In this document: positions 1 through 64,000 of the stretch, piece by piece
Position numbering within the stretch: the stretch's first letter is position 1
How the letters are laid out: the number at the start of each line of letters is the position of its first letter
Assembly: GCA_030442055.1 (NCBI GenBank)
Contig: JAUJEB010000001.1
Span: forward strand, 682,001 to 746,000
Length of the DNA stretch: 64,000 nt
Direction of reading: 5' to 3'
Origin: Agaribacillus aureus
Lineage (GTDB): Bacteria; Bacteroidota; Bacteroidia; Cytophagales; Cyclobacteriaceae
Notes under the pieces: generated by a model
Databases searched by the model: none
Seen by the model: only the letters and a program-made list of their open reading frames with translations
What the model was told of the DNA's origin: nothing
Made by a program: the position numbers and the translations under genes

Positions 1-872
1 ACGTCGTACCATCTTTCAAGTTTTTCTTTTATCTGCTGAAAGCCCGCCCGCTTGAAGACAATAATCCGGTCCGTCCATTTGATAAAGTCCAGATTCGCAT
101 AGGGTTTTACCTGAAGCCCATTTAGTGCTTCATTGTAGATAACCATTTCGCCCGGACCGGCATAGACTTTACTGTTTTGATGTTGTGTTTCCGTTTCCAC
201 GGATATTTTTCCGGTAACCAGGCCCACTTCAATATTGTGACCTTCAAAGGCGCTGACATTAAAGGAGGTTCCAATGGCTGTGGTAATAATTCCCCTTGAA
301 ATCACTTCAAAGGGTTTTTCAGGGTTTTCTGCGACTTCGAAAAATGCCTCGCCCTGCAAATAGATGGTACGCCTGGCCATAAATTTGTCGGGATATTCGA
401 TGCGACTGTCGCTGTTTAGCCATACTTTGGAGCCATCCGGCAATGTAAACCTTGTCTTCTGACCTCGCGGATTTGCTTTAACCACCTGCGTGATCAACTC
501 CGGCACCTCGACCTTTTTTGTTTTTGTGAAATGTAAATAATAGAGCGAAAGGCACAGGACAATTAATATTGACGCAGCAATTTTGTAGAAAAGCCCGTAG
601 TTACTTCCTTTACGATGGCTACCGACAACCTTATCTTCACCCAAAATGTTTTTAAGCAGCACATCCTTTTCCTCGGGTGAGACTACCTCGGGTTTTTGAA
701 ACTGAAAGGAAAGTATTACCTCCCGGGCAGACAGGATCATTTCTCTTTGATCCGGGTGGGTCCTCATCCATTTTTCCCAAAATAGTTGCGATTCCGGCGT
801 GGGATTCAGTACCCAATCCCGGAACCTGGCATCTGAAAGAAAATCCTCTAATTTGTATTTATTGTCATCCAT
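1..872 (-). CDS. FecR-family anti-sigma factor (partial, C-terminus outside window)
   Basis: Inner-membrane anti-sigma regulator that would hold the ECF sigma factor encoded just upstream until a STN-domain SusC/TonB receptor signals. Translated from the ATG at 872, the protein begins MDDNKYKLEDFLSD, has a cytoplasmic N-terminal part, one membrane segment near residues 96-113 and a periplasmic FecR domain with the family phrases LPDGSKVWLNS and YLQGEAFFEV. About 290 residues are visible and the reading frame is open to the window edge, so the last part (DUF4974-like) is largely or partly missing. The matching SusC/SusD genes should lie left of the window. The family call is secure; the partner assignment is inference from order. 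Confidence 0.93.
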   Translation of the reverse strand, partial: MDDNKYKLEDFLSDARFRDWVLNPTPESQLFWEKWMRTHPDQREMILSAREVILSFQFQKPEVVSPEEKDVLLKNILGEDKVVGSHRKGSNYGLFYKIAASILIVLCLSLYYLHFTKTKKVEVPELITQVVKANPRGQKTRFTLPDGSKVWLNSDSRIEYPDKFMARRTIYLQGEAFFEVAENPEKPFEVISRGIITTAIGTSFNVSAFEGHNIEVGLVTGKISVETETQHQNSKVYAGPGEMVIYNEALNGLQVKPYANLDFIKWTDRIIVFKRAGFQQIKEKLERWYD

Positions 873-1037
873 TATTCCTAGTCTTCTGAAGTAAGACTCC
901 AAAAAACCTCCAATGACATCAGACAAAAGGAATTATTTTAAAAAAAGTTGCAGCGGGCCCTGCGCCTTCAGGCATCAAATGGTTCTTGTTAAAAGAAAAG
1001 GAAGGTTTTTGGGTGCCAGCCTCGAAGCCTTTGCATA

Positions 1038-1052
1038 GCCCCGTTTCGGGGC
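1038..1052. other. GC-rich hairpin between sigma and fecR genes
   Basis: GCCCCG and CGGGGC flank a 3-base loop in the 194-base gap between the sigma gene and fecR. A looser outer pairing (CCAGCC with GGCTG) surrounds it. No T-run follows on either strand, so a classical terminator is not supported; it could tune the ratio of sigma to anti-sigma. Confidence 0.4.
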
Positions 1053-1066
1053 ATCGGCTGACTGGA

Positions 1067-1696
1067 TTATTGGCGAGCTTTCAAAGTTTTTCTTATTTCG
1101 GCCAACGCCCGGTATATCAAATTTCTTGCTGCTTTGGTACTGCCAAAGTTCATGATGTCCCTTATTTCATCGTAGCTAAGGTTGGAATAATAAAAATGGT
1201 ACACAGCCTCCCTTTGCCTTTCCGGTAAAAGAGACAGTGCATGTTGAATTTGCAAGATCTGCTGATCGTTGAACTGCCTGTTGATCAGCACACTTTCGTA
1301 AGAGGGTACCACCTGAAAGTTAAGGGCGGATTTGGTAATCTTCGAAAACCGGTTCTTTCTGGAGTTTCTGATCTCGGTCAAAATTCTGTTTCTGACAGCT
1401 TTCAGCAAGTATGCTTTGATAGACGATACAACCGGTAACTTTGATCTTTTAGTTCGTATCGCTACAAACACATCTTGTATGCAATCCTTTACCAATTCGA
1501 AATCTCCTGAAAACTGCCTTCCAAGATCATAAAGTATTTGAAAATGCTGTTTGTAGACTTCGACAAAGGCTGTTTCACTACCATCTTTGAGCAATTTCCA
1601 CAACATTTTATCATCCTTCAGGGCCAAATTTAATCCGGCAGGGATAGTTTTTTGGCTACTTTCTTCACGTGTGATATTGTCAAGAGGTAAGGACAT
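1067..1696 (-). CDS. ECF RNA polymerase sigma factor (Bacteroidetes type)
   Basis: Extracytoplasmic-function sigma-70 factor of 209 residues. Region 2 is seen in LYDLGRQFSGDFELVKDCIQ with the typical acidic DCIQDVF core (about residues 55-85), and region 4 in LPERQREAVYHFYYSNLSY with a helix-turn-helix (about residues 150-200). It starts at the ATG at 1696 and is followed by a FecR gene on the same strand, the usual sigma/anti-sigma order for TonB-dependent surface signalling. The target is probably a SusCD locus beyond the left edge. Unlike the other two sigma factors here it lacks a hydrophobic C-terminal tail. Confidence 0.92.
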   Translation of the reverse strand: MSLPLDNITREESSQKTIPAGLNLALKDDKMLWKLLKDGSETAFVEVYKQHFQILYDLGRQFSGDFELVKDCIQDVFVAIRTKRSKLPVVSSIKAYLLKAVRNRILTEIRNSRKNRFSKITKSALNFQVVPSYESVLINRQFNDQQILQIQHALSLLPERQREAVYHFYYSNLSYDEIRDIMNFGSTKAARNLIYRALAEIRKTLKARQ

Positions 1697-1850
1697 ATAA
1701 TGCGGAATCCTTCATCGAACAGGCATCAATTTAAGGAAAAAAATTCGTTTAGATCAACTTTTTTTATAAACAATGCTACCGATCAATATACATGGACCGG
1801 AAAAGTTAAGCATCCCGCAAGCATTTTCATTGAAAATTATATTTATTCAT

Positions 1851-3416
1851 TTAATCTTTCACATCACCTAATTGCGCCATCTTAAACCGGTTAATATGAG
1901 GTTGTGTATGCTCATTGATCATGATCTGACGGATCCTTTTGACAATATCCGGATTTTCTTCGGCCACATCCTGTTGCTCAGCGGGATCTTCAGCCAGGTT
2001 ATAAAGTGCAATATCCATATTCCCTTTGAATATATTTTTTCTGATACCTTTCCACATGCCAAGGCGAACAGCCTGTTGTCCTTGATAAGATGGAAACTCC
2101 CAGTATAAAAATTCATGTTTTATTTGGTGTTCACTACCCAACAGCGTTGGTAAAAAACTAATACCATCAATGTTTTCAGGTGCTTCAGCATTGGCAACTT
2201 CAGCCAGGGTTGGAAGTACATCCCAAAAGGCGGAGACGTGGTTGGTGACGGCGCCGGGTGTAATTTTTCCTTTCCAGCTGGCAATCATAGGAACCCTAAT
2301 GCCCCCTTCGTGTGTAAAACCTTTGCCCCATCCATACTCACTTTTAAATGGTTTGGCGCTGTCAAAAAAAGGTGAGTCGGTACCGCCATTATAAGTCGGT
2401 CCGTTGTCGCTGGAGAAAATAATGAGCGTATTATCATAGACTCCGAGTTCCTTCAGCTTCTTCACAATTTCTCCCACCTGATCATCCAGGTACGTCACCA
2501 TCGCCGCGTATGCGGCCCTGGGATAACGGTTTGGAAAATAGCCTCTGTTTCCCAGGTAAGGTTCCTCATCCCCAAACTTTTTGATATATTTTTCTACATA
2601 GGCTTGTGGCACTTGTAATGGCGCATGCGTTAATGGCGTGGCAAAGTAAAGAAAAAAGGGGGTGTCTTTGCTCTTTTCCATAAATCCAAGTGCCTCGTCG
2701 AGCATTAATTTGGGGGCATAATCTTTTTGGAAATATTTAGCATAGCTTGCCATGCTTCGCGGATCGGCGGTGCTATCCAGTCTTGTTCCCGGAACTACCA
2801 ATTCGTTATCCAGCCATATTTTTTCATTATTTTTCCAAAGATGTTTGGGATATAACGTGTGTGCCTGACGCTGACAATTATAGCCATAAAAAAAATCAAA
2901 CCCCCGGTTATTCGGAATGCCGTCAGTCAAAGGTGCTCCAAGGCCCCATTTCCCGACAATCGCTGTTTTGTATCCGGCTTGTTGCAAAATATTACCTATC
3001 GTAGGAATGCTATCGGGTATTGGTCTCTGCCCCTCCAGGTTGGGGTCCTCCACCGCTTTGGCAAAATTCCAGACTTCACCCCTGGCCGACCATTCATCAT
3101 TTCCCCGGATATATGCACGGCCTGAATGCTGACCTGTGAGTAAGACACATCTTGAAGGTGCGCAGACAGGCGCCCCGGCATAGTGATCTGTAAACCGGAT
3201 TCCATTTGACGCCAAGGCATCTATGTTTGGGGTTTCAATATATTGTTGTCCATAACACCCAAGTTCAGCATAGCCCAGGTCATCAGCGAGTATATAGATA
3301 ATATTGGGCTTTTTTATTTTTTCGGCAGTGCGTGAATCCACACAGCTCACTTGCAGCAACATTACAAGCAGGGTAAATAAAATGGTAGTTTTTGTAGTTA
3401 AATGCATCATTGGCAA
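1851..3416 (-). CDS. Sulfatase (formylglycine-dependent, S1 family), lipoprotein
   Basis: Secreted sulfatase that hydrolyses sulfate esters, probably from a glycan or glycolipid. The 521-residue product starts with a lipoprotein signal (hydrophobic stretch then LLQVSC, Cys25). The Ca-binding pair is in ILADDLGYAELG and the formylglycine consensus C-A-P-S-R starts at Cys85, followed by LLTGQ. The C-terminal region has the family's VRLGMWKGIR strand. Length fits the family (450-600). The Cys-type active site needs a maturase, and no anSME or FGE gene is in the window. It lies 98 bases after susD but behind a terminator, so it may be read by leak-through or its own promoter. Start could also be the Met three residues downstream. 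Confidence 0.95.
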   Translation of the reverse strand: MPMMHLTTKTTILFTLLVMLLQVSCVDSRTAEKIKKPNIIYILADDLGYAELGCYGQQYIETPNIDALASNGIRFTDHYAGAPVCAPSRCVLLTGQHSGRAYIRGNDEWSARGEVWNFAKAVEDPNLEGQRPIPDSIPTIGNILQQAGYKTAIVGKWGLGAPLTDGIPNNRGFDFFYGYNCQRQAHTLYPKHLWKNNEKIWLDNELVVPGTRLDSTADPRSMASYAKYFQKDYAPKLMLDEALGFMEKSKDTPFFLYFATPLTHAPLQVPQAYVEKYIKKFGDEEPYLGNRGYFPNRYPRAAYAAMVTYLDDQVGEIVKKLKELGVYDNTLIIFSSDNGPTYNGGTDSPFFDSAKPFKSEYGWGKGFTHEGGIRVPMIASWKGKITPGAVTNHVSAFWDVLPTLAEVANAEAPENIDGISFLPTLLGSEHQIKHEFLYWEFPSYQGQQAVRLGMWKGIRKNIFKGNMDIALYNLAEDPAEQQDVAEENPDIVKRIRQIMINEHTQPHINRFKMAQLGDVKD

Positions 3417-3452
3417 CAGTTTTTAAGAAAATTTCAACCTCTATTCAAAAAA

Positions 3453-3482
3453 ATTGAGTGGGCTTATTTGATCCCACTCAAT
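3453..3482 (-). terminator. Intrinsic terminator of the first SusCD unit
   Basis: Perfect 10-base stem ATTGAGTGGG / CCCACTCAAT with a 10-base loop. On the minus strand the second arm runs into seven T residues. It lies 33 bases past the susD stop and ahead of the sulfatase gene. Confidence 0.8.
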
Positions 3483-3514
3483 CTTCATATTTCTATCATA
3501 GTATTCAATACAAG

Positions 3515-5299
3515 TTACTGTGAAATCCAACCGGGATTTTGTTCCAGTTGCGGGTTCAACACAATTTGATCAGAAGGTATTGGTTCCAGGTAATAGTGTT
3601 CCGGAACTCCCGGAGGTGGTCCCCAAGGCGAAATATAACCTTCAGCCGTACCGTTTTGTATTGGCAATCTGTCGCCATAATCGGCATTTTTAACCCACCG
3701 ACCCAGCTTTTCCTGTCCGCCGTATTCTACCAGTTTTTTCCAGCGTTTGATATCAAATACCCTACCCAGCCCTTCTGCCAAAAATTCGATGCCTCGCTCT
3801 CTCCTGATCTCCCATAACACAGGATCTACATCACTGTCCCTGGTGGGGTCTGCCACAATATTGGCGATATCCAATGGCGCGACACTTCCCCTCTCTCTTA
3901 GCTTATTAATGGTTTGATCTGCTATTCCCTGCGTAAATTGCCCTAATTCAAAGGTAGCCTCCGCATAGTTCAAAAAAACTTCGCCCATTCTAAAAACGGG
4001 GGCATCGTGGGAATCGCGGTTTTGCAATCTGCTGATCTTATTGGAGAACTTGTAAAATGCATACCCCGTAAAAGTGACATTGAAACCATGCCCCTCATTA
4101 AACTTTCTAAAGTGCGGGCTGGTTCTGACAATCAACCCTCTCCAATTCATGGTTGGCAGCGTTTTGTGCTCATCGTCAGATAAGGTAGCCATTAAATCGA
4201 TGTACTCCCGGTGTCTTGGATCCGGATCGAACTTCCAGGTCAATTGATTCTTCCCATCCGTGTCTACCCTGAAAGGTGGAGGTGTATTAAAGTACAATCG
4301 ATGATCACGATTTCTAAACTCGTCGTAAGGATCCTGTTCACCGTCAAATAACGGGCTGGTATGTATGGTCTGACCGTCAAGACACAGATACTGATCAACC
4401 GCCTTTTTGGTCAGGTCCTCGTGGCCGATAGAACTTCTGTTCCAATGAGAAAACCGGCCATTCAGAATGCCAAATTCATAGGCCTTATACAAAAGTATAC
4501 CCGGTACACCCTCGAGTGACTCGCTGTTAAATACTTCGTCATAGCTCGAATGCAAATTGGGGTGATCAGCAATTAATTTTGCGCCGGCATCTGCGCTGGC
4601 TTGTAAATATTGTTGTTCACCGCCAAGACTGTGGTATTTGCGCCAGGTACCTTCATACAAACCAAAACGCGAGATCATGGCTCTGACCACATCGGTATTG
4701 ACAGTGTTGGGGCCATTGCCTTCCGGATTGATATTTTCTTCGGCCCATAATAAGTCATTTAAGATATTTTGAGCAACTTCATCCCTTGATGTTCTGGAAC
4801 CGTACAACGCATCTTCATCAACTTCTGTCAACACTTTATCCACCCAGGGAACCGCTCCGTAGTTAGCTACTAACTCATGATACTCATAAGCCCTGAAGAA
4901 AAGGCCAACGGCCCTCCAGTGGTTCTTCTGTTCGTCCGTAAGTGTACTGTTATCGATGTTGTCCAACATCAAATTAATACGCCTGATGTTGGCATAAGTA
5001 CCCGTCCAGACGTTTGAAGAGGAGACCACGGTTTTTAATTGCCATAAAAGCGGATCCCCCTGTGTTCCGCTATTATCTACCATCAGGTCACTTCCTCTTT
5101 CCCTCCAGATAGTAGCATGATCCCAATATCCGGGCAGGCTGTTATAAAACCCCCAGGCATAGGTTTGAAAGTTTGAATTGTCGGTAAAGGTAGTTTCTTC
5201 CGTTAATTGGTCCTTAGGCAATTTCTCCAGGAAATCGTCATCACACCCGGTAAAAGTCAGCAACAAGGACGTTGTCAGTATTATATATATTTTTTTCAT
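3515..5299 (-). CDS. SusD/RagB-family nutrient-binding outer-membrane lipoprotein
   Basis: Surface-exposed partner that lids the adjacent SusC channel and binds its oligosaccharide or similar ligand. The open frame runs upstream to 5335, but the ATG at 5299 gives a clean lipoprotein signal (MKKIYIILTTSLLLTFTGC) followed by an acidic DDDF export signal, so that start is chosen (594 residues). N-terminal SusD-like and C-terminal RagB/SusD helical repeats are recognisable, with the late family phrase LWEIRRERGIEFLAEG and the ending LNPQLEQNPGW. It follows susC by 96 bases on the same strand and has a terminator right after it. Confidence 0.95.
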   Translation of the reverse strand: MKKIYIILTTSLLLTFTGCDDDFLEKLPKDQLTEETTFTDNSNFQTYAWGFYNSLPGYWDHATIWRERGSDLMVDNSGTQGDPLLWQLKTVVSSSNVWTGTYANIRRINLMLDNIDNSTLTDEQKNHWRAVGLFFRAYEYHELVANYGAVPWVDKVLTEVDEDALYGSRTSRDEVAQNILNDLLWAEENINPEGNGPNTVNTDVVRAMISRFGLYEGTWRKYHSLGGEQQYLQASADAGAKLIADHPNLHSSYDEVFNSESLEGVPGILLYKAYEFGILNGRFSHWNRSSIGHEDLTKKAVDQYLCLDGQTIHTSPLFDGEQDPYDEFRNRDHRLYFNTPPPFRVDTDGKNQLTWKFDPDPRHREYIDLMATLSDDEHKTLPTMNWRGLIVRTSPHFRKFNEGHGFNVTFTGYAFYKFSNKISRLQNRDSHDAPVFRMGEVFLNYAEATFELGQFTQGIADQTINKLRERGSVAPLDIANIVADPTRDSDVDPVLWEIRRERGIEFLAEGLGRVFDIKRWKKLVEYGGQEKLGRWVKNADYGDRLPIQNGTAEGYISPWGPPPGVPEHYYLEPIPSDQIVLNPQLEQNPGWISQ

Positions 5300-5395
5300 C
5301 TGTTTAAAATTTATAATGCTTATCCAATTTGACACCTAACTCGGGTCTGCACTCATTTGCCTCCATCATTATCTTTGATATTTGCAGTGTCATGT

Positions 5396-8300
5396 TTAGA
5401 AAGTCAGGTTTAATCCTGCGGAATAGCTTCTCATATAGGGATAAGTGGCACCATTGGCTTTGTTGGATAGTTCGGTATTGATACCATCGGGATAATCATT
5501 AAAATCCAGCACATTTTCTCCCGCCACAAAAAAGCGCAGCGATTGTATTTTTATCTTCTCCAGCAATGTTCTTGGCAAAGAATATCCCAACGTGATGTTC
5601 TTAATTCTCATATAAGCCCCGTTCAACAGGTATTTTGTTTGCGTGGCCCTGTTAATCCCGTAATTGACACCTCCCAAGGGATAGTTCCTGGGAAAGAATG
5701 CATTGGGGTTCTCGGGAGTCCAGTAGTCCAGTTGTGAAACATAAACCACGTGGAATTCGCTGATATAAGGAAAGCGAACGTTGTTGTTCTGCCAAAGATC
5801 CCTCTTGGCAACACCATTCAGCAAAATAGACAAATCAAAGTTCTTATAGGAAGCACTACCATAAAGCCCGTATTGATACCTTCTGGTATTGTTTCCAATT
5901 ACCGATCGGTCGCCTGGATTATCCAGTGTATTATCCCCGTCCGTAATCAAACCATCACCGTTCAGGTCAACATACTTGATATCTCCGGGGTTTGGGTTTC
6001 TGCCTTCCCAATGTGGAATCCCCTCTTTAAGCGTTCCACCCATAAGGTTAGCGTCCAGACTACCTTCGACAAAGTCGTCTACGGTATAGTATCCATCGGT
6101 TGTATACCCCCATATTTCTCCCATCTCCTGCCCCACGTAAAACTGACTTATTAAACCTGCGGGATTATCAAACCTGGTGATCTCACCCTGGTTATCCGAT
6201 AAGGTAAAGCCCACATGATAAGAGAAATCTTTGATTTGATCCTTCCATGATATGGCCAGCTCCCAACCATTTACTTTCAGGTCCGCTGCGTTGGCGTTTG
6301 GTGCATCAGCGCCTAGTACAGCGGGCAATTCTGCGCCCTCTGTTATCATCCCTATAGTCTCTCGTTTAAAAACATCCAGGGAAGTCGATAATTTATGATC
6401 GAATAACTGGAGATCCAAACCAAAGTTGAGCGTTTGCACCCGTTCCCACGTAAATCCAGCGCTTACCAATTCGGGAAGGCCTAGTGTGACATAGGGAATC
6501 CCGGCACTTTCATTTAACCAACTGGCATTATTAACAGACATCCCAGGTATGGCAGGATAGAAATTTTGAATATTAGTCCCCGGGAAAACGACCTGCTGAT
6601 TCCCAACCTCACCCCAGGAAGCTCTTAACTTCAGGTCAGATATTACTTCCAAAGATTCCATGAATGTTTCCCTGCCTAAATGCCATCCAGCTGAAAATGA
6701 AGGGAAGAACCCAAAGCGATCCCCTTCTCTGAACCTGGAAGAACCGTCATATCGGCCATTGACCTCTAAAAAATATTTTTCCCTGAAATTATAATTGAGT
6801 CGGCCAAAGTAACCTCTTACAGACCATTCATTGAAACCGTCATCGCTTGTTAACGTACCTGTAGCGCCAGATATCGACGGAAGGTTAACGTTGATCAGGT
6901 TGGTCTTTCTGACCCAGAAGCTTTCGGCATCACTTTTTTCCTGATTGAATCCAACCAACACACCTATATTGTGATCGTTAAAAGACTTTGTATAATTAGC
7001 GTAAAGGTTCAGCGCATTATACACTGTTTTGCTGTTGTTTCTTTGATAGAAAGTATTGACAGGGTCTACGGCATTCAGGGTAAATCTTTCTGGATTGACA
7101 GTTAACACCTGATTTTCACTTCGAACGATATCCAGGTTGCGTTTTTCAAAAGTATATTCCCCGGTTATATTTAATCCTTCAACCGGATTAAAATTCAGCT
7201 TTTGAAAGAAACGGATATTATCACGAGAAAACTTTGGGGCTTCCTTTAGCTGCTCCACATTTGCCGGAGAAAAGTAAGGTACCTCTGTACCGTCGTCAAG
7301 AACGTGATTCCCACTGGCCGGCGTAAAGGAATTAAAACTAATAGCATCACTATAGCTTCCCAGCGGCGCTGTTCTTACACTGTTTCTATACAACACGTTG
7401 GTCGTTGCCGTAAGTTTGTTGGAAAGTTCCGTATTTAAGGAGGCATTTACATTATATTTCTGGTAGCTGTCATTATCCGTGATGATAATCCCATCCTCAT
7501 CACTATAGCCGGCGGAAATTCTGTAGGTTGTTTTTTCACTGCCGCCACTCATGCTGAAATTATGGATCTGGGTACTTCCGGGATCATCGAGCCATTCTCC
7601 AATGAGGTCCGTATCTACCAATGGGTATCTCAAGCCATCCAGCGTAGCAAAGCCTTCCGGGAAAGCTGATGGGTTGGCTCTGAATTCCTGTAAAAAACCC
7701 AACCAGGAGGGAACATCCTGACCGGTCCAAAACGTACTAAGTCCCCAATCATTCAAAGCATTGACAAAATCGAAGGTGGAGGCCTTGTCCGGTATATCTT
7801 CGGGGGAATGGAAGCTAAATGTTGACGAATAGTTGAACTTTACCGGTTGATTCTTTTCCGCCTTTTTGGTGGTGATCAGAATAACCCCAAATGCCGCTCT
7901 CGCCCCATAAATGGAAGTAGCCGCAGCATCTTTCAACACAGTGACCGATTCTACATCCTGAGGGTTAATGTCCTCAGCAGATACCGGAACATTATTCAAA
8001 AGTATTAAAGGACTTCCGCCATTGATCGAGGTAGTTCCTCTAATGTTAATTCCCAGCCCTGTATCGCCGGGTTGTCCGGAGCTGGCTGTAATCTGCAAAC
8101 CCGGTATTGAGCCCTGCAAGGCTAATAACGGATTGGTAACCGGCCTGTTGGCCAGAATATCTTTCATTTCAACAGATGCCGCTGCCCCTGTAACATGTGC
8201 CTTCTTTTGGCTTCCAAAACCGACGACAACAACCTCCTGTAGCGCTGCTATATCGGCTAATAAGACAACATCAATGACTGTACGACCATCCAGGGATATC

Positions 8301-8878
8301 TCCTCCGTTAAATGCCCCACATAGCTAAACACCAACGTGGTGGCATCTTCGGGAACATTGATCTTGTATTTACCATCTATATCCGTGACCACGCCTATCG
8401 TCGTTCCTTTTACCAATATATTCACACCTGGCAACGGTTCATTATTTTCTCCGGTAACAGTTCCGGAAATCGGTATTTCAATTATCTCCACTACCATGTC
8501 CTCCTTCACGCGCCTTTTCTTCACAGGATCAACAATGATGGTATTATTGATACGTTTGAAACGAACATCGGCAGTTTTGGCAATTGAGATCAGTATTTCT
8601 CTTAGGGAGGTATTCCTGTAGGATCCTGTGTTGGCGTCATTTTCGAGTTCAATAGCTCCATCACTATATAAAAACTTAAAGCCTGTCTCTTTTTCTATTA
8701 TTGAAAAGACTTCCTCCAAGGATGAATTTTTAAGGTTAACCGTTAAGAATACACTGCTTAAGTTCTGCGTCATTCCGTCATGGGCCAGTATAAAGTTGTA
8801 TGCCAAACATTGAATGACAAAGCTGTAAAACAATAACTTAGACATATATATAAGTTGTCTGTGTAAAGTTGATTTCAT
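5396..8878 (-). CDS. SusC/RagA TonB-linked outer-membrane protein with STN domain
   Basis: TonB-dependent outer-membrane importer of 1160 residues. Order of parts: signal segment (residues 1-35), secretin/TonB N-terminal STN domain (about 45-118), carboxypeptidase-regulatory-like beta-sandwich (about 137-208, GVNILVKGTTIGVVTDIDGK), plug (from about 215, EVVVVGFGSQKK, LLNNVPVSAEDINPQDVES) and a 22-strand barrel ending AGLNLTF. The STN domain is the part that in FecA/FpvA-type receptors contacts the periplasmic FecR, matching the fecR and sigma genes directly upstream. The substrate cannot be read from sequence; the sulfatase nearby suggests a sulfated compound. Confidence 0.96.
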   Translation of the reverse strand: MKSTLHRQLIYMSKLLFYSFVIQCLAYNFILAHDGMTQNLSSVFLTVNLKNSSLEEVFSIIEKETGFKFLYSDGAIELENDANTGSYRNTSLREILISIAKTADVRFKRINNTIIVDPVKKRRVKEDMVVEIIEIPISGTVTGENNEPLPGVNILVKGTTIGVVTDIDGKYKINVPEDATTLVFSYVGHLTEEISLDGRTVIDVVLLADIAALQEVVVVGFGSQKKAHVTGAAASVEMKDILANRPVTNPLLALQGSIPGLQITASSGQPGDTGLGINIRGTTSINGGSPLILLNNVPVSAEDINPQDVESVTVLKDAAATSIYGARAAFGVILITTKKAEKNQPVKFNYSSTFSFHSPEDIPDKASTFDFVNALNDWGLSTFWTGQDVPSWLGFLQEFRANPSAFPEGFATLDGLRYPLVDTDLIGEWLDDPGSTQIHNFSMSGGSEKTTYRISAGYSDEDGIIITDNDSYQKYNVNASLNTELSNKLTATTNVLYRNSVRTAPLGSYSDAISFNSFTPASGNHVLDDGTEVPYFSPANVEQLKEAPKFSRDNIRFFQKLNFNPVEGLNITGEYTFEKRNLDIVRSENQVLTVNPERFTLNAVDPVNTFYQRNNSKTVYNALNLYANYTKSFNDHNIGVLVGFNQEKSDAESFWVRKTNLINVNLPSISGATGTLTSDDGFNEWSVRGYFGRLNYNFREKYFLEVNGRYDGSSRFREGDRFGFFPSFSAGWHLGRETFMESLEVISDLKLRASWGEVGNQQVVFPGTNIQNFYPAIPGMSVNNASWLNESAGIPYVTLGLPELVSAGFTWERVQTLNFGLDLQLFDHKLSTSLDVFKRETIGMITEGAELPAVLGADAPNANAADLKVNGWELAISWKDQIKDFSYHVGFTLSDNQGEITRFDNPAGLISQFYVGQEMGEIWGYTTDGYYTVDDFVEGSLDANLMGGTLKEGIPHWEGRNPNPGDIKYVDLNGDGLITDGDNTLDNPGDRSVIGNNTRRYQYGLYGSASYKNFDLSILLNGVAKRDLWQNNNVRFPYISEFHVVYVSQLDYWTPENPNAFFPRNYPLGGVNYGINRATQTKYLLNGAYMRIKNITLGYSLPRTLLEKIKIQSLRFFVAGENVLDFNDYPDGINTELSNKANGATYPYMRSYSAGLNLTF

Positions 8879-9051
8879 ATTTTTGATTAGTTTTTGGTGA
8901 ATAATTTAATTTTCATCAAATGCATTCAGTTCTCTGGTGAAGCTTGGGGGGCTCAAATTCCTGAGCTTTCCGGAGAGCGAAATCATCCGACTATCGGACA
9001 ATTTTAATTGGGTAGTTGGTTTTTGTATGTTTATCTCATAAGCTTTCTGTT

Positions 9052-10110
9052 TTAATAGATCAATACATTATTTCCTTTTATCTCATACTTAATGTCAGCT
9101 TCGAATTTTATTCCCTCCAATACATTTTTTAAAGTTTCATTTTCAAAGATGCCACTGTAGGTTTTGTTTCTAAATGCTTCATTTTCAAGCCGGATCTGTT
9201 TGCCATACCATCTTTCCAGCATGACGACTAATTCGGGAACAGGTGTCTTATCAAAATAAAGGATATCATCCCTCCAACTGAATTCACTTTCACCAACCCT
9301 GACAGCTTTCAGCCGGTTAAAATCCTTTTTGTCATAAACCGCCATTTCATTCGCCCTTAATGTCACGCTTTGCCGGATATCTCCTTGATGGTCCTCACTT
9401 TGAACCAATACCTTTCCCGTTGCTACTGCCACCTGGGTAATTTGATCTTCCGGGTATGCTTTTATATTAAATGAGGTTCCCAATACGCTGGTAAGCACAC
9501 GTTCAGTATGTATGATAAATTTTCTGGAGGTATCTCTTTCCACTTCGAAAAAGGCTTCCCCTTCCAAATAAACCTCCCTGAGCGATGCGGAAAACTGTTT
9601 GGGAAACCTTAACTTACTTCCGGCATTTAATTTTATAATTGATCCATCGCTCAATTTAGTTGTCAACTTTTGACCGTGAGGAACTGTTTTCTCAATCCAT
9701 TCTACCTGCTCCATGGGAGTATCGCTGACGGGTATTTCTGAGTTTAAATAAAAAATACTGACCGAAACCACCAATAATAACAGCACTGCCGCCACACTTC
9801 TCCAGGAATACCACGTATTGGCATCCAGGACTTTTGACTTTACGGAAGCCTGCTGCTTCTTGTCTATTTGGGCAAACACCTTTTGTAATTCATGTTCCCG
9901 CTCCTCCCTGCTCAATAATTGCTTGTTGTCCGCATAGATATTTCTCAGAAGAAATAAAGCCTCTTCGATCTCATTTATCTTCTCAGGATGGGACTTTATC
10001 CAGTCGTTCCAAAAAGAGATATCAGTTACATTTTCCTTATAGGCAAAAGATTGAAACGACTTGTCGTCTATAAAATCATGGGCTTCGTAATTGGTGTAAT
10101 CCCTTTGCAT
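9052..10110 (-). CDS. FecR-family anti-sigma factor
   Basis: Anti-sigma regulator between an ECF sigma gene and a STN-containing susC. An earlier TTG at 10149 keeps the frame open, but the ATG at 10110 gives the beginning MQRDYTNYEAHDFIDDKSF, matching the start of the paralogue at 872 (MDDNKYKLEDFLSDARF), so 10110 is preferred (352 residues). There is one membrane segment at about residues 105-122. The periplasmic FecR domain has LSDGSIIKLNAGSKLRFP and YLEGEAFFEV, and the C-terminal DUF4974 part has TLKNVLEGIKFEADIKYEI. It is expected to release the sigma factor when SusC binds ligand. Confidence 0.93.
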   Translation of the reverse strand: MQRDYTNYEAHDFIDDKSFQSFAYKENVTDISFWNDWIKSHPEKINEIEEALFLLRNIYADNKQLLSREEREHELQKVFAQIDKKQQASVKSKVLDANTWYSWRSVAAVLLLLVVSVSIFYLNSEIPVSDTPMEQVEWIEKTVPHGQKLTTKLSDGSIIKLNAGSKLRFPKQFSASLREVYLEGEAFFEVERDTSRKFIIHTERVLTSVLGTSFNIKAYPEDQITQVAVATGKVLVQSEDHQGDIRQSVTLRANEMAVYDKKDFNRLKAVRVGESEFSWRDDILYFDKTPVPELVVMLERWYGKQIRLENEAFRNKTYSGIFENETLKNVLEGIKFEADIKYEIKGNNVLIY

Positions 10111-10375
10111 CAGGTCTTGAGTTAGTTTTGATAAGTAGTGGGCCCCCAACGCAATATTTCGCTATTTTTTTGAAGAAATTTTCAAAAATACTTTTAATAG
10201 TACCAACTAAAATAAAAATATTTATATAAGTAGACAGCTCGCAGTAATAATTTGAAATATAACTTCCATGGAAATCGGTTCGGCAAGGAATGAGCCCACC
10301 CATAATTGCGGCATCCTGAAATCAGTCAGGTAGCTCATGAGTGTGCTATCTACCAATTGCTTAAATTATGTGGGA

Positions 10376-10972
10376 CTACAGAAAAAAGGGCAGGCTTGAC
10401 AGGCAAAAAAAGGCGATCGTTATAAGTTTTCCGCGGAGCACTTTGATGGCTTTGTGCGAAAGGTTGTAAACGGTATTACACTTCAGAGAGGTAATTGAAG
10501 CTATCTCCTCATAATCATAGCCCTCTAAAAATCTAAGCCTGATTATTTGCTGTTTTCTTTTGGATAATGATTGCAGGGCGTTGAGCAACCGCGCCTTACT
10601 TAAAGTCTCCTGGTGATCGTCCAGCAGCCTGTTTTCATAATTAAAGATTATTTCGTTTTGCAGTTCGAAAAGTTTATCGACTTTCTTCTTTTTTTCATCT
10701 TTTGTGATGGCAGCATAGATCACCCGGCTCAGATGTTTTAAAAGATAACCTTTGACGTTTGATATGGTGCTTATTTTATCTCTTTTAGCCCAAAGATCTG
10801 TAAAGACTTCCTGAATACAATCTTTGGTCATATCCTCATTCATCGACAACCTTAATCCGAATCTGTAGAGATCGTCATAATAAGTATCATAGATCCAAAC
10901 AAACTCGTCATAGTACCAGTCATGTGAGCTATTTGCAGGTCCCCTTTGAAGCATTAAAGATAAATTTAGCAA
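10376..10972 (-). CDS. ECF RNA polymerase sigma factor (Bacteroidetes type) with hydrophobic C-tail
   Basis: ECF sigma factor of 198 residues heading the sigma - fecR - susC - susD - sulfatase unit. Region 2 is at DLYRFGLRLSMNEDMTKDCIQ (two overlapping phrases) and region 4 at ALQSLSKRKQQIIRLRFLEG with EEIASITSLKCNTVYNLSHK. The last about 17 residues (TIAFFCLSSLPFFL) are strongly hydrophobic, a feature also seen in the third sigma factor here; it may bury into the anti-sigma or touch the membrane (inference). A 265-base gap separates it from fecR. Confidence 0.92.
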   Translation of the reverse strand: MLNLSLMLQRGPANSSHDWYYDEFVWIYDTYYDDLYRFGLRLSMNEDMTKDCIQEVFTDLWAKRDKISTISNVKGYLLKHLSRVIYAAITKDEKKKKVDKLFELQNEIIFNYENRLLDDHQETLSKARLLNALQSLSKRKQQIIRLRFLEGYDYEEIASITSLKCNTVYNLSHKAIKVLRGKLITIAFFCLSSLPFFL

Positions 10973-11017
10973 TTACCAATTTAAGCAGATATTTTATTGA
11001 ATCCACTTAAAATCGAA

Positions 11018-11089
11018 TATTTCATGGTTTAGCTGCAGATCTCCTCCAATTTTAATATACAGGAAAGGAGATCGTTCGATTATGAAATA
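11018..11089. repeat. Nested inverted repeat downstream of propeller gene / upstream of sigma gene
   Basis: Two nested perfect inverted repeats: TATTTCAT (11018) with ATGAAATA (11082) and GATCTCCT (11038) with AGGAGATC (11066). The copies sit between the end of the propeller gene and the sigma gene start. No T-run follows, so it may be an operator for the sigma promoter or a weak transcript end. Confidence 0.4.
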
Positions 11090-11195
11090 ACTTCAAAGTC
11101 TTTTGGTTTCCCATACGCTACCTGATGAGTTTCGGCATAAACAACCAGTTGAGGGTCAACCTGATAACCATAATATCACTGGTTATGGCCAAAGC

Positions 11196-13451
11196 TTATT
11201 TAATCAATTCCAGATACCGCCCCATCCAGTAAGGCAAAAGCCAGTAAACCGGATCACGCTCCTGCGCGGGATTGCCCCCCACTGCAACGTATGGGTTTTT
11301 GTCCCAACGAAGCGTTCTGTACTCACTGGGGGGACGTAGCTCACTCATCTGTAAATCTTCCAAAATTGGTTCTCTGACAACCCGGAGATCCTCGCGTCGT
11401 CCGTTATCGATTAGCCAGTCAACCAGGTCGAGCGGGGCGTCTTTTAAAAAAGAGATGGAATTATCCAGCTCGTCGTAGCCACCGGCGAGGTAGTTATAGG
11501 TAAAATTGACAAATGGGCTTTTTACGGTTTTATGCTGCTCAAACCATTGGTCAAAATGGGTCCTGAAGGCATTTCTCAATGTCGAATCGCTTTCGTAGTT
11601 CAGTAAAGCCGGGTACACATAAAGAGCCAGGTAAATATCAAAATAAGTTTCCCAGGCGGGATTGGTATGGTGCAGCTTGCCCGCATTTTTCAGATATCCT
11701 TCTTCATTGATCAGCTTTAAATATGCCTCCTGATATCGCTCAAACCCCGTAATATGATAGGCGAATTTTAAAAATGATAAGATCTCAAGGGAATTCAACG
11801 CCTGCTCGGGTGCCCACTCCGGATCGCGGTTCAAACTTTGGGGGGACCACACGCCCCACCTCGTATGTTTACCATCCACGCCAACCAGGTAAAAATCATG
11901 GCGGATCAGGTGATCCATTATCTGGCTGAAATGATAAGCGATCCGCTGTTTTTCCGATTCGTCGGCTACCAGGTTATAATACCAGTAATATCCGAATGCA
12001 TGGCCGCACATTTCATCGCTGCTGGTATCGCCTTTCCACATCCATTTTCCATCTTTGGAAAGATGCCACCTCTTTTCAACCGGTTTGTGTCGGGGGTCCC
12101 TGATCATTTCGTCTGCCAATTGACGAGGGGTATAAGTCCGATCCGGATCATGCATTCTCGTCCAATGGACAGGAATAACGGTTCTGGCAAAGAATCCATC
12201 CATTTCGGTAACTTCTCTTAACAGATATAAAAAGTCAAAGGCTTTTTTGGCGCGTTCCCTGGCGGTGGGATCTTTGGTGACAGCATAGCGCAGCGACTCC
12301 ATAGCCAGGTACATGGCGGTATATTCTCCGTCATTGTCATCATCGTCCGGCTCGATAGTAGTTGTATCACCAGGCACGTTCAAACGAAACCTGGCGACAA
12401 TCCAAGGCTCTCTCACATGGCGTTGGATCAATCTTGTATAAAAAAAGTCTGCCTTCTCTTCCAGCGTTATTTCTTTTTGTTTTATAGCGCTTACGCCTTT
12501 GGAAGTAGCTATCCAGGCATGGCCATTTTGATCGAAAGCAATATCTCTTATCACGTCTGACATTAACCAGCGTTTACTCAACCTGACAGAATATTCCTTA
12601 TTTCCGGGCTCAAATCTGGTGATACCATAATCTGTTCCTACCCACATTTTCCCGTCCGGCGCTTTTTTTATCACATTTACGTTGGCATTGGGAATACCGT
12701 CCCTCGGCAGCTTTTCCGCGATCCTGTGATTTTCGTTATTGATGCTAATACCCCCTACGCTACCCACCCACAGGTTTTCTTTTTCATCAAAATCAAGTCC
12801 CCGGATATATGCACTGATCGAATAATCCTGGTTTTGATATACCTGTGTTTGACCATTCAAGCAATGATATAACCCGACATCAGTGCCTATCCAAAGACCA
12901 CCGTGACCGTCGGATATGGCGGCTCTGATGCTTTTCGCGGTCTTGTAATCCTGCTTTTGCCATACTTTATCACGGTACAACCAAATTCCGTGCGGCCCAA
13001 GTGCATAAACACCTTCTTTCGCCGTTACAATCTTTGCTATAGGCGGTATTGGTCCGTCAACTTTTTCAACCTGGTCCGGGTTACCGGCATAAATGCCGTT
13101 CCAGGCAGCAATCCAAACCTGCCCTTTTTCGTCCAACTTAATATCATAGGCAGGACCTTTGTCCGGCCCTTCGATCATCAGCTCCCATTTATTGCCGGTT
13201 GGTTTTTTCAGGTAAACACCGTCTTTAGTGGCTATCCAAATGTTTCCCTCGCCATCCGGTTGAATACTTCTGACGTCGTTGGCAGCTTCTGTTGCTTCAT
13301 CAACAACGTAACCCTCGTGATATTCCTGGATAAACGGTTTATCCAAATATGGGCTGGCAAACTCCTGATTTTCCTGTTTAGGCTGCGCACAGGCTGTTAA
13401 AAATAAAATTAATGCTAATGGTGATAAGTGTCTTATCATTTGTTCACTCAT
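11196..13451 (-). CDS. Lipoprotein with seven-repeat beta-propeller and helical C-terminal domain (function unknown)
   Basis: Secreted lipoprotein of 751 residues (lipobox FLTAC, Cys21). Residues about 65-325 contain seven two-component-regulator-type propeller repeats, each with an (L/I)W(I/V)(G/A)T..G(V/I/L) core: GNIWIATKDGVY, GQVWIAAWNGIY, a weaker one near 148-158, GGLWIGTDVGLY, ENLWVGSVGGIS, GKMWVGTDYGIT and GHAWIATSKGVS. Residues about 340-751 are helix-rich with many W/Y/H and resemble an alpha/alpha-toroid fold, but no catalytic motif was recognised. Such propellers normally sit in hybrid two-component sensors, so their use in a lipoprotein is unusual. It follows the ceramidase-like gene on the same strand. 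An alternative start is the Met four residues in (13439). Confidence 0.8.
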   Translation of the reverse strand: MSEQMIRHLSPLALILFLTACAQPKQENQEFASPYLDKPFIQEYHEGYVVDEATEAANDVRSIQPDGEGNIWIATKDGVYLKKPTGNKWELMIEGPDKGPAYDIKLDEKGQVWIAAWNGIYAGNPDQVEKVDGPIPPIAKIVTAKEGVYALGPHGIWLYRDKVWQKQDYKTAKSIRAAISDGHGGLWIGTDVGLYHCLNGQTQVYQNQDYSISAYIRGLDFDEKENLWVGSVGGISINNENHRIAEKLPRDGIPNANVNVIKKAPDGKMWVGTDYGITRFEPGNKEYSVRLSKRWLMSDVIRDIAFDQNGHAWIATSKGVSAIKQKEITLEEKADFFYTRLIQRHVREPWIVARFRLNVPGDTTTIEPDDDDNDGEYTAMYLAMESLRYAVTKDPTARERAKKAFDFLYLLREVTEMDGFFARTVIPVHWTRMHDPDRTYTPRQLADEMIRDPRHKPVEKRWHLSKDGKWMWKGDTSSDEMCGHAFGYYWYYNLVADESEKQRIAYHFSQIMDHLIRHDFYLVGVDGKHTRWGVWSPQSLNRDPEWAPEQALNSLEILSFLKFAYHITGFERYQEAYLKLINEEGYLKNAGKLHHTNPAWETYFDIYLALYVYPALLNYESDSTLRNAFRTHFDQWFEQHKTVKSPFVNFTYNYLAGGYDELDNSISFLKDAPLDLVDWLIDNGRREDLRVVREPILEDLQMSELRPPSEYRTLRWDKNPYVAVGGNPAQERDPVYWLLPYWMGRYLELIK

Positions 13452-13489
13452 GGTTTATTCAAATTTTTCATACCGGCGTGGGGCAAATT

Positions 13490-14761
13490 TCAAAAACCTG
13501 TGGCTGCCGGGTTTTTCTCTATCAGGTCAAGCGCCTGCTCCATGAATATCTCACCGGTCATTTCTCCGAGACTGGTCTTACTCACATAATTATATCGCTT
13601 GAAACTGTTGTAATCTACTTTGGTGAGGATATAACCAAAAGCATCGTTGGTCAACCCAAACAAAAATGGATGTTTGGTTCGCATATTTCTTTTCAGATAA
13701 TAGCCAATATTTGGCAATGCCTCGCCGGGGATGGTCAGTATTTGGGCTGTTCCTATATTCAGGAGATTAACATTGGTTTTCATCTGGTTATTGTCGGAGA
13801 TATTTAACTTCATTTTGGCCAGGTCGATAAGCATTTTCATCAGCTCTGAATCAATTGGGAATTCAATGGTTTTAGATACGCAATGCAGCTTGGGCTTATA
13901 TTGTACTTCCGCCTTGTCGACAATAGCTAAAGCCTGATCCGCCAATAATTCTCCGATGCGAATACATTCCTGCCAATCGTTTGCTTCCCCACCACCGGGC
14001 TTCCGGTTATCGGCGGTAACCATGCCGCCTTGTGCCCCATTCATAAATATGGCTACTCCGCCAGCTTTGGATTCAATCCTATCGTACAGGGGGCCACATA
14101 GATCGGGTGTTAAAATCCCACGCTTTGATCCAATAACTTCGGGGTGAATGGCATAGTTTACCAGTGTGGAAATCACTTTTCCCTTATTTTTCCCCTCAGT
14201 GCCGATAGCCTGGATGACGCCGCATCTCGGGTCGTATAATTGTGGGGCATAATAGTTATAGGCAATTTTACCTTTGGCTTCGCCAATCGCTATTTTTAAA
14301 GCAGCAGGCTCCAGGTTATTGATGGCTTCATTGACGGCATCTGCCACCTGTTGCACACACCAGCCCAAATAGTTTAAATCCGCCAAAACTTCCCCTTTCT
14401 CGTTGGGGAAACCATAAGCATCAGGGGCGCTGTGGGTGTGTGTGGCGCCGATTAATATGTTTTCGGGAGGAATGCCATCAATCAACGCTCGCGATTTGTC
14501 GCCAAGAACAGCCGGCCAGCCCAGATTGTCGATGCCTACGATGGCTACCCGGTTCCCGCCTTCTTCCAACACCATGGCCCGTACGAATAACTCTCCTTTC
14601 TTTTCCTTTGCAGGATTGGGTGTACCCACACCTCCGGATACGGGCAACAATGGATCCGGTGTTATGACCCTAAGGGCCGCTCCCGCTTTAAATTCCTGAC
14701 CTGCAACCGTCAGCGTTGCTAACAGCAACAGTTGGCCAATTCGAAATATTTTGTTGATCAT
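13490..14761 (-). CDS. Neutral/alkaline ceramidase-like hydrolase, secreted
   Basis: Protein of 423 residues with a cleavable signal peptide (MINKIFRIGQLLLLATLTVAG). It matches the N-terminal domain of neutral/alkaline ceramidases: early strand FKAGAALRVITPDPLLP, the zinc-site-type phrase GATHTHSAPDAYG (about residues 103-115) and FMNGAQGG later. True ceramidases are longer (about 650-700) and carry a GDxSPN nucleophile motif; here the equivalent place reads GAQGGMVTAD, so ceramide cleavage is not assured. Many Bacteroidota and Planctomycetota have such paralogues near sulfatases. It is separated by 38 bases from the propeller lipoprotein and probably co-transcribed with it. Confidence 0.75.
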   Translation of the reverse strand: MINKIFRIGQLLLLATLTVAGQEFKAGAALRVITPDPLLPVSGGVGTPNPAKEKKGELFVRAMVLEEGGNRVAIVGIDNLGWPAVLGDKSRALIDGIPPENILIGATHTHSAPDAYGFPNEKGEVLADLNYLGWCVQQVADAVNEAINNLEPAALKIAIGEAKGKIAYNYYAPQLYDPRCGVIQAIGTEGKNKGKVISTLVNYAIHPEVIGSKRGILTPDLCGPLYDRIESKAGGVAIFMNGAQGGMVTADNRKPGGGEANDWQECIRIGELLADQALAIVDKAEVQYKPKLHCVSKTIEFPIDSELMKMLIDLAKMKLNISDNNQMKTNVNLLNIGTAQILTIPGEALPNIGYYLKRNMRTKHPFLFGLTNDAFGYILTKVDYNSFKRYNYVSKTSLGEMTGEIFMEQALDLIEKNPAATGF

Positions 14762-15054
14762 GGTATCTCACGGTTATGTTCCCGGGTAAGGCACAGCGCC
14801 TGCGTACCCACGTACTTTCATTAGTAGTTACTTAAATAAGCATTGCACAGGCTATTTTCCTACCTGAATTTTTTAAGATTTTTTGCCTTATTAAGAAATC
14901 AAGCAGAAAACAAAAAGTCGGTGTTTACCGGTGAGATAAGTTAATTAGGACAGATTGAGAAGTAATGCGGCATTTCCTTTACAAATACCTCCACAATTAA
15001 TTTCCAGCATCACTACGAATGAAATTACCTATAACAGCACCTATCTGCAGTTAT

Positions 15055-16101
15055 TTAAATTGTCCTGTCATTCTTGGCACCTTCGAAATAATCCAGGTGA
15101 TTACCCAATTTTTCCATAAGCGGTAAGGTGAACTGGTCAAGCTGGTCTTTCAAATCTTTATGAAGAGGCTCCCTAATGGCATTTACATTGGCCTCCAACT
15201 GCTTAACATTTCTAGAACCGACCAAGATACAGGTCAGCGCCGGATTGGCAAAAATCCATTGAAGTGCCAGGTCCATCATTTTATGCCCGGTTTCTTTGCA
15301 CAAATTCCTGATACCTTCCAGGGCAGCATTTGTTTCTTCCTCAGCGCCGGCTTCCTCATGGCGACACTCTTTATTGTTCTCTGAATTAAAGTGACGTGTA
15401 CGTCTTCGCCATACCGGAACATCATCCAGGGAGGGAAAGGCATCTGCCAAAATCCCTTGCATTAAGGCCATATAACCGATTATTCCTATCCCATTCTCCT
15501 GGCAAAATGGTAAGGTGTCATATTCAATGGCCCTGCAAAGCAAATTATATGGCAACTGGTTGGCGGCAATTTCCTGAATAGGCAGTTCGCGCATCTTGTT
15601 GCAACCGAAATTGCTTATGCCGAATTCTCTGATCTTGCCATGCTGCTTCAAAATTCTCAAAGCCTCAATGGCTTCATCGATAGTTGGTGGGTTTTCAATC
15701 ACTTTTTGGTCCCTGGTAGAAAACATGATAGACCGCGGGTGAATTGGCCAATGGATCATGTAGAGGTCAATGTAATCGGTATCCAGTCTTTTTAAAGATG
15801 CCTCACAGTGTTTGATTAAAGTGTCCTTGTAACAATTTGAAGGACTTACTTTCGAGCCAATCACAAGTTTATCTCTGGAGATTCCTTTGATCGCTTCTCC
15901 CAGAGACTCCTCGCTCCTTCCGCCGTTATAGGCCTCTGCCGTATCAAAATAATTAATGCCTAAATCTACTGATGCATGAACCACTTCGTTGACATCTTTT
16001 TGGCTTTGATCTCCCCAATACTCACCCCCTCCAAAAGTCCAGCATCCCGTACCTACGACCGACAATTCAAGGTTTACCGTTTGACATTTTCTCTTTTGCA
16101 T
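15055..16101 (-). CDS. Aldo/keto reductase
   Basis: NAD(P)H-dependent oxidoreductase of 348 residues with a TIM-barrel fold. The catalytic tetrad is visible as Asp53 and Tyr58 (NYFDTAEAYNGG), Lys84 (IGSKVSP) and His117 (LYMIHWP). The C-terminal nucleotide-binding segment reads ILVGSRNVKQLEANV. It lies after the SusD terminator and 293 bases ahead of the ceramidase-like gene, same strand. In polysaccharide or glycoside loci such enzymes often reduce or oxidise released sugars; the substrate is unknown. Confidence 0.9.
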   Translation of the reverse strand: MQKRKCQTVNLELSVVGTGCWTFGGGEYWGDQSQKDVNEVVHASVDLGINYFDTAEAYNGGRSEESLGEAIKGISRDKLVIGSKVSPSNCYKDTLIKHCEASLKRLDTDYIDLYMIHWPIHPRSIMFSTRDQKVIENPPTIDEAIEALRILKQHGKIREFGISNFGCNKMRELPIQEIAANQLPYNLLCRAIEYDTLPFCQENGIGIIGYMALMQGILADAFPSLDDVPVWRRRTRHFNSENNKECRHEEAGAEEETNAALEGIRNLCKETGHKMMDLALQWIFANPALTCILVGSRNVKQLEANVNAIREPLHKDLKDQLDQFTLPLMEKLGNHLDYFEGAKNDRTI

Positions 16102-16233
16102 GCTTATATAGATTTTAGTGATGATCGTGTATTTCCTCTTTAAAGATTACTCAATTATTTTAATTTTTAAAATGAATACGCTTCAGGTGCTCACTAATAG
16201 CTTTTGACGGTACATTCTTATTAATATCAAAAA

Positions 16234-16266
16234 AATAAAGGCATCACCTACTGTAATGCCTTTATT
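16234..16266 (-). terminator. Intrinsic terminator of the second SusCD unit
   Basis: Perfect 11-base stem AATAAAGGCAT / ATGCCTTTATT with an 11-base loop, followed on the minus strand by a T-run. It sits 31 bases past the second susD stop. Confidence 0.85.
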
Positions 16267-16297
16267 CTCAATTATTTACTAAAGCTATGTTTTCGTT

Positions 16298-17866
16298 TTA
16301 ATAGCCGGGGTTCTGCTTCAGGCTCGGGTTACTGAGTATTTCAGCTATTGGAATGGGTGCTCTTGTATGAATTTCAGCGAACGGAAAACCATGTTCCGGG
16401 TGTCCCACTGCCCTTATTTGATCGGTAGAGGGTCCTATATTCCCCACCATATCGGCATTGCCATTCATCCGATCTACCACAACTCCCCATCTTTTCAGAT
16501 CAAAAAACCTGTCATTTTCAAGAGACAATTCAAGTATTCGCTCTTTTCTGATCCGGTCTCTCAGTTCATCTTTGGTAAGCCCCGTTGGTATGTTCGGCAT
16601 ATTTACCCTGGCCCTCACCCTGTTTAGAGAGGCCAGGATATCTGCTTCTGCGCCATCTGCCTCGTTAGCGGCTTCAGCATGCATCAGTAATACATCAGCA
16701 AACCTGATCAACTTAAAGTTCTGACCAGATGCGATGCCCAGATCACCGTCATTAGCACGCCCCTCGGTCAGCATTCCTGTATTCTTTTTTGGATAAACCT
16801 TATTTTGGTCCAGAACTGATTCAGAAAACGGTTGATTGAGATAAATTGTTGATTCGGGGTGATTCCAAGCCAGGGTAGTCAGCGCCCTTTGGTCTATTTC
16901 GCCGTCAAGATCATTTTCCGATAGAAATGCTTCCAAAATCCAGGGATTAACCTGGTCTATCCATTCGCCGCCAAAAGCCTCGGGCGCCCGCAGTTGAAGA
17001 AATACCGATGACCTGCTTGAGTTAGGCTGATCGGAAGACCATCCAATAGCAGCTTCTGAGGTGTGCTGCACTTCGAACACTGACTCAATATTATTGTCTC
17101 CATTTTCAGTGAAGTTATTGGCATAATCAGGATCCAGGTCGTAAATATTGGAATCAATCAACTCCTTAAATTCCGCTGCCGCCAAACTCCACTCCTGTGT
17201 GTACAGGTAGGCTTTGCCAAGCAGCGCAGTGGCCGCGCCCCAGGTGGCTCTGCCCTCCTCACCATCAAAACTGGCAGGCAACAGTCTTTTAGCCTCGGCG
17301 GCGTCTTTAATGATCTGCTCATAGATAGCGGTCGGATTACTGTTTGGTTCGGAAAATTCATCCGTACTATTACCTACCGCCGCCTTCGTTATCAAAGGCA
17401 CGTTATCCCACGCGTTGACAAGATAGAAATAATACAAAGCCCGCAGAAAATGTGCCTGGCCCATAGCATGATTCTTTACCGTTTGATCAAGATCCGGCAC
17501 GCGATCAATATTATCAAGGATGTCGTTGGTCCTGAAAATAAGTCTCCAGGCCTCTGGCCATTGGTTCGGTAAAAAAATATCCGACGGATCAATGATAATC
17601 CCCCTGATCCTCACATTTTCAAATGACGGTGTGTATTCGTCAGCTCTTCTAAACCAGGTAAAAGGGAGGTACCTTCCCCATCCGAAAATAGTGCTCATCG
17701 GGCTATAGGCTCCGACTACTGCCTGTTGTACGTCCTCTTCATCCTGCCAAAAACTATCGGTAGAAAGGGCATTGGGGTTTTCCTGATCGAGTAAATCGTT
17801 ACAAGAGATCGTCGAACCCATTAATACCAGCATTAAGAAACTAAATTTTATAGTGAAATTTTTCAT
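16298..17866 (-). CDS. SusD/RagB-family nutrient-binding outer-membrane lipoprotein
   Basis: 522-residue partner of the SusC encoded upstream. It has a lipoprotein signal (hydrophobic stretch then STISC, Cys22) followed by NDLLDQENPN. SusD-like repeats include GQAHFLRALYYFYLV and the late RagB phrase LRDRIRKERILELSLENDR, with the ending ILSNPSLKQNPGY. It is 164 bases from susC, a larger gap than in the first module, and that gap contains a GC-rich segment and a start-codon-sequestering repeat. A strong terminator follows the gene. Confidence 0.95.
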   Translation of the reverse strand: MKNFTIKFSFLMLVLMGSTISCNDLLDQENPNALSTDSFWQDEEDVQQAVVGAYSPMSTIFGWGRYLPFTWFRRADEYTPSFENVRIRGIIIDPSDIFLPNQWPEAWRLIFRTNDILDNIDRVPDLDQTVKNHAMGQAHFLRALYYFYLVNAWDNVPLITKAAVGNSTDEFSEPNSNPTAIYEQIIKDAAEAKRLLPASFDGEEGRATWGAATALLGKAYLYTQEWSLAAAEFKELIDSNIYDLDPDYANNFTENGDNNIESVFEVQHTSEAAIGWSSDQPNSSRSSVFLQLRAPEAFGGEWIDQVNPWILEAFLSENDLDGEIDQRALTTLAWNHPESTIYLNQPFSESVLDQNKVYPKKNTGMLTEGRANDGDLGIASGQNFKLIRFADVLLMHAEAANEADGAEADILASLNRVRARVNMPNIPTGLTKDELRDRIRKERILELSLENDRFFDLKRWGVVVDRMNGNADMVGNIGPSTDQIRAVGHPEHGFPFAEIHTRAPIPIAEILSNPSLKQNPGY

Positions 17867-17925
17867 CTGTTTATAATCTATTTTTAAGGTCAGATGGAAC
17901 CTCGCATATTATAATCATTCCTCTG
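17862..17925 (-). repeat. 5' leader element shared with hisB
   Basis: The 60-odd bases before this susD start resemble those before hisB (54622-54688). Blocks TTCATCTGTTTAT, GGTCAGATGGAA and AATCATTCC (plus-strand reading) occur in the same order. In the mRNA, CAUCUG about 20 bases upstream can pair with CAGAUG, which contains the start codon. The other susD here has the first block only. Confidence 0.5.
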
Positions 17926-18030
17926 CGCCTCCGCTAAAGCTTTCTCCGGCGGCCGAAGCCTCTGGCGAAGGACTCAGCGACACGCGGTGTGTGTCGATTA
18001 CGTCATGCTCGGTTTCATGGTAAAATCGCT
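17926..18030 (-). other. GC-rich susC-susD spacer with hairpin
   Basis: This spacer is clearly more GC-rich than its surroundings. It contains an inverted repeat CGACAC / GTGTCG (17978-17996, 7-base loop) just past the susC stop. It may be an acquired repetitive segment or a structure that lowers read-through from susC into susD. Confidence 0.35.
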
Positions 18031-21000
18031 TTATTTGATGGTAAATTGTACTCCTCCCATTATGACAACACTTTGTGGATACGCAGATAGATCTACGCCA
18101 CGTGTCAGAAGAGCAGGACCTGTGGCACTTGGCCTTCCCGAATTTCCCGGAACCCCTAACTCCGGATCATAGCCCGAGTAGCCGGTCAAAGTCAATAAGT
18201 TTTGACCACTGACAAAAGCTTTGGCTTCTGTTGAGCCTTTAAACAGGTTTCTGATGTTATAGGCAACGCGTAGCTGTTTCAGTCTCAGATAGCTCCCATC
18301 TTCGATATAAAAGTCTGAAACATCAAAGCGTGTGGTACCAACGACAGGGAAATTAGAATTTGTATTCGTCTCGGACCAGGCATTCAAGACATCGGTAGAA
18401 TAGTTACTCCGGGATTCAAAGGAAAGGTTGTACTTGTTGGCATTCAGTATCTCATTGCCTACCTGCCCCTGAATAAACAGGGTAAGCTCGAAGTTCTTGT
18501 AACTGCCGTTAAAATTCAGGCCATATTCAAAGTCGGGGTATGGGTTACCAATATTTACCTTATCATCGTTATTGACGAATCCGTCACCGTTTTGATCTAC
18601 ATATATCAAATCACCGGGCTTTAGCAACGATTTGGCAGCGGGATTACTGCTTAAGTTGGGATCATTGTCAATCTCCGTTTGGGACTGGTACAATCCAGCT
18701 GTTTCAAATCCCCAAAATACGCCCAGTTGTTCTCCTACGTCTGCCCTTGTACCTCTGAGCGCTTCGGAGGAGAAGATCCCTCCGGAAATGGGCGACTCAA
18801 GGGCACCTAAAGAAGTTATTTCATTACTTGAGGAAGTCAGATTCAGGTTTATGTCATAGGTAAATGCTCCTTCGCTTTCTTTGTAGTTTAAATTTATCTC
18901 TATACCCTTATTGTCAATGGCGGCGGCATTGGTGATTACCGGTTGACGGGAGCCCGATGTCTGCGGAATGGCTAGTGATAACAGGATGTCATCGGTTTTT
19001 CGGACATAGTAGTCTATCGTAGCCTGTAATTTACCCCCTAAGAATCCGGCGTTAATTCCAAAGTTGGTTGTTCTTGATTTTTCCCAAACCAAATTTTGCA
19101 ATCTGAACTGTGTACGTGAAACCCCAAAAAATCTTTGATCTCCGAAATCATAGTTCGAATTCAGGTTGATAACCGGTGTAAAGGCATAGTCCTCCACATT
19201 CTGAGAACCCAATTCTCCATAACTCACACGCAGTTTCAAATCTGTTAAAAAGTTGCTGGCAGGAAAGAAATCTTCACTACTTATCCTCCAGCCCGCTGAT
19301 ACGGATGGGAAATAACCTGTACGGAATGACGCTGCAAACCTGGAAGATTCATCCCGTCGCAAAGTCGCAGTCAGTAAATATTTATCATCATAGTCATAGA
19401 TCAATCGACCATACACAGAGGCCAGGCCGGTGACTATCTCATCTCCTGAAAACAGCGTTACCTCTTCCGCGGCTGATACTACTCTGAGATCGTTGGATGG
19501 AAAGGTGCTCGCTGTGACGGAAGTCCCTCTAGTGACTATCTTTTGAAATGAACTTCCGAGAATGGCATTAATCGAATGTTTGCCAATTTCCCGATTATAA
19601 CTTAAAATGTTATCAATCAATCCGTCAAAACGCGTGGTACGGCTTTCGGTCAGATCGGCGTCAAGGTTTTGATTTGCGCCCTGGTTAGACTCGCTCCAAA
19701 AGAAAGTAGGCACAAAAAGATAATCAACCTCCGAGGAAAAATTTACCCCTAAATTCAGTCTGTATTTTAACCCGGGAAGGAATTCCAACTCTCCGGCAAT
19801 ATTTCCAAAAATCTCGTCAATCCGGTTGTCATCATCCAGTGTTACTGCCCTGGCGTACCTGTTTTGGCTAAAGGCAACCCCGTGATCAGCATTGCTGGGC
19901 GCCACAAAATTGCCTTCGCCATCTTTAAAAGGTAAGGTTGGGAAGTTATACCCGGAAACGCCGTAATTGTCATTTTCATTCAGGTTTTTCTGTACCAAAC
20001 CCAAAGATTGTGATAGCCGGAATTTTTTGTTGGAAGACCAATATTCTGAATTCAACCTTAAATTGATCCGGTTAAAATCTGAAGAGATCAGGACACCCCG
20101 CTCATTAAAGTAATTCGCTGAAAAGTAGACCGAGGAATTACTTCCGCCACCTGAAAGGCTAAAACCATAATCCTGAATAACACCGGTTCTTATCGACAAA
20201 TCCTGCCAGTCGGTATCTACGCTTGGGTCAAAAGCAGTTGAATTAACCGGCGCCCGGGGGGCATTACTGGCGTCGTCTATGGCATTTCGTACATCGGCAT
20301 ATTGCCGGGCATTCAAAAAGTCGATCTCATTGGTTGGGTTAGACACACCAACGGTCGCATGAGCGTTGATTACCAATCCCCCGTCACTCCCTTTTGAGGT
20401 GGTCACAATGACAACGCCATTGGCTGCCCTGGATCCATAAATGGCCGCCGCCGATGCATCTTTCAGGACCTCCATAGATTTAATATCGTTAGGATTAACC
20501 GAGCTCAGGGATTCCAGAAACACACCATCAACAACGTAGAGTGGGTCAAGGCTACCGTTGATGGTTCCTGCTCCCCTAATCACTACACTCACACCGGCTC
20601 CCGGCGCACCGCCGTTGGACTGGACATTGACACCGGCTACCCGCCCCTGAAGCGACAAGGTGGGGTTGGATATTGTTAAGGCCTTTACTTCCTCAGAGGT
20701 CACAGAAGCAACGGCTCCTGTTAAATCACTTTTCTTTTGCGTACCATATCCCACAACCACAATTTCAGAAAGTGTCTCAATATCCGGTGTAAGTATAAAA
20801 TCAACAGTTGTTCTACCGGCGATATTCACTTCTTCCGTTATATAGCCCACATAGGAAAAAACCAATATAGTAGCGTCGTCGGGCACATTAATTTTGTATT
20901 TTCCTTCTACATCGGTAACCACACCTATCGTCGTTCCCTTTATCAGAATATTTACTCCGGGTAGCGCTTCCCCGTTTTCTGAGGTTACTTTTCCGGTAAT

Positions 21001-21414
21001 AATTCTGTTATTAGGCCATTGCGTTTGAAACTCTTCCACAAGCCTGTTATCATCTTTTCTGCCCACCACATGAATGTTTTGATTAATTCTTTTAAAACCA
21101 AGCCTGGTCTGTTTGGCAATGTCTCTCAACACATTGGCCAGTGATTGGTTTCGGGCGTCTATGGTAATTTTCTCGCCTATCAGATCATCGACATAATAAG
21201 AAAAATGAAAAGTGGTCTTTGATTCAATGCGGCGGAGCACATCAGCTAGTGCTTTTTCTTTCACTTTCAAAGAAATGACGATTTCCTCAATGCTCTTTGT
21301 CTGGCCATTCAGATTACTGGCCATCAATGTACCTGCCAGACAGCAATTGAAAAAGATAACCTTAAAAACCGTCCTGGACATCATAATTAATTGTCTTGTA
21401 AAATTTGAATTCAT
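18031..21414 (-). CDS. SusC/RagA TonB-linked outer-membrane protein with STN domain
   Basis: TonB-dependent outer-membrane importer of 1127 residues from the ATG at 21414 (beginning MNSNFTRQLIMMSRTVF, which parallels the other SusC start; the frame is open to 21456). Parts in order: signal segment, STN domain (about 42-115, FHFSYYVDDLIGEKITIDA), regulatory-like beta-sandwich (GVNILIKGTTIGVVTDVEGK), plug (EIVVVGYGTQKKSDLTGAVA; LYVVDGVFLESLSSVNPNDI) and barrel. The STN domain implies signalling to the FecR encoded directly upstream. The regulatory-like sandwich is nearly identical to that of the other SusC, showing paralogy, while plug and barrel differ, so a different ligand is likely. Confidence 0.96.
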   Translation of the reverse strand: MNSNFTRQLIMMSRTVFKVIFFNCCLAGTLMASNLNGQTKSIEEIVISLKVKEKALADVLRRIESKTTFHFSYYVDDLIGEKITIDARNQSLANVLRDIAKQTRLGFKRINQNIHVVGRKDDNRLVEEFQTQWPNNRIITGKVTSENGEALPGVNILIKGTTIGVVTDVEGKYKINVPDDATILVFSYVGYITEEVNIAGRTTVDFILTPDIETLSEIVVVGYGTQKKSDLTGAVASVTSEEVKALTISNPTLSLQGRVAGVNVQSNGGAPGAGVSVVIRGAGTINGSLDPLYVVDGVFLESLSSVNPNDIKSMEVLKDASAAAIYGSRAANGVVIVTTSKGSDGGLVINAHATVGVSNPTNEIDFLNARQYADVRNAIDDASNAPRAPVNSTAFDPSVDTDWQDLSIRTGVIQDYGFSLSGGGSNSSVYFSANYFNERGVLISSDFNRINLRLNSEYWSSNKKFRLSQSLGLVQKNLNENDNYGVSGYNFPTLPFKDGEGNFVAPSNADHGVAFSQNRYARAVTLDDDNRIDEIFGNIAGELEFLPGLKYRLNLGVNFSSEVDYLFVPTFFWSESNQGANQNLDADLTESRTTRFDGLIDNILSYNREIGKHSINAILGSSFQKIVTRGTSVTASTFPSNDLRVVSAAEEVTLFSGDEIVTGLASVYGRLIYDYDDKYLLTATLRRDESSRFAASFRTGYFPSVSAGWRISSEDFFPASNFLTDLKLRVSYGELGSQNVEDYAFTPVINLNSNYDFGDQRFFGVSRTQFRLQNLVWEKSRTTNFGINAGFLGGKLQATIDYYVRKTDDILLSLAIPQTSGSRQPVITNAAAIDNKGIEINLNYKESEGAFTYDINLNLTSSSNEITSLGALESPISGGIFSSEALRGTRADVGEQLGVFWGFETAGLYQSQTEIDNDPNLSSNPAAKSLLKPGDLIYVDQNGDGFVNNDDKVNIGNPYPDFEYGLNFNGSYKNFELTLFIQGQVGNEILNANKYNLSFESRSNYSTDVLNAWSETNTNSNFPVVGTTRFDVSDFYIEDGSYLRLKQLRVAYNIRNLFKGSTEAKAFVSGQNLLTLTGYSGYDPELGVPGNSGRPSATGPALLTRGVDLSAYPQSVVIMGGVQFTIK

Positions 21415-21568
21415 ATCTTTACATAAGTTAAATTTAACACAGGGTACCCTTTTCATTGCGACTTTGCCAAGACTTTGATAAGGGTACTTCTTTAGTTTTA
21501 GGATCGGAATATATTCCGTGAATATTAAGGTGAGGAAATTCAGCCGGGGTCTAAATGCTTCATAGATT

Positions 21569-22567
21569 TTATTTTTTAAAGTTTAGAAATATGGTTTTAT
21601 CTTTAATTTCATAAGAAAATGTCGAGGAGAAACCCAGGCCTTCAAGGACCAGGGCCAAGGGCTTATTTTCGAATCGTCCGCTATACCGTTTACCACCCAC
21701 CGGGGCACCTTTAATTTTAAACTCCACCCCATACCACTGCTCCAGCTTTTCAATAATCTCTTCGAAGAGAATTTCATCAAAAATCAACAGGTTACTTCTC
21801 CAACCTGTGATAACTTCAACATCAAAGGTCTCCTTTGAGAGCTTGCCGGTCGAAGGACGCACCGTAGTCATTTCGGCAGGGTCAAGAATAATCTCGTCCT
21901 TTGCGTTCGCCACGCTGACTTTTCCCTCTACCAGTGCCACACTTACCGGTTCATTTTCCGAGAGTGCTTTTACATTAAATGAAGTGCCCATTACGGTGGT
22001 AGTTATGTTTCCTGTAATTACCTTAAAGGGTTTCTTTTCAAATTTTGCCACCTCAAAAAACGCTTCTCCCTCAAGGTAGACTACCCTTTCATTGTTGGAA
22101 TAATAATTTGCGGGGATGCTTAGTTTTGTGGAGGTATTTAGCTTTATAAAACTCCCGTCGGGCAGAGAAATATTCAGTTTTTCGCCTTTTCCTGTTTCCT
22201 TTTCAATGAAAACAGCCTGCTCCACTACCGGATCTTCGGGGTCGCTGGCTGGTTTTTGCCAAAAAAATAAGACCCCCAGGGTAATCGCTAAAACAATCGA
22301 GGCGGCAACGCCGACCTGCGGCCAGTGAACGATTTTGCGTGATTTCGTATTATTCGAAATGGTTTTTTTGATTTCCAGCCAACCCTCATTAATATCCAAT
22401 GACAGCTCTTTTTTTGCCGATGTTTTTTGCCAGGCATCAAATAGCCATCGTTTCAATTCCTCGTCGTGCTCATGCTGTGTTAGTATATCTTGTACAGCCC
22501 GGTTTTCGGCCGCAGATGTATTTCCATCCAGATACTTCTTAAGCAATATAAGATCCTCTTGTTTCAT
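21569..22567 (-). CDS. FecR-family anti-sigma factor
   Basis: 332-residue anti-sigma regulator with an N-terminal cytoplasmic helix bundle (LLKKYLDGNTSAAENRAVQD), one membrane segment at about residues 85-103 and a FecR domain (LPDGSFIKLNTSTKLSIP, YLEGEAFFEV, TTVMGTSFNVKA). The C-terminal DUF4974 part includes RFENKPLALVLEGLG. The N-terminus is of a different subtype from the other two FecR proteins here, matching a sigma factor of a different subtype. It sits 112 bases after the sigma gene and 154 bases before susC. Confidence 0.94.
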   Translation of the reverse strand: MKQEDLILLKKYLDGNTSAAENRAVQDILTQHEHDEELKRWLFDAWQKTSAKKELSLDINEGWLEIKKTISNNTKSRKIVHWPQVGVAASIVLAITLGVLFFWQKPASDPEDPVVEQAVFIEKETGKGEKLNISLPDGSFIKLNTSTKLSIPANYYSNNERVVYLEGEAFFEVAKFEKKPFKVITGNITTTVMGTSFNVKALSENEPVSVALVEGKVSVANAKDEIILDPAEMTTVRPSTGKLSKETFDVEVITGWRSNLLIFDEILFEEIIEKLEQWYGVEFKIKGAPVGGKRYSGRFENKPLALVLEGLGFSSTFSYEIKDKTIFLNFKK

Positions 22568-22679
22568 TGATTTATTAAAGAATTATGGCATATACTTTTT
22601 AATTCGTAAAAAAGGTAGCCTAACCCTTAAGCGCATCAAAAAAAATTAAATAGAATAGGTAACGGGCATTGGCCCGGGT

Positions 22680-23255
22680 CTAATGAAAGAAAAGCAAGGC
22701 GAGTATGACGACCATGGTACTTGAATAATCCTTCAGATACTTGCGGATCTGCTGTAAGGCTAGTCGGATCTGGGTTTCCACGGTTTTGATGGAGATATTT
22801 AGTTTTGCGGCAATTTCCTTATGCGAAAGATTTTCATCCCGACTCATCTGAAAAATCTGCCTTCTCTTTTCAGGTAATTTGTTAAGGATTTTCAGGTATT
22901 CATCGTATAATTCGCGGCCGTACAAATCGTGATCAAACGTATGCCCCACCGCCACCGGCATCTCCCCGATGTGGATGGTTCTGACCGCTGACCGCTGTTT
23001 TCTGATAAAATCGATCGCCGTAAATTTTGTTATTTTGAATAGCAGTCCGGATACCGGCTTTTTGGGGTCCAGTTCTGTCCTCATATTCCACAGCTTGATA
23101 AATACATCTTGCGCCACCTCCCCTGCATCTTCCTCGGTGCGCAGCAATTTAAAGGCGTAATTGGCTACCTTATGAAAGTAAAGGCCATACAAGCCCCGGA
23201 ATGCTTTCTCATTCCCCTTTCTTATTCGTTTAACCAAATCCTTTTCCTGCATCAA
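22680..23255 (-). CDS. ECF RNA polymerase sigma factor (Bacteroides expansion family-like)
   Basis: 191-residue ECF sigma factor. Region 2 shows KLLRTEEDAGEVAQDVFIKL and region 4 LPEKRRQIFQMSRDENLSHK followed by the recognition helix ISIKTVETQIRLALQQIR. The last residues (STMVVILALLFFH) form a hydrophobic tail. It heads the sigma - fecR - susC - susD unit. It probably directs expression of that susCD pair and its own operon when the SusC ligand is present. Confidence 0.94.
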   Translation of the reverse strand: MMQEKDLVKRIRKGNEKAFRGLYGLYFHKVANYAFKLLRTEEDAGEVAQDVFIKLWNMRTELDPKKPVSGLLFKITKFTAIDFIRKQRSAVRTIHIGEMPVAVGHTFDHDLYGRELYDEYLKILNKLPEKRRQIFQMSRDENLSHKEIAAKLNISIKTVETQIRLALQQIRKYLKDYSSTMVVILALLFFH

Positions 23256-23640
23256 TGATTAGTGCTCTTTAATATCTGTAGGCGGGCTTATGAGGTCCAT
23301 AAGTCCCTGTAACCCCAAAATCACCTGTCAATAAAAGTTTAAGTTAGAAATTAAAATTCAAAATTAAAATCTCATGATCGCAGTTGCCCGCCTGTTTATA
23401 TATTAATCAACTGTTAGTATATATTTTGAACAGACTGCTAAAGTAATCTTAAAAATGTGCAGGTCGATCGATTGTAAGGGAAAGAATAATAGCATTCGAC
23501 ACCCTTGATCATCGTCTTAAATCAATATTTTAACTGTAAAAACAGCTCTTTTTGGTACAGCGATCAAATGATATCTGGCAATCCGAATCCCAAAAAAATT
23601 CTTTCTCCCGATCATCTACTAAAGGCAGGGAAAGTATCTG
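23256..23640. other. Intergenic region, 385 bases, no gene seen
   Basis: It lies between the end of the DUF1080 gene and the third sigma gene. Both strands have frequent stops. A minus-strand TAATTTTG (23352-23359 area) fits the Bacteroidota -7 box and could belong to the sigma gene, but no matching -33 element is clear. Confidence 0.4.
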
Positions 23641-24333
23641 CTATAAAATCTTAATTTGAATATCCTTGTAATGCACATTGCAGGTAGGATCGTGCGCTTG
23701 CAGCCCAACTGTACCACTACCGATCCGCCGATTTTTTGTCCACCCGTCAGGTTGGGTCCAGTCAACTGTAGTCTCGCCATTTACTTTGATAACGATGGTA
23801 TTATCCTGGACCTTGATGTGATAGTCAAACCACTCGTCGTCGGTCGAAGGCGCTTTGGGTCGAAGGATAAAAACCTCTCCCTTTTTATCAACCTTCGCCA
23901 GGTAGGACTCCTCGGTTTTCACCGGGGCCCACATATTCACGATACCATATAAACTTCCCGTCTTTCGAGGATCGGTATGCGTAGAATTTACCTGTGCCTC
24001 AAACCCAATTTTCGGCCAGCCCTCCTCCTGGTACTTGGTATGGAAATAAACGCCGGAATTAGAATTGGCGGTAGTTTTTATTTTTAGTTTCAATTCAAAA
24101 TTTTTGAAATCGCCCCCGCCAACATCGCCGGTGTAAAAGATATGGGCTCTTCCGCCTCTGCAGACGAGTGTTCCGTCTTCCACCAGAAAAGAGGCAGAAT
24201 TTTCTTTGGACGCCGTCCACCCTTTCAGGCTCTTTCCATCAAACAGCGGTATAAAGTCAGCTGAGCTGGAATTCTGTGCGACAACTACGCTGGCAAACAG
24301 GCAATAAACAAGGCTAAATAGGGTGGATTTCAT
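23641..24333 (-). CDS. DUF1080 (3-keto-disaccharide hydrolase-like) secreted protein
   Basis: 230-residue secreted protein with a signal peptide (MKSTLFSLVYCLFASVVVAQ). The single domain starts at FIPLFDGKSLKGWTA and contains NSGVYFHTKY, WFDYHIKVQDNTIVIKVNG and VGLQAHDP, all typical of DUF1080 jelly-roll proteins (DUF1080 is annotated as 3-keto-disaccharide hydrolase; some members act on 3-keto-glycosides). It fits a glycoside-degrading locus and stands upstream of the sigma-3 unit on the same strand. A possible -7 box TAAATTTG is at 24352-24359. Confidence 0.88.
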   Translation of the reverse strand: MKSTLFSLVYCLFASVVVAQNSSSADFIPLFDGKSLKGWTASKENSASFLVEDGTLVCRGGRAHIFYTGDVGGGDFKNFELKLKIKTTANSNSGVYFHTKYQEEGWPKIGFEAQVNSTHTDPRKTGSLYGIVNMWAPVKTEESYLAKVDKKGEVFILRPKAPSTDDEWFDYHIKVQDNTIVIKVNGETTVDWTQPDGWTKNRRIGSGTVGLQAHDPTCNVHYKDIQIKIL

Positions 24334-24768
24334 ATCTTTTAATTAGTTGGACAAATTTAGGTAATCTTAAGTTTAACGTTGTTAACGCCACACTTCAGAA
24401 CAAATTTATTAAAAATCAGCACAATAGCTAAATCAAAATAATAGTAAAGGTTAATATCTCCTCCTTTTAAAATTTAACATCGGAATTATCTGTTTTTCAT
24501 AAAGTAAGAATCAAACTTGCATCCAAGGTATCTGGAAAAACCTGTAATAAGATTTTTTTTGCCTAAATAGTAGAATCATGGCACCTTGACAGGTGATTTA
24601 CCGGAAGTCATTCTCCATTGCCTGCAAGAACTTTTTAATGTGAATTTTTAGTTTAAAATCCCATTTTCATCATGACAAACCCAATGTTTATCAGTCAGAT
24701 AAATTCGAATGATCCTTGATTTGTTTGACAGCTATAACTAAATTATATAGAAATTCTTCAAAACCACT
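24334..24768. other. Intergenic region, 435 bases, no gene seen
   Basis: AT-rich stretch between the divergent DUF1080 gene and a response-regulator pseudogene. Minus-strand TAAATTTG at 24352-24359 (20 bases before the DUF1080 start) fits a Bacteroidota -7 box. No credible reading frame was found elsewhere. Confidence 0.4.
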
Positions 24769-25150
24769 ATGAGAAAGGTTAAACCAATAACAATTGACAG
24801 TCAAAAAATCATAACAGATGATCCTGGTTTGTTGCTTAAAAGCCAACCCGGGGGCCAGAAAAAAAAGGGGGAAGATCTTCACTAAGATCCCTATGCTTCA
24901 AGCCGATATCATTATCATTGATACTTCTATGCGGGAAATGAATGGAATCAATAGAAATTGCTCAAAAAAAACTCCTTCATGCAAAGGTTTTAATGTAAAG
25001 CCGACGCCAGGGAGAAGTTTCTATTGACAGACTGCTGATACCGGCATGTGCCAGGATACGGTAAAGAATCATTATACCAATATTATCGAGAAGATTCGAT
25101 GTAAACAATACTGTAGCGTTAGTTATAATTACTCTAAAAATAACCTTTTA
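24769..25150 (+). pseudogene. Decayed NarL-type response regulator
   Basis: Broken relative of the intact regulator at 25949. From the ATG at 24769 the reading MRKVKPITIDSQKIITDD aligns with MKKIRLVLVDNHQVIIEG. After a frameshift and stop, KIPMLQADIIIIDTSMREMN aligns with KIPVLQPDIVITDLSMPEMN, including the phospho-acceptor Asp. Then most of the receiver and linker is gone. Bases 25064-25150 align with the end of the LuxR-type helix-turn-helix (NHYTNI, then VNNTVALV in another frame versus VNNTAGLV). At about 380 bases versus 669 in the intact gene, it holds at least two frameshifts and an internal deletion. Confidence 0.8.
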
Positions 25151-25294
25151 TGTGATGTTAGCTCATCTTAATAATTTTATTTTTTCAATATACGATTTTA
25201 GGTTTTCTACTTGAGATTAAACCAGCATTGCTCGCGGAAACGAATGGTAGTTTAGGGGGTTTCCAAATAATCTACTTAAAGAAAAGTCTGATCC

Positions 25295-25760
25295 GGTATT
25301 CCTGATTTCTACCACCTTGATAAAAAAGGTGTATCAAAGCTGTATGAGAATAATCGTTATATCGAAATACTTGAACCTATTAAGAGAGTATTTGTAAAAA
25401 AGTTACCTAATTATAAAATCAAAAAAAAAAAGAAACTTCAATTGATTTAGGGCTATCGGGAGCGATTCTATAAAAAAATAGAATTTACTCACTACGAAGG
25501 ATAAGGACTATGTCCTACAACAACTGGTCACTTTTCACTAGTGCTCCAAATTTGACAAAAATAAATGTTACATAAGTTTTAATATAGCTCTTGATGTTGT
25601 CGAAAATAAAATTTTAATATTCTTAATTTGGATTTTACAATCATGCAACTGTATAGCAATGAGAACCTTAAAAAGACTATTAATTAAGAATGATAAAAAG
25701 AAGGATCATGAAATACGGAAGGTACGTTAAGGTTAAACAATTATCGGCCGTTGGATCTAC
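25295..25760 (+). repeat. Left copy of imperfect direct repeat (pre-transducer segment)
   Basis: Aligns with 28495-28985. Shared blocks include a reading frame fragment (FYHLDKKGVSKLYENN here, FYLKSQNERISKLYSNN there), an AATGTTACATA.GTTTT block, a TTAATTTGGATTT block and the start of the transducer gene. Identity is partial with small indels, and the boundaries are approximate. It is part of a decayed tandem duplication. Confidence 0.65.
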
Positions 25761-25962
25761 TTTGACCTTTTCCACGGTGAACGATAAGTGTATCGAACCC
25801 AACTTATCAGTCAAAAATAATCTAACAAGGGGAGACAGCAGTCAATCCAACTTACAATATTGCATAAACCTGTTAGATAAAGATATTGATCTCAGCCTCA
25901 TGTCTCACCTAAGATGTGAAATGTTAATGAACATTACTCTGGACGATCATGAAAAAAATTAG
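25708..25962 (+). pseudogene. Truncated N-terminus of a membrane transducer (copy of the gene at 28920)
   Basis: The frame beginning MKYGRYVKVKQLSAVGS matches MKYRKSVKVNLLSVFGA of the transducer at 28920, base by base over about 50 nucleotides; weaker similarity (QSN..YCINLL versus QSA..YHINNL) follows. It ends at 25962 after about 84 residues and overlaps the start of the next regulator. The first membrane helix has been lost (polar residues replace it), so a functional product is unlikely. The frame is open from 25690. Confidence 0.65.
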
Positions 25963-26617
25963 ACTGGTACTTGTCGATAATCATCAAGTGATCATTGAAG
26001 GGCTTAGGTTTTTGATTAGCCATGAGCCCGATATAGTCATAGAGGGAGAAGCCAGTAACAGCCAGGAGGCTTTGGGGAAAATCCCTGTACTTCAACCTGA
26101 TATAGTTATAACTGACCTGTCTATGCCAGAAATGAATGGCATAGAATTGACTGAAGTTGTTAGAGAAAGATTTCCCAATGTACATGTCTTAATATTAAGC
26201 CGGCACGAAGAAGAAGCCTACGTCAAAAAAGCCATAGGTGCCGGTGCAACAGGATATCTCTCGAAGAATATTTCGAAAGAGGAATTGGTTCAGGCAATAC
26301 GAGAGGTTGGAAAAGGGAATTTATATTTCCATACAAGAATAGCCCAGATAATAACCACAGAGCTTGCGGTAGGAATAATTAAAGGCACCGGGCAAAGTGC
26401 AGAAAAGAAAAATCTTACAAAGAGAGAGCTGGAAATATTAAAACTGATCGTAGATGGTTATAATAGTGCTCAAATTGGCACAAAATTATTGATCAGTAAA
26501 AACACAGCCGAGAACCATCGTACCAATATCATGAGAAAACTTGGGGTAAATAATACTGCAGGGCTGGTAAAATTTGCTTTAAAAAACAATCTTATCGACG
26601 ACGACGGCCCAAATTGA
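25949..26617 (+). CDS. NarL/FixJ-family response regulator
   Basis: Two-component transcription regulator of 222 residues: receiver domain (1-120) and LuxR-type helix-turn-helix (about 155-217, LTKRELEILKLIVDGYNSAQ, ISKNTAENHRTNIMRKLGV). The phospho-acceptor is Asp56 (DIVITDLSMPEMNG); Lys in YLSKN is the conserved lysine. The first acidic position is Asp10 but the second is Asn11 (VDNHQ) where most members have Asp, which may weaken metal binding. It precedes the HisKA_3 kinase at 27004, its most likely partner, by 386 bases. A broken paralogue lies just upstream. Confidence 0.93.
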   Translation: MKKIRLVLVDNHQVIIEGLRFLISHEPDIVIEGEASNSQEALGKIPVLQPDIVITDLSMPEMNGIELTEVVRERFPNVHVLILSRHEEEAYVKKAIGAGATGYLSKNISKEELVQAIREVGKGNLYFHTRIAQIITTELAVGIIKGTGQSAEKKNLTKRELEILKLIVDGYNSAQIGTKLLISKNTAENHRTNIMRKLGVNNTAGLVKFALKNNLIDDDGPN

Positions 26618-27003
26618 TAAATCCATTTTTCCAATAAATAGTAATTGCTTCTCATAGCCAGGAAGCATTCAAAATAAAAATTGAAATACAGGTATTTATG
26701 CGCTTAACTTTAATACAACAATTTAAGGGGTTGCCTCAAAAGGTTTGTTGGTGCCGGTTAAGCCAAATCTTATTTAGATCAACGTTTGTCAACACTATTC
26801 TTACCTCTCTTTGTCACTTTCATACAACTTGTGCTTCTGATGAAGCACTGGTGACACACGCAAAGTGAATTTAAGTTGGGAGGGGTACTCGTATTTTGAT
26901 GGAAACCAGGGGGTATGCCAGTCGTTTATCCAAATAAGGTAATAGATGAGCATGGGGATCTTTTGAAGGGAAACAGAAAACAGGGAAACTACACAAAAAA
27001 GGG
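26618..27003. other. Intergenic region, 386 bases, no clear gene
   Basis: Separates the response regulator from its probable kinase. A 27-codon frame beginning MPVVYPNKVIDEHG overlaps the kinase start by a few bases but shows nothing diagnostic. No hairpin or promoter box stands out. Confidence 0.35.
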
Positions 27004-28419
27004 GTGATTAAAAGAAAAGCAAACTTTTGGGATAATAAAAACCAAATATTAGAACAATTGATTGATTCCGTAGTCATTATCAATGGTCTCGGGGAGATTA
27101 CCTTTTATAATTATGCCGCGGAAAAGATGTTTGGGTATAGCAAGGTGGAAGTACTCGGTAAAAATATTAAGATGATCGCTCCTATTCGATGCCAAACACA
27201 TGGTGACTGCCATGTCGAAGACGGTAAAAAAAACCAGATCGACAAAACCACAGCAAAGTCGGGTGATATAGAACTGGCACATAAAAGCGGATCCGTTTTT
27301 TGGGGGAATTTATCATTAAGCAGGCTGGAATTACGTGGACAAATTCAATACATGGTCATTATTAGGGATATTACAGATGAAGTATTGCTAAAGGAAAGGT
27401 TTAGACAGACGCTGGAACAGGCGGTGGACTCCGTAGTTACCATTGATTCAAATAAAACGATAAATTTTTTTAACAACGCAGCAGAGCAAATGTTCGGTTA
27501 TAGCAAAGATGAAGTAATCGGCAAAAATGTAAAAGTGATCGTGTCACCGGAACATCAGGACCATCATGATTCATATGTAGATGCTAATATGACAACCGGG
27601 ATCAATAAAGTAGTTGGGCTAGGTAGAGACCTGGAAATGGTGCGTAAAAACGGATCAAAATTCTGGGGAAATCTGTCTTTGTGCAAAGTAGATGTTGGCG
27701 GAGAAATCCAATACACTGCTTTTATTAAGGACATAACCAGAAATATAGAAGAAGACAAGATCAGATACCTGGCCGTTCTTGAAGGCCAGGAAGAGGAGAG
27801 AAAAAGAATTGCTATGGAATTGCATGACGGGGTTGGTCAAATAATTACCTCCATACAATTCCGGCTTGGATCTTTAAATCAGAGTGCTGGCGACAAGAAT
27901 GTTGCCAAGAGCCGTAACGAAGCCATAAAATTGTCTGACCTGGTCAATAGCGCAGACCAGGAAATCAGAAGGATTTCCAACAATTTAAGCCCTGCTATTC
28001 TTAGCGATTTTGGTATATCCGAAGCTATCAATCATCTGACTGCTTTAATTTTCGCAGATACAGAATTTAAAGTTAAGATAAACTGCACCGTTAAAGAAAG
28101 AAGATTTAGCAGCATGTTGGAGGTAACCGTATTTAGGGTCATCCAGGAATTATTAAATAATATAAGAAAGCATTCCAACGCTAAAAATGTGTCGATAGAC
28201 GTTGCCGAAGAAAAAGCATCTATTAGGATCAGGGTGAAAGACGATGGAATGGGATTCGACTTAAAGGCCATTAACATGTATGCGAAGAGCAACCAGGGCA
28301 TATCCAATTTGAATCACAGGGTAAAACTGCTAAACGGGATGGTTCATATCAATACCGCTCCTGGCAAAGGATGTGAAGTAGTGATAGGAATTCCTGCGGA
28401 GGATAGGAAAAAAGATTAA
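27004..28419 (+). CDS. PAS-PAS sensor histidine kinase (HisKA_3, FixL-like second PAS)
   Basis: Soluble sensor kinase of 471 residues, no membrane segment. PAS1 spans about 12-128, PAS2 about 135-250, then a HisKA_3 dimerisation domain (RKRIAMELHDGVGQI, phospho-His274) and HATPase_c (NNIRKHSN, DDGMGFD, to the end). In PAS2 the phrase HHDSY and GLGRDLE place His188 and Arg208 at the 20-residue spacing of the haem-contacting His200 and Arg220 of Bradyrhizobium FixL; PAS1 has THGDCH at the matching place. Oxygen or haem sensing is thus plausible but unproven. The GTG at 27004 is the only usable start; an upstream stop at 26947 closes the frame. The likely partner is the NarL-type regulator at 25949. 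Confidence 0.9.
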   Translation: MIKRKANFWDNKNQILEQLIDSVVIINGLGEITFYNYAAEKMFGYSKVEVLGKNIKMIAPIRCQTHGDCHVEDGKKNQIDKTTAKSGDIELAHKSGSVFWGNLSLSRLELRGQIQYMVIIRDITDEVLLKERFRQTLEQAVDSVVTIDSNKTINFFNNAAEQMFGYSKDEVIGKNVKVIVSPEHQDHHDSYVDANMTTGINKVVGLGRDLEMVRKNGSKFWGNLSLCKVDVGGEIQYTAFIKDITRNIEEDKIRYLAVLEGQEEERKRIAMELHDGVGQIITSIQFRLGSLNQSAGDKNVAKSRNEAIKLSDLVNSADQEIRRISNNLSPAILSDFGISEAINHLTALIFADTEFKVKINCTVKERRFSSMLEVTVFRVIQELLNNIRKHSNAKNVSIDVAEEKASIRIRVKDDGMGFDLKAINMYAKSNQGISNLNHRVKLLNGMVHINTAPGKGCEVVIGIPAEDRKKD

Positions 28420-28919
28420 AATATAGGCCTGCATTCGAAGACCAGGTAATTGCAAATTAATACCTTACCCCAAAGATCCCTCCCGGCAGATCAGGCAGTA
28501 TCTCTCAAATTTCTATTTAAAAAGCCAAAATGAACGTATCTCAAAATTGTATAGTAATAATCAAAATTTTGACATACCGGGATCAATTTAGGAAATACCC
28601 GTTTAAAAGTTACACAATCCAAATAAATACGGTTTAAAAGAAAACAAAAAACTTGGGACCGCCCCGGCCTAAATCGCCACATCTAAACCGAAAAGATAGA
28701 ATTTATTCCCTATATCATCTGAACCCTATTCCCTACAAGGACTGGTTATTATTCACCATAGACATGAATTTTCTCAAAAATTAATGTTACATAGGTTTTG
28801 ATCGGCCTTTTAATGCAGTCAATAGTGAAATTTTAATACACGTAATTTGGATTTCATAATCTAATAATTATGAAAATTCAGATCAGTTATTCCGCTTATT
28901 TTTAGAATATGGAAAGATT
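28420..28919. other. Intergenic region, 500 bases, with repeat and dyad
   Basis: Holds the right copy of the direct repeat and, at 28852-28875, an inverted repeat TTTCATAAT / ATTATGAAA (6-base loop) 45 bases before the transducer start. A remnant frame (FYLKSQNERISKLYSNN) is present but broken. The dyad is degraded in the left copy. It probably carries the promoter of the chemosensory operon. Confidence 0.5.
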
Positions 28920-28985
28920 ATGAAATATAGGAAAAGTGTTAAGGTTAATCTCTTATCGGTCTTTGGGGCGATTTTAGTTTTATCC
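28495..28985 (+). repeat. Right copy of imperfect direct repeat (pre-transducer segment)
   Basis: Counterpart of 25295-25760; it runs into the first about 60 bases of the intact transducer gene. The spacing between copies is about 3.2 kb. Boundaries are approximate because the similarity is patchy. Confidence 0.65.
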
Positions 28986-31118
28986 CTACTATTACCTGTA
29001 TGGGGACTATATAATGTCAACAAAATTATGAATTATCAATCGGCCAGGGAAACATTTTATCATATAAATAATTTGGTCTCACAACTGGGAAGGACAGAGA
29101 AAGGTTTTTTGATCGAAGAAAGTAAACACCCGGAATTCATGCAAACCGGTGAGAGCAAATACCTAACCGAGAGCGTGGAAATAGCGGATCGTATTCGAAA
29201 TAAAATGAAAGACCTCGGAGAGCATAAAACCACCTTTGATCTTAATATCGAGAAGCACTTAAATGAAATAACCAGGTCTTTAATACAGTACTCTCAGAAA
29301 CTTAACCAACTGGCAGTTAATATCAGAAGCCGCAGGTTCTATAACCTTCCCACTGAAGAGGGGCCAATTGCCGCCAGCCTTGACATGGACCAATCAGGTC
29401 TCCCATACAATAGATCTTTAATGTTATTGCTAAGGATATATAAGAGAGACTTTTTATTGACCAGGGATCCAAGCTATCAGTCAAAATTTGAAAATACTAT
29501 CCAAGATTTTAAATCTACCTTAATGAGATCAGATGTAGGATCTCTTTCCGGAATTTCTGTAACGGAAAGAGATGAGCTATTAAAATGGGTAGACAATTAT
29601 CAACACGGGTTTAACCAAATTGTAAAAACCGAGCAAGAAATAGGGCTAAATGAAAAGGAAGGGGCACAAGGTGAATTAAGAGAAGCAGCACTCCAATTGA
29701 ACCATCAGTTGGAAGCAGTTAACAATGACCTGAGCCGAGCACAAGATGAGATTAACTACACGGTCTTATTCCAGGGAATTTTAATCTTTATTTTTTCGCT
29801 GACAACCGGAGCCCTGTTGGGCGTAATATTCTCCAGTAGACTTTCCAACCGAATTTCTTTAATAAAGGATAGCATTGTAAAGTTGTCGGAGGGCAACTTC
29901 CCGGAAAAAAAATCAATGACCGGGCAGGATGAATTAATTGATATACAGCAGGCTATTAATGATCTGACCGAAAGAATAAAATCAGCGGCTGATTTTGCTA
30001 AAAAAATTGGTGACGGAGAATTAGATACCAGCAGCAGCAAAAACTTAAATCAAGGGGTGTTGGAGGAAGCATTATTAACCATGCATAAAAAATTGCAAGA
30101 TTCGATGCAAGAAGATGAAAAACGCAATTGGGTTGTCAATGGTTTAGCCAAGTTTTCCGAAATACTTGGAAATGATCTGAAAGACCTGACTAGTCTCTCT
30201 CAAACAATTATCCGCAACCTGGTTAAATATTTGGGGATCAATCAGGGAGGATTGTTTATTGTCAAGGACAACCAGGAAAATGAAACATACCTGGAGCTTA
30301 TGGCTTGCTATGCCTGGGAAAGAGAAAAATATACTAAAAAAAAGATCCTGATCGGAGAAGGATTGACTGGACAATGTTGGCAGGAAAAGAAGGAGATCTA
30401 CCTAACTGATCTTCCGGATAACTATATCAAAATTACCTCCGGTCTTGGACAGACCAACCCCGGAAGTATATTGATCGTGCCATTAAAGGTGCAGGAAGAA
30501 GTCTTTGGCGTGATCGAATTGGCTTCTTTAAATGAATTTCCGGATTATCAAAGGGAATTTATCTTAAAATTAGCTGAAAACATTGCCACCACCCTTTCAA
30601 GTGTTAAAGTAAATTCCAAGACGCTGCTTTTACTGGAACAATTCCAGACTCAAGCCGAGGTGATGCGTACCCAGGAGGAAGAAATGCGTCAGAATACGGA
30701 AGAATTAAAAGCCACACAAGAAAATCTGAGTAAAAAATTAAAAGAGATAGAAGCCGAAAAACAGAAAAACACGGCCATTCTGGAAGGCTCGGTGGATGGT
30801 GTGATCTCGTTTGACATGCGGGGAATAATTGATTTTGTCAACCATGCCGGAGAAGAAATTTTATGCCTTGACAGGTCGGATATCATAGGTAGGAATATTG
30901 GTGAATTTATGCCTGTCGAGCTGAATATCAATGGACATGGCAAGGCATTTTATGCAGGCAGCAACGGATCAAAAGAAATTGAGGTAAGAACAGAAATGGC
31001 TTTTAAAAACCGGTTTGATGAGGAGGTTGAAGTATTGGGCACACTGTCGCTGGCAAAGGTAGAAGACAATACTTACTATACTCTTTTTTTACAAAATATA
31101 ACGGTGGATCTGTTTTAA
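28920..31118 (+). CDS. Membrane HAMP-GAF-PAS transducer without an output domain
   Basis: 732-residue inner-membrane sensor. TM1 is about 11-31, a long helical periplasmic part about 32-278, TM2 about 280-302 (GILIFIFSLTTGALLGVIF), HAMP-like region to about 355, GAF domain about 405-560 (GEGLTGQCWQEKK, GSILIVPLKV), coiled coil about 570-625 and a C-terminal PAS about 628-730 (NTAILEGSVDGVISFDMRG). It stops there: no kinase, cyclase or methyl-accepting domain follows. It is the first gene of the chemosensory operon, 12 bases before the CheZ-like gene. The coiled coil plus PAS may work by contacting CheA/CheW or the separate kinase-like protein at 39698 (inference). Confidence 0.85.
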   Translation: MKYRKSVKVNLLSVFGAILVLSLLLPVWGLYNVNKIMNYQSARETFYHINNLVSQLGRTEKGFLIEESKHPEFMQTGESKYLTESVEIADRIRNKMKDLGEHKTTFDLNIEKHLNEITRSLIQYSQKLNQLAVNIRSRRFYNLPTEEGPIAASLDMDQSGLPYNRSLMLLLRIYKRDFLLTRDPSYQSKFENTIQDFKSTLMRSDVGSLSGISVTERDELLKWVDNYQHGFNQIVKTEQEIGLNEKEGAQGELREAALQLNHQLEAVNNDLSRAQDEINYTVLFQGILIFIFSLTTGALLGVIFSSRLSNRISLIKDSIVKLSEGNFPEKKSMTGQDELIDIQQAINDLTERIKSAADFAKKIGDGELDTSSSKNLNQGVLEEALLTMHKKLQDSMQEDEKRNWVVNGLAKFSEILGNDLKDLTSLSQTIIRNLVKYLGINQGGLFIVKDNQENETYLELMACYAWEREKYTKKKILIGEGLTGQCWQEKKEIYLTDLPDNYIKITSGLGQTNPGSILIVPLKVQEEVFGVIELASLNEFPDYQREFILKLAENIATTLSSVKVNSKTLLLLEQFQTQAEVMRTQEEEMRQNTEELKATQENLSKKLKEIEAEKQKNTAILEGSVDGVISFDMRGIIDFVNHAGEEILCLDRSDIIGRNIGEFMPVELNINGHGKAFYAGSNGSKEIEVRTEMAFKNRFDEEVEVLGTLSLAKVEDNTYYTLFLQNITVDLF

Positions 31119-31130
31119 ACCCCTTTTACA

Positions 31131-31871
31131 TTGGCACAAATAAATGACAAAATAAACGAGGAATTTTCGATCGCTATCGGGCAATTACTAGACGGTATCA
31201 TGCTGGCAAACAACAATATTGATGAACTAATAAAGATCTCCGCGGAAGATTTCCTCAGGTGGACATCACACATTAAAGCTTTTCATAAGTTTATTAATGG
31301 CCTGGCTCATGACAGCAATAAACCGTTGCTCAATGACAATCTTTCCCTAATGGTAAAAGATCTTCAGTTTCACGACATTATAAGCCAGAAACTACGTCAT
31401 ATTCAATCTGTTTTTAGTACGCTGAAAACAGAATTCAAACAATTGCTTAATGGCGATATCACCATAGACAAAGCGCTTTACGTTTACGCATTTCCCGATA
31501 TCTTATTGCTGGATAGAGCACTCTTTGACTTTATTATTGAAGAGTACAAGACTTCTACTGAAAACCTAAAACAGGAGTTGTCTAATCTTTGGAAAGAAGA
31601 AAAAATCAGGGATTTACTTAAAAGTGAAGTCTTGGTCATGAGCAGAAAAAGTGAATTTTATACACTAGCTGTTCAAGTATCCAATTGCCTGGCAAATTTA
31701 AATACCCTTGCCACACCAATGCTATTGAGGGAAAAAAATATACTGCGAAGGGACCAGGTGCTGGACAAAGTTAAAAAGGGATTTACCATGAGATCAGAAC
31801 GAATGATCTATAACCAAGTATTCAAAAAAGGAAACGATGAAAATGAAACCGTTGATATCGATTTATTTTAA
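31131..31871 (+). CDS. CheZ-like protein (putative CheY phosphatase)
   Basis: 246-residue helical cytoplasmic protein directly before cheY. No close family was recognised from the whole sequence, but residues 80-92 read FHDIISQKLRHI, matching the catalytic helix of CheZ (FQDLTGQ): Asp82-x3-Gln86 corresponds to Asp143-x3-Gln147 of E. coli CheZ. The flanking sequence is helical as in CheZ. A phosphatase for the neighbouring CheY is the natural reading. The TTG at 31131 is taken as start because the frame begins there and the gap to the transducer is only 12 bases. It could instead be another chemotaxis adaptor. Confidence 0.55.
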   Translation: MAQINDKINEEFSIAIGQLLDGIMLANNNIDELIKISAEDFLRWTSHIKAFHKFINGLAHDSNKPLLNDNLSLMVKDLQFHDIISQKLRHIQSVFSTLKTEFKQLLNGDITIDKALYVYAFPDILLLDRALFDFIIEEYKTSTENLKQELSNLWKEEKIRDLLKSEVLVMSRKSEFYTLAVQVSNCLANLNTLATPMLLREKNILRRDQVLDKVKKGFTMRSERMIYNQVFKKGNDENETVDIDLF

Positions 31872-31883
31872 TTCTATAGTATC

Positions 31884-32249
31884 ATGAACAAAACAATCTT
31901 AATTGCCGATGATTCGGAGAGTATTAGACAATTAGTGAGTGCCACACTTGAAAGTTCGGGATATAGTGTACTGGTAAGTGTGGATGGAGAAGATGCATTA
32001 ACCTATCTGGATGGAAGTATTATTGATTTGGTAATAACCGATCTGAATATGCCAAAATTAGATGGCATTGGTGTTGTAAAAGGGATAAGAGAAAAGGAGC
32101 AATATAAATTCATCCCGGTGCTTATGCTTACTACCGAATCCCAGGCCTCCAAAAAAGAAGCAGCAAAAAAAGCCGGTGCCACCGGGTGGATCGTGAAGCC
32201 TTTTGTTGAAGATAAATTGTTGGCGGTGGTAAAAAAAGTACTCCGATAA
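31884..32249 (+). CDS. cheY: CheY-like single-domain response regulator
   Basis: 121-residue receiver domain alone. All key residues are present: Asp9-Asp10 (IADDSES), phospho-acceptor Asp53 (VITDLNMPKLDG), Thr83/Thr84 (LMLTTES) and Lys105 (WIVKPF). It would receive phosphate from CheA and act on a motor or other effector. It sits 12 bases after the CheZ-like gene and just before the STAS gene. Confidence 0.93.
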   Translation: MNKTILIADDSESIRQLVSATLESSGYSVLVSVDGEDALTYLDGSIIDLVITDLNMPKLDGIGVVKGIREKEQYKFIPVLMLTTESQASKKEAAKKAGATGWIVKPFVEDKLLAVVKKVLR

Positions 32250-32266
32250 ATAAACCGTAACATTTG

Positions 32267-32545
32267 ATGTCTGCAAAGGGAAACGAAAATAAGGGAGACG
32301 GAAATATCAGAATTTCCGGAGACATTACCATTATCAATGTCAAAAAACTACATCAGGAAATAGATAGGAAGTTGCAGGTTCACAACAAGTTAAAGGTGAC
32401 TGTGGAAAACCTCCTGACCTTTGACCTGGCTTTCATCCAATTATTGCACACCTTAAAAAGAAAGCGGTCACTGACTTTGAATATTAATATCAGCAAGGAG
32501 CAGGAGAATACGCTGAAAAGATTTGGTTTTCACGGTCTGTTGTAA
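32267..32545 (+). CDS. STAS-domain protein
   Basis: 92-residue STAS domain (anti-sigma-antagonist fold): strands IRISGDITIINVKKLHQEID and LKVTVENLLTFDLAFIQLL. In spoIIAA-type antagonists the loop before the second helix has DS(S/T) with a phosphorylated Ser; here it is D-L-A, so regulation by phosphorylation at that site is not expected. The ATG at 32267 is chosen over the TTG one codon earlier. Placed between cheY and cheA, it is likely an adaptor in the same pathway. Confidence 0.8.
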   Translation: MSAKGNENKGDGNIRISGDITIINVKKLHQEIDRKLQVHNKLKVTVENLLTFDLAFIQLLHTLKRKRSLTLNINISKEQENTLKRFGFHGLL

Positions 32546-32558
32546 AAATTATTTCGAG

Positions 32559-34646
32559 ATGGATAGCTACCAGGAACATTATTTAATAGAAGCGACGGAG
32601 TTGATCAGCAACCTGGAAAACGCTTTACTGGTGTTGGAAAAAACGCCTGATGACAAATCTCAGGTTGAAGAAGTTTTCAGGATCATGCATACCTTAAAAG
32701 GAGGAGCCGGAATGTTTGGGTTTCAAAAAATCGAAGAGCTTACGCATTATTTAGAAAACATATATGATCTGATCAGAGACAATAAATTAGCAACAACAGC
32801 ACAAATATTAGATGTAACACTGAGTACGGTAGATCATCTTACCGCCTTACTGTATGATGCTGAATGTAAAGAAGAAATAAATAAGGAAAATCACGCCCGG
32901 ATAAAAAATGAAATAGACATTATTGTTAAAGCGATCGGAATCACGGAGGCTACTGCCGAAAGAACCCATTCCCAAAAAGAGGTTGTTTCCAATGCCAGTG
33001 CTTTATATCATATAGTTTTCAAACCTAATAAAGAAATTTTTGCAAATGGGACCAACCCGTTATTTATTGTAGAAGACCTGTTGGCATTAGGAGACGGAAG
33101 AGCTTTTGCCAGAACAACGCGCATTCCTCCTTTTGATAAAATTAATCCAGAGAAATGTTTCGTCTATTGGGATTTGTTAATATTTACCGGAACTCCGGTC
33201 GAAGAAATAAAGGACGTCTTCATTTTTATTGAGGACCAGTGCGAAATTGCCGTCAATAAAGTTTGCGCGTTTAACATTTTTGAAAATAACCAGATTGACC
33301 TAAAACTTTTCGAAAATCCGAAGACCTTTAACAGTTACCTCGTAGAGATTGCCAGTCGGGCGCCTAAAAAAAAGACAGAAGACCATATCAATAAAAAATC
33401 TGAATTATCCGGTAATACAGGTGTAGTCGCCAGCACAGACGATGATCTGGATATGGGAAACCCTAAAGAGAGGATTAAAAACATTTCAAGTATCAGGGTA
33501 GCTTCTGATAAATTAGACGATTTGATGAATCTGGTCAGTGAGTTGGTGACGACACAGGCAGGTTTAAGCCTTTATTCCGAGCAAAACCCTGACAGGAGGC
33601 TTGAGGTATTTTCCGAAAACATAGAAAAGCTTACCAGACAACTGCGCGATACCGCCTTTAGTATGACTTTGATCCCAATCAATCATCTTTTTCAACGGTT
33701 CAAAAGGTTGGTTAGGGATGTTTCACTACAACTTAATAAAGAGATAGATCTGGTGATCAAAGGAGGTGAAACAGAGCTCGATAAGACGATTATAGAAGCA
33801 TTAGCAGATCCTTTGATGCACATTCTTCGCAATAGTTTAGACCATGGTCTGGAACATGAAGACGAAAGAATAAGCGCCGGTAAGAACAAAACAGGCACCG
33901 TAACTATTTCGGCTTACTATTCAGGGGCAAATGTGCACATTCAGATCAAAGATGATGGCAAAGGCATAGATCAGGAAAAAATAAGGGCCAAGGCTATTGA
34001 AAAAGGTCTCATTGGTAAACATGACAAACTGAATAAAGCAGAAATCCTGGATCTGATATTCGCTCCGGGGTTATCAACGGCTGCACAAATAACGGACGTA
34101 TCGGGCCGGGGAGTTGGAATGGATGTGGTTAGGAAAAATGTAACAAACCTACGAGGCGAGATCCTGGTGGATTCAGAAGTTGGAAAAGGATCTGTGGTCG
34201 AAATTATCCTTCCACTCACACTGTCAATTATTGATGGCTTACTGGTTCAGCTGGAACATACCAAATATGTTATTCCACTGGAAGTAGTAGAAAAATGCCA
34301 CGAATTAAACGCAGGAGAACTTCAGGAAAATATTAATCAATTAGTAACGCTTGATGGAAAGCAAGTTCCGTTTCTGGATCTGCGGGAAGCGTTTGATGCA
34401 GATAAAAATACCGCACCGGAATTAACACAAATTATTGTGGTACACAAGAATCATAAAAGGGTTGGCATATGTGTAGATACCATAATAGGCGAATATCAGG
34501 CGGTACTGAAACCAGTTGGTAAATATTACAGAAACCAGGAATTCATATCCGGGGCCACTATTCTAGGAGATGGAACTATTGCCCTGGTATTGGATACAAA
34601 TAAGATTATTGAACAAAGTATTGGACAAAAAATAGTTGCATTATGA
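32559..34646 (+). CDS. cheA: Chemotaxis histidine kinase CheA
   Basis: Core kinase of the array, 695 residues from the ATG at 32559 (an in-frame TTG at 32523 would overlap the STAS gene). The Hpt domain carries His44 (RIMHTLKGGAGMFGF); residues about 150-290 are a divergent P2-like region; the dimerisation domain starts at SSIRVASDKLDDLMNLVSEL; the ATPase domain has the N box HILRNSLDHGLEH and DDGKGID, GLSTA, GRGVGMDVV; a CheW-like domain completes it (VIPLEVVEKC, VLKPVGKYYRNQ). It overlaps cheW by four bases (ATGA), so translation is coupled. There is no fused receiver. Confidence 0.97.
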   Translation: MDSYQEHYLIEATELISNLENALLVLEKTPDDKSQVEEVFRIMHTLKGGAGMFGFQKIEELTHYLENIYDLIRDNKLATTAQILDVTLSTVDHLTALLYDAECKEEINKENHARIKNEIDIIVKAIGITEATAERTHSQKEVVSNASALYHIVFKPNKEIFANGTNPLFIVEDLLALGDGRAFARTTRIPPFDKINPEKCFVYWDLLIFTGTPVEEIKDVFIFIEDQCEIAVNKVCAFNIFENNQIDLKLFENPKTFNSYLVEIASRAPKKKTEDHINKKSELSGNTGVVASTDDDLDMGNPKERIKNISSIRVASDKLDDLMNLVSELVTTQAGLSLYSEQNPDRRLEVFSENIEKLTRQLRDTAFSMTLIPINHLFQRFKRLVRDVSLQLNKEIDLVIKGGETELDKTIIEALADPLMHILRNSLDHGLEHEDERISAGKNKTGTVTISAYYSGANVHIQIKDDGKGIDQEKIRAKAIEKGLIGKHDKLNKAEILDLIFAPGLSTAAQITDVSGRGVGMDVVRKNVTNLRGEILVDSEVGKGSVVEIILPLTLSIIDGLLVQLEHTKYVIPLEVVEKCHELNAGELQENINQLVTLDGKQVPFLDLREAFDADKNTAPELTQIIVVHKNHKRVGICVDTIIGEYQAVLKPVGKYYRNQEFISGATILGDGTIALVLDTNKIIEQSIGQKIVAL

Positions 34647-35194
34647 ATGTATTTGAACAAAAAGAGATTTCTGCAGCTCAATCATTTTTATCCTTTAGGT
34701 TAGGGAAAGAAATATTTGCTGTGGAAGTGTCAAAAGTAAATGAAATTTTGGAGGTCCCAAAGATCACCAAAATCCCAAAATCACCGGAATATATGACCGG
34801 TGTGATCAATTTGAGAGGTACTGTACTGCCTTTAGTTGACACAAAAATCAAATTTGGAATGAAGCCGGTCGAGTTTACAGTTGACACTTGTATTGTGGTT
34901 TTGGAAATAAAAGTTGATGATGAAAAAATACAGGTGGGAGCATTGGTAGATTCGGTTTTGGAAGTAATGGAAATAGATGAGGCGCAACTTCAACCTTCAC
35001 CAAGTATGGATGCCAAATACAATCTTGATTTTATCGAAGGAATGCTCGAGCTGGATAATAAGTTTATCATGCTGTTGAAAATTGATATGATTTTTTCAAT
35101 AAATGATATCATCGACTTAAAAGAAACGCACGAGGGATCCTCGCCGAAAAAAAACAAGTCAATCAAAAACCCTAATAACCGTGGTAAAAAATAA
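34643..35194 (+). CDS. cheW: Chemotaxis coupling protein CheW
   Basis: 183-residue adaptor linking the receptor to CheA. The SH3-like double barrel is recognisable in [36 protein letters not shown] and [15 protein letters not shown] charged tail of about 20 residues ([18 protein letters not shown]) extends past the usual about 150-160 residue length. It overlaps the end of cheA and lies 23 bases before the MCP gene. Confidence 0.96.
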
Positions 35195-35217
35195 TATTCA
35201 TATCAAAAAATAAAATC

Positions 35218-37269
35218 ATGAGATGGACAATTAAGAATAAATTGATTACGGGATTTTCCGCGTTGGCCTTGCTAATGCTGATGATCGTATTCTTCAACTT
35301 CAGGGGTTTACAACAAAATGAGGAATTAGTCTCCAGGGTGGCTGAATTAAGATCTCCAACTGCCCAAGCGAGTTTAAGAATGATGAATGGGATAAACCAA
35401 TCTTTGGCAGGGCTTAGAGGCTGGATGCTATTAAATAACACCACATTTAAAGATGCAAGGCAAAAAGCATGGTCAGATTATATCGACGAGGGACATAGGG
35501 AGATGAAAACATTATCCAAAAACTGGACGAATCTTGAAAACATAAAGAGGTTAAATGAAATAGGAGATAATTTAGAAAAGTTCCGACAATATCAGAAAGA
35601 AATAGAGAACATGGCCAATACCGATGAAAATATTCCTTCCTTTAATATGTTGTTAACTAAGGCCGCACCAAAAGCTGCCATCATGTCAACGGAGATCACC
35701 GCAATGATCGATTTGGAAGCTAAAAGGGAAGCCACTGTAGAGCGAAAAGCTGTACTGGCAATGATGGCCGATGTAAGAGGAACGTTAGGCCTTGGTTTAG
35801 CCAATATCAGGGCGTATCTGCTTACAGGAGATGAAAAATTTAGTCAGAATTTCTTAACACTTTGGGAAAAAAATGAAAGAAGATTTACCGATCTGTCCAA
35901 CAACTATAATGGCTTAAACGGATCGCAGCAAAAGGCCTTTAATAACTTCAAAACAGCCAGGGACGAGTTTAAACAATATCCACCTAAAATGTTTGAATTA
36001 AGGGGAAATGAAGACTGGAACATCGCAAATTATTGGTTGAAAACCAAGGCAGCGCCTGTAGCCACTAAAATAACAGCTTCACTGGAAGATATGGTAGAGA
36101 ACCAAAAGGAGTTGCTGGATACAGATATTATGACGCTTGCCAGTCTGAGCTTGTCTATGAAAAGAAATTCGTTTATCATTCTTTTTGTTGCCCTGGCCTT
36201 TGCAATTTTTATAGTTGTATTCATTGTAAACAGTATCACAAAACCAATTTTCAGACTCAATGCCAATATTGGAGCCATCGCAAAAGGCGACTTGACAACC
36301 GACGTGCTTGTCAAAGGAAACGATGAAATTGCTGTGGCTACCTCAAACATGAAATTAATGGTAGAGAAACTGAAAGAGGTAATTATGACGGTTAAGAATG
36401 GCTCGGATAATATTGCCACTGCAAGTGCTGAAATGAATAGCTCATCACAACAAATGTCGCAAGGCGCTACTGAGCAGGCCAGCTCGGCGGAGGAGGTATC
36501 CTCCTCTATGGAAGAAATGGCCGCCAACATTCAACAAAACACAGATAATGCGAAAGAAACTGAAAAAATAGCCGGAAGCGCAGCGAGTAGCATTAAAGAA
36601 AGCAGTGAATCTGTGAATCAAACCGTTGAATCCATGAAAACCATCACCGACAAAATATCAATCATTGGAGAAATAGCCAGGCAAACTAATTTATTGGCGC
36701 TCAATGCCGCCGTGGAAGCTGCGAGGGCCGGAGAACATGGAAAAGGTTTTGCCGTAGTAGCAGCTGAAATACGCCGGCTGGCAGAGAGAAGTCAATCAGC
36801 AGCTACCGAAATTGATGAGGTTTCTTCTTCCAGTGTCGACATTGCTAAAAAATCAGGAGAATTATTGGAAAGCATTGTCCCTGAAATTCAGAAGACCTCT
36901 GATCTGGTAAGAGAGATTACTTCAGCTAGTATCGAGCAAAGCAGTGGCGCTAACCAAGTCAATGGTGCTATCCAGCAATTGAATCAGATCGTTCAGCAAA
37001 ATGCCGCATCAGCAGAGCAAATGGCGGCAAATTCTGAAGAACTCAATAGCCAGGCAGATATGTTGAAAGAAGCTGTCGGTTTTTTCAAAGTCGATGACAG
37101 GAATACCTCCCAATCTGCAAAAATAGCAAGGTCAAACTTTAGGAAACCCGAAGCGTTCAGCATGAAAAAAGAAGAATTGACAGCCATAACCAGTAATGGT
37201 AACGGCGGTGTTGATATTGATCTGGGCGATACCAACGGCCATTCAGATAATGATTACGAGAAGTTCTAA
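35218..37269 (+). CDS. Methyl-accepting chemotaxis protein
   Basis: 683-residue chemoreceptor: TM1 about 8-28, a long helical periplasmic sensor of about 285 residues, TM2 about 317-340 ([19 protein letters not shown]), HAMP about 341-395 and a cytoplasmic signalling domain. The conserved hairpin tip is at about 484-525 ([29 protein letters not shown]). Methylation helices with repeated Q/E/A/S surround it. The last residues are DNDYEKF after an acidic linker; this fits the loose pentapeptide pattern x-[HFYW]-x-x-[HFYW] used by receptors to tether CheR/CheB, which are encoded downstream. It is the only receptor with this domain in the window. Confidence 0.96.
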
Positions 37270-37295
37270 ATCAAGTAAACATTTCAAACTGGTCA

Positions 37296-37354
37296 TATGG
37301 AATGAAACAGCAGGCAATACTGTGTTTGTTAAATGCGGTATTGCCAGTTCCATA
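37296..37354 (+). other. Hairpin between MCP and porin genes
   Basis: Stem GGCAATAC / GTATTGCC (8 bases, 17-base loop), with a second outer pairing TATGGAA / TTCCATA. There is no T-run after it, so it may be an mRNA-processing or weak stop element that separates the cheA-cheW-MCP part from the porin gene. Confidence 0.45.
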
Positions 37355-37401
37355 CCATTATTCTGACTTCATAGGTCCTTCTAATAAAAACGACTATAAA
37401 C

Positions 37402-38739
37402 ATGGATAATACAATTGTAAAAGGAGGGATTATCATAATGATCATAAGCTCCTCAATTATCTCTAATGCTCAGGTGAAACTGTCAGGAGATATACGGTCA
37501 CGCGCCGAATATAGGCACGGCTATAAATCGCTTGCAGATCTTTCGCAGGATCCCGCCTTTTTTATTTCTCAAAGGACAAGGTTAACATTTAGTTATGATA
37601 GTGAAAAATATAAGGTTGGAATAGCCTTGCAGGATATCAGAACATGGGGAAACCAAACACAACTCAATATAAGCGACAATTTATTGTCAATCCATGAGGC
37701 ATGGGCGGAGATCCTTTTTAAAAATGATCTGTCATTAAAGTTGGGACGGCAGGAACTCGTTTATGATGATCAAAGAATTTTGGGAAATGTGGACTGGGCC
37801 ATGCAGGGAAGAAGTCATGATGTAGCCTTGTTTAAATATGCAGGTAAAAAAATAAAAGTACACCTCGGTGGCGCATTCAACCAGGATAAAGAACAACTTG
37901 ATAATAATATTTACACTGTTCCCAAAAACTATAAAACCTTGCAGTTTTTGTGGATGAACAATAAATTGAGTGATAAATTAAGCGCTAGTTTATTGGTTTT
38001 AAACAATGGATTACAGGTTTCATCAACCGATACATCAGGTAACGTTAAATATGACACCCGATTCAGCCAGACGCTTGGAACCAGGTTGGTACATAAAGGA
38101 GAAATCTGGAGTATAAATAGCTCGCTCTATTTGCAAACAGGTAAAGATGGCGCTGGTAAAAGGCTAAGCGCTTATAATATCGCAGCCGATATATCTTATA
38201 AGATAACAGGTAAACTATCTGCAATTGTTGGACTGGAATATCTAAGCGGCCAAAACCAAACCGATACCACCAGAGCATACACCAATATCAATCATTCATT
38301 CACACCGTTTTATGGAACTAACCATAAATTCAATGGCCTGATGGATTATTTCTATGTTGGCAGCGGACATGGACAGGTGGGTTTGCAAGATGCATTTGTG
38401 AAGATAAAGTATAAAAATAGTAAGAAGCAGTGGTTAGGCGCCGATCTGCATATTTTCTCCAGTGGCGCTACCGTCCTTGATAATAAAGCGTTTACAGATA
38501 ACGCCGAAATCAAGGAAATGGATAAATATTTAGGCTTTGAAATTGATTTAACTGGTGGTTTTAAAATTGCCAAAGAGGTAGATCTCAAAATGGGATACTC
38601 TCATATGCTGGGCTCCGAAACATTAGCTATCCTTAAAGGAGTAACCAAAACCGATGGCAATGGAAGGACCGATCAAATCAGCAATTGGGCCTGGGTAATG
38701 GTCGTTATTAAACCCACACTTATTGACAATAGCCCTTAA
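37402..38739 (+). CDS. Outer-membrane porin of the alginate-export (AlgE-like) type
   Basis: 445-residue beta-barrel protein with a signal peptide ending SNAQ. Typical phrases are LSGDIRSRAEYRHG near the start, RTRLTFSYDSEKYKVGIALQD, the central LKLGRQELVYDDQRILGNVDW and the QGRSHDVALFKY strand. These match the alginate_exp barrel family common in Bacteroidota, whose substrates vary. It is placed between the MCP and cheR on the same strand, so it may supply the periplasm with the compound that the receptor senses (inference). Confidence 0.8.
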   Translation: MDNTIVKGGIIIMIISSSIISNAQVKLSGDIRSRAEYRHGYKSLADLSQDPAFFISQRTRLTFSYDSEKYKVGIALQDIRTWGNQTQLNISDNLLSIHEAWAEILFKNDLSLKLGRQELVYDDQRILGNVDWAMQGRSHDVALFKYAGKKIKVHLGGAFNQDKEQLDNNIYTVPKNYKTLQFLWMNNKLSDKLSASLLVLNNGLQVSSTDTSGNVKYDTRFSQTLGTRLVHKGEIWSINSSLYLQTGKDGAGKRLSAYNIAADISYKITGKLSAIVGLEYLSGQNQTDTTRAYTNINHSFTPFYGTNHKFNGLMDYFYVGSGHGQVGLQDAFVKIKYKNSKKQWLGADLHIFSSGATVLDNKAFTDNAEIKEMDKYLGFEIDLTGGFKIAKEVDLKMGYSHMLGSETLAILKGVTKTDGNGRTDQISNWAWVMVVIKPTLIDNSP

Positions 38740-38880
38740 ATTTCACTTTTACTATCCATGTCCATTGGTTAAGATCTTATCAAGGCTATACCATGCGGTC
38801 AGGATGCAGATAATAGTACAGTTGATTATATAATATTTTTGATTTTGCAGTTAAATCATTACAGCAATAGCAAAGTACCT

Positions 38881-39696
38881 ATGAGTGATCCGGAGTTTAT
38901 TAAACTTAGCGGATTTATATATACTCATTTTGGCATTAAACTCCCTATCGCCAAGAAAATAATGATAGAAGGGAGGTTACAAAAGCGCCTTTTGGCGGTA
39001 GGCCTGCCATCTTTTAAAAGCTACTTCGAATTTGTGACCAGCAAAGAAGGCCAATTGGAACTATTAAATATGATAGACTCGGTTTCTACCAACAAAACCG
39101 ATTTTTTTAGAGAACCCTATCATTTTGAGTACATGACCGAACAACTACTTCCTGAATACTTTACCGAGCAGGGAAGAAAACCACTTACAATTTGGAGCGC
39201 CGCAGCTTCTAGCGGAGAGGAACCTTATACCCTGGCCATTTGCATAGAAGAATATAATAAAAAGACAATTAATAAAATCGAATATTCCTTATTGGGTACT
39301 GATATTTCTGTTGAAATACTCAAAAAAGCCGTTGTAGCCGTTTATGATGAGGCAAAAATTGCCACCATCCCCGCTGGTTTAAAACGTACCTACTTTCTCC
39401 GAAACAAGGATAAAGCTAAAAAACTGGTTCGGGTAATCCCTGGGTTGAGAAGCAAGGTTAAATTCCAAAGAGTCAATTTGATGGATGACACCTACCATGT
39501 CGACACCAACTTTGATTTTATATTTTGTAGAAATGTACTGATATACTTTGATAAAAAAACGCAAGAAAATGTCATCAACAAATTATGTTCAAATTTGCGA
39601 AAAGGCGGGTATTTTTTTCTGGGTCATTCGGAATCTGTGGTAGGCATGAATGTGCCTCTGATACAAGTCAAGCCAACTATTTATAAAAAAATGTGA
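38881..39696 (+). CDS. cheR: Chemoreceptor methyltransferase CheR
   Basis: SAM-dependent glutamate methyltransferase of 271 residues from the ATG at 38881 (a TTG at 38839 keeps the frame open). An N-terminal helical domain includes IMIEGRLQKRL and SVSTNKTDFFREPYHF; the SAM-binding domain has IWSAAASSGEEPYTLA and FDFIFCRNVLIYFD, ending GYFFLGHSES. A beta-subdomain insertion typical of pentapeptide-binding CheR is plausible between these parts. It is followed after one base by the kinase-like gene. Confidence 0.96.
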   Translation: MSDPEFIKLSGFIYTHFGIKLPIAKKIMIEGRLQKRLLAVGLPSFKSYFEFVTSKEGQLELLNMIDSVSTNKTDFFREPYHFEYMTEQLLPEYFTEQGRKPLTIWSAAASSGEEPYTLAICIEEYNKKTINKIEYSLLGTDISVEILKKAVVAVYDEAKIATIPAGLKRTYFLRNKDKAKKLVRVIPGLRSKVKFQRVNLMDDTYHVDTNFDFIFCRNVLIYFDKKTQENVINKLCSNLRKGGYFFLGHSESVVGMNVPLIQVKPTIYKKM

Positions 39697-39697
39697 T

Positions 39698-40594
39698 ATG
39701 GGAAACCAAATAAAACTTACAGATGCAGAGTTGTTGAACGAGTTAAAAATTCGTTTCGAACAAAACCAAAAAATACTGAAAGCGCAAAAGAAAATGATCA
39801 GACAAGTCGAAGATCTGAATGAAAAGCTTATTGAATCGGAAAGGCTCAAAGGTCATTTTTTGTCAAATATTAAAAATGAAATAAACAATCCGCTGGCTGC
39901 AATTTTAGGGCTTTCAAACAGTATTATGTCTAATGCCCACGATAAAGATAAAGTGGCAATCAACTCAGCATTAATTCACAAGGAGATTGTTAATCTGAAT
40001 TTCCAATTGGGCAACATTTTTTGTGCTGCGGAGATAGAGGCCGGTGAGAAATCTCCTGAAATATCCAATGTAAATATTTGCGCCCTTATTGAATCTGTTA
40101 TTGATATGTTTGCCGATACCGCCAAACAGAAAAATATTCATATAAAATTCAATTATACCAGCAAGACGTCTTTTAAAACAGACGCTGCTAAACTTCATTT
40201 AATACTATCAAACCTTTTATCCAATGCCATTAAGTTTGGTGGCGAATGTTCTGAAATAACAGTTAAAACCGATATCGATAAAGACCAATTGATCATTAAT
40301 GTTATAGACAACGGAGTGGGCATAGCTGAAGAATACCATGCAGCAATTTTTGATCGCTTCAAACAATTAGAATCGGGAACAATGAAAGCGTATGAAGGAC
40401 ATGGCTTGGGGCTTTCAGTCGTAAAGTCTCTGGTAGATATTCTTAATGGTGAAATTGAAGTAGAAAGCGTTGAGGGATATGGAAGCGCTTTTACTATAAA
40501 ATTACCAGAGGGGCTCACTCTTCGGGACGATTTGCAGTTTTCCAGTTCTGGAAACGATTTTCTATTTGGGGATGATAATGAAGTAATATTTTGA
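39698..40594 (+). CDS. Histidine-kinase-like protein lacking the phospho-histidine
   Basis: 298-residue soluble protein: coiled coil (about 10-50), HisKA-like dimerisation helix and HATPase_c domain (about 170-285). In the helix the usual SHE(I/L)RTPL reads KNEINNPL (LSNIKNEINNPLAAILG), so position 60, the phospho-His, is Asn. The ATPase motifs are intact (LLSNAIKFGG, DNGVGIAEEY, FDRFKQLESG, GHGLGLSVV). It cannot autophosphorylate on the canonical residue but could bind ATP and act as a conformational partner or trans-kinase. Its four-base overlap with cheD and one-base gap from cheR show tight co-expression. Confidence 0.85.
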   Translation: MGNQIKLTDAELLNELKIRFEQNQKILKAQKKMIRQVEDLNEKLIESERLKGHFLSNIKNEINNPLAAILGLSNSIMSNAHDKDKVAINSALIHKEIVNLNFQLGNIFCAAEIEAGEKSPEISNVNICALIESVIDMFADTAKQKNIHIKFNYTSKTSFKTDAAKLHLILSNLLSNAIKFGGECSEITVKTDIDKDQLIINVIDNGVGIAEEYHAAIFDRFKQLESGTMKAYEGHGLGLSVVKSLVDILNGEIEVESVEGYGSAFTIKLPEGLTLRDDLQFSSSGNDFLFGDDNEVIF

Positions 40595-41055
40595 AAGAGC
40601 AGACTATTAATATATCCGGGCATTATTTATTTCCATCAGCTATTTTTGTTACTGAAAAAGACTATCTGGTCACGACAGTGCTGGGATCCTGCGTTGCCGT
40701 TTGCCTGTACGACACGGTAAGAAAAGTAGGGGGAATAAATCATTATATGCTGCCACTGTGGAACGGGAAAGGCTTAGCTTCTCCCAAATTTGGGAACATC
40801 GCGATAGAACAGTTAATCACAAAAATGTTAAAATCAGGTGCAAAAAAAGAAAACCTGATCGCCAAGCTATTTGGTGGCGCCAATCAATCAAGCTCGACTA
40901 TGCGAATCGGCGAAAGAAACGTGGAGTTAGCGATAGATCTGCTACAAAAAAACGACATCAATATCGTAGCCAGGAGCACAGGAGGTTTTGTAGGCAGAAA
41001 GATTATTTTTAATACTTCCACGGGACAGGTGCGCATGAAGTATGTTAACAAATAG
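40591..41055 (+). CDS. cheD: Chemoreceptor glutamine deamidase CheD
   Basis: 154-residue CheD, which converts specific receptor Gln residues to Glu and may bind a CheC-type phosphatase. The catalytic Cys34 is in TTVLGSCVAVCLYD and the His51 in GGINHYMLP; KLFGGANQ follows. The TTG start at 40591 overlaps the previous stop (TTGA), giving translational coupling. No CheC gene is in the window. Confidence 0.94.
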   Translation: MKEQTINISGHYLFPSAIFVTEKDYLVTTVLGSCVAVCLYDTVRKVGGINHYMLPLWNGKGLASPKFGNIAIEQLITKMLKSGAKKENLIAKLFGGANQSSSTMRIGERNVELAIDLLQKNDINIVARSTGGFVGRKIIFNTSTGQVRMKYVNK

Positions 41056-41130
41056 TCTCAGAAATAAATATCAAAACACATAATCTTGTGAGAATAATTT
41101 ATAGATAGATACCAAATAAACAAAAGTGAA

Positions 41131-42201
41131 ATGAAAGAGAAGGTGAAAGTTTTGATAATTGATGACTCCGCGGTGGTTCGAAATACGCTAACTTCTATAC
41201 TTTCCAGCGACAACGATATTAAAGTTGTGGGAACAGCTTCTGACCCATATGTCGCTGCCCAAAAATTAAAAAAAGAAATTCCCGATGTAATAACATTGGA
41301 TATAGAAATGCCACGTATGGATGGCATTACTTTTTTACACCGGCTGATGTCCCAGCATCCAATCCCGGTGGTGGTTATCTCGACACTTACCGAAAAGGGG
41401 ACCGGCACCGCCCTGAAGGCTTTGGAATATGGCGCAATTGAAGTAATAGGCAAGCCAAAAATTGATACAGCGGCAAAACTGAGAGAAAGCACCATTAAGT
41501 TATGCGATAAAGTGAAGGCTGCGGCATGCACTAAAATCAGGCGACTGCCCCCTTCTTCCATATTCAATGATCCACCAAAACTACCGGCTAATCTAAATCT
41601 GAAAAAAACAACCGGAAAAAGCCCGATAAAAACTACTGAGAAAGTGATCGCCATAGGCGCTTCCACCGGAGGTACAGAAGCCATTAAATCTTTTTTACTA
41701 GCTATGCCTCTGGATTGTTCAGGGATCGTAATAGTACAACATATGCCTGAGATCTTTACAAAACAATTTGCCAGGATGCTTAATGATAAATGTTCCATTA
41801 CCGTAAAAGAGGCTAAGAACGGGGATACAGTTTTGAGGGGGCAAGCGCTTATTGCCCCTGGCAATCATCATATGTTGCTAAAAAGAAATGGTGCAAGGTA
41901 TTATGTTGAGATCAAAGATGGGCCACTGGTAGGTAGGCATAAGCCTTCTGTGGACGTTTTATTCAGGGCTACCGCCAGGTATGCGGGTAGTAATGCTATC
42001 GGAATAATTATGACTGGAATGGGCAAGGATGGAGCAAAAGGTCTGTTGGAAATGAAAGAAGCAGGAGCACACACTATTGCTCAAGATGAAGCCTCCTCCG
42101 TGATTTTTGGAATGCCAAAGGAAGCCATAAGACTAAAGGCTGTCGATAACATTTTGCCGCTGAAGCAGATTGCGCCAAATATTCTTAAAATCATCAATTA
42201 A
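41131..42201 (+). CDS. cheB: Chemoreceptor methylesterase CheB
   Basis: 356-residue protein-glutamate methylesterase with an N-terminal receiver domain (Asp57 in [14 protein letters not shown]) and a C-terminal esterase. The catalytic triad is visible as Ser178 ([10 protein letters not shown]), His204 (VQHMPEIFT) and Asp300 ([10 protein letters not shown]). The linker is at about 130-165. It is the last gene of the chemosensory operon, 75 bases after cheD; a terminator is found at 42416. Confidence 0.97.
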
Positions 42202-42415
42202 AATGTATTAACCTAAGTATACCTCCTTAATTGCCATACCTTCCCGCCAATTATACTTTAAAGGTTATACGGGATTAACTGTCAGCAACACACCTCACCG
42301 GTTGCATTACACTCCAACGGCTGTTATCGGTAAATCCTGTCATCCAATCTGTATACTGCCTTTAGTAATTCCTACCCATATGAATTATGGCCGGCGCTTT
42401 GGTTGCATACTTGCT

Positions 42416-42439
42416 TTCGGCAAAAGCCGAACTTTTTTT
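42416..42439 (+). terminator. Intrinsic terminator after the chemosensory operon
   Basis: TTCGGC-AAAA-GCCGAA then C and seven T residues, a textbook hairpin and T-run, 215 bases past the cheB stop. Whether the intervening DNA is untranslated or holds a small gene is unclear. Confidence 0.75.
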
Positions 42440-42442
42440 GCC

Positions 42443-42450
42443 TACATTTG
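42443..42450 (+). promoter_or_regulatory. Possible -7 promoter box
   Basis: TACATTTG matches the Bacteroidota -7 consensus TAnnTTTG immediately after the terminator. No clean -33 TTTG is seen about 19 bases upstream. It could serve the small frame at 42464 or the chitinase gene at 42688. Confidence 0.35.
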
Positions 42451-42463
42451 CAGACCAAAAGAA

Positions 42464-42604
42464 GTGTGTGTAGATTTGATAATCACCCAAGGTAATTATG
42501 TTTATCTTATAAAAAGGGGCACTGAGGACGATCCTCGTGAGGAGGATTATGGGAATTTTGAGCGAAGGATGTCCATGGACGCTGATCCTGAATCAATCAG
42601 ATAA
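42464..42604 (+). CDS. Possible small protein of unknown function (46 codons)
   Basis: A frame starting GTG 14 bases after the -7 box encodes VCVDLIITQGNYVYLIK and then a charged tail. No family is recognised. The frame stays open upstream to 42302, but that upstream part crosses the terminator and is not coding-like. Could equally be a gene remnant or a non-coding RNA. The rest of 42202-42687 shows nothing. Confidence 0.2.
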   Translation: MCVDLIITQGNYVYLIKRGTEDDPREEDYGNFERRMSMDADPESIR

Positions 42605-42687
42605 TATCATCCGGAGGTTATCGAAATTTCCTGAGCCAAAAATACAGAATTGCCATTAAGATCATAGCATCAATAATTTTACATAAA

Positions 42688-43881
42688 ATGAACAAGTACT
42701 GCATTTTTTTATCGCTTACCTTTTTGTTTTCAGGCTACGCACCAAGCCAAAAAGCATCGGACATCATGGAAAATCCTTTTGCTATCATGGCTTATTATGT
42801 AGCGGAAAGAGATTACCGTCCCGAACAGTTGCCACTGGAGAAATTGACCCATATCATATTTTCATTTACCAATGTCATCGACGGTGAAATGAAATTCAAG
42901 AACAAAAAATCAGCTGAAAAACTAAAGCTGCTGGTTGCGCAGAAAAAAAAACACCCCCACCTAAAAGTGATGATCGCCTGCGGAGGCTGGGGAGCTGACG
43001 GCTTTTCCGATATGGCACATACGGCAGAAAACAGAACCAGGTTTGTCAATAGCGCTATGGCATTTATCGAAGCCCATCAGCTGGATGGACTGGATATCGA
43101 TTGGGAATACCCCGGCATTCCCGCGGCGGGAACAAAGCATCGAAAGGAAGACAAGCAAAATTTTACCTTGTTGATGAAGGCACTGAGAGAAGAAATGAAT
43201 AAGCTTGACCGGCCACAAACGCTTACGTTTGCCGCTGCCGGCTGGAAGCGCTACTATGACAACATCGAGATCACAGAGGTGATGAAGTATGTTGATTACA
43301 TTAATGTGATGACTTACGATCAAATTGGCGCCAATTCGCCATATACAGGTCATCACACCGCCTTAGGATTGATCAAGGAAGAAGATATTGCAAAGTATCC
43401 CTATGGAGCGTTTATGGAAAGCAGAAAAGAAGCCATGGCCAAGCGTGGCTATCGGTGGGAACCGCGATCGGTGGAAAAAATAGTAGCGTTCTGCCTGGAA
43501 GCAGGTGTAAAGCGGGAGCAGATTGTGATAGGCGGGGCTTTTTACGGACGCGCATGGAAAGGGGTGCATCCCGATAAAAATGGATTGTACCAACGCAATG
43601 GCGGGTCTTATATCGGATGGAGTGCTTACCACCAGATCAGGGAAAAATACGAGGGTAAAAACGGCTTTCAGCGACATTGGGATCCCGTTGCCAAGGCGCC
43701 ATTTTTGTTCAACGCAACAGACAGTATCTTTATTTCCTATGACGATACCGCTTCCGTTGGATTAAAAACCAAATATGCATTGGATCAAAAACTTGGCGGT
43801 ATTATGTTTTGGGAATTGAGCAACGATACCAAAGAGGAAAACAGTCTCCTGGATGCGATTTATGAAGCGGCACAGCCGTAA
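42688..43881 (+). CDS. GH18 glycoside hydrolase (chitinase-like), secreted
   Basis: 397-residue secreted enzyme with signal peptide (MNKYCIFLSLTFLFSGYAPS). The GH18 catalytic motif DxxDxDxE is present in LDGLDIDWEYPG. Other family strands are IIFSFTNVIDG, VMIACGGWG and INVMTYD, with the late barrel strand GGIMFWELSND. Single catalytic domain, no chitin-binding module seen. The substrate is probably chitin or another N-acetylglucosamine polymer. It stands alone, and the next gene is on the opposite strand. Confidence 0.93.
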   Translation: MNKYCIFLSLTFLFSGYAPSQKASDIMENPFAIMAYYVAERDYRPEQLPLEKLTHIIFSFTNVIDGEMKFKNKKSAEKLKLLVAQKKKHPHLKVMIACGGWGADGFSDMAHTAENRTRFVNSAMAFIEAHQLDGLDIDWEYPGIPAAGTKHRKEDKQNFTLLMKALREEMNKLDRPQTLTFAAAGWKRYYDNIEITEVMKYVDYINVMTYDQIGANSPYTGHHTALGLIKEEDIAKYPYGAFMESRKEAMAKRGYRWEPRSVEKIVAFCLEAGVKREQIVIGGAFYGRAWKGVHPDKNGLYQRNGGSYIGWSAYHQIREKYEGKNGFQRHWDPVAKAPFLFNATDSIFISYDDTASVGLKTKYALDQKLGGIMFWELSNDTKEENSLLDAIYEAAQP

Positions 43882-43926
43882 AAAATTATCAATCCGTACG
43901 AAACTTTTGATTAACGGCCATTTTTG

Positions 43927-44376
43927 CTACCGCTCATTTGGGTTGCCCTGTCCTTGTTCCAGGAAATTTTTAAGACTTTCGGTAACATAAAAATCCCAGG
44001 CCGGGGCACATACGTCGTAACACTTTCCATGAGGAACAAGTCCCTGATGTATAAATGTTACAGTCACCCCTGCCTTGGTCTGTGTAAATCTCCAATGTAG
44101 TTTAGACCCAAGCCATTCCTCATCTATCCCCTCGACATTGTGATCCTGATTGGAGGCGATACACTCCCATAGTATATGATCGTAATCCGCAGAAATTATC
44201 TTGAATTTCCAATAGGAGTTCCCGCCAAAATCAATTTTAAAAACATCGCCCGGCATTATGGCAGGTTGATCTACAGGACCCCACCACTCCCCAATTTCCT
44301 GGGTTAGTGCCTTAAAAACCTGTTGAACACTACATTGGATCAAAACCGATTGCCTGTAATCTTCCTTTGTTTCCAT
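43927..44376 (-). CDS. SRPBCC/AHSA1-domain protein
   Basis: 149-residue START/Bet v1-like fold (activator of Hsp90 ATPase homologue 1-like). It starts at the ATG at 44376 (METKEDYRQS); the frame is open upstream to 44496 but that part overlaps the HxlR gene. Family phrases are SVQQVFKALTQEIGEWWGP, GGNSYWKFKI and VTFIHQGLVP. Divergent from an HxlR regulator across a perfect inverted repeat, so it is likely that regulator's target. Ligand unknown. Confidence 0.85.
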   Translation of the reverse strand: METKEDYRQSVLIQCSVQQVFKALTQEIGEWWGPVDQPAIMPGDVFKIDFGGNSYWKFKIISADYDHILWECIASNQDHNVEGIDEEWLGSKLHWRFTQTKAGVTVTFIHQGLVPHGKCYDVCAPAWDFYVTESLKNFLEQGQGNPNER

Positions 44377-44411
44377 ATTGAATTTTTCAAAATGTGATTG
44401 CAAAATAAAAC

Positions 44412-44451
44412 CAGTTGCAAATATGATGTAAATCCATTTCTTTTGCAACTG
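44412..44451. promoter_or_regulatory. Inverted repeat, likely HxlR operator (site 1)
   Basis: CAGTTGCAAA and TTTGCAACTG, perfect 10-base half-sites 20 bases apart, lie between the divergent SRPBCC and HxlR genes. HxlR regulators are usually auto-regulated through such a shared divergent operator. The same CAGTTGC core recurs at 45452. Confidence 0.6.
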
Positions 44452-44467
44452 TTTAAGGGAATATCTG

Positions 44468-44896
44468 ATGGCAAAAGAAAAACAATACAGATCCAATTGT
44501 CCTCAATACCTGGCATTGGAAGCCTTCGGCGATAAGTGGACCTTGCTGATCATCCGGGATATGATGATCGAAGGGAAAAAGTATTTCAGAGAATTTCTGC
44601 ATTCCAAGGAAAAAATTGCCTCCAATATTCTGGCCAGCCGTCTGCAAGCGATGGAAGAAGAAGGACTCATCCACAAAAAGAATGATCCCCGGCACAAGCA
44701 AAAGATCATCTACCTGCTCACGGAAAAAGGAATAGATCTCCTTCCTATTATTATGGAAAATGCCCGGTGGAGCCTGAAACATAAGCCCGTAGATAAAAAA
44801 GACCGCCTTCAGGCGCAATCCATGCTGGATGGAGGGTATGACAGCTACAAGGCCTTCATGGCCAAATTAAGAGCCGAACATCTGGGTTCCGGATAA
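44468..44896 (+). CDS. HxlR-family transcriptional regulator
   Basis: 142-residue winged helix-turn-helix regulator. Diagnostic features are the Cys near the N-terminus (SNCPQYLALEAFGDKW), LLIIRDMMIEGKKYFREF, the recognition helix region ILASRLQAMEEEG and the wing (IIYLLTEKGIDLLPI). HxlR proteins commonly respond to electrophiles, aldehydes or redox stress through the Cys. It is divergent from the SRPBCC gene. Confidence 0.93.
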   Translation: MAKEKQYRSNCPQYLALEAFGDKWTLLIIRDMMIEGKKYFREFLHSKEKIASNILASRLQAMEEEGLIHKKNDPRHKQKIIYLLTEKGIDLLPIIMENARWSLKHKPVDKKDRLQAQSMLDGGYDSYKAFMAKLRAEHLGSG

Positions 44897-44953
44897 AGCC
44901 TAATTCATCCGTTGCACTTATTTAGTGTATGGATCTTCCAAAATTTAACGCTG

Positions 44954-45430
44954 TTAGCTGTATTTCATAGCCTCGTATCCAAAGGCTTTTCTCATAAGAC
45001 TCAATTGACCAATGGCATAGGCTTCCCGGTTAATAAGAAAAGCAATGGTCCCCAAAAGATTGTCATGGGCAATTTTCGGTGTTTGGAAGGGCGATTCAGC
45101 CATCAATTCCTCCTGGGTCAAATCACCTAACCGCTTCTCCAGAACAGGTGTTACGCGCTCCCAATCTTTAATAAGCTCCTCCAGCGGCGGGTATTCGGTA
45201 TCGGGCATGATGGCCTTGTTATCTTCATAGAATTCGGGAAAGGCCTGCTGGAGACCAACGCCCAGACTTTCCGCAATTTTGCAGCGGGTCGCAGGGAGGT
45301 TTCCGGCAATCCATGCCATATGATTGGTCAGGCCGTTGATCCTGACATGCATGTGTTCGGGTCTGATGCCATCCAGCACATTATGGTAAAGCATGTTATG
45401 ATAGCAGTATTGCTCAATAAGTCGTTCCAT
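44954..45430 (-). CDS. DinB-family protein
   Basis: 158-residue four-helix bundle metal-binding fold of the DinB/YfiT type. Potential metal ligands are His in MLYHNVLDG, LTNHMAWIAGNLPATR and KIAHDNLLGTIAFLINREAY. Such proteins are often thiol transferases or detoxification enzymes; the reaction is unknown. Upstream lies a perfect 15-base inverted repeat sharing the HxlR operator core, so it may belong to the same regulon. Confidence 0.85.
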   Translation of the reverse strand: MERLIEQYCYHNMLYHNVLDGIRPEHMHVRINGLTNHMAWIAGNLPATRCKIAESLGVGLQQAFPEFYEDNKAIMPDTEYPPLEELIKDWERVTPVLEKRLGDLTQEELMAESPFQTPKIAHDNLLGTIAFLINREAYAIGQLSLMRKAFGYEAMKYS

Positions 45431-45451
45431 TTTTATTTTAATAAATTGGCT

Positions 45452-45517
45452 AAAACCAGTTGCTATATAAAATCAGTTTTAAAAATAACCAAAAAGTTTT
45501 AAATAGCAACTGGTTTT
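45452..45517. promoter_or_regulatory. Perfect 15-base inverted repeat upstream of dinB-like gene (site 2)
   Basis: AAAACCAGTTGCTAT and ATAGCAACTGGTTTT, separated by 36 bases, about 20 bases before the DinB start. It shares the CAGTTGC core with site 1. It could be an operator bound by an HxlR protein, or a transcript hairpin. Confidence 0.6.
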
Positions 45518-45584
45518 GTTTTAAAGTCACAAATGAAATATTTCAGATCGATGCATCTAGGGCTATCCCTAAAGCCGGGAGGCA

Positions 45585-46058
45585 TTATTTGTCCTTCGAT
45601 TCAGAAGACATGTGAGCCATGAATTTATAGAATGCGCCTGTATCCAGCATAAAGTACTGATGGGTGATTTTGGCATTCTCCAGTTCAAAGTATTCCATGG
45701 TCTTAAGTATATGGGTATGGCCTGTCGGCAGTTGCAGGTCGTACGTAGCTTTAATTACCACTTTACTTCCTTCAGCAATGATATCATCTATTGCCGCCCT
45801 CCGGATCATGCCCTGGAACTCCGCCGCTCCTTCCAGGTAAGTCCCCCTCCCGTGGACGGTTCCCTGTGTTTCGTCTTCCATGCTGAACACGATATCGTCC
45901 GCTATCAAACTCGCAGGACCTTTTTTGGTATTAAAGCTTTCCACATAGGCTTTTACCACTTCTTTATTAAGCGTTAACATATTATTGGATTTAGATTTTT
46001 GGGCCCATACCGTACTTGTCAACAAGCAAAGTAAAATCGCCAGTTTTATGTTTTTCAT
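45585..46058 (-). CDS. SnoaL/NTF2-like secreted protein
   Basis: 157-residue protein with a signal peptide (MKNIKLAILLCLLTSTVWAQ) and a nuclear-transport-factor-2-like fold: YVESFNTKKGPASLIADDIV, then EGAAEFQGMIRRAA and the late strand ALMEYFELE-type IKTMEYFELENAKITHQYF. Some family members are cyclases or isomerases, many bind small ligands. It is followed on the same strand by a cytoplasmic paralogue. Confidence 0.75.
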   Translation of the reverse strand: MKNIKLAILLCLLTSTVWAQKSKSNNMLTLNKEVVKAYVESFNTKKGPASLIADDIVFSMEDETQGTVHGRGTYLEGAAEFQGMIRRAAIDDIIAEGSKVVIKATYDLQLPTGHTHILKTMEYFELENAKITHQYFMLDTGAFYKFMAHMSSESKDK

Positions 46059-46103
46059 AGATGTATTGATTAAAATTTTGTATTTATAACCGGGTAAAGC
46101 TCC

Positions 46104-46463
46104 CTACCCTTTTGGAAACAGCGCTGTATCGAAGAAAAACCGTTGCCGGACAATCTTACTGCCTTCGATGTCAAATACCTCGCAGCAGGGAATACTCGCC
46201 TGTACTGGGGACAGTACTTTAAGGATAGATACATGGGTAACCGACTTTTCATAAGCCAACAGATCCTGGGTTTCTACTGCGAACTCCATCCCAAAATTCA
46301 TCAGTTCCCGGAAGTAGTCTTCCGGATTGTCAGTTGAAAACATAGGACCTGTATACTGATGGTTATCAGACATAAAGCTCCTGGCCTTCTCCATATCGCC
46401 GGTATTGATAGCCGCGAAAAAAGCCTCTACTACTTGTAGTGATTGGTTTGTATTTGTTGTCAT
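46104..46463 (-). CDS. SnoaL/NTF2-like protein
   Basis: 119-residue cytoplasmic NTF2-like protein: VVEAFFAAINTGDMEKARSF, MSDNHQYTGPM and EVFDIEGSKIVRQRFFFD. It is divergent from the second HxlR gene across an inverted repeat (46505-46545), so it is the likely target of that regulator. Substrate unknown. Confidence 0.8.
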   Translation of the reverse strand: MTTNTNQSLQVVEAFFAAINTGDMEKARSFMSDNHQYTGPMFSTDNPEDYFRELMNFGMEFAVETQDLLAYEKSVTHVSILKVLSPVQASIPCCEVFDIEGSKIVRQRFFFDTALFPKG

Positions 46464-46504
46464 GTTTGAGTGTGTTTAAGTATATTCGCATACAGATTGC
46501 TAAA

Positions 46505-46545
46505 TGCAAGTTGAATCAAATGTAGAAATAATTTTATAACTTGCA
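46505..46545. promoter_or_regulatory. Inverted repeat, likely HxlR operator (site 3)
   Basis: TGCAAGTT and AACTTGCA, 25 bases apart, between the divergent SnoaL-like and HxlR genes. Same layout as site 1 though with a variant core. Confidence 0.5.
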
Positions 46546-46581
46546 AAACAAAAGTTACACTAAACGCTCAAAACTTTTAAT

Positions 46582-47025
46582 ATGAGAAGTACGGCCAAGC
46601 GCTCAAATTGCCCCATAAGCCGCACATTGGATCTTTTCGGTGACCGGTGGACGCTGTTGATATTGCGGGATATTGCTTTTAAAGGATACAATTTTTACAA
46701 TGAATTCCTCGGCTCCGATGAAAAAATTGCGACCAACATCTTAGCCGACAGGTTAAAAATGCTGGAAGAAAAAAAGATTATAGTCAGCAGAACTGTCGAG
46801 AGTAAAAAATACAACCGGCTCAAGAAACGCAAAGAATACAAGCTCACCGCCTCGGGTATTGGGATGGTGCCGGTAATTATGGAAATGCTGGTTTGGGGCC
46901 ATGGGTTTGACCCTTCTACCATGGTGGTCCCGGAATTTTTCGAAAGATACAAGACCGACCGCGACGGACTACTAAAAGAGGTGATGGAATCGTTGGAACA
47001 CGACCTACACAAGAATTTTTGCTGA
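46582..47025 (+). CDS. HxlR-family transcriptional regulator
   Basis: 147-residue paralogue of the regulator at 44468. It has CPISRTLDLFGDRW, LLILRDIAFKGYNFYNEF, EKIATNILADRLKMLEEK and the wing YKLTASGIGMVPVIMEM. The N-terminal Cys (CPIS) is conserved. It is divergent from the SnoaL-like gene; mutual regulation through the shared intergenic dyad is expected. Confidence 0.93.
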   Translation: MRSTAKRSNCPISRTLDLFGDRWTLLILRDIAFKGYNFYNEFLGSDEKIATNILADRLKMLEEKKIIVSRTVESKKYNRLKKRKEYKLTASGIGMVPVIMEMLVWGHGFDPSTMVVPEFFERYKTDRDGLLKEVMESLEHDLHKNFC

Positions 47026-47172
47026 TCGTTTTTGCAAAAGCGCACCCAAAATATACCAGGTGCCAGGTCAGGCATTAATTGCCAAACCTATTGCGAAAAT
47101 TAAGTCGTCATGATTGCGCTTCTCTGTAATACGGACGGGTATCTTTAAAGTACCAAAGATTAAAACCAGGTG

Positions 47173-47889
47173 CTAATGATACAGATTATCAATCCTCATT
47201 AATCCCTGATAATCCAAAATGGATATTTTTTTGCCTTCTGTTTTAATCAGCTTTTCCGTTTTGAATTCAGACAGCAACCGGATAACAGTTTCTTTGGCTG
47301 TTCCGATAAGATTAGCCAGATCTTCCCTGCTTAATTGGATTAACCCGCTTTTTTTAGGTTTTTCCTCTTCCTTTTGCTCATGAAACATGCCGTCTAATTC
47401 CAGGAGGGTTTCTGCCAACCTGCCCCGTACAGGCTTATAGGCCATAGAGACCATTTTAGATTCCATATTTACAAGGTCATTACACAATAATCGCATAATA
47501 TTACTGGCAATTTCCTGATCATTCTTGAACAAGTCCACGAAGTCATCTTTAGGAATATATGTCAACCTGGTATCTTCCAGAATAGAGGCTGAGACGTTGT
47601 AATTTGAATCGCTCAATAAACTTTTATAACCAATAATATCTCCATTTTTAGCAATGTGAAGGATCTGTTCCTTCCCGTCACTTCCATATTTATAGATCTT
47701 AACGATACCTGATTCTATGTAATGCAGTCCTCTGGCGAGATTACCTTCATTAAACAGAACCTGTCCTTTTTTGTAAAAGATACTTTCAAAATTCTCCTTG
47801 ATCTGATTCATTTTATTGGAAAAAGTATTCTCAAACGTCAGCGTCCCGGAAATCGGCGTTAGGGTTAGGTTTTGCGTTAGGTGTCTCAT
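47173..47889 (-). CDS. Crp/Fnr-family transcriptional regulator
   Basis: 238-residue regulator: cyclic-nucleotide-binding-type beta roll (FYKKGQVLFNEGNLARGLHY to about residue 145) and a C-terminal Crp helix-turn-helix (LSREDLANLIGTAKETVIRL). There is no cluster of N-terminal cysteines as in oxygen-sensing Fnr. The cAMP-contacting residues are not clearly conserved, so the signal may be something else. An alternative start is the Met at about residue 27 (47811). It may bind the ATGAC palindromes near the usp genes (inference). It stands beside a PAS kinase and response regulator. Confidence 0.93.
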   Translation of the reverse strand: MRHLTQNLTLTPISGTLTFENTFSNKMNQIKENFESIFYKKGQVLFNEGNLARGLHYIESGIVKIYKYGSDGKEQILHIAKNGDIIGYKSLLSDSNYNVSASILEDTRLTYIPKDDFVDLFKNDQEIASNIMRLLCNDLVNMESKMVSMAYKPVRGRLAETLLELDGMFHEQKEEEKPKKSGLIQLSREDLANLIGTAKETVIRLLSEFKTEKLIKTEGKKISILDYQGLMRIDNLYH

Positions 47890-48126
47890 AGCTTTTTTGT
47901 TTGGAGTTTAAATTGACACTACGAAGATAGCCAGACCCTGACGCTTATATAAGACGCAAAAAGCGTAAATCGAAAAATACTGTAAAAGGCTTAGGTCAAC
48001 TACGCTTTTTTACCTAGTTGTTTTTTGAGATTGGTAACCAGGCCTCCAGAAGGCGATTTTTCAACCTTTTAACACCTGTAACTAAACTTAAATTCTGTTA
48101 GCTATTTATAGAAAATGCGGCGGGGA

Positions 48127-48789
48127 TCAGTAATCCAGCAACCCGCACTTAATCGCATATTTAACGAGTCCTGCGGTGTTCTTAACGCTTAGTTTTTGGA
48201 GAAGATTACGACGGTGGGTATCGATCGTGCGATGGCTTAGAAACAGCTTTTCGGCAATTTCCTGGTTGGTGTATTCTTCTGCGATCAATTTCAGAACTTC
48301 TTTTTCTCTTTCGGTCAAACGCATCGTATCCGGGGTAGTACCTGATTTTTTGCTCAGATCCTTATTTTGCATGAAGTATTCCATGATCTTTTGGGAAGCC
48401 TCTTTGGCAAAAAAGCTTTCCCCGGAAGACACGGTTTTTATAGCTTCTACTAAATTCACCTTTCCCGTATTTTTAAAAACATAACCGACTGCTCCGGCCT
48501 TCAGCATATTAATGATGTGTGCGTCATCATCGTGCATGGATAAAGCCATTACCCTAACGTCAGGAAAATTCCGGCGGATGTATTTGGTGGCATCAATGCC
48601 ATTCAGGACAGGCATGGAAATATCCATTAAAACCAGATCAATTTTTTCTTTTTCCAGTATATTGATAGCCTGTTGGCCATCTTCTACATCACCCACTATT
48701 TCGATACCTTCGGCGCCCTTTAGTAATGCTTTAATACCATCCCTGATTATTTTGTGATCGTCGGCTAATAAAATTCTTATTGCTTGCAC
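48127..48789 (-). CDS. NarL-family response regulator
   Basis: 220-residue regulator: receiver domain with Asp10-Asp11 (LLADDHKI) and phospho-acceptor Asp56 (LVLMDISMPVLNG), then a LuxR-type helix-turn-helix (LTEREKEVLKLIAEEYTNQE, LFLSHRTIDTHRRNLLQKL). It is 79 bases after the kinase gene on the same strand and so is its probable partner. Related to, but with a cleaner acidic pocket than, the regulator at 25949. Confidence 0.94.
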   Translation of the reverse strand: MQAIRILLADDHKIIRDGIKALLKGAEGIEIVGDVEDGQQAINILEKEKIDLVLMDISMPVLNGIDATKYIRRNFPDVRVMALSMHDDDAHIINMLKAGAVGYVFKNTGKVNLVEAIKTVSSGESFFAKEASQKIMEYFMQNKDLSKKSGTTPDTMRLTEREKEVLKLIAEEYTNQEIAEKLFLSHRTIDTHRRNLLQKLSVKNTAGLVKYAIKCGLLDY

Positions 48790-48868
48790 GGAAAGGTCAA
48801 TCTATGTGGTCATTTAATGATCTATCTAATTCCCGTTAAAAATAGTATAAGTTGATTGCCTGTCCTAA

Positions 48869-50275
48869 TTATATAGGAAAAACTACCTGCACGCACACGC
48901 CTTTACCACGATTGGATTCAATATCTACTTTTCCATTTAATGAGATCACCCGGGTGGTGATGTTTCTCAGGCCGATTCCATTTAATTTGACTTCATCCAG
49001 CGTTCCTGAAAAACCCGAACCATTGTCCTCAACCTCCAAGGTTATCTTTTTTTCATCTCTTGATAATTTGATCAGAATCGTATCGGCCGCGGCATGCTTT
49101 ATAATATTATTGATCAGCTCCTGAAGTATCCGGTATAAGCCTAACTCCAAATGCGGATCCAACCTTCCTATGTCATCCTGGTAGGAAAATTTCACTGCTA
49201 TGGATTCCGGCAGTTTTTTGCACAAATTTTGAATGGCCGGTATAAGTCCGGACAATTCCAGGCCGTAAGGCATTAAATTATGGGAAATACTTCTGGTGTC
49301 ATTAATGGCTTCCTTCAAGAAGCGGAGCGCTTTCTTATAAGCCTTTCTTTCGTCCTCTCCCAATTTTTCAATGCTCTCTTCGAGCACGTTTAAATTGATG
49401 TTTGCGGCTGACAGGGTTTGGACCAGGCCATCGTGCAATTCCTTAGCCAGTCTTTTCCGTTCATTTTCCTGGCCCCGGTGCAGGGCCTGTATTTGCAATT
49501 GTTCGATCTGACTCACTTTGGTAATATCAATCCCGGAGCTTAACGTACCGGCAATTTGATTGTGCTCGTTTTTTACAATTGTATTGTGCCACTCAATTAA
49601 CAACCTGGAACCGTCTTTCCGTAGTATCTGGTTGTTGAGAAATTCGACCTTTTCGAGCTTTCCGGATACCATTTGATGAAAAATCAATTCCATTTTATCA
49701 CGGTTATCCGCCGGAACAAAATGTTCAAACCAGTTTTTCCCTACAATTTCTTTTTCATCGTACCCTAAAATTTCACAACCTTTTTGATTGATGAGGGTGA
49801 CATATCCATCGACATCCAGGACCACGAATATAGAGGTGGCAATATCGAGGTAAAGTTGGGCTTTCTCCTTTTCCTTTTTTAATACCAGTTCAGCCCTTTT
49901 TCTTTCTGTAATATCAATAATGAAGGCAATGGCACTAACTTTATTGTTTGATTTGGTATAACTCAGGCTGATTTCTACAGGGAACTCGGTGCCATCTTTT
50001 TTTTTGGCAAATAATTCCAGTCCTCTGCCCATTGCGCGTACCCTGGGAGCCTTGTTGTATTCCTGGCGGTATTTGCCATGCCCTTTGGCAAACCTGTCAG
50101 GCACCAGGATTTCAAGCCCTGCGCCTACGAGTTCATCGTGTTTGTAACCGAATAATTTTAAACAACTTCGGTTTACCATAGTGATCTCCCCACTTTCATC
50201 AACCACTACAATCCCTTCAGCTAATGAGTCGAAAAGTGCCTTAAACATTTGATCCTGTATTTGAATCTCCGCCAT
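48869..50275 (-). CDS. PAS-PAS sensor histidine kinase (HisKA_3)
   Basis: 468-residue soluble kinase: PAS1 (about 8-130, HGKYRQEY and KKKDGTEFPVEIS), PAS2 (about 140-255), HisKA_3 (ENERKRLAKELHDGLVQTL, His281) and HATPase_c (ELINNIIKHAAAD, DNGSGF, to the end). PAS1 has His66 but the spacing to its Arg84 is 18, not the 20 of FixL; this is the common non-haem PAS type. It is encoded just upstream of its regulator. No membrane helix. The signal is unknown. Confidence 0.92.
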   Translation of the reverse strand: MAEIQIQDQMFKALFDSLAEGIVVVDESGEITMVNRSCLKLFGYKHDELVGAGLEILVPDRFAKGHGKYRQEYNKAPRVRAMGRGLELFAKKKDGTEFPVEISLSYTKSNNKVSAIAFIIDITERKRAELVLKKEKEKAQLYLDIATSIFVVLDVDGYVTLINQKGCEILGYDEKEIVGKNWFEHFVPADNRDKMELIFHQMVSGKLEKVEFLNNQILRKDGSRLLIEWHNTIVKNEHNQIAGTLSSGIDITKVSQIEQLQIQALHRGQENERKRLAKELHDGLVQTLSAANINLNVLEESIEKLGEDERKAYKKALRFLKEAINDTRSISHNLMPYGLELSGLIPAIQNLCKKLPESIAVKFSYQDDIGRLDPHLELGLYRILQELINNIIKHAAADTILIKLSRDEKKITLEVEDNGSGFSGTLDEVKLNGIGLRNITTRVISLNGKVDIESNRGKGVCVQVVFPI

Positions 50276-50404
50276 TTGTAATCTTCTAAAGGTTAGCCAT
50301 ATTTCAGCGAATTTAGCACATCCAAACTAATTCTTATCATTTGTTGTGTAAAATCTGTCGGCCTAACCTATCGGGATAAATGCGGGGAGTTTTTAGCAAA
50401 TAAA

Positions 50405-50833
50405 TTAACAGCCTAACCCCAGTTCGATCAATGTCATTCTCGAAGCCAGTTTACGCGTAAAATACAGTCGTTGATCCGGATTATTTTGAAGGAAATTGAA
50501 CAAATCACAACTGGAAAAGTGCCAGTAAGTAACCGGTGTGCGGGATTTGGCGGTAACATGATAGCACGCCTGTTTCAGCAGGGAGGAAATGCCAAAGATT
50601 TCTCCGGGATAGATCTTATGTATCAACCTGTTCTGGTTTTTACTGTTTTTTTTGTAGATGTGAATCGATCCGCTTTTCAACACAAACACCCTTTCGGCCC
50701 TGTCACCTTCATGATATAGAATCTTATCCGTATCGCAATCATTTAATCTGACATCGCCAATCCATTGTAAAATTTTTTTCATAAATAGCTCATGGTTACA
50801 ATTATCAATCGGGTTGTAGTTTTCATTTAACAT
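50405..50833 (-). CDS. Stand-alone cyclic-nucleotide-binding-type protein (no DNA-binding domain)
   Basis: 142-residue beta-roll domain (DKILYHEGDRAERVFVLKSG, IHKIYPGEIFGISSLL) that ends where a Crp protein would begin its helix-turn-helix. It is 129 bases from the PAS kinase start, same strand, and divergent from the usp genes. It may be a ligand-binding adaptor or a truncated Crp. The ATGAC palindrome at 50896 lies about 60 bases upstream of its start. Confidence 0.8.
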   Translation of the reverse strand: MLNENYNPIDNCNHELFMKKILQWIGDVRLNDCDTDKILYHEGDRAERVFVLKSGSIHIYKKNSKNQNRLIHKIYPGEIFGISSLLKQACYHVTAKSRTPVTYWHFSSCDLFNFLQNNPDQRLYFTRKLASRMTLIELGLGC

Positions 50834-50895
50834 GTTGAACGTTACCCTTTATATTGTTCTATTTTTAAAGATAAAGGCAATATTTGTCCGGAATT

Positions 50896-50909
50896 ATGAC
50901 TTTTGTCAT
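50896..50909. promoter_or_regulatory. Candidate Crp/Fnr-type palindrome between cNMP-protein and usp genes
   Basis: ATGAC-TTTT-GTCAT, a perfect 5-base half-site dyad with the 4-base spacing of Crp/Fnr-family sites. A plus-strand TAGCTTTG (-7-like) follows at 50913-50920, so the site sits between the usual -33 and -7 positions. A related site is at 59558 before another usp gene. Confidence 0.5.
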
Positions 50910-51002
50910 TGGTAGCTTTGATTTCCATCATTGAAAAATGGGCGCGCTATGCGGAAATTAAAGGCTGATTTTAAAGAAAAGTTAATGCTAACTACAAAAG
51001 CA

Positions 51003-51833
51003 ATGAAGTTAAAAAATATTCTGGTACCAACAGATTTTTCCACCTGCGCCAAAAATGCTTTGATCAATGCGATCAACATTGCCGAATTCAGCGGGGCCAA
51101 GCTAATCCTGATGAGCGCTTTTCACGTGCCCGTTCCACATGCCAGGGTTGGCACGGCCACTATTGTGCATACTTTGGCCACCGAAGTGGAAGAAGTCGTC
51201 AAGGAAGATTTTGAAAAATTGGTAAACTCTCTGCCGCAGCTTGACCGGATCGACTACGAATGTGTCATAAAACATGGTTTTGCTGTGGAAGAAGTTTTGA
51301 CCGCCATTGAAGACTACGATATTGATCTTGTAATTATGGGGACCCATGGCGCCACCGGTGTAGAGGCGGTTTTTCTTGGAAGTAATACTAACAATGTGAT
51401 TAAAAAGTCAAAAACTCCTGTTTTAGCCATTCCCAATGATTCCAGCCTTCATCAAATAAACAATATCGTGCTGGCCTCCGATTATTTGGAAATAGATGAT
51501 TACAAGAAACTGGAGGGATTAAAAATGGTTATTGAACTATTTAATGCCGAATTGCATGTATTGCATGTCAGCGCCAAACAATATATTAGCTATGAATCAG
51601 CGGCAGAAGCAAAGAAGCTGGAACATGTGCTTAAAGGAATTAAGAGGTCCTATCACTTTCAGACGCATGAAAATTTTGAAGAAGGATTAAATCAATATAT
51701 CGACGATCATCAAATTGATATGGTGGTAATCTTGCCAAGAGCCCATACCTTCCTGGAACGGGTCTTGAAGCGGAGCCATACCAGTAAACTTGTACTCAGC
51801 TCAAAAATCCCTTTACTTACCATCCACATATAA
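51003..51833 (+). CDS. Universal stress protein, two UspA domains
   Basis: 276-residue cytoplasmic protein from the ATG at 51003 (MKLKNILVPTDFSTCAKNAL). The frame is open from a TTG at 50931, but this start matches the neighbours' beginnings. The N-terminal UspA domain has the ATP-binding G-x2-G-x9-G(S/T) motif (GTHGATGVEAVFLGSN); the C-terminal domain is degenerate at the same place (LPRAHTFLERVLKRSH). First of three co-directional usp genes. Confidence 0.92.
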   Translation: MKLKNILVPTDFSTCAKNALINAINIAEFSGAKLILMSAFHVPVPHARVGTATIVHTLATEVEEVVKEDFEKLVNSLPQLDRIDYECVIKHGFAVEEVLTAIEDYDIDLVIMGTHGATGVEAVFLGSNTNNVIKKSKTPVLAIPNDSSLHQINNIVLASDYLEIDDYKKLEGLKMVIELFNAELHVLHVSAKQYISYESAAEAKKLEHVLKGIKRSYHFQTHENFEEGLNQYIDDHQIDMVVILPRAHTFLERVLKRSHTSKLVLSSKIPLLTIHI

Positions 51834-51844
51834 AAAATACTTCA

Positions 51845-52669
51845 ATGCACATCAATAACATTCTGGTTCCCATAGATTTTTCGGATTGCTCACTTAATGC
51901 ACTGCGCTATGCGTTGATCCTCGCCAAAGATTTTAAGGCGTCGATTACAGTGATCAATGGCTATAAGATCCCAATGCCGGCCGCCGACATAAACTACACC
52001 TTCGACCCCAGCATATTTGACGATTACGAAAAGGAAATGCGGGATAAATTTGCCCTGTTACCACAAAATATGCCCGAATTAACAATGGTGGAAGTACGGT
52101 ATAAAGTAAAAATGGCATTCCCAGTAGAGGCCATCGAACAGGAAATCAACAATCAGAACGTTGATTTAGTGGTGATGGGTACCAAAGGTGCTACTAATCT
52201 CGCAGAGGTGGCGATTGGCAGCAATACGTTCCATGTAGCCAAAAGATCCACCTGTCCGGTATTAGCGATTCCCGAAAATATCGCTTCCAGGAAAATAAAT
52301 AATATGGCGATTGCCGTAGACTTAAATGAGCGAGAGGAAGATTGGCCTCTGAATATGGTCATGGCCATTGCCCGGCAATTCAATGCCACCGTGCATTTTC
52401 TTCATGTAGACGATAAACCCAGCGAGATATCTTATGACCAGGCCTGGGAGGCGCTGGCATTCAAAAAGGAATTTGAAGACCTGGAAAACCAATTCCATTT
52501 TATAGAAAGCAAAAATATCGAAAGCGGGCTCGAAGAATATCTGTCAACGCATGACATTGATATGCTTGTACTTATGCCTAAAAAACACTCATTCTTTGAA
52601 AGGCTATTTAAAGGCAGTGTCACCAGAAAAATGATCCTGCACACGAAAATACCACTGTTAACTATTTAA
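51845..52669 (+). CDS. Universal stress protein, two UspA domains
   Basis: 274-residue paralogue beginning MHINNILVPIDFSDCSLNAL. ATP-binding motif in domain 1 is GTKGATNLAEVAIGSN; domain 2 lacks it. It lies 11 bases after the first usp gene, so co-transcribed. Confidence 0.93.
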   Translation: MHINNILVPIDFSDCSLNALRYALILAKDFKASITVINGYKIPMPAADINYTFDPSIFDDYEKEMRDKFALLPQNMPELTMVEVRYKVKMAFPVEAIEQEINNQNVDLVVMGTKGATNLAEVAIGSNTFHVAKRSTCPVLAIPENIASRKINNMAIAVDLNEREEDWPLNMVMAIARQFNATVHFLHVDDKPSEISYDQAWEALAFKKEFEDLENQFHFIESKNIESGLEEYLSTHDIDMLVLMPKKHSFFERLFKGSVTRKMILHTKIPLLTI

Positions 52670-52678
52670 CCGATTATT

Positions 52679-53506
52679 TTGACTGTCAAGCAAATACTCA
52701 TACCGATCGACTTTTCGACAACTTCGATCAATGCCCTGAAATACGGCGCCGTAATGGCGCAAAAATTCGGGGCCAAACTCCAAATAATGCATGCTTATCA
52801 CGTCACGGCCAGTGGGGATACGGCATTGTTTGTTAACGAAGCAATGATTGAAAATCACCAATTGCTAGCCGAAGGCAAGTTAAAAGAACTGGCTGCCGAT
52901 ATTCCGGAACTAAAGACGGTTTCTTATACGCTGTCGGTCAAATTTGGCCTCACCAGCAGTTGCATCCTGGAACGGCTTAATATAAAAGATATCGACCTGG
53001 TCATCATGGGAAGCAAGGGAGAAACCGACCTGGTCAGCAAGCTGTTTGGCAGTACCACCAATGATATCATCAATAATGCCAACTGCCCGGTTATCGCTAT
53101 ACCCAAGGAAGTGAAGGCCGTCAATTGGGACAATGTAGTAATGGCCATTGACAATACAGACATGGCTATTGAGGGACCAAAGTCCTGGGTGTCTTATCTC
53201 CACGAGATTTTTGGCAGCAAATTCCATGTTGTTCATGTCAACGACCAGCCTGATCAAAAAAATTATGAGGAATTGTTTAAACCTTCCTTGCAGCAAATTT
53301 TCGGGAACATTGCCTATCGTTTTCACACAATCACCAGCAACTCCGTCGAACGGGGCCTGATTGACTATATGAAAGGATTGGATGCCAACGTACTGATGAT
53401 ATACCCCAGAAAAAGGCATATCCTCATTGACCTATTTACACATAAGGTTACCAAACACTTATGTGAGCAAATGCACCAGCCTGTTTTTGCCTACAGGGAG
53501 GGCTAA
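52679..53506 (+). CDS. Universal stress protein, two UspA domains
   Basis: 275-residue paralogue with a TTG start (TVKQILIPIDFSTTSINALK). ATP-binding motif in domain 1 is GSKGETDLVSKLFGST; domain 2 is degenerate. It lies 9 bases after the second usp gene and runs convergently toward hisB with only 22 bases between stops. Confidence 0.92.
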   Translation: MTVKQILIPIDFSTTSINALKYGAVMAQKFGAKLQIMHAYHVTASGDTALFVNEAMIENHQLLAEGKLKELAADIPELKTVSYTLSVKFGLTSSCILERLNIKDIDLVIMGSKGETDLVSKLFGSTTNDIINNANCPVIAIPKEVKAVNWDNVVMAIDNTDMAIEGPKSWVSYLHEIFGSKFHVVHVNDQPDQKNYEELFKPSLQQIFGNIAYRFHTITSNSVERGLIDYMKGLDANVLMIYPRKRHILIDLFTHKVTKHLCEQMHQPVFAYREG

Positions 53507-53528
53507 ACTGGAGTGGTGCGATGAATGA

Positions 53529-54626
53529 TCACAATACGCCTTTGGTAGAGGGAAGGCTATCGAGTGCTGCGCTGTCCCTAGAGACAGCCATTTTGATGGC
53601 CTTAGCCACCGCCTTAAAAATCGCCTCAATTTTATGGTGTTCATTATCACCTTCTACCTTGATATTTAAATTGGACCTGGAGGTATCGGAAAAGGATTTG
53701 AAAAAGTGATAGAACATTTCTGTTGGCATCTCTCCCACTTTCTCACGTTTAAACGTAGCATCCCATACCATCCACGGTCTGCCGCCAAAGTCGATCGCCA
53801 CCTGGGCCAGGGCATCATCCATTGGCAGCAGGAACCCGTATCGCCTGATGCCTTTTTTATCACCAATAGCCTTGCCATAAGCCTCTCCCAACGCCAGAGC
53901 GGTATCTTCAATGGTGTGGTGCTCATCGATGTGTAAATCTCCATCGACACTTACTTCCAGGTCACTCCCGGAATGCTTGCCCAACTGATCCAGCATGTGA
54001 TCGAAAAAGCCCAATCCGGTGCTGACTTTGGTTTTACCGCTCCCATCCAGGTTAAGATGAATCTCAATAGCGGTTTCCTTCGTTTTTCGAATGACCGTCG
54101 CTTTTCTGGGCGGTAGCTTCAAAAAATTATAGATATCATCCCAGTCTGTGCTGACAAAGGCAGCATTATTTTCTTTCTCTTCACCAATCAATATACCCTG
54201 ACACCCGAGGTTATCGGCTAATTGAAGGTCAGATTCCCGGTCGCCGATTACAAAGGAGTTTTTTAAATCATAACCGCCCTGTAAATATTCCTGTAACATA
54301 GCCGTACCCGGTTTCCTGGTAGGTGCATTTTCGTGGGGAAAGGTTTTGTCAATATGTATCGCGGAAAAATGAATGTTCTCCCCTTCCAGGGTTTTCATCA
54401 TCTTGTTGTGGGCCGGCCAAAAGGTATCTTCGGGAAACGAGTCTGTTCCCAAGCCATCCTGGTTCGTCACCATTACCAGCTCAAAATCAGTTTCCTCCGC
54501 AATTTTTCGAAGATTAGACAACACTTTAGGTAAAAATGCCAGTTTTTCCAGCGAGTCGACCTGCTGGTCTTCTTTGGGCTCTATAATGATTGTTCCGTCC
54601 CTGTCAATAAATAATACTTTCTTCAT
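53529..54626 (-). CDS. hisB: Bifunctional histidinol-phosphatase / imidazoleglycerol-phosphate dehydratase HisB
   Basis: 365-residue fusion enzyme for two steps of histidine synthesis. N-terminal HAD phosphatase (Asp8 and Asp10 in FIDRDGTII, later [14 protein letters not shown] and [10 protein letters not shown]) joins a C-terminal dehydratase from about residue 168 with the metal-binding His clusters [15 protein letters not shown] and [20 protein letters not shown]. Last gene of the hisGDCB set; 143 bases after hisC, with its own possible -7 box and structured leader. hisH, hisA, hisF and hisIE are absent from the window. Confidence 0.97.
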
Positions 54627-54688
54627 CTGTTTATTTAAATTTTTCGGTCAGATGGAAACCTTAATATTTGCCATTGTCAATCATTCCC
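54622..54688 (-). repeat. 5' leader element before hisB, shared with second susD
   Basis: Same block order as 17862-17925. In the mRNA, CAUCUG about 20 bases upstream can pair with CAGAUG covering the start codon. Similarity between unrelated genes suggests a mobile or regulatory leader element. Confidence 0.5.
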
Positions 54689-54717
54689 CCGGTTGTTTAA
54701 TAATGATGGCAAATGTA
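54666..54717 (-). promoter_or_regulatory. Possible hisB promoter with overlapping dyad
   Basis: Minus-strand TACATTTG (54710-54717) fits the -7 box. It overlaps a perfect 9-base inverted repeat ATTTGCCAT (54666) / ATGGCAAAT (54706), with an inner ATCATT / AATGAT. No -33 element was found. hisB could thus also be transcribed separately and be controlled by a protein at the dyad, or the dyad could be an RNA hairpin if transcription comes from hisC. Confidence 0.45.
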
Positions 54718-54769
54718 TAGATTTCCCTTTTAAAGATAACCGGATTAAATGAATTCACCTTATCATAAG

Positions 54770-55816
54770 TCATGACCAGGCCCGCAGCTTTTGCGCCAAT
54801 ACATCATTTTCGGCTCTGGTACCCACCGTAATCCGCAGGCAGCCCTCACAAAGGTGCACATTTGACCGGTCTCTCACTACCACCATTTCCCCGATCAAAT
54901 ATGTATATACTGCTTTGGGATCTTCCATTCTAACCAGAATAAAGTTCGCATCGCTGGGATAGATCTTTTGGACCATCTCTAATTCTGACAACGCACCGAT
55001 AAGCCATTCCCGCTCTTGAAGAGTCGATGCCACCATGGTATTTTTTATAGATTCATTGGACAGGGCCTGTAACGCTTTCTCCTGTGTAAGCCCATTGATA
55101 TTGTAAGGAGGCTTGATCCTGTTCAAAACGTTGATGATAGCAGTATGGGCAAAGGCCATACCCAGTCGCAATGCTGCCAACCCCCAGGCCTTACTAAATG
55201 TTTGCATGACAATAAGGTTGGGATATTTATCAAGATACCTGGTAAAGCTTTCATGCGAGGCAAAGTCAATATAGGCCTCATCCACCACCACGCAGCCGGA
55301 AAACTGCTCCAACAAACGGATAATCGATGTCTCGCTAAGCGCATTGCCTGTAGGGTTATTTGGGTTGCAAATAAAAATCACCTTTGTATTTGCATTGATA
55401 TGAGCGAACAAGGCCGTTTCATCAATATTAAAATCGGCCGTTAAAGGGACCTGCACCACGGCGACATTGTTAATGCCCGCCGAAACTTTATACATCCCAT
55501 AAGTCGGCGGTAAAATGATAACATTATCCTCCAGCGGTTCGCAGAAGGCTCTGATAATCAGGTCGATGGCCTCGTCGCTTCCATTGCCCAGAAAAATCTG
55601 ATCCGGCTTTACCTTCTTTATACCTGCCAGCTTTTCCTTAACCAGCCTTTGATAAGGATCCGGATAGCGATTATACTGCTCAGTAATTGCAGACCCAATC
55701 GCATTTTCGTTGGCATCCAGGAAAATTCTGGCCTCTCCTGAAAACTCATCTCTGGCAGAAGAATAGGGCTCCAGCTCCTTTAGATGACTGCGCAAGATCT
55801 TATCCAGTTCAAACAT
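54770..55816 (-). CDS. hisC: Histidinol-phosphate aminotransferase HisC
   Basis: 348-residue PLP-dependent aminotransferase (fold type I) of histidine synthesis. Visible: GNGSDEAIDLIIRAF, the substrate-site NPNNPTGNALS, DEAYIDFASHES and the PLP-lysine in TFSKAWGLAALRLG. It overlaps the end of hisD by 8 bases. Length is as expected. Confidence 0.97.
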   Translation of the reverse strand: MFELDKILRSHLKELEPYSSARDEFSGEARIFLDANENAIGSAITEQYNRYPDPYQRLVKEKLAGIKKVKPDQIFLGNGSDEAIDLIIRAFCEPLEDNVIILPPTYGMYKVSAGINNVAVVQVPLTADFNIDETALFAHINANTKVIFICNPNNPTGNALSETSIIRLLEQFSGCVVVDEAYIDFASHESFTRYLDKYPNLIVMQTFSKAWGLAALRLGMAFAHTAIINVLNRIKPPYNINGLTQEKALQALSNESIKNTMVASTLQEREWLIGALSELEMVQKIYPSDANFILVRMEDPKAVYTYLIGEMVVVRDRSNVHLCEGCLRITVGTRAENDVLAQKLRAWS

Positions 55817-57110
55817 CCTTTGACTCCGTTAGGTATTTTAATCTTACAGACACGGCCTCCTTATGCCCAATGAGCTCCTCTGCCGCTGCCATCACCTCCA
55901 CGGTATTTCCAATGTTTTTGAGGCCTTCCGGCGTCAATTTCTGGTAGGTGATTTTTTTTACAAAGCTATCCAGAGAAACACCGCTATAAGCTCTGGCAAA
56001 CCCGTTGGTAGGAAGTGTATGGTTGGTGCCTGAGGCATAATCACCTACTGATTCCGGAGAAAAATTGCCTACAAAGACAGATCCGGCATTGATCACCTTG
56101 CCGGCTATCTCATCTTCATTTTGCACAGCGAGAATTAAGTGCTCCGGCCCGTACTGATTCAGCAGCGCGAGCGCCTCATCTTCATTTGCCACCAAGATGG
56201 CAAGGCTATTGGCAAGGGAAGCTTCGGCAATTTCTCGGCGCGGTAGTTTTGCCAGCTGTTGCTGCAAGGCTATATTTGATTGTTCGATGATGTTTTCCGA
56301 GGTGCTCACCAAAAGCACCTGACTGTCAACTCCATGCTCGGCCTGCGATAACAGGTCGGCGGCAATAAACTCGGGGATAGCTTTTTCATCCGCCATTACC
56401 GCTACTTCGGAAGGGCCAGCAGGCATGTCTATGGCCGTATTTTCCGCATTAACCAACTGTTTGGCCATGGTGACATATTGATTTCCGGGACCAAATATTT
56501 TGTAGACCTGAGGCACTGTTTCTGTGCCATAAGCCATCGCCGCAATAGCCTGGGCGCCACCTGCTTTTACAATTTTACTGACACCCACCAATTTCGCGGT
56601 ATATAAGATGGCGGGGTGAATCACGCCCTCTTTTCCCGGAGGCGTGCAGAGGATTATTTCCTTGCAACCGGCAATCTTTGCGGGAATGCCCAGCATCAAT
56701 ACGGTAGAAAATAAGGGAGCGGTACCGCCCGGAATATAAAGACCTACCTTTTCAATAGGCACACTTTTCCTGGTACAAACCACACCGGGTACAGTCTCTA
56801 CCGTAAGTTGCTCCTCTTTTTGAGCCTCGTGAAACCGCAAAATATTTGCCTTGGCCAGCAGAATTGCCGTTTTTAGATCAGGGTCTAAACCCACTTCCGC
56901 CTGGTCGATAACTTGCTGGTCAACGATCAGCTCAGAAGACTGATAACCGTCGAGTTTGCTGTTGAAACCGATCAGCGCTTTATCGCCACCTTTCTTTACT
57001 TCTTCCAAAATTGGTCTTACAATTTCTGCCAGCTCTTTTCCATCATGCGCAGGCCGTTTAAGCAGATCCTCCCACGAAGATTTCTCCGGATATTTTATGA
57101 CACGCATCAT
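55809..57110 (-). CDS. hisD: Histidinol dehydrogenase HisD
   Basis: 433-residue NAD-dependent zinc enzyme for the last two oxidations of histidine synthesis. Visible: the family signature in GPGNQYVTMAKQLVN, the catalytic/zinc region SQAEHGVDSQVLL and the late YGPEHL. Beginning MMRVIKYPEKSSWEDLL; the second Met is an equally good start. It overlaps hisC by 8 bases and follows hisG after 14 bases. Confidence 0.97.
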   Translation of the reverse strand: MMRVIKYPEKSSWEDLLKRPAHDGKELAEIVRPILEEVKKGGDKALIGFNSKLDGYQSSELIVDQQVIDQAEVGLDPDLKTAILLAKANILRFHEAQKEEQLTVETVPGVVCTRKSVPIEKVGLYIPGGTAPLFSTVLMLGIPAKIAGCKEIILCTPPGKEGVIHPAILYTAKLVGVSKIVKAGGAQAIAAMAYGTETVPQVYKIFGPGNQYVTMAKQLVNAENTAIDMPAGPSEVAVMADEKAIPEFIAADLLSQAEHGVDSQVLLVSTSENIIEQSNIALQQQLAKLPRREIAEASLANSLAILVANEDEALALLNQYGPEHLILAVQNEDEIAGKVINAGSVFVGNFSPESVGDYASGTNHTLPTNGFARAYSGVSLDSFVKKITYQKLTPEGLKNIGNTVEVMAAAEELIGHKEAVSVRLKYLTESKDV

Positions 57111-57124
57111 AATAAATGATTATT

Positions 57125-57985
57125 TTATATTACCATCTTTTCAATTGGTACCACCAGAATTCCCTGCGCCCCTTCGGCTCTCAGGTTCTCAATTACTTCC
57201 CAAAATTCTCCTTCACCTATTACGGAATGCACCGAGCTCCAGCCTTCAATGGCCAAAGGCAGTACGGTGGGGCTTTTCATTCCCGGAATTATACTAATAA
57301 TTTTATCCAGGGAGTCATTGGGCGCATTCAATAAAATATATCTGTTTTTTTCGCCGGTTTGTACAGCGTTGATCCTAAATAACAGTCGCTCCAATATCTC
57401 CTTTTTCGCGGCATTCATATTGGGCGACCCTACCAGTACTGCCTCGGAATGCATCAGCACCTCCACCTCTTTCAGACCATTGGTAAACAAGGTGCTCCCG
57501 GAACTTACCAAATCACAGATAGCGTCTGCCAGGCCGATATTGGGCGCTATTTCTACGGAGCCACTAATCTCATGAATGTCTGCGGTAAGGTTGTTCTTAT
57601 CTAAAAATTCCTGCAAAATCTTTGGATAGGAGGTGGCAATACTAACCCGATCAAAATATTTGATCCCTGTATATTCCTTTTCCTTCGGTATAGCGAGGGA
57701 AAGGCGGCATTTGGAAAATCCCAGGTTTTTGACCACATCTATGTTTTTTCCCTTTTCCAGCAACACATTTTTACCCACAATGCCAAGGTCAGCTACTCCG
57801 TCGGCTACGTAGCCCGGAATGTCGTCATCTCTTAGAAAAAGAAATTCCATAGGAAAATTGCCGGCAATAGAAGTAAGTTTTCCTTTTCCGTTGTTCACGT
57901 TGATTCCGCATTCCTGAATTAACTTCAGTGAGTCGTTGCTCAGTCTGCCGGATTTTTGGATGGCTAATTTTATTTTTTCAGACAT
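57125..57985 (-). CDS. hisG: ATP phosphoribosyltransferase HisG (long form)
   Basis: First enzyme of histidine synthesis. 286 residues from the ATG at 57985 (MSEKIKLAIQKSGRLSND); the frame is open upstream to 58033. The catalytic domains have ADGVADLGIVGKNVLLEKG and EISGSVEIAPNIGLADAICD; the last about 75 residues form the regulatory histidine-binding domain of the long-form hexameric HisG. A leader peptide and attenuator-like hairpins lie upstream, so expression is likely controlled by histidine supply. Confidence 0.96.
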   Translation of the reverse strand: MSEKIKLAIQKSGRLSNDSLKLIQECGINVNNGKGKLTSIAGNFPMEFLFLRDDDIPGYVADGVADLGIVGKNVLLEKGKNIDVVKNLGFSKCRLSLAIPKEKEYTGIKYFDRVSIATSYPKILQEFLDKNNLTADIHEISGSVEIAPNIGLADAICDLVSSGSTLFTNGLKEVEVLMHSEAVLVGSPNMNAAKKEILERLLFRINAVQTGEKNRYILLNAPNDSLDKIISIIPGMKSPTVLPLAIEGWSSVHSVIGEGEFWEVIENLRAEGAQGILVVPIEKMVI

Positions 57986-58012
57986 TTTAGAATTAGTTAT
58001 ATAAAAGCTAAG

Positions 58013-58125
58013 TTGCTTGGTAAAGCAAACCAAATAGTATATTCCAGTGAATAATTGGCGATATTTGAATTTTATTCCTCTTACGAGGAATGATGGAAAT
58101 GATGAGCTTCCACGATAACATCGTG
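58013..58125 (-). promoter_or_regulatory. Putative his attenuator hairpins
   Basis: Three short perfect hairpins between the leader peptide and hisG: CACGAT-AAC-ATCGTG (58111-58125, inside the leader gene), ATTCCTC-TTAC-GAGGAAT (58074-58091, its loop holds the leader stop codon) and TTGCTT-GGTA-AAGCAA (58013-58028, plus-strand reading). The last is followed on the minus strand by a moderately T-rich stretch. Alternative pairings should be modelled; the terminator arm is the least certain part. Confidence 0.5.
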
Positions 58126-58161
58126 TAAAGAAATGGTAGGAAATTTATTTGCACTGCTCAT
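58081..58161 (-). CDS. Putative histidine-rich leader peptide of the his operon
   Basis: A 26-codon frame starting with ATG 8 bases after the -7 box and ending 95 bases before hisG. Translation: MSSANKFPTISLHDV and then IVEAHHFHHSS. It contains five His codons, four of them within the last seven residues as HHFHH. A cluster of the operon's own end-product codons next to hairpins is the classic mark of transcription attenuation. No homologue is claimed here. Confidence 0.7.
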   Translation of the reverse strand: MSSANKFPTISLHDVIVEAHHFHHSS

Positions 58162-58168
58162 TTGACTG

Positions 58169-58198
58169 CAAATATAAGGCTATTTCATTGATAACAAA
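58169..58198 (-). promoter_or_regulatory. Bacteroidota-type promoter of the his operon
   Basis: Minus-strand -33 TTTG (58195-58198), 18-base spacer and -7 TATATTTG (58169-58176), matching the TTTG-N19-TAnnTTTG consensus. Transcription would start only a few bases before the leader ATG, so the leader mRNA may be nearly leaderless. Confidence 0.65.
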
Positions 58199-58262
58199 AT
58201 TTACGCGATTTTTATATTTGGAAGTTTTGTAAAACCTGAAAATTCATTGCGAACTAAGGCCA

Positions 58263-58613
58263 CTAGCCACCTACTTTTTTGGCCTTGTAGCCGTTTGCCT
58301 GCAGTACCTCCAGGACTTTGTCTCTAAAATCTCCCTGGATTAAAATCTCTCCATCCTTCGCAGTTCCTCCTACACCGCATTTCGACTTTAACACCTTGCC
58401 AAGCGCCTTCAGGTCGTCGTTACTTCCGACGAATCCTTCCACCAGTGTTACCTGCTTACCGCCACGCTTCTTCTTATCCAGCATGACTTTCAACTGCTGT
58501 TGGCCGGGTGGCAATGTTGCGGCTTCTTCTTCCGAATTGTATTCATAGTCAAAATCCGGGTTGGTTGAAAAAACCACCCCGGATCTATCTTTTCGATTAT
58601 TTTTTCTACTCAT
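58263..58613 (-). CDS. SUI1/eIF1-like translation initiation factor (YciH-type)
   Basis: 116-residue protein with a SUI1 domain in its C-terminal two thirds: KRGGKQVTLVEGFVGSNDDL, KSKCGVGGTAKDGEILIQGD and VLEVLQANGYKAKKVGG. The N-terminal about 35 residues are charged and variable. In bacteria these proteins are thought to affect start-site selection or stress-related translation. It lies 37 bases past the fourth usp gene. Confidence 0.92.
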   Translation of the reverse strand: MSRKNNRKDRSGVVFSTNPDFDYEYNSEEEAATLPPGQQQLKVMLDKKKRGGKQVTLVEGFVGSNDDLKALGKVLKSKCGVGGTAKDGEILIQGDFRDKVLEVLQANGYKAKKVGG

Positions 58614-58650
58614 GGTCCGATTGGGTATAGATACACCCTAATGATAGTCG

Positions 58651-59499
58651 TTATCCATGAATATTCAAAGTCCAGACCGGCCGTTTGGCATGGTTTACTA
58701 CATCTTCGGCAATACTGCCACTCAGAAGGTGCATCAAACCGGTTCTTCCATGTGTCACCAGGGCAATCATATCTACCTGACTCTCAGCAGCAAAATGCAA
58801 TATTCCATCTTCTTCCGATAATTCATTATAAATGTTTAATGTATAATCTTCGAGCTGATAGTCGCCGGCAAATTTCTTCATTAAGTTTTTACTAACCTGG
58901 TCTCTTTCAAAGTTATTGGGGGTATTCACCTTTAGCAGGTGTAATTTTCCGACAAAGATCTTTTGTAGCTTTTTTAAATGGTCGATGATTTTGTCATTGT
59001 TTTCGGTAAAGCTACTGGCAAATAATATTTCTCCAATATCGGTAATATTTACTTTATGCTTAACGGTAATAACCGGGCATCTCGCATAACGCACTACTTT
59101 TTCGGCATTGGAACCTATTAGCACTTCGTCTATGCCGCTCGCCCCCTTGGTCCCCATAACGACCAGTTCAACCTCATGTTCTGATATTGTAGCTGCGATG
59201 CTCTTGTAAGGATTACCTATTTGAATATCAAAGCGAATATCGATATCGGAGTACTGGGGATCTTCAATGATGGCCGTTAGATCAGCTCTCACCTTTTTGA
59301 TAAGTTGTAAAATGTAAACATTGCTTTCAAAATCGCCAGGCAATGCATCGCCCAGGGCACTGAAATTCTGGCTTGTAGGGTGCTCGATAACATTTAATAA
59401 GATGAGTCTGGCATTAGATTTTCTCGCGATCTGGTAGGCCAGATCCAGTGCATGATGGGACTCTTCTGAAAAATCAATAGGGACTAATACTCTATCCAT
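58651..59499 (-). CDS. Universal stress protein, two UspA domains
   Basis: 282-residue protein beginning MDRVLVPIDFSEESHHALDL. Domain 1 has the ATP-binding motif GTKGASGIDEVLIGSN; domain 2 has a near-complete one (THGRTGLMHLLSGS) without the first Gly, so it is better preserved than in the tandem usp genes. A related palindrome lies 59 bases before its start. Probably co-transcribed with the SUI1-like gene. Confidence 0.93.
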   Translation of the reverse strand: MDRVLVPIDFSEESHHALDLAYQIARKSNARLILLNVIEHPTSQNFSALGDALPGDFESNVYILQLIKKVRADLTAIIEDPQYSDIDIRFDIQIGNPYKSIAATISEHEVELVVMGTKGASGIDEVLIGSNAEKVVRYARCPVITVKHKVNITDIGEILFASSFTENNDKIIDHLKKLQKIFVGKLHLLKVNTPNNFERDQVSKNLMKKFAGDYQLEDYTLNIYNELSEEDGILHFAAESQVDMIALVTHGRTGLMHLLSGSIAEDVVNHAKRPVWTLNIHG

Positions 59500-59557
59500 A
59501 ATTAAGTTTGCTTTTAATTTTACCCTTGAAAATTACATATTTAATTGATTAAGGCAA

Positions 59558-59571
59558 ATGACCAATATCAT
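59558..59571. promoter_or_regulatory. Candidate Crp/Fnr-type palindrome upstream of usp
   Basis: ATGAC-CAAT-ATCAT, one mismatch from the perfect dyad at 50896, in the equivalent position before an unlinked usp gene. Same N4 spacing. Confidence 0.4.
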
Positions 59572-59707
59572 CCGCCTCAATTCAAATTTAGTTGCTGTTT
59601 TTATGCCTAAAAAATGGAACGCCCATCGCGCCGGATTACCATCACCAAACGAGCCATTCAGCCATAAACATGGCCTCTGATCTCTGTATTTCGCCAAACA
59701 ACACGTT

Positions 59708-60616
59708 TTAAATTAGTAATCCGAATCCAAATGTCAGCACAAACAGTAAGGTAGTTAAAGCCATCTGTTTCAGATATGGATCAAGGTGTCTGGGCGCAGT
59801 ATTTTTCGCCACCGCTATGCCATTTTTTAACAGCAGGGGTACGGTGATTAAAAATAACAGCTGAAAATAGGAATTAAAATTTAAAAATGTAAATACCAAC
59901 GCCGCCAGCAACCCCGTAATTAGTAGTACCCAGTGATAGATCACCGCCTTTTTCCGGCCTATCCGCACCGGAATGGACATTTTGCCCGCTAATTTATCCG
60001 AGGCTATATCCCGGATGTTGTTTACATTTAGCACCGCCATACTAAAAAGTCCGCAGCTCAGAGCGGGGAACAGGTACTGCCAGCTGATGAGCCCGGTGTA
60101 TAAATAAAAAGATCCTATGACCCCAACAATGCCAAAAAACAGCAAGACGGATAGATCACCCAGGCCGATATATCCGTATGGCTTTTTCCCGATTGTATAG
60201 GCCATGGCAGCCAGAATAGCTCCTAATCCCGTAGCCAGAAAAAACAAGAAAGTCTTCAGGTTCCAGCCCAGGGCAATATATAACAGATAGATACCCGATA
60301 GCAGGGAAAGCACGACAAAAATAACAATACCCCGTTTCATGGCCTCCGCAGAGATGTGTCCTGCCTGGACCGCACGAGACGGTCCCTGCCGTTGCTCGTG
60401 ATCTGCGCCATTGACGCTGTCGCCATAATCATTGGCCAGATTGGACAGGATCTGCAAGCATATGGTTGTCGTGGCGCATAACACAAAAATAGCCATGTTA
60501 AACCTTTGCACCGAAGCAGCCAAAAAGCTTCCCATACCTATACTGGCCAGCGCCAGTGGCAAGGTTCTTAACCTAAACGCAGAAATCCAGGATTTAATGT
60601 TTGCGGACTTTTCCAA
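59708..60616 (-). CDS. menA: 1,4-dihydroxy-2-naphthoate polyprenyltransferase MenA
   Basis: 302-residue membrane UbiA-family prenyltransferase for menaquinone synthesis. The two Asp-rich Mg-binding motifs are NDYGDSVNGAD (loop 2) and NIRDIASDKLAGKM (loop 6); about eight membrane helices are evident. It directly abuts the glutathione peroxidase gene (no gap) in an argS-gpx-menA unit. Menaquinone is the usual quinone of Bacteroidota. Confidence 0.94.
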   Translation of the reverse strand: MEKSANIKSWISAFRLRTLPLALASIGMGSFLAASVQRFNMAIFVLCATTTICLQILSNLANDYGDSVNGADHEQRQGPSRAVQAGHISAEAMKRGIVIFVVLSLLSGIYLLYIALGWNLKTFLFFLATGLGAILAAMAYTIGKKPYGYIGLGDLSVLLFFGIVGVIGSFYLYTGLISWQYLFPALSCGLFSMAVLNVNNIRDIASDKLAGKMSIPVRIGRKKAVIYHWVLLITGLLAALVFTFLNFNSYFQLLFLITVPLLLKNGIAVAKNTAPRHLDPYLKQMALTTLLFVLTFGFGLLI

Positions 60617-61192
60617 TTATTCTTGGCTTAATTCCTTTAATATGTCTTCGGACAACGGATTAACACCTGAGTTGTAAAACTTCACCAATTGACCGTTGGC
60701 ATTTACCAGGTATTTACAGAAATTCCAGGTAGGCTCCTGATCATTCCAACCATTTTTATCGGCATTACTCAACCATTGATATAAGGGATGCTGATCACTT
60801 CCGGTTACTGATATTTTTTCAAATAGCTGAAAGGTGACCCCATAATTCTTCTTACAAAATCCCAATATCTCTTCGTGCGTTCCGGGCTCCTGCCCTCCAA
60901 AATTATTTGCTGGAAAACCAAGGACGGTAACCTTATTCCCATAGGTCTCATGAAGTCTTTGCAGATCTTCGTACTGTGGCGTATATCCGCACCGTGATGC
61001 GACATTGACCAGTAGTAACCATTTCCCCCTGAATTTTTCGAAGGAAATCTCCTCTCCTTCAATTGACCTCATCTTAATATCATATATCTCAGCCATCGGC
61101 ATCTTTGCTTTTAACATCTCACCACTTCCGGGTTTAACTTCGCCGAAACCCCCAACAGCCAATAATAAAACCCAAATCAAATTTACATTCAT
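60617..61192 (-). CDS. Glutathione peroxidase-family thiol peroxidase, secreted
   Basis: 191-residue peroxidase with an N-terminal signal/hydrophobic segment (MNVNLIWVLLLAVGGFG). The catalytic position is Cys, not selenocysteine (NVASRCGYTPQY); LGFPANNFGGQEPG and WNFCKYLVNANG carry the other conserved residues (Gln, Trp). Such enzymes usually use thioredoxin. The ATG at 61192 is chosen because the open frame upstream overlaps argS; the gap to argS is 1 base. Confidence 0.93.
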   Translation of the reverse strand: MNVNLIWVLLLAVGGFGEVKPGSGEMLKAKMPMAEIYDIKMRSIEGEEISFEKFRGKWLLLVNVASRCGYTPQYEDLQRLHETYGNKVTVLGFPANNFGGQEPGTHEEILGFCKKNYGVTFQLFEKISVTGSDQHPLYQWLSNADKNGWNDQEPTWNFCKYLVNANGQLVKFYNSGVNPLSEDILKELSQE

Positions 61193-61193
61193 A

Positions 61194-62996
61194 TTACATC
61201 CTTTCAGGTACTTCAATACCTAATAAACCCATGGCAGTCTTTATTGTTCTTGCCACGACGGCGGAAAAAGCTATCCGAAAATACAAAGCATTTTTGTTTT
61301 CTTCATTAAAAATGGAAACTTCCGCATAAAAACGATTGTATTCTTTGGCCAGGTCATAGGCGAATTGTGCAATGATGTAAGGGGCATATTCTTTTGCGGC
61401 CAATTTGATCCGGTCGGGAAATTCATTCAACAACATGACCACTTCTTTCTCAGCGCTATGTAAAGTAGTGATTTTATAAGGTTGGTCCGCAATAGACAAT
61501 TGTTTCGCCTTCCTTAATATAGCGGCTATCCTGGCATAAGTATATTGAATAAAAGGAGCGGTATTACCCTGGAAATCAATGGATTCCTCAGGATTAAATA
61601 ACATCCTCTTTCTGGGATCTACCTTCAGTATAAAATACTTCAAGGCGCCCAGCCCGATGATGTTGTACAAGTCGCTGGCCTGTTCATCGGTAAATCCATC
61701 AATTTTCCCCAGTTCCCTGGTCCTTTCGGCGGCAGTATCAACCATTTGCTGCATCAAATCATCCGCATCAACCACCGTACCCTCCCGGGATTTCATTTTT
61801 CCCGATGGCAGGTCAACCATTCCATAGGAAAGATGGTAACAGTTTTTGGCCCATGTATATCCTAATTTATCCAGGATCAAAAACAAGACCCTGAAATGGT
61901 ATTCCTGCTCGTTACCCACCGTATAGATCTGGCTTTTGATATTGGGAAAATCTCTGAATCTCAGGATGGCAGTGCCTATATCCTGGGTCATGTAAACAGA
62001 TGTGCCGTCGGATCGCAACAATATTTTCTGGTCTAAACCGTCTTCCGTAAGATCAACCCATACCGACCCATCTTCCTTTTTGAAAAAGATACCCTTTTCC
62101 AGGCCACTGAGTATTTCGTCTTTGCCCAACAAAAATGTATTTGATTCATAATACAGTTTATCGAAGGTCACGCCCATGGTATTGTAGGAGGCTTCAAATC
62201 CACTGTAAACCCATCCGTTCATTTTTTCCCATAGATTATAAACTTCAGGCTCTTTCTGCTCCCACTTTCTCAGCATGTCCTGCGCTTCCAGCAGGATCTG
62301 TGCATTTTTTTCCGCCCATTCTTTTTCGTGCCCTGCGCCAATCAGCTCTTCTATCTGTAATTTATATTCCCGGTCAAACTTAACATAGTAATCTCCTACC
62401 AGCTTATCTCCTTTGGTGCCCGATGATTCCGGCGTTTCACCCTGGCCGTATTTAAGCCATGCTACCATTGATTTGCAGATATGGATACCACGATCATTGA
62501 TAATCTGTACCTTATGAACTTTATTCCCCTGGGCCTCTAAAATTTTGGACACTGCATAACCCAGAAAATTGTTTCTTAAATGTCCTAAATGCAATGGCTT
62601 GTTGGTGTTGGGAGATGAATATTCAACCATCAATTCATCTTGGGTGGCTTCGATGAGGCCATAATTTTCCTGCCCGGCCATCTGATTAAAAATATCGATC
62701 CACAACTTATCCGTCAATTCCAGATTCAGAAAACCCTTCACCACATTGAAGCTTTGCACGATGTCGGTGTTATCAACGATATGGGTACCCAGTAGCTCAC
62801 CTGACGCCTCAGGGGGTTTTCGTGTGATTTTCAAATATGGAAAGACCACAAAAGTGTGTGACCCTTCAAATTCCTTTCTGGTAGGTTGCAATGCAACTTC
62901 CTCGCCTGATAACTCATGATGAAATACCTCTTTAAAAGCATTGGAAATGGCTTTCTTAAGGTGTTGATTAATGTCTATTGCTGCAGTGGTCTCCAA
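61194..62996 (-). CDS. argS: Arginyl-tRNA synthetase
   Basis: 600-residue class I aminoacyl-tRNA synthetase. HIGH-type motif in PLHLGHLRNNFLG and the KMSKS-equivalent region KMKSREGTVVDADDLM; the C-terminal DALR anticodon-binding domain ends in RTIKTAMGLLGIEVPERM. N-terminal additional domain at about 5-100. A TTG start at 62996 is the first possible in this frame (stop directly upstream). First gene of the argS-gpx-menA unit. Confidence 0.97.
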   Translation of the reverse strand: METTAAIDINQHLKKAISNAFKEVFHHELSGEEVALQPTRKEFEGSHTFVVFPYLKITRKPPEASGELLGTHIVDNTDIVQSFNVVKGFLNLELTDKLWIDIFNQMAGQENYGLIEATQDELMVEYSSPNTNKPLHLGHLRNNFLGYAVSKILEAQGNKVHKVQIINDRGIHICKSMVAWLKYGQGETPESSGTKGDKLVGDYYVKFDREYKLQIEELIGAGHEKEWAEKNAQILLEAQDMLRKWEQKEPEVYNLWEKMNGWVYSGFEASYNTMGVTFDKLYYESNTFLLGKDEILSGLEKGIFFKKEDGSVWVDLTEDGLDQKILLRSDGTSVYMTQDIGTAILRFRDFPNIKSQIYTVGNEQEYHFRVLFLILDKLGYTWAKNCYHLSYGMVDLPSGKMKSREGTVVDADDLMQQMVDTAAERTRELGKIDGFTDEQASDLYNIIGLGALKYFILKVDPRKRMLFNPEESIDFQGNTAPFIQYTYARIAAILRKAKQLSIADQPYKITTLHSAEKEVVMLLNEFPDRIKLAAKEYAPYIIAQFAYDLAKEYNRFYAEVSIFNEENKNALYFRIAFSAVVARTIKTAMGLLGIEVPERM

Positions 62997-63250
62997 AATT
63001 ATATCTTATGATTACGACTGCAAAGATGTTAAAAATATCTAAAAAAGCCATTACCATATCAGTGCAAACTACAGCAGTGAAACAACAAATAAAAATATCT
63101 CATACCGCATGTCACAGCATGGCGCCTGTTCATGACCACAATCCGAAAATCACTATCCAAACAAAGGCATAGGATTTGAATGTTTGAAAAAATCAAAGAA
63201 TAATTATATTTATTTATTTAATTTGTCCTTTCATTTTTTTAAAACCAAGC

Positions 63251-63991
63251 GTGAGTGATTCATTAGTTATTATCCCAACCTACAATGAGAAAGAAAACGT
63301 TGAGGCAATCATCAGAGATGTGTTTGCTTTGGAGCCGGCCTTTCATATACTCATTGTAGATGACAGCTCACCTGACGGCACCCAGGACATTGTAGAATCG
63401 CTTCAAACTGAATTCGGCGACAGGCTGCACTTGCTGAAACGGGCTAAAAAGCAAGGATTGGGAACAGCTTATATTGCAGGATTTAAATATGCGTTGGAGC
63501 GGCCTTATGAATACATATTTGAAATGGACGCCGACTTTTCTCACAACCCCAACGACCTGGTAAAACTAAAAGAGGCCTGCGAAAAGCAATGGTATGATCT
63601 GGCCATCGGGTCGAGGTATATTACCGGCGTTAATGTAGTCAACTGGCCAATAGCCAGGGTTTTGATGTCTTACTATGCCAGCAGATACGTGAGGGCCATA
63701 ACAGGCATGCCCATTAATGACACCACAGCCGGTTTTAAATGTTACAAAAGGGAAGTGCTGGAAACCATCGCTTTAGATAAAATAAAGTTTATCGGCTATG
63801 CTTTCCAGATAGAAATGAAATTCCTTGCCTGGAAACACGGCTTTAAGATCAAAGAAGTGCCTATCATTTTTACCGACCGGTCGAAAGGAACCTCAAAATT
63901 ATCAAAAGGCATTATTAAAGAAGCTATTTTTGGGGTTGTCCAAATGAAAATCAGCAGCTGGTTCAAGACATTTCCAAGGCCGCAGGGGTAG
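63251..63991 (+). CDS. Polyprenol-phosphate mannosyltransferase (Dpm1-like GT2)
   Basis: 246-residue cytoplasmic GT2 glycosyltransferase (GT-A fold) starting at a GTG. Visible: VIIPTYNEKENVEAIIRDVF, the nucleotide-sugar Asp in LIVDDSSPDGT, the DxD-type metal site in FEMDADFSHNP and the late PIIFTDRSKGTSKLSKG. There is no C-terminal membrane domain, as in short Dpm1 forms. It transfers a sugar to a polyprenyl phosphate for lipoprotein or cell-envelope glycosylation. It is complete to near the window edge and divergent from argS. Confidence 0.93.
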   Translation: MSDSLVIIPTYNEKENVEAIIRDVFALEPAFHILIVDDSSPDGTQDIVESLQTEFGDRLHLLKRAKKQGLGTAYIAGFKYALERPYEYIFEMDADFSHNPNDLVKLKEACEKQWYDLAIGSRYITGVNVVNWPIARVLMSYYASRYVRAITGMPINDTTAGFKCYKREVLETIALDKIKFIGYAFQIEMKFLAWKHGFKIKEVPIIFTDRSKGTSKLSKGIIKEAIFGVVQMKISSWFKTFPRPQG

Positions 63992-64000
63992 TGTGTCTGG

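Follow-up and report, generated by a model that had tools for sequence, protein, structure and literature searches.

A putative histidine-sensing leader without a U-tract terminator precedes the hisGDC operon of Agaribacillus aureus

The hisG-hisD-hisC operon of Agaribacillus aureus is preceded by a short open reading frame (ORF) that ends in a run of histidine codons, and this leader is very probably genuine and conserved, a sensor of the histidine supply that works via the ribosome. Comparison with related loci indicates, at the level of sequence, that members of its clade have a His leader with no U-tract terminator behind it, with the His codons placed at the leader stop codon, with a hairpin around that stop codon and with a characteristic geometry of promoter box and leader ATG. 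As to the input, the anatomy of the leader makes it highly probable that the ribosome senses histidine on its His codons. As to the output, a tentative reading, whose chances we put just short of even, is that of a ribosome-sensed histidine leader for hisGDC in which a starved ribosome would block Rho-type termination in the manner of TnaC. The window referred to below is the whole stretch of 64,000 nucleotides that was analysed (contig JAUJEB010000001.1, positions 682,001 to 746,000).

Organization of the his leader locus

The his leader and hisG lie on the minus strand of the window in the order promoter, 26-codon ORF ending in HHFHHSS, hairpins and hisG, with the following features:

58169-58198, minus strand: putative promoter, read from the sequence, with TTTG at 58198-58195, an 18-nt spacer and the sigma-A -7 box TATATTTG at 58176-58169
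58081-58161, minus strand: his leader ORF of 26 codons, MSSANKFPTISLHDVIVEAHHFHHSS, with TAA at 58083-58081
58111-58125, minus strand: hairpin CACGAT-gtt-ATCGTG within the leader ORF, from the sequence
58085-58105, minus strand: CAT CAT TTC CAT CAT TCC TCG (HHFHHSS), comprising the regulatory His codons with a pair of Ser codons
58074-58091, minus strand: stop-codon hairpin ATTCCTC-gtaa-GAGGAAT with the leader TAA in its loop, from sequence and fold
58057-58064, minus strand: ATATCGCC motif, 16 nt 3' of the stop codon, a possible RNA polymerase pause site
58013-58058, minus strand: two weak spacer hairpins (58058-58028 and 58028-58013) without a U-tract, from the fold
57125-57985, minus strand: hisG, ATP phosphoribosyltransferase (TIGR00070, NCBIfam), ATG at 57985, first gene of the operon (hisG-hisD-hisC)
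55809-57110, minus strand: hisD, histidinol dehydrogenase (TIGR00069, NCBIfam)
54770-55816, minus strand: hisC, histidinol-phosphate transaminase (TIGR01141, NCBIfam)

An earlier, sequence-only reading of this DNA had described a promoter TTTG-N18-TATATTTG without naming its strand, a 26-codon frame ending in HHFHHSS before hisG, and a second hairpin with the leader stop codon in its loop; all of these are present, on the minus strand. It had also placed three hairpins in this order before hisG, and all three can be found, although the last of them (58028-58013, TTGCTTTACCAAGCAA) has no U-tract and the spacer folds no better than shuffled sequence. Its wider claim, that the region has the layout of ribosome-mediated attenuation, stands for the His leader peptide with its conserved frame and His cluster, but not for a classical terminator hairpin, the U-tract being absent. 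Seven nucleotides separate the TATATTTG box from the leader ATG (58161-58159), and the spacer between the leader stop codon and hisG is 95 nt long. The sister genome G009 encodes a 26-aa homologue of the leader with a comparable internal hairpin (ACGAT-tta-ATCGT), and has a different hairpin at the place of the last spacer hairpin.

Upstream, and likewise on the minus strand, a SUI1/YciH-like gene ends at 58263, so that the his promoter sits between this gene and hisG. Beyond hisC, the ORF at 54626-53529 resembles hisB as judged by eye. Three consecutive ORFs on the plus strand (50931-53506) have N-termini which by eye resemble universal stress proteins, and with another member of the universal stress protein family on the minus strand (58651-59499, NCBIfam) they flank the his operon.

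Folding of the window sequence was compared with that of shuffles. The stretch following the stop hairpin (58070-58013) folds no better than these (z -0.89, 38/200 as good) and the stretch 58090-57985 not clearly better (z -1.61, 15/200). The longer stretch 58130-57985 does fold better (z -3.56, 0/200), an excess due to a long-range stem which G009 does not show; this candidate pairing of the leader with the sequence just before hisG is absent in G009 both by eye and by fold, and was dropped. A simple terminator scan of positions 57500-58600 returned no terminators, and an Rfam scan of the window at gathering scores gave no match, neither to His_leader (RF00514) nor to a T-box riboswitch.

Conservation of the His leader

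Regions upstream of hisG were collected from 142 loci, which became 139 on removal of three duplicates (L033, on the same contig as L002; L096, the same as L068; and L104, the same as L094). They came from four named contigs (including Cytophagales MAGs and a Chryseobacterium), from 90 of the 183 own-family genomes with a match, and from a phylum search of which 50 of the 128 matches were used, some overlapping earlier loci, while the 52 most distant (E-value 1.6e-38 or worse) were left out. The own family of the window, Cyclobacteriaceae (f1), accounts for 91 of the 139 loci.

The comparison of these regions for conserved His codons, which had been suggested as a check, recovered the frame and its His cluster in 125/139 loci, counted as a short ORF with at least three His in seven codons no more than 300 nt before hisG, as against 5.1% of shuffles. 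At least four His in seven codons are found in 98/139 loci (0.2% of shuffles) and at least five in 46/139 (0 of 4170 shuffles), Leu being the next commonest residue to reach five in seven codons, in six loci. In the clade of the window both the HHxHHSS ending and the hairpin around the stop codon recur. A covariance model (R1, built from 34 sequences), searched with strict filters, found one match each in 34/118 family genomes, and all 34 are directly upstream of hisG. The alignment of 34 rows (A1) omits seven of the 41 type-B rows which were hard to align (L043, L060, L075, L080, L085, L090, and L093).

It is this conservation that is the decisive evidence for a his leader. A functionless His-rich ORF that arose by chance would, for the window by itself, be a matter of about 1 in 1500, since four His in seven codons turn up in 2/3000 dinucleotide shuffles of the 300-nt region before hisG; the reappearance across dozens of genera of the His cluster, the stop hairpin and the promoter spacing already contradicts this explanation, leaving it a negligible probability.

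Fewer than three His in seven codons within 300 nt were found at 14 of the 139 loci (L004, L025, L057, L059, L064, L076, L087, L100, L102, L103, L105, L108, L139, and L141), the script having chosen TTG as the hisG start in L102, L103 and L105. L102, L103, L105, L108, and L141 lie outside the own family and have no recognizable His leader. At the level of the order, hisG was found in 61/79 genomes, giving 26 new loci from other families (L230-L255), of which 8/26 have a His leader and 18/26 have none within 300 nt; in these 18 it may have been lost, moved or replaced. The leader is therefore widespread rather than universal.

His leaders with and without a terminator

Terminators were sought as a hairpin with a T-run between the leader end and hisG, a strong one having -12 kcal/mol or better. 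Such a strong terminator is present in 45/139 loci, compared with 0.6% of shuffles. With L130 (where the stop hairpin is what was detected) and L076 (which has no more than two His) set aside, there are 43 leaders of the terminator type and 83 terminator-less leaders, the latter becoming 82 once L014, a near copy of L013, is removed. The resulting 125 leaders (43 and 82) differ from the 125 counted above in that the reach was 450 nt, which adds L139 and drops L014; with this reach L040 is given a distant ORF that is probably wrong. The leader of the window belongs to the terminator-less kind.

The two kinds differ in more than the terminator. The His cluster ends no more than three codons from the stop codon in 65/82 terminator-less leaders (the window included) and in 3/43 with a terminator (Fisher p 1.5e-15), the stop codon lies in a hairpin loop in 52/82 against 2/43 (p 4e-11), a perfect TAnnTTTG box is found 4-10 nt 5' of the leader ATG in 59/82 against 5/43 (p 8e-11), and the spacer has more C than G in 75/82 against 24/43 (p 1e-5), all of these p-values being optimistic because genera share ancestry and are not fully independent. 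The median distance from the last His to the stop codon is 8 codons in the terminator type and 2 codons in the terminator-less type. As regards the hairpins, whose conservation the sequence-only reading had proposed to examine, the stop hairpin recurs in the 52/82 loci mentioned, and the last spacer hairpin is replaced in G009.

Within the own family, 84 leaders fall into 50 genera without a terminator and 14 with one, none being mixed. Counted by genus, the His codons are at the stop codon in 43/50 genera without a terminator against 0/14 with one, the stop hairpin is present in 31/50 against 0/14, the box lies 4-10 nt before the ATG in 38/50 against 1/14, and C exceeds G in 49/50 against 10/14. 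Among 12 terminator-less loci outside the own family, the His codons are at the stop codon in 5, the stop hairpin is present in 6, the box in 3 and C>G in 11; seven further terminator-less loci from other families of the order gave the stop hairpin in 2, the box in 3, the ATAYYGYC motif in 0 and C>G in 7. As a package, these features are strong within the own family but patchy elsewhere.

No terminator was detected in the first 300 nt of hisG in any of the terminator-less loci with that much hisG sequence (0/32). When the stretch from the leader start to hisG is taken, a strong hairpin with a T-run occurs in three terminator-less loci, namely L130, where it is the stop hairpin, and L054 and L092, where it lies at the 5' end of the stretch. 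L099 is terminator-less by the -12 threshold, yet it has a hairpin of -9.8 with a T-run and is probably in fact of the terminator kind.

Leaders of trpE and ilvD in the same genomes

The genes trpE and ilvD were searched for in 60 family genomes. In all 40 genomes whose trpE upstream region was examined, a frame with at least two Trp in seven codons is present (40/40). The hisG region was available for 36 of these 40 genomes and has a His leader in 35, and in these 35 genomes with both leaders a strong terminator is found at trpE in 35/35 and at hisG in 6/35. The genome of the window is an example (L156): its trp leader MKHFTLHNDYWWHLTELSIK has a U-tract terminator behind it, upstream of trpE, made up of GCTCACTG-TTCA-CAGTGGGC with nine T following. 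The last Trp has a median distance of 7.5 codons from the stop codon and lies within three codons of it in only 3/40, so that in this distance the trp leaders resemble the his leaders of the terminator type and not the terminator-less ones.

Of 30 regions upstream of ilvD, 15 have a frame with at least five V/I/L in seven codons, and 13 of these 15 have a terminator-like hairpin; the ilvD upstream region of the window's own genome has neither such a frame nor such a hairpin. Intrinsic termination thus seems available to these genomes, and the lack of it before hisG specific. It should be mentioned that before ilvD of G009 (L197), where a branched-chain leader is expected, there is a short ORF MNNWWWGWSLRVRDGESRANDFLKLI with a run of Trp, possibly due to chance or part of a repeat.

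In a TrpE tree of 25 genomes, the terminator label requires three changes, at least two of which are forced by well supported branches. One possible reading, which we hold with somewhat less than even confidence, is that the phylum contains two interconvertible kinds of his attenuator. In the first, the ribosome would stall about 8 codons before the leader stop codon, and this distant stall would decide between terminator and antiterminator; in the second, which is leaderless and has its His codons at a stop hairpin, the ribosome would shield the RNA from Rho. Evolution would have gone from one kind to the other, and the trp leaders of these genomes would have stayed classical.

Stop-codon hairpin, alternative pairing and the ATAYYGYC motif

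The stop hairpins of the 52 terminator-less loci comprise 20 different inner stems, and the control in which the 25 nt after the stop codon were shuffled gives a stop hairpin in 7.6%. In the 34-row alignment A1, RNAalifold keeps four pairs of this hairpin, none with two-sided changes, and it is only across the wider set that differing stems are seen.

Could the spacer hairpin itself be the terminator? As in a classical his attenuator, transcription would then end at this hairpin with a short or broken U-run, mutually exclusive pairing making the decision. Folding yields a spacer hairpin in the 41 type-B loci, some of these have a few U after it (L071, L056, L009), and single sequences hint at pairing of ATATCGCCC with its 5' arm (L034, L095, L039, L088). 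Against this, the eight positions that follow the spacer hairpin contain on average 2.54 T, which does not exceed the expectation from base composition, and at least 5 T in only 5/41; the window spacer folds no better than shuffles; and a strong hairpin with a U-tract is missing from the terminator-less class, while the trp leaders and 13/15 ilvD regions of the same genomes have one. The pairing of ATATCGCCC (X) with the 5' arm of the spacer hairpin (Y), which looked covarying in single loci, is not supported, as 250/2000 permutations reach the observed value, and 152/2000 do so in 18 diverged loci, neither being significant. The same permutation test gives 0/2000 for the spacer hairpin (Y:Z), but here it is circular because the hairpin was picked by folding. 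Overall, we consider the classical attenuator rather unlikely for the terminator-less leaders.

Control could also be exerted on translation, with the stalled leader ribosome remodelling RNA which otherwise hides the hisG start, and the distance of 39-60 nt between leader stop and hisG start in some members would be in keeping with this. Masking of the hisG start by RNA structure was computed for 76 terminator-less and 38 terminator loci and is not supported, since the position of the ribosome makes on average no difference in the terminator-less loci: the mean accessibility of the start in these 76 is 0.606 with no ribosome, 0.607 with one at the first His and 0.607 with one at the stop codon. 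None of the loci gains more than 0.15 on stalling as compared with naked RNA, and one does so as compared with a ribosome at the stop codon. Translational attenuation is accordingly given a low probability, well below that of the classical attenuator.

The motif ATAYYGYC begins 16 or 17 nt after the stop codon in 31/83 terminator-less loci and in 0/43 with a terminator, and the bases between it and the stop codon are mostly variable. It may represent a pause site, as the active site of the polymerase would be near the motif once the stop hairpin has cleared the enzyme, and its pyrimidine-G step is pause-like.

Promoter position and the near-leaderless ORF

The sigma-A box of Flavobacterium psychrophilum, TAnnTTTG, occupies positions -12 to -5 (PMC9723704). 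Applied to the window, this predicts +1 near 58164, and in general a gap of g nt from the box to the ATG would mean a 5' UTR of g-4 nt; the gap of 7 in the window corresponds to a predicted 5' UTR of approximately 3 nt. Among the 77 terminator-less leaders with an in-frame ATG, gaps of 0-3 do not occur (0/77) and gaps run from 4 upward, and this floor of 4 is what a leaderless limit predicts from sequence. The leader ORF is hence predicted to be nearly leaderless. Leaderless mRNAs make up 5.5% of 890 with a high-confidence start in F. psychrophilum (PMC9723704), and about 3.7% of 5' UTRs in B. thetaiotaomicron are shorter than 10 nt (PMC7366714).

The TAnnTTTG box is found at the same distance before hisG itself in 2/139 loci. 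A related sequence, TAnnTTGY, which resembles the promoter box SM5 described in F. psychrophilum (PMC9723704), occurs 3-7 nt before the hisG ATG in 14/139 loci (L009, L012, L015, L017, L019, L022, L027, L036, L037, L038, L046, L050, L089, and L095), the window not being among them; such a box could give rise to a second hisG transcript, itself leaderless, which would avoid the leader.

With a predicted 5' UTR of 0-6 nt and a stall within about 80 nt of the 5' end, one may also think of stability control, in which the his mRNA, being nearly leaderless, would be shielded from decay by a ribosome that has halted close to its 5' end. This would leave the position of the His codons at the stop codon and the stop-codon hairpin unexplained, and we regard it as improbable, if a little less so than control at the hisG start.

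Proposed mechanism

In the mechanism that we propose, transcription would start about 3 nt before the leader AUG and ribosomes would load on an ORF with hardly any 5' UTR. A shortage of charged His-tRNA would stall the ribosome on the HHxHH codons, at the far end of the ORF, and there it would cover both the stop-codon hairpin and the first part of the spacer. With ample histidine, the ribosome would finish and leave, and the RNA of the His codons and the spacer would be exposed. Rho termination would then occur in or just after the spacer, being blocked by the stalled ribosome and permitted by the released one, as in TnaC. The start site, the stalling, the part played by Rho and the pause at ATATCGCC are the elements that we infer. 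The position of the stall at the leader end would fit a TnaC-like geometry, given the 65/82 leaders with a His cluster no more than three codons from the stop codon.

As there is no intrinsic terminator after the leader, factor-dependent (Rho) termination is the most likely read-out. The spacers without a terminator have 21.5% C and 13.6% G, compared with approximately 17% each before other genes, and C-rich, G-poor RNA is the described binding site of Rho (PMC8346122). The rho gene is encoded in 18 of the 19 genomes searched, the window's own genome included. Speaking against Rho, the window spacer is weakly C-rich (15 C and 11 G), and the distance of 39-60 nt from stop codon to hisG in some members is short for a rut site. 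The excess of C over G is the weakest of the markers, because 24/43 spacers of the terminator type and 10/14 such genera have it too. The stop hairpin is also not accounted for by Rho alone, and the patchy occurrence of the package in other families is a further weak point.

These leaders add to the control of amino-acid operons by leaders in a phylum with few descriptions of it, and offer a natural experiment in which one input, uncharged His-tRNA, is read with and without an intrinsic terminator among genera of one family, a classical trp leader standing beside the terminator-less his leader in the same cell. Should Rho indeed provide the read-out, the output would be set by the position of the stall relative to the stop codon and not by a choice of hairpins. 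The nearly leaderless ORF also bears on how translation starts in Bacteroidota without Shine-Dalgarno sequences.

Comparison with known leaders

The his and trp attenuators of enterobacteria (RF00514 for his) likewise place a short ORF, in which regulatory codons follow one another in a run, ahead of the first gene, and in the E. coli trp leader the hairpin of segments 1:2 surrounds the leader stop codon. The leaders described here differ from these in that there is no U-tract terminator, the His codons end at the stop codon and the ORF is nearly leaderless by prediction. When 11 loci were scanned with RF00514 to an E-value of 5, the only match was L134, which is of the terminator type, with 36.8 bits and so below the gathering score of 49.

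Work by Vitreschak from 2004 is said to mention Bacteroidetes/Chlorobi. Closer in lineage, being of the same phylum, are the flavobacterial leader elements and the Bacteroid-trp RNA (RF01692), the latter listed as a motif by Weinberg in 2010 (PMC2864571). In F. psychrophilum, strong clues for leader-peptide attenuation before amino-acid operons were reported in 2021, along with structured 5' elements without Rfam matches, one of them before hisG (PMC9723704). The earlier remark that such attenuation is much less described in Bacteroidota is fair as a statement of degree, although not absolute in view of these clues and this motif. With the flavobacterial leaders there is a difference, in that the leader of Chryseobacterium (L005), the one named flavobacterium in the set, is of the terminator kind, as are 29/41 leaders from beyond the own family. 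In the portions consulted of the open literature searched, with subscription papers mostly outside its scope, no his leader of the terminator-less kind was recognized.

With regard to the putative role of Rho, the nearest parallel is the leader peptide TnaC of the E. coli tna operon, where the ribosome stalls at the leader stop codon and keeps Rho off, the stalling being due to a nascent peptide that senses tryptophan. Here the stall would come from uncharged His-tRNA at the His codons, and Rho would be the presumed counterpart. Translation of the TnaC leader decides whether Rho can load beside it. The same is described for the MgtL leader (PMC8346122). The leaderless trpL of Sinorhizobium meliloti has a transcript which begins at the AUG of the leader ORF, as is predicted here, and is an alphaproteobacterial transcription attenuator (PMC7298713); the present leaders belong to another phylum, respond by prediction to histidine and have no terminator. 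The kind of control is known, and the architecture found in this clade is a distinct variant of it.
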